From contig JABJQG010000001.1 of the NCBI GenBank assembly GCA_018663505.1, positions 1-32,073 on the forward strand: a stretch of DNA of 32,073 bases. Reading direction: 5' to 3'. Of the stretch, positions 1 to 32,073 are shown in pieces. Numbering within the stretch: position 1 is the stretch's first letter; every line of letters begins with the position of its first letter. A program made the translations under genes and the position numbers. The notes under the pieces are model-generated. The model was given only the letters and a program-made list of their open reading frames with translations, did not search any database and was not told the origin of the DNA. This DNA comes from Pseudobdellovibrionaceae bacterium (GTDB taxonomy: Bacteria; Bdellovibrionota; Bdellovibrionia; Bdellovibrionales; UBA1609).

Positions 1-139
1 ATTCACGAGCATTAACAGGCTATCAAGGCTCATGGGCCAAGCCAGCCAAAAATAGTCAGAAAAGCAATAGAAATTAATCAGGATTTTGGGGTTTTTACGG
101 AAAGGCACAGTCAAAACTACCACGATTTGCTTTTGGGCA

Positions 140-1015
140 TTAGTTTTCGATCAAGCGAATAGCTTTGCTGATTTTTTTAAAGTTAGATGCCTCTAAGTCT
201 GACTTTCTTTTGATCATATAGACAATTTGTCTATTGAATTTTGGTATACCTGTAAATTGAATTTGATCAAGCTTATATTTACGAACTATTTTTTTATTAT
301 GGAGATTTATCACAAAATTAGGAAAATACCCCACACATGAGCCTTGTCTGCAGAGCTCAAGAGCGGTTTCCATCAATGTTACTTTGTATTTAATATTTCT
401 CGGAAAAACGTGGTCAGGCCAACCATCAAGACCTTTTACTTTTGACGGGGTGCCCTCAACAAATTGGTTGGGAATAACAAATGGTAATTCTTTTGAATCA
501 AAATTATTAAATACTTTTTTCAATCCAAAAACTCCCATTTTGATAGAGTTCACCTCTAAAATATCTAGGTCAGGGTGAGGTATTGGCAAGTATGTAATTC
601 CAATATCAGCATCTCGATTTATTATAGCCTCCTCCATAGCCCCGGGGATAAGTTCAAGAACATTAACACTGTGCTGAGGAAATGATTTTGATATAACACG
701 TCCAAGAAAATGCGTAGAAAAAACCTCAAAGCTAGCAACAGTAAGCTGCTTATTCTGTCTCTGGTTTTCATGGGAGGATTTAAGGTTATTAATTTTTTCT
801 AAAAGAGGGGCTGCTTGTAAAGCAATTTTTTGCCCATTATCAGTAATAGATATTCCGCGTCCAGAGGGAATAATTAGTTTTTCATTGAGCTCCCCTTCTA
901 ACACCTTAATTGCCTTCGACAATGCGGGCTGTGAGATATTTAGCAGCTCTGACGCCTTGACCAAAGAACCTGTCTTCACAACAGTACAAAAATAATGTAA
1001 TCGATTCATATCCAT
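140..1015 (-). CDS. LysR-type transcriptional regulator
   Basis: DNA-binding regulator of the LysR family. Residues 1-60 form the usual winged helix-turn-helix, with LHYFCTVVKTGSLVKASELL followed by NISQPALSKAIKVLEGEL. The rest (about 90-290) fits the periplasmic-binding-like effector domain. Length (291 aa) is normal for the family. Two starts are possible (M1 and M3, MDMNR); the difference is trivial. The gene is divergent to three small secreted-protein genes, and the roughly 80-bp intergenic stretch between them carries repeated half-sites, as expected for an autoregulated LysR pair. The effector and target cannot be read from the sequence. The class is certain, the role is not. Confidence 0.93.
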   Translation of the reverse strand: MDMNRLHYFCTVVKTGSLVKASELLNISQPALSKAIKVLEGELNEKLIIPSGRGISITDNGQKIALQAAPLLEKINNLKSSHENQRQNKQLTVASFEVFSTHFLGRVISKSFPQHSVNVLELIPGAMEEAIINRDADIGITYLPIPHPDLDILEVNSIKMGVFGLKKVFNNFDSKELPFVIPNQFVEGTPSKVKGLDGWPDHVFPRNIKYKVTLMETALELCRQGSCVGYFPNFVINLHNKKIVRKYKLDQIQFTGIPKFNRQIVYMIKRKSDLEASNFKKISKAIRLIEN

Positions 1016-1038
1016 AGGTTATGGATAATTAATTATTA

Positions 1039-1083
1039 TTCAATATACGTCAACAGTATATTCAACTAAAAGTATATTCAACT
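1039..1083. promoter_or_regulatory. Candidate LysR operator: inverted and direct repeats
   Basis: Between the LysR gene and the divergent secreted-protein gene, TTCAATATAC (1039-1048) and GTATATTCAA (1056-1065) form a near-perfect inverted repeat with a 7-nt spacer. The right half is repeated as AGTATATTCAACT at 1055-1067 and 1071-1083, a 16-bp step. Placement and symmetry fit a LysR-family binding region. The repeat is seen; binding is inferred. Confidence 0.5.
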
Positions 1084-1095
1084 TAAGGAGAGTTT

Positions 1096-1416
1096 ATGAA
1101 AAAATTAATCTTAATGGCTATTGTGTGTGGATCTTTAACGGCCACAGCCAATTCACCCTATGCAATCTATACAACATATGGAGTCTCTGTTAGTCCTCTT
1201 GGATGTGATGTTCCAGATGTGGTAACAACAGCTAATGCAATAGCCTTAAATAACGCAAATAGAATTTGTGGGCTTGGGTTTGCGGTTGAAGCGGTTGGTG
1301 AGTCTGAAACTCTTCGGTTTCACCGTGGGTCTTGCTGGGCTGGGTTAAATTCAGGTGCAGCAGTAGCAATTAACTTTAAATGTATAATAAGGAGTGAAAA
1401 TGAAAATAATAATTAA
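1096..1416 (+). CDS. Small secreted protein, unknown function
   Basis: A 106-aa protein with a clear Sec signal peptide (MKKLILMAIVCGSLTATA, cleavage near residue 18). The mature part is about 88 residues with four cysteines, which suits an extracytoplasmic disulfide-bonded protein. I recognise no family. The start is supported by AAGGAG at 1085-1090, five bases before the ATG. It is first in a rightward group of three small secreted proteins divergent to the LysR gene, so it may be that regulator's target. Its 3' end overlaps the next gene by 17 bases, suggesting translational coupling. Confidence 0.8.
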   Translation: MKKLILMAIVCGSLTATANSPYAIYTTYGVSVSPLGCDVPDVVTTANAIALNNANRICGLGFAVEAVGESETLRFHRGSCWAGLNSGAAVAINFKCIIRSENENNN

Positions 1417-1768
1417 TATATTAATAACCATTTTAGCAATATCATATATTAGTATTGCACAGGCGGAAGTAATTACATGTTACGAACAAGATGGAGATTT
1501 ACGTGTGCTCATACTCCATGATTTTGGGCTTAACTATTCTGTATATGTGGAAAAGGCCTCATTCCCCTTTGAAAGCTTTAAAGCTAAATATAACCTTATC
1601 GAACACCCATATATGAAGCTTCACGAATATAATGGGAAAGATGAGGTTATTATTCTTAGTTTAATTTCCTCAGATAACTTGCACTCGAACATAAAGAAGA
1701 GTTTTGGCTATATAAAAACAAAACGTTTAGGTGATAAAAGCAAGGGTCTTAATTGCACGTCCAAGTAA
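1400..1768 (+). CDS. Small secreted protein, unknown function
   Basis: A 122-aa protein with signal peptide MKIIINILITILAISYISIAQA, cleaved before EVITC. The mature domain has two cysteines, one near each end, and no motif I recognise. I chose the ATG at 1400 because AAGGAG at 1389-1394 sits five bases upstream; an in-frame GTG at 1394 overlaps that ribosome site and is unlikely. The gene overlaps its upstream neighbour by 17 bases and is followed by a strong stem-loop (1785-1821). The mature N-terminus (AQAEV) matches that of the third gene in the group (AQAEVSV), hinting at a related origin or shared signal-peptide cassette. Confidence 0.78.
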   Translation: MKIIINILITILAISYISIAQAEVITCYEQDGDLRVLILHDFGLNYSVYVEKASFPFESFKAKYNLIEHPYMKLHEYNGKDEVIILSLISSDNLHSNIKKSFGYIKTKRLGDKSKGLNCTSK

Positions 1769-1784
1769 AGTAATTAAAAAAAAG

Positions 1785-1821
1785 TAAATCTACATTCATA
1801 ATAAATATGAATGTAGATTTA
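1785..1821. terminator. Perfect 16-bp stem-loop between two small genes
   Basis: The arms 1785-1800 and 1806-1821 pair perfectly around a 5-nt loop (ATAAA). The stem is AT-rich, preceded by eight A residues and followed by a T-containing stretch. It lies between the second and third secreted-protein genes. It could be a terminator, an attenuator or an RNA-stability element; no clean T-run follows, so the terminator label is tentative. Confidence 0.5.
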
Positions 1822-1842
1822 GAATATTTTAAGGAGAAAATC

Positions 1843-2118
1843 ATGAAAATAAATATAATAAAACACATAGTTTTATTTTTATCTATGTGTTTTACAGTCT
1901 TAGCTCAAGCAGAAGTAAGTGTGACCTCAAATTTGAAAAAGTGTAAAGTAAATAGGTTACATGTTATGGATGAACTTGTATTGGAGGAAAACTTGAGTAA
2001 TTTTCAAAAATATAAATTTGCCACAAACTCAATTACAATAGAGCAGGGATTATTTAAATCGTGCAATAAACTTGTTAAGCTTATAGAAAGAATTAAAGAA
2101 AGTACGTTTAAAAACTAA
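1843..2118 (+). CDS. Small secreted protein, unknown function
   Basis: A 91-aa protein beginning MKINIIKHIVLFLSMCFTVL, with a predicted signal peptide ending AQA before EVSVTSNLKKC. The mature part is about 66 residues, lysine-rich, with two cysteines. No family recognised. The ATG at 1843 has AAGGAG at 1831-1836; the longer frame from 1807 starts inside the upstream hairpin and would bury the signal peptide, so it is rejected. The AQAEV cleavage region matches the preceding gene. It is third in the group divergent to LysR, but separated from the second gene by a hairpin. Confidence 0.72.
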   Translation: MKINIIKHIVLFLSMCFTVLAQAEVSVTSNLKKCKVNRLHVMDELVLEENLSNFQKYKFATNSITIEQGLFKSCNKLVKLIERIKESTFKN

Positions 2119-2301
2119 GTATAGAATTTCATTTTTTGACGTTTTCTGTGCAAAACCTGACTTTGTAGGAAATCGCACTTAATTTTAAGCAGACGTTCCA
2201 GAAATCAAGCTTTTTAGGCCCTGATTTTTGACTCTAAGCCACTCAAGTGTAATTTAATTAAATCTGAACGATAGTAGCATCATCCCGTAGATATTGGTTT
2301 G

Positions 2302-3456
2302 ATGACAAATAGACAAACTAGCTTTATCACATTATTAATGGTCAAACTAACGGTTCCAAACATTATTCTATTTATATTTCTTCTTTTTATAGTGAGCTGT
2401 GCAAGCTTTAAGCTCTCGCAGCCTTCGGTTAATTGTGTAAACTGTAATGATGAGATGTTACCTATAATTAACAAAGAGTGGTTTAATGCTACAAAAAAAG
2501 GACTCTCTTGTTTAAAAAAATATAGGCCAATAGACTCAAGAAAATTGTCTAGAATTTTGAGTGAAGACAAGCCGACTCTAATTTACATTGGAACAAGTTC
2601 CGAAGTTGAGTATAAAACTAAAATAGTAAAGTTATCAAAGGGAATGCAGGCGGCCTCTTTCTTTGATGAGTTTAAAGAACCTGTTCTGGCGATGAGAATA
2701 GATAAAACAAAAAAATTTTGGCACAAAGAGCTAAGGCGCACACTTTTCCATGAGATGCTACATTGGCTTGGTTATTCACATTTCAAAGGCGTTGATATTC
2801 CATATATAGTTGATAGCTGTTGTTTTACAAACTCACAAAACATAAATTCTCAGCAATTAGCGTGTAAATTACTAGCATCCAATGCGGACTGGACTTCCAT
2901 AGAGTACTCAAGAGACTTTACAACTATCATGCAGAGCTCTAAAGGAAGAGGGTTTATTGCACTTCGCTCAGCTTGGAATATACCTTCAAAATTACAATCT
3001 TTTGACAGTTTATTTGAGACAACAAAGGTACTTGCTAAAATTACTTTAAATAGAAAGCCACATAAAAGGCGAGAGTCTTCATCTGCATTATTATCATTAA
3101 TTTTTTCAACAGCACTTCGAGAACATTTATCGTTGTCAAAACGCAGATTCTTAACTCAAGAAATTGAACAACCGTTTAAAAAAATGATATACAATAATAA
3201 TGAGGTTAGACCTATTTTAGAATTCAGTGAGTACGTGGGAAAAATAATTTCTGGAATTATCAGCAAAAATAACAAAGATATTATAGACTCTTGGCAGAAG
3301 TTAAAGCAAATTAAGCATAGAGCCTGTGGTATGTTAACTTGGGAAGAAAAATGGGCACTTAAGGATGCTACAGAATTAACATACTTACGCCTAACAGAGC
3401 TACGGCCACCATTAAAAATAGATATCTATAAAAATTGGACTAATATTTGTTTTTAG
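2302..3456 (+). CDS. Metzincin-like lipoprotein (putative zinc metalloprotease)
   Basis: Membrane lipoprotein with a lipobox-like FIVSC (Cys33 from this start). Residues 150-160 read HEMLHWLGYSH, the full HExxHxxGxxH zinc motif of metzincin peptidases, with Glu151 as general base. TTIMQSS around Met210, about 50 residues further on, is a plausible Met-turn. The C-terminal 150 residues have no recognised domain. Start is uncertain: no ribosome site precedes the ATG at 2302 or a TTG at 2299. An ATG at 2338 would give a more typical 20-residue lipoprotein signal. The motif and anchor are seen; peptidase activity is inferred. Substrate unknown. Confidence 0.8.
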   Translation: MTNRQTSFITLLMVKLTVPNIILFIFLLFIVSCASFKLSQPSVNCVNCNDEMLPIINKEWFNATKKGLSCLKKYRPIDSRKLSRILSEDKPTLIYIGTSSEVEYKTKIVKLSKGMQAASFFDEFKEPVLAMRIDKTKKFWHKELRRTLFHEMLHWLGYSHFKGVDIPYIVDSCCFTNSQNINSQQLACKLLASNADWTSIEYSRDFTTIMQSSKGRGFIALRSAWNIPSKLQSFDSLFETTKVLAKITLNRKPHKRRESSSALLSLIFSTALREHLSLSKRRFLTQEIEQPFKKMIYNNNEVRPILEFSEYVGKIISGIISKNNKDIIDSWQKLKQIKHRACGMLTWEEKWALKDATELTYLRLTELRPPLKIDIYKNWTNICF

Positions 3457-3469
3457 CTCTTGATTAATA

Positions 3470-3489
3470 GCCACGATTTTTTTCGTGGC
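3470..3489. terminator. Hairpin after the metzincin-like gene
   Basis: GCCACGA (3470-3476) and TCGTGGC (3483-3489) pair over a six-T loop, 13 bases after the upstream stop codon and in the gap between convergent genes. No T-run follows on either strand, so it may be a weak or factor-dependent terminator. Confidence 0.35.
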
Positions 3490-3563
3490 CCGTGCATTAA
3501 CTACCAATCATTTCACCTGTACTTTTCGATGAAAACCTTCGTGGAAATCGAGGGGTTAAAATT

Positions 3564-4445
3564 TTAATCAATTTGGAAATTAGCCTCTTGAAGTCGAAAT
3601 GAAAGACTATAATCACTATCATCAAAGATACCACCTCCAAGTCGAGAATGAGCTAGTCGTAGTAACTCATGAAATGCCAAAATTGCATCAGAGAGAGATT
3701 GTTCCTTGTTAAAACTAATTATCATATTTTCCCAAATTCCCCGAATCTGTTGAGTCTTAAAAATTAATACCCCATTTTCGACAATAGCATCAGAATCATT
3801 CCCATCTTTATCTTTCAAGTTTTCGGATGTTAAGAAGATATTTATACCCTCTTCTAAAACAGAAAAAAGTAAATCCAAATCCAAATCTTCAAAAAGTTTA
3901 GAATTACTTTTGTGAAACACTATTCTTTCTAACGGCTCGTAAATATTCTTCATGAGTCTTTTTCTGTACTCTTCATAATGTGGACTAAAAATTATAGCCC
4001 TGCTAACAAGCTTTGGAACAGAGCCAAGTTGTAAGGGTTTAGATTGAGTTAATATTAAGCACATTGAAGCTGCCACTTTAAAATCTTTTTTATAACTAAA
4101 ATTATCTTGCCACCAATCCTTTGCAATCATTAATTTCTTTTTATTATGATCAAAACGACAAATCTTTGCATATCCCCAAGTTAGAGTTACGATATTATCT
4201 TCAAAAATACTGGTTTCAATATGATCTGCAGTAAGGTATTTTTCTAATAAAATAAAGTCCAAACCTCCAAAGACAGGCTTATTAGATATCGCCTTAAGAT
4301 TTTTAAAAGCTAATTCAGAGGATATTAAAAAGTTAACTTTAGCCTTGCTGCCACCACCACCTTCATTTCCATAGTAAGCTAATAAAGATTGAGATAAAAA
4401 TAAACCAATAAATATTAAAAATTGTAATCCTTTTTTTCTTTTCAT
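3564..4445 (-). CDS. Secreted protein with degenerate HExxR motif, unknown function
   Basis: A 293-aa protein with signal peptide MKRKKGLQFLIFIGLFLSQS followed by LLA and a mature start near YYGNEGGGGS, a glycine-rich N-terminus. Near the C-terminus AFHELLRLAHSRLGGG resembles a metallopeptidase HExxH helix, but the second histidine is replaced by arginine, so zinc catalysis is doubtful. It starts only four bases after the stop of the TIGR02147 regulator gene upstream, so the two are almost certainly one operon. A regulator plus secreted effector is the likely arrangement. Function not recognised. Confidence 0.8.
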   Translation of the reverse strand: MKRKKGLQFLIFIGLFLSQSLLAYYGNEGGGGSKAKVNFLISSELAFKNLKAISNKPVFGGLDFILLEKYLTADHIETSIFEDNIVTLTWGYAKICRFDHNKKKLMIAKDWWQDNFSYKKDFKVAASMCLILTQSKPLQLGSVPKLVSRAIIFSPHYEEYRKRLMKNIYEPLERIVFHKSNSKLFEDLDLDLLFSVLEEGINIFLTSENLKDKDGNDSDAIVENGVLIFKTQQIRGIWENMIISFNKEQSLSDAILAFHELLRLAHSRLGGGIFDDSDYSLSFRLQEANFQID

Positions 4446-4449
4446 AATA

Positions 4450-5229
4450 TTATCCCTCTTTCCCTTTTAAATTTGTTAATGGTGTCAGTGAAATTGCAAG
4501 TTGATAAACCTCATCAGCTTGTGAATGAAGTTCCAAAACTCTAGTTAATTTTCTGCGAAATTTTGCTATTTCTTTTTTTGCAATGGCCATGGACTTTTTG
4601 TTTATTGCAAATGTCATGGTAGTGTTATCTCTAAAATCTAAATCCACGTTTTCTATAGCCTCTATCCCCAATTCTAAGGCCTCAATTTGAAAATTACGCA
4701 TATATTCGTTTGTAAAACTTGTTTTTAAGTGTGATGTATTTCCATCAGAATTGTCCTCTAATTGATTTTGTTTATTTAGAGAAAGTAACCCAATGCGAAT
4801 CAATCGTTGAATAGCTAAGCCAACCTCTTTCTCTGTTAAATTAAGTCGTTCTGCCATCCATTTATCGTCATTTTTGAAGTCAAGAGTTTTTAGTAGTTGC
4901 AGAATAGCGTAATGGTACCAGCTAGATACAACTTTAAATTTATCAATCTCTAAAATATGATAATTATTTTCACTTGTGCGAATTTTACTTTCTTGCTCCA
5001 TAAGATTCTCAAGTTCAACAAAAAACTTATCTTGCTCCTTTGTAAGTCCGAGTTTTGTGACTAGCTTTTTCCTTAATTGTTTAGAGAGGGGTCTTTTTTT
5101 ATTTAATATTTCAGACACTGTTGACACCGGAATATCTAAACTTTTTGCAAAAGCTCTTAAGGAGTAATTGGAATTTCTCTTTTTTCTTTCAGAAAATGTG
5201 TCTTTTACATAACAGATTAAATCTTTCAT
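4450..5229 (-). CDS. TIGR02147 family regulator
   Basis: A 259-aa protein with an N-terminal helix-turn-helix (residues about 20-65, YSLRAFAKSLDIPVSTVSEI then LNKKRPLS) and a C-terminal domain with a second winged-helix-like segment (WMAERLNLTEKEVGLAIQRL). This architecture matches the TIGR02147/DUF4423 regulators that are abundant in Bdellovibrio and Fibrobacter. The C-terminal helix (AIAKKEIAKFRRKLTRVLEL) is also typical. No ribosome site precedes the ATG, so the mRNA may be nearly leaderless. It leads an operon with the secreted protein downstream. A repeated GTTCGAA-type element lies upstream. Confidence 0.85.
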   Translation of the reverse strand: MKDLICYVKDTFSERKKRNSNYSLRAFAKSLDIPVSTVSEILNKKRPLSKQLRKKLVTKLGLTKEQDKFFVELENLMEQESKIRTSENNYHILEIDKFKVVSSWYHYAILQLLKTLDFKNDDKWMAERLNLTEKEVGLAIQRLIRIGLLSLNKQNQLEDNSDGNTSHLKTSFTNEYMRNFQIEALELGIEAIENVDLDFRDNTTMTFAINKKSMAIAKKEIAKFRRKLTRVLELHSQADEVYQLAISLTPLTNLKGKEG

Positions 5230-5271
5230 TAACAGCTTTGTAAACTTAAATCAGAGGTATGGCAAACTTAT

Positions 5272-5302
5272 TTCGAACAAAATGTTCGAGATTTTTCGAA
5301 CA
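5272..5302. promoter_or_regulatory. Candidate operator upstream of TIGR02147 regulator
   Basis: TCGAAC (5273-5278) and GTTCGA (5284-5289) form an inverted repeat with a 5-nt spacer, and a third half-site TTCGAACA (5295-5302) repeats the left copy (5272-5279) at a 23-bp step. It lies 43-73 bases upstream of the regulator start, a plausible autoregulatory site. The repeats are seen; binding is inferred. Confidence 0.5.
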
Positions 5303-5350
5303 GCTATTTACAGTACAGTTGTTGCACTGAATTCAAAGGGAAGTTTTAGC

Positions 5351-5809
5351 TTAGAGTTTTTTTACAAATAAACGGTAACCTTTGGGGACTAAAATTTCCA
5401 AATATGTTGATTCATCTATTTCAAGCCAATCGCTTTCGGCTTCACTTTGAACCCATTTATTGTCACAAGGGACCATACCCGAAGGCCCATAGCTGACCTC
5501 TACTAATACACGTCTAATTGTTACCCCTGGGCTAGGTACTAAGAAGGGTTCCTCAATTTCCTGTAACAGGATAAGTGGCTTCTTGCTAACACTTTCTGGG
5601 CATCCAAAATATTTTTCCATGTACTTGAGTTTAACAGCAACTCTTTGCTCGCCTGGGTCAACTTCACTCCCTTGCCTATTTTCGTTCCAAAATTCATACT
5701 TCTGGGAAACCCATTCCCTCGTCTCAATTTGTTTTGGATTGAGCACATCACCAGCCCAAAGATTTGCAGTAAAAACTAAACTTATTAAATTAAGTAAAAA
5801 GAGTTTCAT
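5351..5809 (-). CDS. Small secreted protein, unknown function
   Basis: A 152-aa protein with signal peptide MKLFLLNLISLVFTANLWAG (cleavage about residue 19). The mature part has two cysteines (FGCPES and VPCDNK), likely one disulfide, and ends in a hydrophobic strand-like segment (LEILVPKGYRLFVKKL). No family recognised. The start is supported by GGGAGG seven bases upstream, and a promoter-like pair lies at 5835-5864. Transcribed leftward as a single gene, upstream of the TIGR02147 gene's control region. Confidence 0.78.
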   Translation of the reverse strand: MKLFLLNLISLVFTANLWAGDVLNPKQIETREWVSQKYEFWNENRQGSEVDPGEQRVAVKLKYMEKYFGCPESVSKKPLILLQEIEEPFLVPSPGVTIRRVLVEVSYGPSGMVPCDNKWVQSEAESDWLEIDESTYLEILVPKGYRLFVKKL

Positions 5810-5834
5810 ATTTAACCTCCCGAGTTACGACCTC

Positions 5835-5864
5835 ACTATGATACAGCGCTATTTTTTTAGTCAA
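5835..5864 (-). promoter_or_regulatory. Candidate sigma70 promoter for the 5809 gene
   Basis: Reading leftward, TTGACT (5864-5859) and CATAGT (5840-5835) are separated by 18 bases and sit 26 bases before the start codon. The -35 is good and the -10 is weak. Confidence 0.4.
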
Positions 5865-6002
5865 GGGCATTAGCCCGTATTGTAAAAATTTGTCGGTCAC
5901 AAACCCAATGATAAAATTTAAAACCTGTAAATTATACCTGTGCATTACCGTAAATATGCATATTTCTTGAATAAATCCCTGAGCATTTAAACTCAATATG
6001 CT

Positions 6003-7097
6003 CTAAAACTTATTCTTCATTGAAAACTCCTCATCAAGCCATCTCTTAATGGCAGCTGGATCAGCTTTTTTCTTAGGTCTCTTGGAGGTTCTACTATGCT
6101 TTTTAAAGTCCTCAGGCTTGATCTCATCGCCTACAGGCTCAAGAGAATCAAGGTCCAACATTCTAACGGGGCTTGGTTTAGCGTTTGATTTTCTATAAAA
6201 TCCATCAAATTCACTATCTCGTAACTCCCAGTTTTTAGCATCCTCAGAACTACGCCTTCGTTCTGGAAACTTAAAATGTGGGTTTACTTTTAAAATTCTA
6301 ACAAGAGCCCCTTTGAGCCGATCTTTGAGTGAGTCTAATGATATTTTTAATTTCTTTGCCACTTCTTTTGTGGAAAGGCCTTTCTCGTTATCAAGATATA
6401 AATATGTAACAGCTTGTTTTTGTTTGTTGGTTAATAGGTAAGTGTAATCCTCTAGTTCATTGAGTTTTTCTTGTAAATGAATACCCAGTTCCCAAGGTGA
6501 TGATTTTTGACTTTGTGGTGTTTGCGCCAGTCTATACGCCTCTTGATTTTTGTAGTGGTGGATATGGGATTTTATATGGTAATTACTCATCTCTTTTTCT
6601 GTCGTCAGTATATGGTCAACAGCCAAAATTTCATCAGGATCATCAACATAATTTTCATCAATATCACAACTCAAATTATCAAAGGGCTCATGCCTGATAA
6701 GCCCTTCATTTAAAAGCTTGTCTTCTATGGGGTAACAACCTCTAAATTTCGTTTCATTCTGGCTTTTATGAAGTTCTGTACCCTTTGAGGTGGGGTGTAA
6801 AAACACTTCATTACAAGGAGCTACTGAGAGTAAGGTGTCAGCGTCTTGAGTGGTGCTATTTTTTGAAAGCCCTTCCCCACGCATTAGCCTGTTATTTTCA
6901 AAATCAAAGTAATACCGGCAGGACTTGGGCTCGTTACCTTCTGCTCCAAACATAATCCAAGGCTTGGCGCATTCGCAACCCGTGGGCTTTAAGTATCTCT
7001 GATCTACCTTAATAGATCTGTGCCCGCCACTTCGTTTGCCCCCGTATCGCCCCTTAGCAATACAAGGGCTAATAGTCTTTTTAGCCCCCGATCTCAT
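6003..7097 (-). CDS. Element-encoded protein with sigma region-4-like HTH
   Basis: A 364-aa protein. Residues about 222-270 (LLTNKQKQAVTYLYLDNEKG then LSTKEVAKKLKISLDSLKDR) match the region-4-type helix-turn-helix of sigma factors and related activators. The N-terminal 60 residues are basic and carry Cys12, Cys41, Cys43 and Cys60, which could bind a metal. The C-terminus is lysine-rich (SRTSKRPKKKADPAAIKRWL). There is no sigma region 2, so it is not a complete sigma factor; a transcriptional regulator or replication-control protein of the element is more likely. It is divergent to the translocase gene across 500 bases. The ATG at 7097 has no clear ribosome site. Confidence 0.7.
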   Translation of the reverse strand: MRSGAKKTISPCIAKGRYGGKRSGGHRSIKVDQRYLKPTGCECAKPWIMFGAEGNEPKSCRYYFDFENNRLMRGEGLSKNSTTQDADTLLSVAPCNEVFLHPTSKGTELHKSQNETKFRGCYPIEDKLLNEGLIRHEPFDNLSCDIDENYVDDPDEILAVDHILTTEKEMSNYHIKSHIHHYKNQEAYRLAQTPQSQKSSPWELGIHLQEKLNELEDYTYLLTNKQKQAVTYLYLDNEKGLSTKEVAKKLKISLDSLKDRLKGALVRILKVNPHFKFPERRRSSEDAKNWELRDSEFDGFYRKSNAKPSPVRMLDLDSLEPVGDEIKPEDFKKHSRTSKRPKKKADPAAIKRWLDEEFSMKNKF

Positions 7098-7256
7098 CGT
7101 TTATTTAAATAGCATATCTTACGCAATAAGTCATTTGTTAATATTTTAAGCAATATTGGGTGCTTAGAGAGAAAATCCCCCCTTATCCTGTATAAGGTGA
7201 AGGCATAGTGCATTTTATAGCCAAATCGGTCATGAGCTCCAAAGTTTGGATCAGGC

Positions 7257-7490
7257 TCACTTTAGCTCATCTAAATCCGATTCAGATAAAAGCCAAGAGA
7301 AAACAAAGTAAAACAAGTCCCAGAGAAGGTTACAAAAATAACCCCATACGCAGATTAAGAAAGTAAAAAAACTGCTAAAAACCCAGAATGTAACTAAGGA
7401 ATGAATTTTAGCTTCAGTCAGTGGAATCTCTAATAAATTATCTAGAACCGCGACACATCTAAAAAAAACAAATCCAAGAATAATAACCAA
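7257..7490 (-). CDS. Possible small membrane protein
   Basis: A 77-codon frame with hydrophobic stretches at residues 1-15 and about 32-68 and an acidic tail (SESDLDELK). It would be a two- or three-pass inner-membrane peptide. The only available start is TTG at 7490 and there is no ribosome site, so it may be spurious. It lies in the 504-base gap (7098-7601) between the divergent element genes, where the only other structures are a CCTTAT/ATAAGG inverted repeat near 7181-7197 and the hairpin set at 7530-7566. Confidence 0.3.
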   Translation of the reverse strand: MVIILGFVFFRCVAVLDNLLEIPLTEAKIHSLVTFWVFSSFFTFLICVWGYFCNLLWDLFYFVFSWLLSESDLDELK

Positions 7491-7529
7491 ACAGAACTAA
7501 AATTAATTTATAAACCGAAGGTTTTTTAG

Positions 7530-7566
7530 GCCTTTTTGTATCTTTTTGCCTTTGTTGCAAAAAGGC
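7530..7566 (+). promoter_or_regulatory. Mutually exclusive hairpins in the translocase 5' leader
   Basis: GCCTTTTTG (7530-7538) can pair with CAAAAAGGC (7558-7566), while TTTTTGC (7543-7549) can pair with GCAAAAA (7557-7563). The two stems share the right arm and cannot form together. They end 35 bases before the ATG of the translocase gene, a layout compatible with attenuation or translational control. The pairing is seen; the role is inferred. Confidence 0.4.
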
Positions 7567-7601
7567 TCAATACCTTTATCAATATTTAGGAGTAAATTTC
7601 T

Positions 7602-9041
7602 ATGCAAAATAGAACAAATAGTAAAACCCAAAGTTCACAATTAGGTGGAATGGAAGACACCCTTTGGAACTTTTTTGAATCAGTGGGGAGAAGTATTTTC
7701 CTCATATCAAAAGAAATTGTCTTAGGCATTACCTATCAGACAATGCCTTTTGTAAACATAATATTAAGTGTATTGGGCACAGTGGTATTTTTTAAATATG
7801 GCTGGGATCAATATTTATGGCTCATCTTTGATGGTGGAGAATATTATCCACAAAAAACATACGGCTTTTATCGTTGGTTTTTTGTAAGCTCCCCATTATG
7901 GGTATGGGCCATGGGTCAAGTATTTCGTCGTCGTAAGCTTGAAAATAAAATGGACTCGATTTTTTCAACAGCAGGATTGAAAGATCGTAACGGTAAAACG
8001 CCAAAGCCATTATTTGATAGATACATAGGTGATGGAATTTACCTTATGCGCATTAAGCGTGGCCCATTTCCTATGGAGCAATACCATAAGGCTAAACCAT
8101 ATATTGAAAGTGGCCTTGGTATTTATGTGGATGAGTTTCAAGAGGACCGAAATGGTGGAATAATAGATATTGTTTATTCAAGATCGCCAATGCCATCTCA
8201 GGTTAACTTTTCCTCAAACACTGACTATGAGTTGCAGTTTTTGGTGGGAGAAACAAGGTCAACGCCTGTGGCTTCAGATCTAATGCAAACGCCTCATCTA
8301 TTAGTGGCTGGCCAAACGGGAAGTGGCAAATCTACTTTTATCCGTGGACTCATCACAAGTTTTTACCAAAACACTAACTCTATGGAGTTTAGCCTTATTG
8401 ATTTAAAAGGTGGATTAGAATTTCAGCTTTTTGAAAACCTAAAAAGAGTGAAGGTCATCCCTAGTATTGAAAGGGCCACTAAAGAATTAAAAGATGTCCA
8501 AATGGAATTAGAAAGAAGGATGAAGCTTTTAAAAGAAAACGGTGCCAAAGATTTAGAGGATTTAAAATCTATGGTTGGTAAAGAAGAATTAAAAAGAAAG
8601 CTTGTAGTTGTTGATGAAGCTGCTGAAATATTTTTAGGTGGTCATCATGCAACAACCGGAGAGCTTGCCATAGCCCGAAAAGCCATAAGTCAAATTGCAA
8701 GGCAGGGCCGTGCTGTTGGCGTTCACCTTATCATGGCCACTCAAAGGCCCGATGCTAAGGCTATTGACCCTCAGGTGAAAACAAACCTTACTGGGATCAT
8801 TTGTTTTCAAATGCCCAACAATGTTTCAAGCATGACAGTGATTGATAGTGGTCGAGCCACGCACCTTTCTGACATTCCTGGTAGAGCGTTATGGAAAGCG
8901 GGTGGTCAAATTACAGAGCTGCAAACGCCTTATCTAACCATCGACAATGCCAAAAGTCGATTGTCTAAGTACAAAACGAAAAAAGTAAGTGGAGATAAGC
9001 CAAAGCAAAAATCCATAAAAAGCTTTGATATGGAGGCTTAG
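7602..9041 (+). CDS. FtsK/SpoIIIE-type DNA translocase of a mobile element
   Basis: A 479-aa membrane-anchored ATPase. Two hydrophobic segments (about residues 46-65 and 90-105) precede a cytoplasmic domain with Walker A AGQTGSGKST (236-245), LIDLKGG (264-271 region), Walker B KLVVVDEAAE (333-342) and the diagnostic ARQGRAVGVHLIMATQRP (366-383). It lacks the long linker and gamma DNA-reading domain of chromosomal FtsK (usually over 700 aa), so it resembles the translocases of integrative elements that move DNA during transfer or partition. AGGAG precedes the ATG by nine bases. The next gene begins one base after its stop, so the two are an operon. Confidence 0.88.
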   Translation: MQNRTNSKTQSSQLGGMEDTLWNFFESVGRSIFLISKEIVLGITYQTMPFVNIILSVLGTVVFFKYGWDQYLWLIFDGGEYYPQKTYGFYRWFFVSSPLWVWAMGQVFRRRKLENKMDSIFSTAGLKDRNGKTPKPLFDRYIGDGIYLMRIKRGPFPMEQYHKAKPYIESGLGIYVDEFQEDRNGGIIDIVYSRSPMPSQVNFSSNTDYELQFLVGETRSTPVASDLMQTPHLLVAGQTGSGKSTFIRGLITSFYQNTNSMEFSLIDLKGGLEFQLFENLKRVKVIPSIERATKELKDVQMELERRMKLLKENGAKDLEDLKSMVGKEELKRKLVVVDEAAEIFLGGHHATTGELAIARKAISQIARQGRAVGVHLIMATQRPDAKAIDPQVKTNLTGIICFQMPNNVSSMTVIDSGRATHLSDIPGRALWKAGGQITELQTPYLTIDNAKSRLSKYKTKKVSGDKPKQKSIKSFDMEA

Positions 9042-9042
9042 A

Positions 9043-9915
9043 GTGAAAAGAAAAAAGAAAATAAATGTAATATTATCAAAGGAGCGGGACATCCCGCTCC
9101 TTTCCTTTCTCTGGAGATGGAAAGTTTGCACAACAATGGCTTTATGCAAAAAGTTTTATGTGAATGCCAATGTGGAAACTGGATACCGGAGATTATTAAA
9201 GCTAGAAGCTGGTGAGTTCATTAAGTGTTCTGTTGATAGCACAGGTCAAATGCACCTTTGGACTTTAGATAAAAAGGGATTTGAAGTTATTAAAGATGAC
9301 CTGCCGACTTTAAAAGAAGAAGGTTATAAATCTGAAAACCTAATCCATGATTACCTAGCTACAGCTATTCACTTAGGTGAGTTTTTAATTGAAAAACCAG
9401 ACAATGTGATTTTCATTACAGAACAAATCCTTAGGCGTGTGCATGAAGATGCAATGCCTGAATGGATTCCAAGACTTGGTCATAGGCCAGATGGTTATTG
9501 GTGTATTCAAAATGGCGAAAGCATAACTAAAATAGCCTTAGAGGTTGAACTGAGCGCCAAACGAAATTCAGATTATGAACTTATAGATGGTTTTTATAGA
9601 GCTGAAAAAGTGGATCATGTGTTTTGGATTATGCTTAAGGAAAGTTTAATAAAGCGCATCCATAATCAGTTTATGAAATACGGCGATAATGAAATCGGTC
9701 CCCATTCTTTTTTAAACTTAGAGGAGTTTAAAACTAGAGGGTGGCAAGCAAAGTTTCAATTAGGCAGGGCTAAAGGTAAATCTATATCACAACTTCTTCA
9801 CAAGGGGCCTACAACAAGCCTTCAACCTGTTGTGAGTTTTGATTTATTAAATTATTTGAAAAGTCCCCATAGATCAAAGACTTATGTAGATACAAGAGAA
9901 GAGGTAAATCAGTGA
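9043..9915 (+). CDS. Replication-relaxation-like protein
   Basis: A 291-aa protein. The N-terminal winged-helix-like part (RDIPLLSFLWRWKVCTTMAL then CKKFYV and YRRLLKLEAGEF) and the general layout resemble the replication-relaxation family (Pfam PF13814) found beside FtsK-like genes in integrative elements. Around residues 150-173, RPDGYW followed by IALEVELSAK gives a D...ExE...K pattern like PD-(D/E)xK nucleases; whether it cuts or nicks DNA is inference. I chose GTG at 9043: GGAGG at 9032-9036 lies six bases upstream and the previous stop is one base before. The longer frame starting 9025 lacks a ribosome site. Codons 12-21 form a strong hairpin in the mRNA. Confidence 0.72.
   Translation: MKRKKKINVILSKERDIPLLSFLWRWKVCTTMALCKKFYVNANVETGYRRLLKLEAGEFIKCSVDSTGQMHLWTLDKKGFEVIKDDLPTLKEEGYKSENLIHDYLATAIHLGEFLIEKPDNVIFITEQILRRVHEDAMPEWIPRLGHRPDGYWCIQNGESITKIALEVELSAKRNSDYELIDGFYRAEKVDHVFWIMLKESLIKRIHNQFMKYGDNEIGPHSFLNLEEFKTRGWQAKFQLGRAKGKSISQLLHKGPTTSLQPVVSFDLLNYLKSPHRSKTYVDTREEVNQ
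9078..9103 (+). other. Strong hairpin inside the start of the replication-relaxation-like gene
   Basis: AAAGGAGCGGG (9078-9088) pairs perfectly with CCCGCTCCTTT (9093-9103) over a four-base loop, followed by CCTTTCTCT. It is an 11-bp GC-rich stem at codons 12-21, shaped like a terminator or attenuator although it lies in coding sequence. It also contains an internal GGAG that could sequester or mimic a ribosome site. Confidence 0.6.
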
Positions 9916-9980
9916 TAGACTTATGTAATACAGGCCTAAATCTAATAAATATATACAAAGACATAAATAAGGAGCGACAC

Positions 9981-10007
9981 ATGACTAGTAAACAAATGTT
10001 GGGGTAG
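9981..10007 (+). CDS. Leader mini-ORF (8 residues) upstream of the recombinase genes
   Basis: A 9-codon frame, MTSKQMLG then TAG, preceded by AAGGAG (9969-9974) with ideal six-base spacing. Its stop lies three bases before the ATG of the next gene, which has only a weak GGGG of its own within the leader's last codons. This looks like a translated leader peptide coupling ribosomes into the downstream genes. No product is known; the ribosome site makes it more convincing than a chance frame. Confidence 0.5.
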   Translation: MTSKQMLG

Positions 10008-10010
10008 TTT

Positions 10011-10229
10011 ATGAAGAGTAATTGGAATCCAAGTTTAGTATTAGTACCACATAAATTAGATAGTGATGAACACAAATTAAATCTTGAATATGCAGCTAAG
10101 TTTATTTATGATGTATTTTGCCAGTTCCAAAATAATAAATCCAAATTAGATCTATCTACTCGTACCGAGCAGTTTACTAAAACTACTCAGGGCAAATTAT
10201 TGCCTGAAAGGACGGGAACAGATGGGTAA
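10011..10229 (+). CDS. Small protein overlapping the recombinase gene
   Basis: A 72-aa protein with no recognised domain. The central part (EHKLNLEYAAKFIYDVFCQF) looks helical and the C-terminus is polar. It follows the leader ORF by three bases and its last eight bases overlap the recombinase start codon, so translation of leader, small protein and recombinase is probably coupled. By position it could be a recombination directionality factor or accessory protein, but nothing in the sequence proves that. Confidence 0.6.
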   Translation: MKSNWNPSLVLVPHKLDSDEHKLNLEYAAKFIYDVFCQFQNNKSKLDLSTRTEQFTKTTQGKLLPERTGTDG

Positions 10230-11961
10230 AAATACTGGATTTAAAATTGGGGTATACATCAGGGTCAGTACAGAGGAGCAGGCTTTAAATTTAGAGGGCT
10301 CCATAAAAAACCAAGAAGAGCGACTTAAAGGCCATGTGAGGTTAAAAAACATGGAGTCTAACTTTGGTGAAATCGTGGGGACATATATTGATCGTGCGAA
10401 GTCTGGAAAAGACACCAATAGGCCTGAGCTTCAAAGATTACTCAAAGCCATTCGTAATAAAGAAATAGATTTAGTTCTAGTGAGTGAGCTTTCAAGAATC
10501 TCACGGTCTATGAAAGACTTTGCTGATATTTGGGAGATGATGCAAAAGTGTGGTTGTGGTTTTCAGTCTCTTCGTGAGAACTTTGATACCACTACGGCTG
10601 CTGGTGAAATGGTTTTATTTTCGGTAGCAAATATTGCACAGTTTGAACGTCGTCAAATATCTGAGCGAGTGTCATTAAACTTAAATGCTAGGTCCAAACG
10701 TGGTCTTTACAATGGGGGGTGTGTGCCTTTTGGGTATGAACTCATAAAAGGCAAGCCTGGGTATTTAGCGATTCACAAAGATCAAGCCGAGGTAGTTAAA
10801 AAAGCTTATGAAACTTTTTTAAAAGAAGAAACTCTACAATTAGCTGCTAAATGGCTCAATGCAAATGGTTACCGTTTAACACGTATCATGAGTGGAGGCG
10901 GAAGACACAAGAGACTTGATTTTTTTACAGTGGATAATCTACATCACATTTTAAGGAACATAGCCTATGCGGGTTTGAAGACTTATAAAGAAAATAACGA
11001 GGTGAAAAAAACAAAAGCTGTATGGGAAGCGATTATTGAAAAAAGAGTTTTCAACCGAGTGCAGAAAATATTAACTGAAAATAAATCAAAGAAAAAACCA
11101 CATTCAAAAACTAGGTATCCATATCTAGTCACAGGGATTACTTATTGCGACAAATGTGGTGACCCCTTAAGCGGAAAGTCTGCCTGGGGCAGTACCACTA
11201 AGGTGGCTTATTACGAGCACGTCTGGTCCACTAAGCGTAACAGTAGTTTAGCAAAAAAAGTTTTTGATTGCGGAAACCCTAGAAGATTCCCAGCAAAAAA
11301 ACTTGAGCCATTGATTATTAAGGAGGTACAAAAATTAATATCGGGGTCAAAGTTTTCAAAAGAGCTTTTAGTCGAGGCTAAAAAAGTGCATGACAGCAAT
11401 CACGGAGTCAAAGAAATGGAGCGCATGAAGGCTCAGTTTTACGGCTATACAAGTCAGCTTGATGCTCTTGCTGAAAGATTAGCTCAGTTGCCTAAGTCAG
11501 TTTCTGCAAGTCCTGTATTTAAACAAATGGAAAAGCTAGAAGCTTTAAAGCTTGAGTGTGAGAAAAATATTGAAGAAGCAAAGAGGTTAGGATCAGGCCC
11601 AGAAGATAAACCAGTAGGATTAAAATCATATACTAAGTTTTTATCCAGTCTTCAGGATCTATTTAAAAACGGTCCTCCAGAAATAAAAGCTAAAATTATT
11701 CAAAGATTAATTCACCGGATTGAACTTGGTGAAAAAGAAGTTAAAATATACTACAATGTTGATGAAAGCAGACTCTTGCGGGAGCCCATGTATTTGGGCT
11801 CCCGCTTTTTTTTGTGTTTAAAGACAGGAAAAGTGATTGAATCTACAAACAAAAAAGGCGACAAAGAGGCATTGGCCCTTGTCGCCTCAAGTCAGTCTTC
11901 TGATTTTTTATATGGTAATAGTTCGAATAGCTTGACATTTGGTGCCCACGAGAGGACTTGA
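10222..11961 (+). CDS. Large serine recombinase (integrase)
   Basis: A 579-aa site-specific recombinase for integration and excision. The N-terminal resolvase domain carries VYIRVSTEEQ with catalytic Ser16, then LVLVSELSRISRS and FERRQISERV. The recombinase domain (about 165-270) includes GLYNGGCVPFGY. A zinc-ribbon-like region has CDKCG (Cys309, Cys312) and FDCG (Cys350), and a coiled-coil segment spans about 395-470. Length fits the large serine family. AAGGA lies upstream of the ATG at 10222. The frame passes through a strong terminator (11778-11813) with no stop codon and ends as NSLTFGAHERT inside tRNA-Leu, so the last 50 or so codons may depend on integration or readthrough. Confidence 0.93.
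   Translation: MGKNTGFKIGVYIRVSTEEQALNLEGSIKNQEERLKGHVRLKNMESNFGEIVGTYIDRAKSGKDTNRPELQRLLKAIRNKEIDLVLVSELSRISRSMKDFADIWEMMQKCGCGFQSLRENFDTTTAAGEMVLFSVANIAQFERRQISERVSLNLNARSKRGLYNGGCVPFGYELIKGKPGYLAIHKDQAEVVKKAYETFLKEETLQLAAKWLNANGYRLTRIMSGGGRHKRLDFFTVDNLHHILRNIAYAGLKTYKENNEVKKTKAVWEAIIEKRVFNRVQKILTENKSKKKPHSKTRYPYLVTGITYCDKCGDPLSGKSAWGSTTKVAYYEHVWSTKRNSSLAKKVFDCGNPRRFPAKKLEPLIIKEVQKLISGSKFSKELLVEAKKVHDSNHGVKEMERMKAQFYGYTSQLDALAERLAQLPKSVSASPVFKQMEKLEALKLECEKNIEEAKRLGSGPEDKPVGLKSYTKFLSSLQDLFKNGPPEIKAKIIQRLIHRIELGEKEVKIYYNVDESRLLREPMYLGSRFFLCLKTGKVIESTNKKGDKEALALVASSQSSDFLYGNSSNSLTFGAHERT
11778..11813 (+). terminator. Rho-independent terminator inside the recombinase frame
   Basis: GCGGGAGCCCA (11778-11788) pairs perfectly with TGGGCTCCCGC (11795-11805) over a six-base loop and is followed by eight T residues (11806-11813). 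It is textbook in form, but lies about 150 bases before the recombinase stop codon and in frame with it. Confidence 0.85.
11851..11887 (-). terminator. Terminator downstream of tRNA-Leu
   Basis: Reading leftward, AGGCGACAA (11887-11879) pairs with TTGTCGCCT (11864-11856), and the stem runs into six T residues (11856-11851). It lies 53 bases beyond the tRNA 3' end and would stop leftward transcription of tRNA-Leu and the gcv operon before it enters the recombinase gene antisense. Confidence 0.75.
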
Positions 11962-12024
11962 ACCTCCACGCCTTGCGGCACTAGATCCTAAGTCTAGCGT
12001 GTCTGCCAATTCCACCACATGGGC
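11940..12024 (-). tRNA. tRNA-Leu (anticodon UAG)
   Basis: Class II tRNA of 85 bases with encoded CCA. The acceptor GCCCATG pairs with CGTGGGC (one G-U), followed by discriminator A. The anticodon loop CTTAGGA between CTAGA and TCTAG gives UAG, reading CUA leucine codons. A long variable arm (TGCCGCAAGGCGT) and the TTCAAGT T-loop are present. The recombinase frame runs antisense into its 3' end, marking it as the likely integration site; the tRNA itself is intact. Confidence 0.95.
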
Positions 12025-12260
12025 ACATATTCTATTTTTAAAATTAAATTGCTCAATAAATGCTTCTACAAAACTATATTGGTGGAGCTTTGCAGAAAAA
12101 TGAAGATAGCTTAATTTTTTAAGAGCAGCAACCGTTTCTTAAGTGATTTTTGAAAAAATCGAAGCGAAAATAACGCTGAAATCAACCTAATGCTCTTAAA
12201 ACAAACAGCTGAAGCCCGTCTTAAGAGAACTGGCTACTACTACTTGTTTGTTTAATAGAT

Positions 12261-12659
12261 TTACTTACTTTCTTCTGCGATTAATTTTTTGTAATCAGGG
12301 GCCCGCATTAAAATAGCCAGTTCTTTTTCTGTGTCCATTTCTATGCGAATTAACCATCCCTCATTCATTGGGTCGTCATTAATCATCCCAGTGTCGTCTA
12401 AAAGTGTATTATTCACCTCAACCACAGTTCCAGAAACAGGGGCAAGTAAATCACTCACTGCCTTTACACTTTCCACAACACCAAATGCTGAGTTTTGTGT
12501 CACCTTGTCTCCCTCTTCTGGAAGCTCCACATAAACCACTTCGCCTAAGGAGTTCTGAGCGTATTCTGTAATGCCCACAGTAGCTACGTTCTCATCCACT
12601 AGAGTCCATTCGTGTTCTTTTGTATAGTAATTTTCCTCAGGTACGCGGTAGTTTGACAT
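12261..12659 (-). CDS. gcvH: Glycine cleavage system H protein
   Basis: Lipoyl carrier protein that shuttles the aminomethyl group from glycine between the P, T and L proteins in the cytoplasm. The lipoylated lysine is Lys66 in VVESVKAVSD, inside the conserved GVVESVKAVSDLLAPVSG context. Length (132 aa) is usual for the family. AGAGGAG lies just before the ATG and the gene starts 11 bases after gcvT, so they form an operon. gcvP, often next in the operon, is absent: the following 230 bases are non-coding and lead into tRNA-Leu and the mobile element. Confidence 0.97.
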   Translation of the reverse strand: MSNYRVPEENYYTKEHEWTLVDENVATVGITEYAQNSLGEVVYVELPEEGDKVTQNSAFGVVESVKAVSDLLAPVSGTVVEVNNTLLDDTGMINDDPMNEGWLIRIEMDTEKELAILMRAPDYKKLIAEESK

Positions 12660-12670
12660 GAAATTCTCCT

Positions 12671-13759
12671 CTAGGATTTCTGTAAAAAGGGTGTTTTCAC
12701 CACTTTTGCTTTAACTTTTTTATTTCTAATTTCCACTAAAATTTCCGTTCCAATAGCTGAATAATCAATATCCACAAAACCAATGCCAATATTAATTCCT
12801 AGTGATGGTGACGGAGTACCACTAGTTACTCGCCCAACGGGTTTATTGTCAAAAGAAAATAGCTCATAATCTGCACGAGCTATGCCTCGATCTACCATCT
12901 GGAAGCCCACAAGCTTACTTTTTAGCCCTTCTTCCTTCACTTTCACAATATTATCCTTGCCTAAGAAATCTTTTTTCATGGGTTTACAGACCCAGCCCAA
13001 TCCAGCCTCATAAGGGTTTGTATCTTCACCTATTTCATGGCCGTACAAAGAATACTTCATTTCCGTACGTAAAGTATCACGAGCTCCAAGTCCCACTGGC
13101 TTCACAGACAGATCCTGCCCTTTTTCCACAAGCTCTTGCCAAAATGCAACTGCCACAGAATTAGGCAAAAACACTTCCGCCCCATCTTCGCCAGTATAAC
13201 CCGTTTTTGCCACAATAAGAGTTTCAGAATTATAATCAAAATTTTCAAAATGAAAACTCTGAATATGGTTAAATTTTGCACCCAAAACACGAGTTAACAG
13301 CTCACAAGCTTTTGGCCCTTGAACTGCAATTTGCGCCCATTGGTCGGACTCGTCAGTAATATCTGCTCCCTGATTATTTTCTAACAACCACTGAAGATCC
13401 TTATCTTTATTAGCAGCGTTTACACAAAGTAAATAATCCTTATGTTTATCTATGCAATAAACAATGAGGTCATCCACCAGGCCTGTGCCTTGGGCATTGG
13501 GAAATAAGGAGTACTGTGCCTGTCCATTTTCCAGAGCCGCTATGTCATTAGTTGTTAACCACTGCAAAGTAGATAGAGCCTTGTCTCCCCGAACTCGAAT
13601 TTCTCCCATATGGGATACATCAAAAAGTCCTACATTTTCTCGCACATTCAAATGTTCTTGCTTTAAACCTTCATACTGAATGGGCATATACCAACCAGCA
13701 AACTCTACCATTTTTGCACCCATTTTTTCGTGGGTTTCTTTTAAAACTGTATATTTCAT
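12671..13759 (-). CDS. gcvT: Glycine cleavage system aminomethyltransferase (T protein)
   Basis: Releases ammonia from the aminomethyl-lipoyl group on GcvH and transfers the methylene to tetrahydrofolate. Characteristic segments include MVEFAGWYMPIQY, FDVSHMGEIRV, GLVDDLIVYC, AKTGYTGEDGAEV and NPYEAGLGWVCK. At 362 aa it is full length. It leads the gcvTH operon. No glycine riboswitch is visible in the roughly 100 bases upstream; the only symmetry there is ATGATT/AATCAT at 13811-13826. Confidence 0.97.
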   Translation of the reverse strand: MKYTVLKETHEKMGAKMVEFAGWYMPIQYEGLKQEHLNVRENVGLFDVSHMGEIRVRGDKALSTLQWLTTNDIAALENGQAQYSLFPNAQGTGLVDDLIVYCIDKHKDYLLCVNAANKDKDLQWLLENNQGADITDESDQWAQIAVQGPKACELLTRVLGAKFNHIQSFHFENFDYNSETLIVAKTGYTGEDGAEVFLPNSVAVAFWQELVEKGQDLSVKPVGLGARDTLRTEMKYSLYGHEIGEDTNPYEAGLGWVCKPMKKDFLGKDNIVKVKEEGLKSKLVGFQMVDRGIARADYELFSFDNKPVGRVTSGTPSPSLGINIGIGFVDIDYSAIGTEILVEIRNKKVKAKVVKTPFLQKS

Positions 13760-13862
13760 AGGGCTATTTTTAAGTGGATTTGTGGGGTTTTGCTAGGCTA
13801 TTAGCGTTAGATGATTGCCAAATCATATGTTGTATAAATCCGCCGAAAACTTATTCTGTGGA

Positions 13863-15950
13863 TTAATCTGCACCCTCTGTATTTTCACTGCTATTATCAT
13901 GATTTGATAAACCTTCAGTATCAACACCCTGGTTCTCTGGAAGTACAGAGCCCCCAACTTGGGAGTTTATTTCCGAAGCATTATTTTCATCAATTCCAGA
14001 GTGGCCTCCTGGGACAACAGTTGTGTTTTTTTCTTCACGAATAACTCCAGCTTTGCATTCTAATAACATAACATCTGATGCCACATCCACATAACTTTTT
14101 GCCTTTTTATCTAGTAATTGAAAACTAATTTGGGCAGTTGCTCCATCAGAATATACTCGACCTTCAGGATAAGGAGAGGGGAACGTAAATACATTAAAAA
14201 GCTTTGAGCTATATGCGCCTTCAATAAACCAATTAGAGAGGGAGATTGTGGACATAAAAGATATCTCCGGGTTTGAAAGTGATGCAAGTCTGAATTCTGA
14301 GCTAAATGTCTGAACTCGAACCATATCCTTATACTCCGTATCATCATCTGTACTTATTAAAATTCCATAGGACATTTTATCAGACCCAGCAACACTATAA
14401 TTTTTCAACTGAATGGATAACTCTCTCTCTTTGCCTTGTGAATCTTTGAGCTTATACTTAACAGTAGAGGCTCCCTTTGCTCCCTTACCATCCATATTTA
14501 ATTTAAATTTAACAATAGATTTTAATAGATTTTTATCTATAGATAATTCAAATTCTGGCCTTTTAACATTACTATATAACTCACATTGAACATTAGAAAA
14601 ATCAACATGATACAACTCTGTACTCGCTAGCAAGCTCAAATATGGGGCTATTAAATTAAGTTCATTATAGTTTACAGATCCCTGAAGATTGTTATAACCA
14701 TTAAAAATCTTACTCGCATTTGCCTTTAAACTATTACCATCAACATCAGGATTATGTGCGTACTCAGAGGAATAAACTTTAAACTCACTTATTGCAGCTG
14801 CAATGGTTTCGTACACCTCACCTGAGAGCCGTAGGTCCTCAAAAAATATTTTTTCAATGAGCCATACATCTCGGCTATCAAGGAAAATGCCACCTTCATA
14901 CAATAATTTCCAACCCTGACGTCGCTCTATAAGTGCGCGTAGAAGAATAACTTTCTCAGTAATAAAACTTGGAACATCAATTAACCCCATTCCGTAGGTC
15001 TTTGTAAAAATATTTTCAATTTCAATGAGTTGATCTTCCGTTTTGTTAAGGTACTCCTCAAACAAATTCAACTTAACTTTACCAACATTTCGATGCTGCT
15101 CTAACTTGTTAGGGTCACTTTCACTCTTCATATTACTAATACTTTGATGAATTGCCACGAGCTGACTTAATGCATTTGTATAGGATCTCATGATATCATT
15201 CCATTTATTTATCACATCCAATTTATCTCGATGAGATATCACCACCTTCTTTTTATTATATATAAACCACCTATGGTTTTTGTCTGCAATGAACTCACTT
15301 ATTCCGTAAGTGTGATGAAGTTCATGAAAAAGTAAAGCTAGCAGCTGGAGCTCAAGCTCTGTCTTGGAGTATCTAGATAAACGCGTAAGGCTGATGCAAA
15401 CTTCTTTTTTGTTATTAATGGCCATATCTCTTTTGGCAAATTTACTCATCTGTTCTTCAGTGTTTTGTTCCGTGTAAGTATATCCTTCTGCTAGAAGATC
15501 ATCTTTTCCTGCTAAACATGATTTTTTTACTGGCTTAAGCTTTAGTTGCTCTATTTGAAGAAAAACGCTTTGTTTTGAATCCTCTATTTTACTAAACAGC
15601 TCACCAAGGTCGCCATCTTTTGTATTAATAATATTCTCATACCATAAAGAGCTATTATTTCGATGAGCGTAAAGTCGATGCATTGCTGTTTTTAGTTTTT
15701 GCTTAAGACCCACAAGTTGATTTTTTACATATCCAGGTGAAGTACCTGAGCCATTTCCACCACAACCATCAATGCCACCGCAAGCCATTCCATCAGTATT
15801 TCCGGGGGTATCTGCCTCCACTTTTGAGTTCTCTGTATCACCACCAGTATTCGCATACCTATTTATTTTTTTAGGAGAACAGGCTGTGATCAACAAAACA
15901 AAGACTGCCATTACAAATAAACTCAATAATATTTTGAAGTTCTTTAACAC
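13863..15950 (-). CDS. Large lipoprotein with HELHH metalloprotease-like motif
   Basis: A 695-aa protein with lipobox LITAC (Cys24) followed by a glycine- and cysteine-rich linker (MACGGIDGCGGNGSG). Residues 209-219 read HELHHTYGISE, an HExxHxxGxxE arrangement: the first two zinc histidines and catalytic Glu are present, but the third metzincin ligand is Glu rather than His or Asp. The C-terminal half (about 480-640) is strand-rich and unrecognised, ending in an acidic, asparagine-rich tail. The start is GTG, with AAAGG about 12 bases upstream. Probably outer-membrane or periplasmic. Peptidase activity is plausible but unproven. Confidence 0.8.
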   Translation of the reverse strand: MLKNFKILLSLFVMAVFVLLITACSPKKINRYANTGGDTENSKVEADTPGNTDGMACGGIDGCGGNGSGTSPGYVKNQLVGLKQKLKTAMHRLYAHRNNSSLWYENIINTKDGDLGELFSKIEDSKQSVFLQIEQLKLKPVKKSCLAGKDDLLAEGYTYTEQNTEEQMSKFAKRDMAINNKKEVCISLTRLSRYSKTELELQLLALLFHELHHTYGISEFIADKNHRWFIYNKKKVVISHRDKLDVINKWNDIMRSYTNALSQLVAIHQSISNMKSESDPNKLEQHRNVGKVKLNLFEEYLNKTEDQLIEIENIFTKTYGMGLIDVPSFITEKVILLRALIERRQGWKLLYEGGIFLDSRDVWLIEKIFFEDLRLSGEVYETIAAAISEFKVYSSEYAHNPDVDGNSLKANASKIFNGYNNLQGSVNYNELNLIAPYLSLLASTELYHVDFSNVQCELYSNVKRPEFELSIDKNLLKSIVKFKLNMDGKGAKGASTVKYKLKDSQGKERELSIQLKNYSVAGSDKMSYGILISTDDDTEYKDMVRVQTFSSEFRLASLSNPEISFMSTISLSNWFIEGAYSSKLFNVFTFPSPYPEGRVYSDGATAQISFQLLDKKAKSYVDVASDVMLLECKAGVIREEKNTTVVPGGHSGIDENNASEINSQVGGSVLPENQGVDTEGLSNHDNSSENTEGAD

Positions 15951-16172
15951 TGATGACAGCCTTTAGTTAGATTAAGTTAGCTTTTATTATACTTACTCTC
16001 TCTGCAGGCCCTGTGCCCTAAGTGCTTTAATCTTTTATTTAAGATATCAATAGGTTGCGCGACATTCGTGGACCACTAACTGTTTAAGTAATTTGGATGA
16101 GACTAAAATTGTCACTCACTAGATTTGTGATGATAAGGATATGTGTTTAGTTTTATAAACCTATATGTAACC

Positions 16173-16460
16173 CTAAGTGCCACTAATGGAGTTAAAAGCT
16201 TCATTTAAACTCGTAAAGCAACCGGCAAAGGAGTTATCTAAAGAATCAGTTGATTGTCTATCTAAATTGATTATTTTCCCATCAGCCATTGTTCCATACG
16301 CTTTCCCACAACTGTTTCCCAACTTGTCTAACTCTCCTGGAAGCAACACTTGGTATATTGTGATTTCCTCACTGTTATTAACTTTATTATTAGTAGTTGT
16401 TGTTGCATTTGCCATTGTTGCAAAAAACAAAACCACTAAAGTTGATATTAATATTTTCAT
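16173..16460 (-). CDS. Small secreted protein, PGE-GxxCG family (copy 1)
   Basis: A 95-aa protein with signal peptide MKILISTLVVLFFATMANA. The mature part carries IYQVLLPGELDKLGNSCGKA, then YGTMADGK and AGCFTSLNEAFNSI. It is a clear paralogue of the 92-aa protein at 19199-19477 and shares the motif with both halves of the protein at 18546-19100. The two conserved cysteines probably form a disulfide. A sequence box shared with the paralogue lies 82 bases upstream. Ribosome site: GGAG upstream of ATG. Function unknown. Confidence 0.85.
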   Translation of the reverse strand: MKILISTLVVLFFATMANATTTTNNKVNNSEEITIYQVLLPGELDKLGNSCGKAYGTMADGKIINLDRQSTDSLDNSFAGCFTSLNEAFNSISGT

Positions 16461-16542
16461 GACATTCTCCTTATTTATTTTTTCTGTGTCTAAACCAAGC
16501 GCATAGCTTGTATGAACCTAATATAATTTACCTTAGAAAAAT

Positions 16543-16565
16543 AAAATAGATTTAGTTAGCAAATA
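16543..16565 (-). promoter_or_regulatory. Conserved upstream box of PGE-family gene (copy 1)
   Basis: On the minus strand it reads TATTTGCTAACTAAATCTAT followed by TTT. The core AAATCTATTTT recurs upstream of the paralogue (19558-19582) with 82 versus 81 bases to the start codon. It may be a shared promoter or operator. Confidence 0.4.
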
Positions 16566-16728
16566 ACTAGCTATTATCTTAACATATAGCTAATATATCA
16601 GCATAAACTACTATTATTACACAGGTAAATTAATATTTAAATATTGGATTTTTTGCTGTATTTTAAAGATATCAACAAGAGCCCCCACCCTTATCACAGA
16701 TTATAGACAACAACTGTTAGCATTAAGG

Positions 16729-17121
16729 TTAGTACATTGAAATTTCTCCATCATCAAAAAATAAGCTAAAATCTGGAGCACTAAGACCGTCCACATCCTG
16801 CATAACCACAATAGCGTCAACCACATAAGCTGAAAGAGCCTTAAAGTCTCTTATAGGGTGATCAGATATTGTTATTTTTGTTTTAAAAAAAATTTTTAGC
16901 GAAACATCGTATAAATAAACCGTCTCTGGTGACAGGTGACTGGATTGAGCATTTTCTGCTTTTAATAAATAACAGTAAGTAGAGTTGCAAACTTTCAAAG
17001 AGTATTTTTCATAAGAACTGTTTTTTGCATTTAAGACAGATCGTGAAATAAAAGCTACTGCAAGCAATAAACTTACTTGCAGTAGCTTTTTAAATACTTT
17101 TTTTCTATTATTCTGATTCAT
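16729..17121 (-). CDS. Small membrane-anchored or secreted protein, unknown function
   Basis: A 130-aa protein beginning MNQNNRKKVFKKLLQVSLLL, with one N-terminal hydrophobic segment (signal peptide or anchor), then a mature domain with two cysteines (KVCNSTYCYLL) and an acidic C-terminus. No family recognised. It overlaps the end of the upstream lipoprotein gene by 14 bases (start at 17121; an alternative ATG at 17130 also lacks a ribosome site), so it is probably translated by coupling from that gene. Confidence 0.7.
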   Translation of the reverse strand: MNQNNRKKVFKKLLQVSLLLAVAFISRSVLNAKNSSYEKYSLKVCNSTYCYLLKAENAQSSHLSPETVYLYDVSLKIFFKTKITISDHPIRDFKALSAYVVDAIVVMQDVDGLSAPDFSLFFDDGEISMY

Positions 17122-18460
17122 AACAATCATTGTTTGAAGACGATCCTATAATAAATTTGTCAGCATCTTTATTTGGGAACATGCCACCGAAAGTTTTATC
17201 TTTTAAAGAGGTGCCCTCTCCACATTCATTAAACTTATTGGGTGCTAATTTCAGTAAGTCATAAACGGGATCAAGAAGTAGTGCTGCTGGTCTTACAACA
17301 GTACCTATGACATTTTCCGATGACCCATTTTTTCCATAGGTTTTAATATCCATAGAAATCACCTCACCATTCAAAACACGGGTTATTTTGGCTAAAACAT
17401 CCGTTACTGACTGATTATCATCAGTTTGTTTTGACAGACAAATATCATTTTTAATCATATTTCTCTTTCTATTTTTCTGAGTTTCTTGACCTGAAGGACA
17501 AAGTGTTTTCTGATTTTTCAATACCCACCTGGTTGCTGCAACTAAGTCTGAACCCATATCAACAATATCAGCCAAACCATTGTTTGTTCTTAGTTTCCCG
17601 GCTTTTTCCTGACTTTGTAAATAGCCCACCATATCTTTTGCTGTGGGCTCTAACCCCTTATGTTGGCTAATAAACTTGCCATACCCCTGAAGGTCATAGG
17701 CCGTATACAAACTAGTGAGAATCTGTATGCCTGCCTGTGCATGCTGTAAGGCCTCCATATCTGCTCGATCTAGTTTAATAGTAAGAGAATTTAATAAATC
17801 ACATTTTTTATCATATTCAATGATATTTTCCGAATTCAACTCTACAGAACAGTTTTGAGAAGCCTCACCTAAAGTTGTGCCAGCAAATAACACATTGATA
17901 TTCAATGTTAAGCCTAAATCTTTATTAGCTTTTAAAAAAGTTCGAAAATCATTTTGACCAGAACGATACTCATCTAAAAAATCTTGAAATTCTGATTCAT
18001 TAGAGATTTTAGCCTTCCCAGAGTCATCTAATAAAAAACTTTTCATTCCGCTTACTGGAAATTTAGCTACTATATTTTTGTAGGATTTTACTTCCTTTTT
18101 ATCCCCATGGATTAGTACTAAAGGCTCTACTCTTTTCATAATTCCCCTTAGCTGCATAAATGAGGAAATAAAACCTTTGTAAAATTTTGCTCTTTTATTA
18201 TTGGGGTCAATGTTCAATGCTCTATTAAACACCAAATCTGCATACATAAAACGTATGGGGTCCATAAGTTGTTCCCCTGCCAGAGCCAGCTCTTCTGCCA
18301 ACTGCTCAGCCGGTATTGTTTTATCGTAGGCCTTTGGGTTAAGATTGATTTTACCCCGATTGCTATTTGTATTTTTGTTTACAGAACAAGCTGTAACCAG
18401 CCCTATTGTGCAACTTCCTAGCGCTAACATTTTTAGCGCACTCTTTACTCTAGTTTTCAT
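17108..18460 (-). CDS. TPR-like lipoprotein, unknown function
   Basis: A 450-aa lipoprotein with lipobox GLVTAC (Cys25). Residues about 57-90 (MYADLVFNRALNIDPNNKRA) look like a tetratricopeptide repeat; the remainder is helical and unrecognised. I chose the ATG at 18460 because AAAGGAG lies six bases before it; an ATG six bases earlier directly abuts that site. It is the first gene of a leftward pair with the overlapping 16729 gene. Overlapping palindromes at 18499-18519 lie in the leader. Probably a periplasmic or outer-membrane structural protein. Confidence 0.78.
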   Translation of the reverse strand: MKTRVKSALKMLALGSCTIGLVTACSVNKNTNSNRGKINLNPKAYDKTIPAEQLAEELALAGEQLMDPIRFMYADLVFNRALNIDPNNKRAKFYKGFISSFMQLRGIMKRVEPLVLIHGDKKEVKSYKNIVAKFPVSGMKSFLLDDSGKAKISNESEFQDFLDEYRSGQNDFRTFLKANKDLGLTLNINVLFAGTTLGEASQNCSVELNSENIIEYDKKCDLLNSLTIKLDRADMEALQHAQAGIQILTSLYTAYDLQGYGKFISQHKGLEPTAKDMVGYLQSQEKAGKLRTNNGLADIVDMGSDLVAATRWVLKNQKTLCPSGQETQKNRKRNMIKNDICLSKQTDDNQSVTDVLAKITRVLNGEVISMDIKTYGKNGSSENVIGTVVRPAALLLDPVYDLLKLAPNKFNECGEGTSLKDKTFGGMFPNKDADKFIIGSSSNNDCYESE

Positions 18461-18498
18461 TGTCATCTCCTTTGATGACCCCTTCTCTGTTTTGATTC

Positions 18499-18519
18499 AC
18501 TCGGTATGCGAGTCATACC
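18499..18519. promoter_or_regulatory. Overlapping palindromes upstream of the lipoprotein gene
   Basis: ACTCG (18499-18503)/CGAGT (18509-18513) and GGTATG (18503-18508)/CATACC (18514-18519) are two interleaved inverted repeats sharing bases, 39-59 bases before the start at 18460. Candidate operator or weak hairpin. Confidence 0.3.
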
Positions 18520-18545
18520 ATTAAAAGTAATAATTCTTTCACCCC

Positions 18546-19100
18546 TCACTCAATGCTGTCGCCCTCTTTAACAAAGTTTATTTGGTATTGCTTGATTAAT
18601 AGCGCTCGATATCCACTAAACCTGTTAATCTTACTCAGAGCATAGAGAGGTGAATAATAACAGCTCCCATTAGCATAGGAATTCTCATCCATGGGTGTTC
18701 CCAAAAAAATTAATTTATTATTAATAGTAATACCAAAATTCTCTCCACAGGTCGCACCATTAACATCCGGCACTCCAGGCATAAGGATCGAATAATCCGG
18801 GTAACGCTGAATCTCTTTTATGATTTGTAACTGATCCACAAGTTCATTCTCCGCAAGCTTCAATAAGAATATCACCACCTCATCAAGGCTTTCGGAACAA
18901 CCAATCTCTGAAATGTTTACCCAGCCTCTCTTTGGAAGTACTAACAGTTCACCATCTAGAGTTCCTCCCCATTTACTCATACATCTTTCTCCTGAATGGC
19001 TTTCCTCTCCTGGGTACAATATTTTAAATTCCTCTGACATTCCTATTAAAGGGACCAAGGTCACCATAAATATTAGTATTATTTGTCTCAAATATTTCAT
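18546..19100 (-). CDS. Secreted protein with two tandem PGE-GxxC domains
   Basis: A 184-aa protein with signal peptide MKYLRQIILIFMVTLVPLIG. The mature part contains two copies of the motif seen in the flanking small proteins: FKILYPGEESHSGERC ... TLDGELLVL ... IGCSESLDEV, then YSILMPGVPDVNGATCGENF ... INNKLIFLG ... GSCYYSPLYALSKI. I chose the ATG at 19100, preceded by two AAGGAG-like sites in tandem; a longer frame from 19127 would run through both ribosome sites. The gene lies between the two single-domain paralogues, indicating local duplication. Function unknown. Confidence 0.8.
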   Translation of the reverse strand: MKYLRQIILIFMVTLVPLIGMSEEFKILYPGEESHSGERCMSKWGGTLDGELLVLPKRGWVNISEIGCSESLDEVVIFLLKLAENELVDQLQIIKEIQRYPDYSILMPGVPDVNGATCGENFGITINNKLIFLGTPMDENSYANGSCYYSPLYALSKINRFSGYRALLIKQYQINFVKEGDSIE

Positions 19101-19198
19101 CTCTTTCTCCTTTTCTCCTTTTCTCATTATATATTTAAATTGTTCAAGGGCACTGGCCCGCTCATATTGTTCTTTTGGAATTAACTTGGATTTATCTA

Positions 19199-19477
19199 CT
19201 ATCCTGAAAAGCCTTCGATACTATTGAAAGCCTCCTGGAAATTTGAAAAACAACCCTTTGGAAATTTATTAGACCTTAACTTACCCAACCATTGGATTTT
19301 CCCGTTCGCCATGGTTCCGTAAGCTTTTCCACAACTATTTCCCACCTTGTCCGCTTCACCAGGAAGTAAAACTTGATAAATAGTTGTTGATTGTTTTTTT
19401 GTTACTTTATTTTTTTCACTGGCCTGAACAGCCAATGCTAAAAATAAAACCACAAATAAGATAATTAACTTATTCAT
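19199..19477 (-). CDS. Small secreted protein, PGE-GxxCG family (copy 2)
   Basis: A 92-aa protein with signal peptide MNKLIILFVVLFLALAVQAS. The core IYQVLLPGEADKVGNSCGKA, then YGTMANGK and KGCFSNFQEAFNSI, is nearly identical to the 95-aa paralogue at 16173-16460. GGAGAG precedes the ATG. It is divergent to a TIGR02147 regulator across 157 bases; the box shared with copy 1 lies in that gap, suggesting the regulator may control the family. Function unknown. Confidence 0.85.
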   Translation of the reverse strand: MNKLIILFVVLFLALAVQASEKNKVTKKQSTTIYQVLLPGEADKVGNSCGKAYGTMANGKIQWLGKLRSNKFPKGCFSNFQEAFNSIEGFSG

Positions 19478-19557
19478 TTCTCTCTCCTTTCACTACTTCC
19501 CGTAGTGTCTTATTTTATACTTTTTGTCTGGACTTAATATGAGGTCTACGAACAATT

Positions 19558-19582
19558 AAAAATAGATTTTGTTTGCTAAATA
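19558..19582 (-). promoter_or_regulatory. Conserved upstream box of PGE-family gene (copy 2)
   Basis: Contains AAATCTATTTT on the minus strand within TATTTAGCAAACAAAATCTA, matching the box upstream of copy 1 at nearly the same distance (81 bases) from the start codon. It lies in the divergent region shared with the TIGR02147 regulator gene. Confidence 0.4.
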
Positions 19583-19634
19583 TCGTACAATATATTAACT
19601 AAGTGTTTATTATTACGGATAACTTGTTGATATT

Positions 19635-20438
19635 ATGGATATTTTTGAATTTAAAAATTATAGAAAATTTGTCAATTCTTGGATAAAGTCTCAACCCCAA
19701 AGAGGACGTGGGCAGCTTGGTCGTATGGCAAAACACTGCGGCCTTAGCTCTGTATATATAAGTCAGGTATTTAAAGGAGATCGGCAGCTTAGCCTGGAAC
19801 AGGCACACAGCTTAGCGGATTACCTAAATCTGCTAAAGCTTGAGACCAAGTACTTTTTATTACTAGTTAGATATGATCGTGCTGGAGACTTTAAATACAA
19901 AAAATTTTTAGAAGAAGAAATTAATGAAGTTCTGCAGGTTGGGCTGGATTTAAAAACTCGTATTAAAGATGATGTGGAGCTTTCTGAAGATGCTAAAATC
20001 TCATTTTACTCTCACTGGGCCTACTCGGCAATTCGCTTACTCAGTTCCATCCCTGGCTACCAAAGCGCAGAGAGTATTTCTCAGTACCTTAAGTTTCCAT
20101 TAGATAAAACTAAACACATGATGGAGTTTTTAGTGATTCATGGGCTGTGCAAGATGGAAAATGGAAAGCTGGTAATGGGACCTCAGAAAATCCACTTAAG
20201 TAGCGACTCCCCTTTAGCAAATAGCCGTCATGCCAGCTGGCGCTTAAAAGGTATGGAGGCCATGGGAGAAAAAGACCCTCAGCACTTATACTTTACCGCC
20301 CCCATGTCTTTATCTCGTAAGGATAAAGGTAAAATCAAGAAAAAGCTCATAGACTTTATCGAGGAACTCTACACTATAGTGGGCGAGTCTAAAGAAGAGG
20401 AAATCGCTTGTATTAATATCGATTGGTTTAACTTATGA
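19635..20438 (+). CDS. TIGR02147 family regulator
   Basis: A 267-aa protein. It opens with MDIFEFKNYRKFVNSWIKSQ, the typical start of TIGR02147 proteins, then an Xre-like helix-turn-helix (LGRMAKHCGLSSVYISQVFK, GDRQLSLEQA). YLNLLKLETKYFLLLVRYDR and the C-terminal winged-helix and RKDKGKIKKKLIDFIEELYT segment complete the family pattern. No ribosome site precedes the ATG, as for the other TIGR02147 gene in this window. It overlaps the GreA/GreB-like gene by four bases (ATGA), so the two are co-translated, and is divergent to a PGE-family secreted-protein gene. Confidence 0.9.
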   Translation: MDIFEFKNYRKFVNSWIKSQPQRGRGQLGRMAKHCGLSSVYISQVFKGDRQLSLEQAHSLADYLNLLKLETKYFLLLVRYDRAGDFKYKKFLEEEINEVLQVGLDLKTRIKDDVELSEDAKISFYSHWAYSAIRLLSSIPGYQSAESISQYLKFPLDKTKHMMEFLVIHGLCKMENGKLVMGPQKIHLSSDSPLANSRHASWRLKGMEAMGEKDPQHLYFTAPMSLSRKDKGKIKKKLIDFIEELYTIVGESKEEEIACINIDWFNL

Positions 20439-20926
20439 AAAAAGTCTCCAAATTAAAATTATTTGAACTTGTATTAGAGCAGCTGGAGAGACAACATCAA
20501 ACACTTATTCTCTCAGCTCAAGCCGCTAAGAATGAAGCCACTAACGAAGAGTCAGTGGCCGAAAATAAATATGACACCCGAGGCTTAGAGGCCTCTTACT
20601 TAGCTGGCGCACAGGCAAAAAGAGCTGTTGAGCTAGAGGAAGTGATTAAGATTATTTCGGATTTAAAAAAGAATGTGAGTCAAAAACCTGTGATGATCCA
20701 AAGCACCTCTTTAGTTCAAGTGGAAATAGATGAAGAGGAAAAGCAAGTCTTCTTTATTTTACCTAAAGTAGGTGGAGTGAAGTTGAATTCTGAAAACATT
20801 AATATCACTGTAATCAGCCCCCAGTCTCCTTTAGGCGAACTACTTATGGGACTGAAGAAGGGTGATTTTTTTGAATTTCACATAAAAAATGGCGTGAAAG
20901 AATATGTTATATCTGATTTTTATTGA
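20435..20926 (+). CDS. GreA/GreB-like transcription factor
   Basis: A 163-aa protein with an N-terminal coiled-coil-like region (residues 1-80, including ENKYDTRGLEASYLAGAQAK) and a C-terminal FKBP-like domain ending VISPQSPLGELLMGLKKGDF, the GreA/GreB signature. Gre factors enter the RNA polymerase secondary channel and stimulate transcript cleavage. The usual N-terminal acidic tip is not an exact match, so this may be a specialised paralogue rather than housekeeping GreA. The four-base overlap with the regulator gene upstream links the two. Function beyond family assignment is inferred. Confidence 0.82.
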   Translation: MKKVSKLKLFELVLEQLERQHQTLILSAQAAKNEATNEESVAENKYDTRGLEASYLAGAQAKRAVELEEVIKIISDLKKNVSQKPVMIQSTSLVQVEIDEEEKQVFFILPKVGGVKLNSENINITVISPQSPLGELLMGLKKGDFFEFHIKNGVKEYVISDFY

Positions 20927-21182
20927 CAATATTTTTCCAAAGTAAGAGCCCCTTCCACTGCTGACTTGTTTAAAACTTTTGAAAACTCATTTTTTAGACT
21001 TAACCCACTGTACTTCTCAAGTTGATTTAAGTATATATTCTTCAATTAATCATAATGAACAGTTTTCAGACTCACTTACAATTATTGTCACTTTGAGAGT
21101 TTTGACGACAACATTCTCTTTGTAATTTCAAATGCTTACCCCTTTCCCTACAGGGCCCTCACATTGCATAGAGATAAGGGTT

Positions 21183-23615
21183 ATGACTATAGAACTAATT
21201 AAAATTATAAATTTAGTGAAAAACAAAACAACTAGAGCTTTAAAGTCTCTGACCTTAGCCAGCTCTCTGGGAGCTATCAACATACTCATGTTTTTTGGTA
21301 TAGTTGTATTACTATCCGGTTGTGGCAAGAACTTCAGTCCTAGTAAAGATTTTAAAATGGCTATCCAAAACAAATCAAAAAATACAAAAGATAATAAAAA
21401 TACCAAAAAGCCAGTGTTAAAACGTAGGGGAGGTCACGTTCTAATTTCTAATGGCAAAACCCCTGCGACCAAACATCCTTACTTATCTGATGGCAACCAG
21501 TACCTATTACAAAAATTAACAAACATCATCAGTAATAAAAAGATTACCGATGATTATTTAGCAAAATCTGCTAACAGCATAAATATAAAATATATCTATG
21601 ACCAAAAGGGCAAAAATCTCAATACCATAGAAGCTGAAATCATCTTCGATAAAGAAGCCCACCATTATTTACCAGAAGCCATACATTTTGAAATTAAGCC
21701 AGATACAAATTCTAGTTGGAAGAGTACCAATATAAAATTAAAATCTAGTATTCAAGAAATAGTCACAAACAACAATCAAATTAAATTGAATTTTGAAAAG
21801 GTAGAAATCACTGCGAAATGTGAAAAGAGTACCCACCTAAAACCTTGTTCGTTAGTCAGCTTTGTTCTAGAACTTCCCGAAGACACAAAAGGCTTTACAC
21901 ATGGTATGGCTTTTTTCTATGAGTCTAAATCAAAAGGTTTAAACAGGGAGAAAGCCCTAACGGCAGAACAAAGTTTACAAGCCAAGTCTGCATTAATTAA
22001 AAGTATTTCCGACAAGAACAATGACCAAAGCTCTGAGGTCATTAAAGAAAGTGTCACTATTGTACACGGTAGGTCTTATATTCAGGTAAATATAATTTTT
22101 GCTGACGATAGTGAGTTTAAAATCAAATCAGACCTTGTTGAACTACAAAATGTAGCTGACACCTCTGACCTAACAACAGCTACATATACAGATGCTGATG
22201 GCAACACCCACCCTATTGACTGTAACCTTGTGGGTCTTGATAAGATAAAAGGTGCACAACAATACAACTGTGTTGACCCAAAATCTTATAAATTAGAAGC
22301 TAGCACTAGTACTTCCCAGGGAGACCAAGCAAACAATAATATTCAAAATATCCCGGATGAGGACGAACACAGTGATCAGGTGGAACCCACAGAGCAAGGG
22401 CTCAAGGATGAAAATCAAAATAACAAGGCGGCCTCTCTCTTTCCAGAGACTTTTAAGTTAACAATCGACTTAGAAGATCCAAAAGATGTTAAATCTGGCA
22501 CAACAAAACTGGTTATTAAGGAGAACTTACTCTACAACGAAGAAACGGCCATTATAAAACTCACTCCTGAGAATCAACGCCAACTTGTTGATCTATATAA
22601 TCGAGTAAAAGATGATGAGTATTTTCATCAAAAAATGAGGGTTTTAACCAGTCCAAATAAAAAAGGCGATCTTTCCATGTGCCAAGTGAAAGAGGTAATG
22701 AACCAACAATTAGCCAATGGGCAATTTAACCCTGATGACATTAAAGTTAGTGACTACAAAGGTAAACTAGTGGATAGATCTGGGAGGACCAAGCAGTTCT
22801 TTAGATCAATTCAGCCAGCGCTAAAATATTTATATAAAGTTTATGATCTTTTAGGCACTAACCGTGAAGGAATTTATTATCTTCCCATTGAGTCTAGGTA
22901 CCCATATGGAAAATATATCATGGAATTTGCCGATGCAGACAACCCATTGGCAACAGAACTTAGCTATGGCCCCTTCCAAGTTTGGGATCGGACCTTAAAT
23001 AACGTTATCCTTGGCAAATATGGTAATATAGTGAAAGCTACTATAAAATCTTTAAATTCATACTATAATAAAAAGATGTTTATTAATACCGAGGGGTGTT
23101 CCCATACAACCCCATGCTATAGCTTGTCTGGAAAAGGACTGAACAGAAAAATCAAAGATGATGACCCAAGAAAGTCCCTGATCACGTCGGCAGTGTTGGC
23201 TGCCCAACTGCAGGGCTACTTATACAAACAAGTTAAACGTACTGATTTAATTCCCATAGCATATAATGCTGGTGAAGGCTATGATCATATTTCCATATGC
23301 AAATGGAGCAATGACAAAAGAAAATGTATGCAGAAGAAGTTTTGTGATCGTGAGGGACTGAAGTTAGGAACAAGAAACTGTAATATAAAATTTGCAATTC
23401 AATTCAACCCTTTTGAAACCCATAATTCATTAAATCACCTTTCAAGGTTCAACAATGCAACAAAAAAACAATGTCGTCGTCTGGATTACGCCTACGAGGT
23501 TGCCGCCTTGAGAATACTAGGTGCCAACCCAAACAACTACCCTCACTTTGAATATAATTTAATGGACCCTAGTGAATATCCTTCAGAAGCAAAGATGAGT
23601 ATTTTCCCTAAGTAA
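21183..23615 (+). CDS. Lytic-transglycosylase-like lipoprotein
   Basis: A large envelope lipoprotein (810 aa from this start) with a hydrophobic segment and lipobox LLSGC (Cys47). The C-terminal region resembles an SLT transglycosylase domain: LPIESRY with candidate catalytic Glu570, ELSYGPFQVW, SAVLAAQLQGYLYKQ and IPIAYNAGEG (about 693-699). Such enzymes cleave peptidoglycan to anhydro-muropeptides. The middle is long, acidic and asparagine-rich (about 380-420) and unrecognised. Start uncertain: ATG 21132 lacks a ribosome site, while ATG 21183 has AAGGG two bases upstream. In a predatory bacterium a role in cell-wall remodelling is plausible but unproven. Confidence 0.8.
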   Translation: MTIELIKIINLVKNKTTRALKSLTLASSLGAINILMFFGIVVLLSGCGKNFSPSKDFKMAIQNKSKNTKDNKNTKKPVLKRRGGHVLISNGKTPATKHPYLSDGNQYLLQKLTNIISNKKITDDYLAKSANSINIKYIYDQKGKNLNTIEAEIIFDKEAHHYLPEAIHFEIKPDTNSSWKSTNIKLKSSIQEIVTNNNQIKLNFEKVEITAKCEKSTHLKPCSLVSFVLELPEDTKGFTHGMAFFYESKSKGLNREKALTAEQSLQAKSALIKSISDKNNDQSSEVIKESVTIVHGRSYIQVNIIFADDSEFKIKSDLVELQNVADTSDLTTATYTDADGNTHPIDCNLVGLDKIKGAQQYNCVDPKSYKLEASTSTSQGDQANNNIQNIPDEDEHSDQVEPTEQGLKDENQNNKAASLFPETFKLTIDLEDPKDVKSGTTKLVIKENLLYNEETAIIKLTPENQRQLVDLYNRVKDDEYFHQKMRVLTSPNKKGDLSMCQVKEVMNQQLANGQFNPDDIKVSDYKGKLVDRSGRTKQFFRSIQPALKYLYKVYDLLGTNREGIYYLPIESRYPYGKYIMEFADADNPLATELSYGPFQVWDRTLNNVILGKYGNIVKATIKSLNSYYNKKMFINTEGCSHTTPCYSLSGKGLNRKIKDDDPRKSLITSAVLAAQLQGYLYKQVKRTDLIPIAYNAGEGYDHISICKWSNDKRKCMQKKFCDREGLKLGTRNCNIKFAIQFNPFETHNSLNHLSRFNNATKKQCRRLDYAYEVAALRILGANPNNYPHFEYNLMDPSEYPSEAKMSIFPK

Positions 23616-23641
23616 AAGGTGTTGATAAAACATAAAGATAG

Positions 23642-24493
23642 TTAGGAATTTAAACTCTTAAAACAAGCCAGGGTATTTTTAAGTAACATTGTGATAGTCA
23701 TAGGACCCACGCCGCCCGGCACTGGAGTTATGGCTTTTACTTTATCCTTAGCTGAGTTGAAATCAACATCACCACAAAGTTTGGCCTTTCCACTTTCGGC
23801 AATTCCTTTTTGATGAATCCCCACATCTATGACCACCGCATTTTCACTAAAATCGCTAGCATTTAAAAACTCGGGTTTTCCCGCTGCCACAACAATAAAA
23901 TCTGCTTTTTGACACAGCTCTTTTAAATTAATGGTTCGAGAGTGTGCCATAGTTACCGTGGCATTGGCTTTTTGCAACATCAGCGAAACCGGCTTGCCCA
24001 CAATATGACTACGGCCAATAACTAATGCGCTGGCCCCTTCTAAATTAAATTCATAATACTTTAAAATCTCCATCACGCCCCATGGAGTACAAGGCTGTAC
24101 TGGAGATTTGCCCATATAAAATAAACCGGAATTATATGTGGTTAAGCAATCTGCATCTTTATTGGGATCAATGGTATTTATGGCACTAAACTCATTCAGC
24201 TGCTTGGGAAGGGGTAATTGTAGCAAAATTGCGTGAACATCAGTGTCTGTATTTAACTGACGAATAGCTGATTCTACCTGATCTTGACTGGCATCAATTG
24301 GCAATTCTATTTTTTTTGAGCTAAAACCTACTTGCTCACAAGCCCTTTGTTTATTTCTTACATAAACGTGGCTAGCCGGGTCTTCCCCAACCAGAATCAC
24401 TGCTAAACAAGGTTTAATTTCGAAAGAGGACACCTCTGACTGAATTTTTTCTCTAATAGAGGTCGATACCTCAGCCCCACTTAAAACCTGCAT
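23642..24493 (-). CDS. folD: Bifunctional methylenetetrahydrofolate dehydrogenase/cyclohydrolase
   Basis: Cytoplasmic enzyme interconverting 5,10-methylene-, methenyl- and 10-formyl-tetrahydrofolate using NADP. The active-site region SHVYVRNKQRACEQVGF carries Tyr44 and Lys48; HAILLQLPLPKQ, DADCLT, ALVIGRSHIVGKP (Rossmann dinucleotide loop) and TPVPGGVGPMTITML are all conserved. Length (283 aa) is standard. It is convergent with the lytic-transglycosylase gene, 26 bases apart, and uses the methylene-THF that GcvT makes. Confidence 0.97.
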   Translation of the reverse strand: MQVLSGAEVSTSIREKIQSEVSSFEIKPCLAVILVGEDPASHVYVRNKQRACEQVGFSSKKIELPIDASQDQVESAIRQLNTDTDVHAILLQLPLPKQLNEFSAINTIDPNKDADCLTTYNSGLFYMGKSPVQPCTPWGVMEILKYYEFNLEGASALVIGRSHIVGKPVSLMLQKANATVTMAHSRTINLKELCQKADFIVVAAGKPEFLNASDFSENAVVIDVGIHQKGIAESGKAKLCGDVDFNSAKDKVKAITPVPGGVGPMTITMLLKNTLACFKSLNS

Positions 24494-24531
24494 CTATGCT
24501 CCCTTATTGGGGTTTTTCGCGCTAGTGTAGC

Positions 24532-24560
24532 TTGACTCCCTTAGTGATTCAAGCTATTCG
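24532..24560 (+). promoter_or_regulatory. Candidate sigma70 promoter for the 72-aa protein gene
   Basis: TTGACT (24532-24537) and TATTCG (24555-24560) are spaced by exactly 17 bases, 29 bases before the ATG of the small gene. The -35 is strong, the -10 partial. Confidence 0.45.
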
Positions 24561-24589
24561 TTAACATCTAGCAAACTAAAGGAGAATTT

Positions 24590-24808
24590 ATGAGCAGCCT
24601 AAAAGTACAACCCGATGGCGAGTTAACTTATAGCTTTTCCGAATCAGCACCCACAACACCTAAAAAATTTCGCAAAGGTACTGATGTTACTGAACTTTAT
24701 AAGTTTGTACATAAATATGACCTACAAGCAGAGGCTATTTTTATCCTAAATAAAATTAAAGCCGAAATTAAAGCTAAAACAGCCAGCACTAAGAAAAAGA
24801 AAAAATAG
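24590..24808 (+). CDS. Small lysine-rich protein, unknown function
   Basis: A 72-aa cytoplasmic protein: a polar N-terminus (VQPDGELTYSFSESAPTTPK), a predicted helical centre (VTELYKFVHKYDLQAEAIFI) and a basic tail of lysines (TASTKKKKK). AAAGGAG lies upstream of the ATG and a good promoter-like pair precedes it, so it is probably real. The lysine tail could bind nucleic acid, but no domain is recognised. It is followed by the long inverted repeat at 24824-24992, which may end its transcript. Confidence 0.75.
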   Translation: MSSLKVQPDGELTYSFSESAPTTPKKFRKGTDVTELYKFVHKYDLQAEAIFILNKIKAEIKAKTASTKKKKK

Positions 24809-24823
24809 ACTAAAACACTTTTA

Positions 24824-24992
24824 CATTTCTAGCTATCCCACTGAATAATTCTGTATTTTTGCATAATTTGAAGTTTGGGCAAAAAGCGAGTTCGGAGCGG
24901 AGCCGAAGGCGAGCACCGCTTGTTTGAGCATTTTTGTGCAAACTTCAAATTATGCAAAAATACAGAATTATTCAGTGGGATAGCTAGAAATG
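24824..24992. repeat. Perfect 54-bp inverted repeat with 61-nt centre
   Basis: Bases 24824-24877 are the exact reverse complement of 24939-24992. After a two-base mismatch the pairing resumes for six more bases (CAAAAA 24880-24885 with TTTTTG 24931-24936). The centre (about 24886-24930) is GC-rich, unlike the AT-rich arms, and contains GAGC-rich segments and a small TTCGG/CCGAA stem. The frame at 24875-25066 that spans it is a by-product. It could be a giant terminator, a miniature mobile element or a dispersed palindromic repeat. Copy number in the genome cannot be judged here. Confidence 0.95.
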
Positions 24993-25162
24993 CGATTCTC
25001 GCACACTTTGTCCCTTTTAGATCCTTGAACTTTATCTCTATAAAATTTGAGACTCAGCTTCCATAATTTAATAGAAATCCAATATTCGGACATGAGCTAC
25101 GCTGAGAGCTACATTTTTTTGGCCTTAGTTTTGAACTGCTCTCTGTTCAAGAGGAGAAAGTT

Positions 25163-25423
25163 ATGAAGCCATTCAATCAAAAAGGTCAGGGTCTTATTGA
25201 GTATATCATAATAGTGGCTCTTGTGGCTGTAGCAGCCATTGGATCCATTAAAATTTTGCAAAAAACCATCAATGTGACTTTTGCAAACAGCATTAACAGT
25301 TTGCAGGGGAAGGATTCAAAAAAAGTGGATCATGAGCAGTTAGAAAAAAAACATTATAGAAAAAAGGACCTTAGTGATTTTTTTAAAGGTGCATCTAATG
25401 GTAAAAACAATGTTAGCCAATAA
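25163..25423 (+). CDS. flp: Flp-type (type IVb) pilin
   Basis: An 86-aa prepilin. KGQGLIEYIIIVALVAVAAIG shows the Flp signature: prepilin-peptidase cleavage after Gly, then Glu at +5 and Tyr at +6, followed by the hydrophobic assembly helix. The C-terminus is unusually long and charged (KKVDHEQLEKKHYRKKDLSD). AGGAGA precedes the ATG. First gene of an overlapping group of pilin-type genes. Flp pili are built by Tad systems and serve adhesion. The symbol is used as a family label. Confidence 0.88.
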   Translation: MKPFNQKGQGLIEYIIIVALVAVAAIGSIKILQKTINVTFANSINSLQGKDSKKVDHEQLEKKHYRKKDLSDFFKGASNGKNNVSQ

Positions 25424-25805
25424 CAAAGGGCAAGGGGTCGTGGAGGCTACTGTTCTTGCCCTGGTAAGCATGTGTGGAGTTTTACTCATTTGCTTAAGCG
25501 CTAGTTATGGACTGAGTCGTATTTGGATTCACCAAAGTCTTTATGATGGTTTGCTCTGTATGGCTGACCTTACACCCAGATCCATATGTACTAAAAAAAT
25601 TCGAAAACAAATTACTGGAGTTCTAAAATGGGGATCTTTAAATCATCTTTATTTTGATAAATTCAATGACAATTATACAGGTAAAGTAAAATGGACATTC
25701 AATATTACGAAAAGAAAAAAACTAACCCCATTCAATCAATTTCAAATTCAGTTTTCCAAAGTAATAAAAAAACAAGATCTAGAAAAAGTGAATCGGGGTT
25801 TTTAG
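25398..25805 (+). CDS. TadE-like minor pilin
   Basis: A 135-aa protein starting MVKTMLANNKGQGVVEATVL, with a type IVb-like prepilin site (Gly then QGVVE, Glu at +5) and a hydrophobic helix (ALVSMCGVLLICLSASYGL). This fits TadE-type pseudopilins of Tad systems. I chose ATG at 25398 (AAAGGTG upstream); its first 26 bases overlap the flp gene. The mature region has cysteines around CMADLTPRSICTKK. Family assignment by motif and context. Confidence 0.72.
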   Translation: MVKTMLANNKGQGVVEATVLALVSMCGVLLICLSASYGLSRIWIHQSLYDGLLCMADLTPRSICTKKIRKQITGVLKWGSLNHLYFDKFNDNYTGKVKWTFNITKRKKLTPFNQFQIQFSKVIKKQDLEKVNRGF

Positions 25806-26491
25806 TGTTAATACTTTGTTTAGTTACGCCCCTCATAGCTATATTTATACTATCTGCTACAAAGTTAGGTCTTTTGTTAAAGTATAAGAATAAATCTGAA
25901 ACTCTGTGCCGGGCCTATTTATATAATGCCCAACATAAAATGGAAAAAGAAATCTCCCATCTTATTAAAATGAATAAAAAAGCAAAACGTCTAAGATTTA
26001 GGAGAAAAGTGGCACAAACTCGTTTAGCATTATCCCTAGCAAGTGGCACCCCGCTTATGATTGCCCAGGCAAAAGCTTACTTAGTTAAAATCAAAGCGCA
26101 ACAGTCTATATTTCGTAGTCAGCAACTTTTACAAAAAAAATATATTGATTCCCAGTCCCTTCGCTTAAGAAAAAAAGTAGAAGCACTTTTTAACAAGGGT
26201 TTGGAAAATTATGTTACACAAGTAAAGTTAAAGGCCTCTTTACCTAGTCTATACACGTCTCCACTTTTATCTGCTTCTCCCGATTATAACAGAAGTTTAT
26301 TTTTTGCTCGTAAACAATTTTGGTCGTTGAGTTGGCAATTAAATTTAAAACAAATCTTTCCCAACTTTATTTTAAATAACAAATCCATAATCAAGCATGC
26401 TAGCAACCCAGACTATAACTGTGGTGCCACAATTATCCAAAAAGGAAATCAATGGAACGCTCAAATCTTAAAAATGGTCAAATATATATAG
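25691..26491 (+). CDS. TadG-like pilus-assembly protein
   Basis: A 266-aa protein with a short cytoplasmic N-terminus, then SESGFLVLILCLVTPLIAIF, a pilin-like hydrophobic segment, followed by a long basic helical region (about 85-180) and a C-terminal domain. This is consistent with a TadG-type minor component, but identity is inferred mainly from position. The only start in frame is 25691, giving a 115-base overlap with the TadE-like gene, which is unusually long. No good ribosome site, so coupling is likely. Confidence 0.62.
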   Translation: MDIQYYEKKKTNPIQSISNSVFQSNKKTRSRKSESGFLVLILCLVTPLIAIFILSATKLGLLLKYKNKSETLCRAYLYNAQHKMEKEISHLIKMNKKAKRLRFRRKVAQTRLALSLASGTPLMIAQAKAYLVKIKAQQSIFRSQQLLQKKYIDSQSLRLRKKVEALFNKGLENYVTQVKLKASLPSLYTSPLLSASPDYNRSLFFARKQFWSLSWQLNLKQIFPNFILNNKSIIKHASNPDYNCGATIIQKGNQWNAQILKMVKYI

Positions 26492-26640
26492 AACTTATCG
26501 TAACCATCACTTTTATGGTTTTTCTTACTACAGCTTCGTGCTCACTTTATAAGAGTGAAAAGAACACTCACCCATGGATGAAAACACTGCAAAAATCTAG
26601 CGAAGAACAGCAATTCCCTAGCACTACATATCCATATTAA
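26452..26640 (+). CDS. Mini-pilin or pseudopilin (62 aa)
   Basis: A small protein, MERSNLKNGQIYIELIVTIT, with another prepilin-type pattern (Gly then QIYIEL, Glu at +5) and hydrophobic helix (VTITFMVFLTTASCSLY). AAAGGA lies upstream of the ATG, which overlaps the preceding gene by 40 bases. Length, motif and ribosome site make it a probable minor pilin of the same cluster. Confidence 0.65.
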   Translation: MERSNLKNGQIYIELIVTITFMVFLTTASCSLYKSEKNTHPWMKTLQKSSEEQQFPSTTYPY

Positions 26641-26711
26641 CTGACTCATAAGGCACACTTTATAAGTTCTAAGAACTTCACTAAAACCAACAAAAGGTAC
26701 AAGTATAAATA

Positions 26712-27218
26712 ATGAAAAAAATAACTAATTTTGATTTTAAATCATTGGCACAAAAAGATATATTTATTTTCTTTTCTATTTCCATGGTCTCTCTAGTTAT
26801 TATATTGATCTATTCTAGTAGCCAATCCTCAAACTCCCCTACAGATGCCCCCATTAAAATGAATACCAGTTTAGACACTGTCATTCCTCAGGGCTTTGTA
26901 CTCATTCCAATCGAGATCATCAATGCAAAAGCCATTGATGATCTTATTCAAAATTTTGGTGTTGTGAACCTATATGCAAAATCCAAAAACACAAATTATC
27001 TGAATAGTCAGTACCTACCTGTAGCTACTGGTATTAAGATTATTCGTTCTCCAAAAAATCCAAGTGTGTTTGCTGTGCTCTCGCCGGAAAACAGTGCCTA
27101 TAAAATAGTACGCGCCACTGGGCCATTTACCGTTACCATACATAACCCTAAAAACAATACTACCAGTTTTAAAAAAGAGAAAAAAAAGAAAAGAAAAATA
27201 ATTATTGAAAACATATAA
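26712..27218 (+). CDS. Membrane-anchored protein of the pilin cluster (possibly CpaB-like)
   Basis: A 168-aa protein with one N-terminal transmembrane segment (DIFIFFSISMVSLVIILIYS) and a periplasmic domain containing IPQGFVLIPIEIINAKAIDD, somewhat reminiscent of the SAF-type fold of CpaB/RcpC pilus proteins but too short for them. The C-terminus is a lysine tract (KKEKKKKRK). It follows the mini-pilin by 71 bases and precedes the 27239 gene by 20, supporting a Tad-associated role. Identity tentative. Confidence 0.65.
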   Translation: MKKITNFDFKSLAQKDIFIFFSISMVSLVIILIYSSSQSSNSPTDAPIKMNTSLDTVIPQGFVLIPIEIINAKAIDDLIQNFGVVNLYAKSKNTNYLNSQYLPVATGIKIIRSPKNPSVFAVLSPENSAYKIVRATGPFTVTIHNPKNNTTSFKKEKKKKRKIIIENI

Positions 27219-27238
27219 TATAGGAATTTTTGGATTTT

Positions 27239-28375
27239 ATGAAACTTTTAAAAAAAACAACTTTAATTATTACAATAACTTTGCAAACAATTTGGCCTAA
27301 CAGTATTTATGCACAAAATGCGAATACTGAGTTTGATCATGCTAGGAAAGCTTCTCTGACTCAGAAAAAACATCGTGAGATTAAAACCATCCTCATTAAA
27401 GATATCTCAGTGAGTAATCACGATTACTCTGTAGCTCTAAAAACAAATTCATTTATTTCTCCAGTAGAATCTGATCTGAACAGCATAGAGCTGAATAAAA
27501 ACCATAAGGAACTACTGTCTCTTTTAAAAAAAGCTAAGTTTTACCAACTGCAAAATGAGGACAGCTTGGCTTACCCTCTTTATTTAGAGATCAGCCATAT
27601 GGCCTATCTTCATCACTGGAATAAATTAGAAAAAGAAATTATCCATTACAGTTTTCTCAAGTTAAGTGAGTTAAGTGCGGAAAAGCAACATTATTGGATC
27701 AATCAAGCTTTAATATTCATGCCTCAAAAATCAATAGATAAATATGACCTTTCAAACTCCACTCTACGAGAATATAACAAACAGCTTCAACAGATTTCTT
27801 TTTTAAAAGTATTAATTCCAGAAGAGTTTTATTTATATAGATTGATACTCATAAATGGTGAGAAAGTCAGCCTACAACAACTAAAAAAAATGAAATTCCC
27901 CAAAGGGACTACCATTAAATTAAGCTTGTTATCTAATAGTTATGCGCCTGTGCATAGAAACCTTTCTGTTTCAGATTTGAAAAACTATATCACTCAGCCC
28001 ACTCTGCTTGTGAGTGGACAATGTGATTCTCCTGAAATTAGTGAATCTTACTTACCTAAACAACCCATCTCTGTTTTGTTTAAAGACCATTGTTTTTACA
28101 AAGCTCCTAACAAAAATAAATCCCTTCAGACTCGGCTTATGCAATCTCCGCAAGCTATTGCTAAAAAATCATCAGAGCAATCCTTATTAAAAAACAAGTG
28201 GCTTTGGCTAGGCTTTGCATTAATTGCTGGGGCTTACTTCTCTCAATCAAAATCTACTAACAACAATAGTTCTCACGCATCTAACACAATGGGAAAAAAT
28301 GGACCAAACACCCCTAAGATAACTCCACCCATAACTTATAAAGATGAAAATGAGGGAACTTATGATGATTTGTAG
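27239..28375 (+). CDS. Secreted/membrane protein of the pilin cluster, unknown function
   Basis: A 378-aa protein with an N-terminal signal peptide (MKLLKKTTLIITITLQTIWP ... YAQ) and a C-terminal hydrophobic segment (WLWLGFALIAGAYFSQ) near residue 320, followed by an asparagine-rich tail. The centre has helical, repeat-like segments (AYPLYLEISHMAYLHHWNKL). No family recognised. I chose ATG 27239 over a TTG nine bases earlier. Last gene of the rightward cluster; it may be a periplasmic Tad accessory protein. Confidence 0.68.
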   Translation: MKLLKKTTLIITITLQTIWPNSIYAQNANTEFDHARKASLTQKKHREIKTILIKDISVSNHDYSVALKTNSFISPVESDLNSIELNKNHKELLSLLKKAKFYQLQNEDSLAYPLYLEISHMAYLHHWNKLEKEIIHYSFLKLSELSAEKQHYWINQALIFMPQKSIDKYDLSNSTLREYNKQLQQISFLKVLIPEEFYLYRLILINGEKVSLQQLKKMKFPKGTTIKLSLLSNSYAPVHRNLSVSDLKNYITQPTLLVSGQCDSPEISESYLPKQPISVLFKDHCFYKAPNKNKSLQTRLMQSPQAIAKKSSEQSLLKNKWLWLGFALIAGAYFSQSKSTNNNSSHASNTMGKNGPNTPKITPPITYKDENEGTYDDL

Positions 28376-28395
28376 TTTTATTAGGTTAAAAAGCA

Positions 28396-28746
28396 CTATC
28401 TACAGGATATACTCACTTTAAATGTAGGTGGTGCACCATCTACCTCTACAGTGTAGCCATTTTGCAAATCAGCAAAGTGCTGTGTCTGGATAAAAAATGG
28501 AACGATTTTGCTTGAAGTAGAATTCGTAAGTAAAATGTAGTTGCCTTGTGACCCTGTATCTAATTCCTCTTGAGTAAGGTCACGTATGGCGTAATCAGCA
28601 ATATCAACAGAATTTGGCGCCGCAGAGGAAGTCACAAGAGCTCCGCCACCACTACAAGTAGACGCACCCACTGGATTATCAAAATGCTCACTATCTGCAC
28701 ATGAAATAAAACAAAGAGAAATTACACAAAATATTATCAACTTCAT
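28396..28746 (-). CDS. Small lipoprotein, unknown function
   Basis: A 116-aa protein with signal peptide and lipobox CFISC (Cys16), then a Ser/Ala/Gly-rich linker and a strand-rich domain with two further cysteines. Starts three bases after the amidohydrolase gene ends, so the two are probably co-transcribed. It is convergent with the pilin cluster across 20 bases. No recognised domain. Confidence 0.78.
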   Translation of the reverse strand: MKLIIFCVISLCFISCADSEHFDNPVGASTCSGGGALVTSSAAPNSVDIADYAIRDLTQEELDTGSQGNYILLTNSTSSKIVPFFIQTQHFADLQNGYTVEVDGAPPTFKVSISCR

Positions 28747-28749
28747 AAC

Positions 28750-30102
28750 TTAACCGTAAATTTTTTTATTTAAAAAGTAAACTTCTTTTACTTTGCCATT
28801 TTCAAAATAAGTTTTACAACCTGACACACTGTCCTTTCGTCCGTATTGAAAATACGGCTTCAAGTCTCCCTGGAGTTTATTAATACCCGCCTGTGGGCTC
28901 TCATATAAAGCCACTAAATTTGTAAATATACTTGGCTTTTCTATGGGGCTATCTGAGCCAAAATCAAAATCAATACCTGCTTGTTTAAGTGCTTGCCAAG
29001 GAAATACAAATGCATACAACTCTCCCAGCTTATCTTTTAACCAGGGCCTATCAGAGAGCCAGTGACAGGGCTGCATATGACAGCTAACATTTAGATTTTT
29101 CATCTTCAATATGTCCGTTGGCTTAGCCATTTGAGCATGCTCTAAGTGAATTTTCCCAAAAACACCTTCACTTTGAAGATCCAGTGATATATCCACAACC
29201 TTTTCTACAGCTAAATCTCCAATACAATGAACGGCTACCTCTAAATTTCGCTGCCAAGTAGCAGCGATAATATCTTTAAGAATTTCATCTGAATAGATCT
29301 GAAACCCACACTGTCCACTCCCCTGGTAATTGCCGCTCAATAAAGCACCCTCAGAACCTAGAGCTCCATCAAAAAAAATTTTTAGGCCTCTTGATTTTAT
29401 AAGAGCAGAATCTTGATTTTTTAGACTTACTATTTTATCCAAAAATTCATTAAGCGGAATATCATCCTTTAAATAATAAAAACTCTCCACAAATAGCTGC
29501 AACTGATTATTGATTTCTAATTTTTTTAGAATCTCCCACTGCTGGAATTCACAACCCACATCACGCACATGAGTGAATCCATTTTCATGAAAAATATTCT
29601 GTGCTCTTAAAATATAATTCTGAATTTGCTTTTGGCTGAGTTGGGGGATCAGCTTTTCAACCCATTTTTTTGCCGCGTCAATAAATAGACCTGTGGGCTT
29701 ATGGTTTTTATCCTGCACCACTACTCCTCCAGCTACTTCTAATTGCTTGGGTAGAGACATCAAACTAAGGGCTTTAGAGTTTACCCACACACAATGGGCA
29801 TCAGCTTTTGTAAATGCCACTGGAAAATCTGGAAAATATTTATCTAAGTCTTCTTTTGTGGGCAAAGTGCCACCCCAGTTAGACTCATGCCAGCCATAAC
29901 CCAATAACCATTGCCCATGATAATGCTGCGGATTTAATTCTAAACGTGAAAGTTGATCTAAGGAATTTATATGTTTTAAACAAAGGCGTTCATCAAATAG
30001 TCCTGTGCCCATAAGGTGCACATGACTATCATAAACATTTTCTAAAGCGAAAGGCTTAGTTGTTGCCTCCGCGGACTCTGCTTCCAGTATTTGAACTTCC
30101 AT
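28750..30102 (-). CDS. YtcJ-like amidohydrolase (metal-dependent)
   Basis: A 450-aa member of the amidohydrolase superfamily, group 3 (YtcJ-like). DSHVHLMGTG holds the metal-binding HxH (His27, His29); KIFFDGALGSEGALL, AVHCIGD (His292), KIHLEHAQM (His322) and FDFGSDSP (Asp384) supply the other expected positions. Typical homologues have about 50-80 residues before HxH; here there are 26, so the N-terminal beta-sandwich portion is short or the start is misread. The only ATG (30102) lacks a ribosome site and overlaps the upstream gene by 47 bases. Substrate unknown. Confidence 0.85.
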   Translation of the reverse strand: MEVQILEAESAEATTKPFALENVYDSHVHLMGTGLFDERLCLKHINSLDQLSRLELNPQHYHGQWLLGYGWHESNWGGTLPTKEDLDKYFPDFPVAFTKADAHCVWVNSKALSLMSLPKQLEVAGGVVVQDKNHKPTGLFIDAAKKWVEKLIPQLSQKQIQNYILRAQNIFHENGFTHVRDVGCEFQQWEILKKLEINNQLQLFVESFYYLKDDIPLNEFLDKIVSLKNQDSALIKSRGLKIFFDGALGSEGALLSGNYQGSGQCGFQIYSDEILKDIIAATWQRNLEVAVHCIGDLAVEKVVDISLDLQSEGVFGKIHLEHAQMAKPTDILKMKNLNVSCHMQPCHWLSDRPWLKDKLGELYAFVFPWQALKQAGIDFDFGSDSPIEKPSIFTNLVALYESPQAGINKLQGDLKPYFQYGRKDSVSGCKTYFENGKVKEVYFLNKKIYG

Positions 30103-32073
30103 CTGTAAAACTACTACCAGAATAATTTTGAGTTGGATAGGGGTTAAAGCCCGTTTGGTAAGGATTCGCTGATGTTGGGTAGAATGAAGACGAACCTAAA
30201 TAACCATTATTAGCTTGGCCGCTGAGGTTAAATGTATTATTTGAACCGCTTCCATAATAAGGATTATAGCCAGAACCTACTCCCGAATATGGGTTATAGC
30301 CGGAACCAGAACCACCTGTACCCCACATGCCGTTATTGTAAGGAAGTGTGTTATAACCACCAATTCCAATGCCTCCACCGATGCCGATTCCGCCACCAAT
30401 TCCAATACCTCCACCGATGCCGATTCCGCCACCGATTTGACCGCCAACTCCTGGCATGCCGCCACCAAATCCATATAGGCCCTGGTAGGCTTGGCTCACT
30501 TTGCTTTGTAATTGCTGAATTTGCATAGTTAAATTTGAAATGTTCTGATAGGCCACTTGTTGCTGTTGTTGCCTTTGCACCTGCTGTTGATAAACTTGTT
30601 GTTGATACTGAGCATAGGCCTGTTGTTGTTGTTGAGCCATTTGCGCCATTTGCTGTTGGTATTGCGCACTCATGCCTCCATTTGGGAACTGATTTCCACC
30701 TGGAAAACCTGGGTACTGGTTGCCGCCAGGAAAGCCTGGGTACTGATTCCCACCTGGAAAACCTGGGTAACCGCCTGGATACATTAATGGATTTACACTA
30801 TATGGTCCTGCAGCCATCCCCCCTTGAAAGGGCCAACCTGCACCTGTATTGTACCCGTTATTTCCTGCCCCAGCCCAAGGACCAGCATACCCCCAAGGCC
30901 CCTGCCCTGGTGTAAAAGGTCCCATTGGTGCCCCAGAATAAGAAGGTGGGTAACCAAACGCACTCCCATTGGTTCCACCAGGACCGTAGCCTGTGGAACA
31001 TGCATAACTGCCCATACCAAGCCCGCCATAACTTGCACCGTAGCTTCCGCCTGCAGCAAACCCATAACCTAAACCACTCATAAGAGTAATATAAGGATCT
31101 GCTGTACGAGCACCAAACCCTGCATCTGCAGCATTTTCAATAGCTTTTTCCTGGATCTTATAGGCCACTGCTCCGCCTGTAAATGCACCAATCACATCAC
31201 CCCAAATTTCACCATTGGACTTTGATCTTACATATCTGGTTTCACAGTTTACACAATTTTGACCTTCCACTTTGTCGTATTTTTTAGATTTTTCAATACT
31301 TTTTCTTTTCTTTTTTACCGCTTTTTTATAGTCTTTCTCAGCTCGTATCCGAAACTTCTCTACTCTCTTCCACTTACCCTTGAATTCCCGATAGTCTTCG
31401 TAAAGCTGTTCTAAGCCTAAGCCTTCGTAAGAGTCTTCATCTTCGTCATCATCTTCATCTTCATCTTCATCTTCATCTTCATCTTCATCTTCATCTTCGT
31501 CATCATCCCCGGTTCCTTCAATGGCTAATTTACAAGTATCTGTATATTTATCCTTTGCTTTTTTACCCTTATAAGGCGCATTTCCACAAAATGCTGACAA
31601 CTTATTTAGATTAATAGCATCTAAAAATTCATTTCTTTTGCCTCCCTCTGGAGTCGTCTTACAAAAAAGGTCATCCACAATTATTACTTCAGATTCACCT
31701 TCTTCTGAAGTAGTACTAGTTCCAAAAATACTACCAGAAGAATCACCTTTACCATTTCCTTTTGAGTTCGCACAGGCCGGGTCATAGTCTGATGCCGATC
31801 TCTCATTTGCATAAAAATCAAATATTTGATCCACAACGGCACTCTTTAAATGTTTTTTATTCTTTAACTTCTTTTTTCTAGCCTTAATTTCATTCCAAAG
31901 AGCCTTTTTTTTATTTTTGTATCTTGCTTCTTTTTTCAATGCCTTCTCAACTACACCAGCTTTTCTTTTTACACCTTTAGAATTGACAGCCAATGCTTGT
32001 GCTGTTTGAGCGCCACAATAGGGTTGTCCGCCTCTACTTCCACCAAATCCATTCATCTGGTACTGTGCTTGGG
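30056..32073 (-). CDS. Low-complexity glycine/glutamine-rich protein (5'-truncated at window edge)
   Basis: At least 672 codons; the frame stays open to the right edge before the first Met at 32056 (preceded by QAQYQ), so the real start probably lies outside. In order: a basic helical N-terminal region (KKALWNEIKARKKKLKNKKH), an acidic tract of Asp-Glu repeats, a lysine-rich coiled segment, a Gly/Tyr/Pro-rich region with three YPGFPGGNQ units, a Gln-rich run, and a GIGIGG repeat region before a Ser/Gly/Asn-rich tail. No catalytic domain is seen. It looks like a surface or matrix-type protein. It heads an operon with the amidohydrolase and lipoprotein. Confidence 0.75.
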   Translation of the reverse strand, partial: QAQYQMNGFGGSRGGQPYCGAQTAQALAVNSKGVKRKAGVVEKALKKEARYKNKKKALWNEIKARKKKLKNKKHLKSAVVDQIFDFYANERSASDYDPACANSKGNGKGDSSGSIFGTSTTSEEGESEVIIVDDLFCKTTPEGGKRNEFLDAINLNKLSAFCGNAPYKGKKAKDKYTDTCKLAIEGTGDDDEDEDEDEDEDEDEDEDDDEDEDSYEGLGLEQLYEDYREFKGKWKRVEKFRIRAEKDYKKAVKKKRKSIEKSKKYDKVEGQNCVNCETRYVRSKSNGEIWGDVIGAFTGGAVAYKIQEKAIENAADAGFGARTADPYITLMSGLGYGFAAGGSYGASYGGLGMGSYACSTGYGPGGTNGSAFGYPPSYSGAPMGPFTPGQGPWGYAGPWAGAGNNGYNTGAGWPFQGGMAAGPYSVNPLMYPGGYPGFPGGNQYPGFPGGNQYPGFPGGNQFPNGGMSAQYQQQMAQMAQQQQQAYAQYQQQVYQQQVQRQQQQQVAYQNISNLTMQIQQLQSKVSQAYQGLYGFGGGMPGVGGQIGGGIGIGGGIGIGGGIGIGGGIGIGGYNTLPYNNGMWGTGGSGSGYNPYSGVGSGYNPYYGSGSNNTFNLSGQANNGYLGSSSFYPTSANPYQTGFNPYPTQNYSGSSFTDGSSNTGSRVRGGNN
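30361..30432. repeat. Two 36-bp tandem repeats encoding GIGIGG units
   Basis: Units 30361-30396 and 30397-30432 differ at one base. Each encodes two six-residue GIGIGG-type repeats of the low-complexity protein. Confidence 0.9.
30689..30769. repeat. Three 27-bp tandem repeats encoding YPGFPGGNQ
   Basis: Units at 30689-30715, 30716-30742 and 30743-30769. Copies 1 and 3 differ at one base; copy 2 has diverged at several, mostly silent, sites. Confidence 0.9.
31451..31498. repeat. Hexanucleotide microsatellite (ATCTTC x8)
   Basis: Eight consecutive ATCTTC units encode alternating Glu and Asp in the acidic tract. Because the unit is six bases, slippage changes length in frame. Confidence 0.92.

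Follow-up and report, generated by a model that had tools for sequence, protein, structure and literature searches.

How can a long palindrome stay perfectly matched in a bacterial genome, and how did it come to be there? The question is raised by positions 24824-24992 of the window, the window being the whole 32,073-nucleotide stretch of a Pseudobdellovibrionaceae bacterium contig that was analysed here. A first-pass annotation, made from the sequence alone, described this locus as a perfect 54-bp inverted repeat with a GC-rich, asymmetric centre. This description held. The arms (24824-24877 and 24939-24992, 54 nt each) pair with 0 mismatches, the inverted-repeat tool extends them to 62 nt at 97% (24824-24885/24931-24992), and the loop is asymmetric and rich in GC. 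Folded as RNA, the locus gives -113.1 kcal/mol, compared with -44.6 +/- 4.0 for dinucleotide shuffles (z = -16.95). The 32-kb window contains no other long inverted repeat (arm >=25, loop <=220). The 61-nt centre divides into the conserved core (24887-24929) and a short stem next to it, whose wobble and mismatched pairs are fixed across a family of related hairpins. The features are as follows.

24824..24877, + strand: left arm, outer stem; 54 nt, private to this copy, perfect complement of 24939-24992, absent elsewhere in the genome
24878..24886, + strand: core-proximal stem, left side; conserved zone with fixed wobble and mismatch pairs
24887..24929, + strand: conserved apical core CGAGTTC...TGTTTGAGC, with about 40 copies in the same genome
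24888-24893, + strand: core internal-loop half GAGTTC
24893-24918, + strand: inner hairpin between the internal-loop halves; inner pairs covary GC/AU, GC/UA, CG/GC
24921-24928, + strand: core internal-loop half TGTTTGAG
24930..24938, + strand: core-proximal stem, right side
24939..24992, + strand: right arm, outer stem; 54 nt, the reverse complement of the left arm
24590..24808, + strand: neighbouring ORF outside the element, 72 aa, no Pfam match; its stop lies 15 nt ahead of the left arm
25163..25423, + strand: neighbouring Flp-type pilin-like ORF outside the element (E 2e-4, under the curated cut-off)

A conserved tip on many hairpins

The hairpin is a member of a dispersed, mobile-looking family found across the Bdellovibrionales, in which the tip is conserved and each copy has a stem of its own. 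When its own genome was queried with the 169 nt, 41 matches were found, centred on the core. A covariance model of the core gave 44, and the family amounts to about 40 copies overall. Once oriented, they are long hairpins with a common tip and with arms that differ in each. There are thus many short non-coding copies at unrelated sites, as a MITE would be expected to have. A simple intrinsic terminator, meaning a single-copy hairpin with a T-run and no conserved loop family, is not supported, given the 40 or so copies with a conserved core. An assembly artefact is disfavoured by 38 copies having differing flanks on both sides. Of 39 long hairpins in 148 kb, only 2 lack the core. A coreless perfect palindrome with 29-nt arms and a 1-nt loop was noted at L010:511-569 of this genome. 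Some very long arms in genome G018 reach contig ends and were left out of the reasoning.

Within the bacterial family, the core model matches 19 of 47 genomes (14 of 26 genera), and within the order 45 of 141 (31 of 66 genera), although the weaker order-level matches were not inspected and may include generic hairpins. The part that is invariant across the order is 5'-CGAGTTC ... TGTYTGAG-3', flanking a variable inner hairpin, and on reading the sequences both halves were present in 20 of 20 distant sites fetched. The inner pairs of the core covary across genera (GC/AU, GC/UA, CG/GC), and covariation over the whole structure is 0.656, against 0.196 when shuffled. No exact match to the core pattern was found in the viral collection. 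Nothing in Rfam reached the gathering threshold, the weak matches being to generic long hairpins, and the open-access literature searched, with partial coverage, gave no account of this hairpin family.

Two zones of the stem

The arms of 38 copies were searched as a concatenated set. Each was found only at its own two positions, except for sharing among the nested copies of L038/L039, and therefore the arms were not copied from elsewhere in the assembled genome; donor copies were looked for in this search and none was found. Conservation in this genome is about 2 bits per position up to 14 nt from the core and near background beyond that. It ends abruptly, exactly where pairing turns near-perfect. 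In the 14 nt that flank the core on either side, 18% of pairs are mismatched, with 56 G.T against 2 A.C. In the outer stem the figure is only 1.4% (8 G.T : 4 A.C : 9 other), with no clear wobble bias. Compensatory selection should leave wobble intermediates whereas copying would not; the outer-stem mismatches look like the product of copying and not of selected base pairs.

The arms are not wholly without resemblance. Those of subfamily A have a mutual similarity of 9.49, compared with 7.43 +/- 0.12 when shuffled. In subfamily C, and by eye in G007, arms are nearly dissimilar between copies despite near-identical cores, which is poorly explained by descent alone. Some isolated positions may also be mentioned. 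At 28 nt outside the core, the left arm has a T in all copies of subfamily C (11/11), and T is also enriched there in subfamily A, most neighbouring positions being near random. In 7 of 49 copies from this genome and its relatives, GGC (GCC on the other strand) is found right at the outer edge of the right arm, clearly more often than at neighbouring positions; it is a possible end or target motif. Start codons and ribosome-binding-like motifs occur in subfamily A arms, but in the two copies checked (L013, L033) they are not real gene starts.

Signs of insertion and descent in this and related genomes

One copy in this genome lies in frame and free of stops inside the hydrogenase maturation protein HypF (L029:792-3341). 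Homologues have a loop of about 8 residues at this point, compared with some 55 extra residues here (about 165 nt; the palindrome is 163). It remains possible that the native loop was longer before insertion. A further comparison comes from the spacer between two genes which, from reading of the sequence, we take to be lspA and lgt. In genome G048 it measures 201 nt, of which a palindrome takes up 141 nt, and in G047 of the same genus only 63 nt; in G019 and G046 it is 120 and 115 nt respectively, longer than in G047. The L267 site of G047 is empty in G048, and neither empty site holds a hairpin of that length. The HypF, lspA-lgt and L267 comparisons indicate that the inserted unit is the whole palindrome with both arms, although the G019 and G046 spacers leave room for doubt. 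Elements are also found nested within the apical loops of other elements (L038/L039 in this genome; L295 in G124).

The outer ends of the copies are not conserved in this genome. The versions in G044 and G045 have terminal inverted repeats of about 22 nt and TA-like ends, the G044 version being about 224 nt long with the ends TATACCGATCCGGTTTGA. The first-pass annotation had suggested a check for target-site duplications. None is evident or could be established in this genome, and in this regard TA-like ends were recorded in G044 only. No transposase has been tied to the family, Y1_Tnp being the one candidate type tested.

Stems are visibly related between copies in G043, G044, G045 and G013. 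G043, G044 and G045 have stem sequence in common, and in G044 the terminal repeats as well. At L253 and L258 of G048 the sequence beyond the stems is conserved, but within them it has changed symmetrically. Similarly, L340 of G047 and L262 of G048 have the same flanking genes, related cores and different stems, with 38/40 and 47/48 positions paired. These two are likely to be orthologous, but independent insertion at the same place is not excluded. In the same G048 loci there are also partial tandem arrays (L258:1545-1865 and L253:1579-1782, with periods of 117 and ~100 nt), which consist of core, right arm and a GGCGGGTT... tail and lack the left arm.

These results bear on several earlier claims. 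The proposal of a dispersed palindromic family or miniature mobile element held, on the evidence of the 40 or so copies, the insertions relative to relatives, the in-frame HypF copy and the nesting. A single copy conserved in place, which would have refuted it, is not what is seen; the further copies that it was suggested to look for do exist, with the qualification that the centre recurs and the arms are private to each copy. A recent origin, named beside gene conversion and strong selection as an implication of the perfect arms, does not follow from them, because diverged and apparently orthologous copies are each self-complementary. An active mechanism keeping the long palindrome had also been suggested, for which copying between the arms is proposed here by inference. 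The tip is constant and every stem is different yet matches itself, so that something must keep rewriting both arms together. The balance of evidence tips towards stems that are inherited with the element, change rapidly and are re-matched by copying, the copying mechanism itself being inferred.

The behaviour is not confined to one family. A second, with a quite different core of ~90 nt, is present in G048 (32 matches, for example L262:1281-1465 and L264:2214-2400) and in G047 (12 matches), and its stems are likewise near-perfect yet vary from copy to copy. In G048 a global alignment of its 45-nt stems gives 0.792, barely higher than 0.778 for shuffled sequences, and the case for stem homology there therefore rests on a visible common pattern. 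Among its mismatches one wobble orientation is favoured (34:8 overall, 11:2 at 10-39 nt). This is a hint of pairing selection in the second family, a possibility that cannot be dismissed. A 64-nt near-perfect inverted repeat at L017:581-763 of the present genome, with another core that starts GCC and ends GGC, apparently belongs to a further family.

A proposed self-copying mobile hairpin and its rivals

It is shown that there is a family with a conserved core, private near-perfect stems, insertion of the whole palindrome, and sister stems that are related but diverged. On the basis of these observations, we hypothesise that it is a small non-autonomous mobile hairpin, similar to MITEs and Rickettsia palindromic elements (RPEs), with a freely drifting stem whose arms are kept identical by self-templated copying. 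We put the probability of this reading at about 0.58; the enzyme, the copying mechanism and the feature recognised are all inferred. The inserting unit would be the entire palindrome, arm - core - arm, of ~130-220 nt. Selection would act on the core, the internal-loop motif 5'-CGAGTTC...TGTYTGAG-3' at the top of the stem, presumably through recognition of the folded strand by the machinery that moves the element. The outer stem would be unconstrained in sequence, needing merely to be a stem, and would mutate freely; one arm would then serve as the template for the other and so restore their identity, either by strand-switching in replication or by fold-back synthesis during movement. A bolder version, which remains possible, is that a folded single strand moves and is extended from its 3' end with its own 5' arm as template. 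Each move would then rewrite the stem, wobble pairs would be lost except in the primer zone of ~14 bp, and new copies would acquire private perfect stems.

Parts of this scheme have precedents. RPEs are palindromic repeats of ~100-150 bp with long predicted stem-loops, present in many copies both between genes and in frame in protein genes (PMC2229807, PMC10969869). They are the closest described relatives by behaviour, having in common the in-frame insertion in a protein gene (one case here, HypF), although no sequence comparison with RPEs was made. However, members of RPE families encode a conserved peptide (PMC10969869), whereas here the loop core is conserved and the stems are private. Bacterial MITEs are similarly short, non-coding, dispersed and palindromic, and the G044/G045 terminal inverted repeats are like theirs, but this genome has no conserved outer ends, established duplication or identified parent transposase. 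Template switching is known to make the arms of imperfect inverted repeats identical (PMC8604942; discussed in PMC6649704 for nematomorph coding palindromes). This is the same working as the stem upkeep proposed here, where its action is inferred; the known cases are isolated or coding palindromes and not a dispersed family with one core.

The rival that deserves most attention is a structured RNA, whose core would be an internal loop that binds a protein or ligand, for example in a terminator-like or 3'-end hairpin, with selection for pairing causing the covariation of the stems. This remains possible. It is supported by the strong covariation, also within the core, by the + strand G.U preference beside the core, by the wobble bias of the second family, and by the orientation of neighbouring genes, 28 of 36 on the right pointing towards the element by our own count. 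Against it, the outer-stem mismatches of the first family have no clear wobble bias, stems are almost wholly different between copies with near-identical cores, no Rfam family is matched at gathering score, and the HypF and nested insertions resemble mobility. A less probable alternative, indeed an unlikely one, is that only a short core is inserted and then, by folding back its 3' end, copies 30-130 nt of the adjoining target DNA in inverted orientation, so that one arm is native and the other copied. The sharp stop of conservation at 14 nt and the private arms would fit, as would the few neighbouring coding ends that reach 6-17 nt into the left arm, with hardly any into the right. However, the HypF, lspA-lgt and L267 sites fit insertion of both arms (the longer G019/G046 spacers, of 115-120 nt, notwithstanding), several genomes have copies with related stems, and L253 and L258 of G048 carry conserved DNA outside diverged stems.

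Another idea is that each gene already had a long terminator hairpin and that the core inserted into its loop. This would account for the position just past stop codons and for nesting in apical loops. It is nevertheless very improbable, as coreless long hairpins are almost absent and the empty sites have none of the required length. Finally, a REP-like element moved by a RAYT or Y1 (HUH) transposase is all but excluded. REP/RAYT systems use folded single-stranded DNA, and this genome has about nine Y1_Tnp genes. REPs resemble the present family in being scattered extragenic palindromes, and in that recognition is probably of the folded single-stranded form. Nevertheless, Y1_Tnp is absent in the copy-rich G043, G045, G054, G055, G013, G001 and G015, and no core copies lie near the Y1_Tnp genes of this genome. 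The present family also differs in having no RAYT association and in the location of its conserved core within a long unconserved stem.

Whichever reading prevails, a family in which conservation is limited to the loop of long hairpins, each copy having its private perfect stem, offers a natural experiment on the upkeep of perfect palindromes, and it could be missed by repeat finders that look for conserved arms. Several genera have 20-70 copies per genome, so that a comparison of close strains could separate self-templated copying from compensation at the RNA level.
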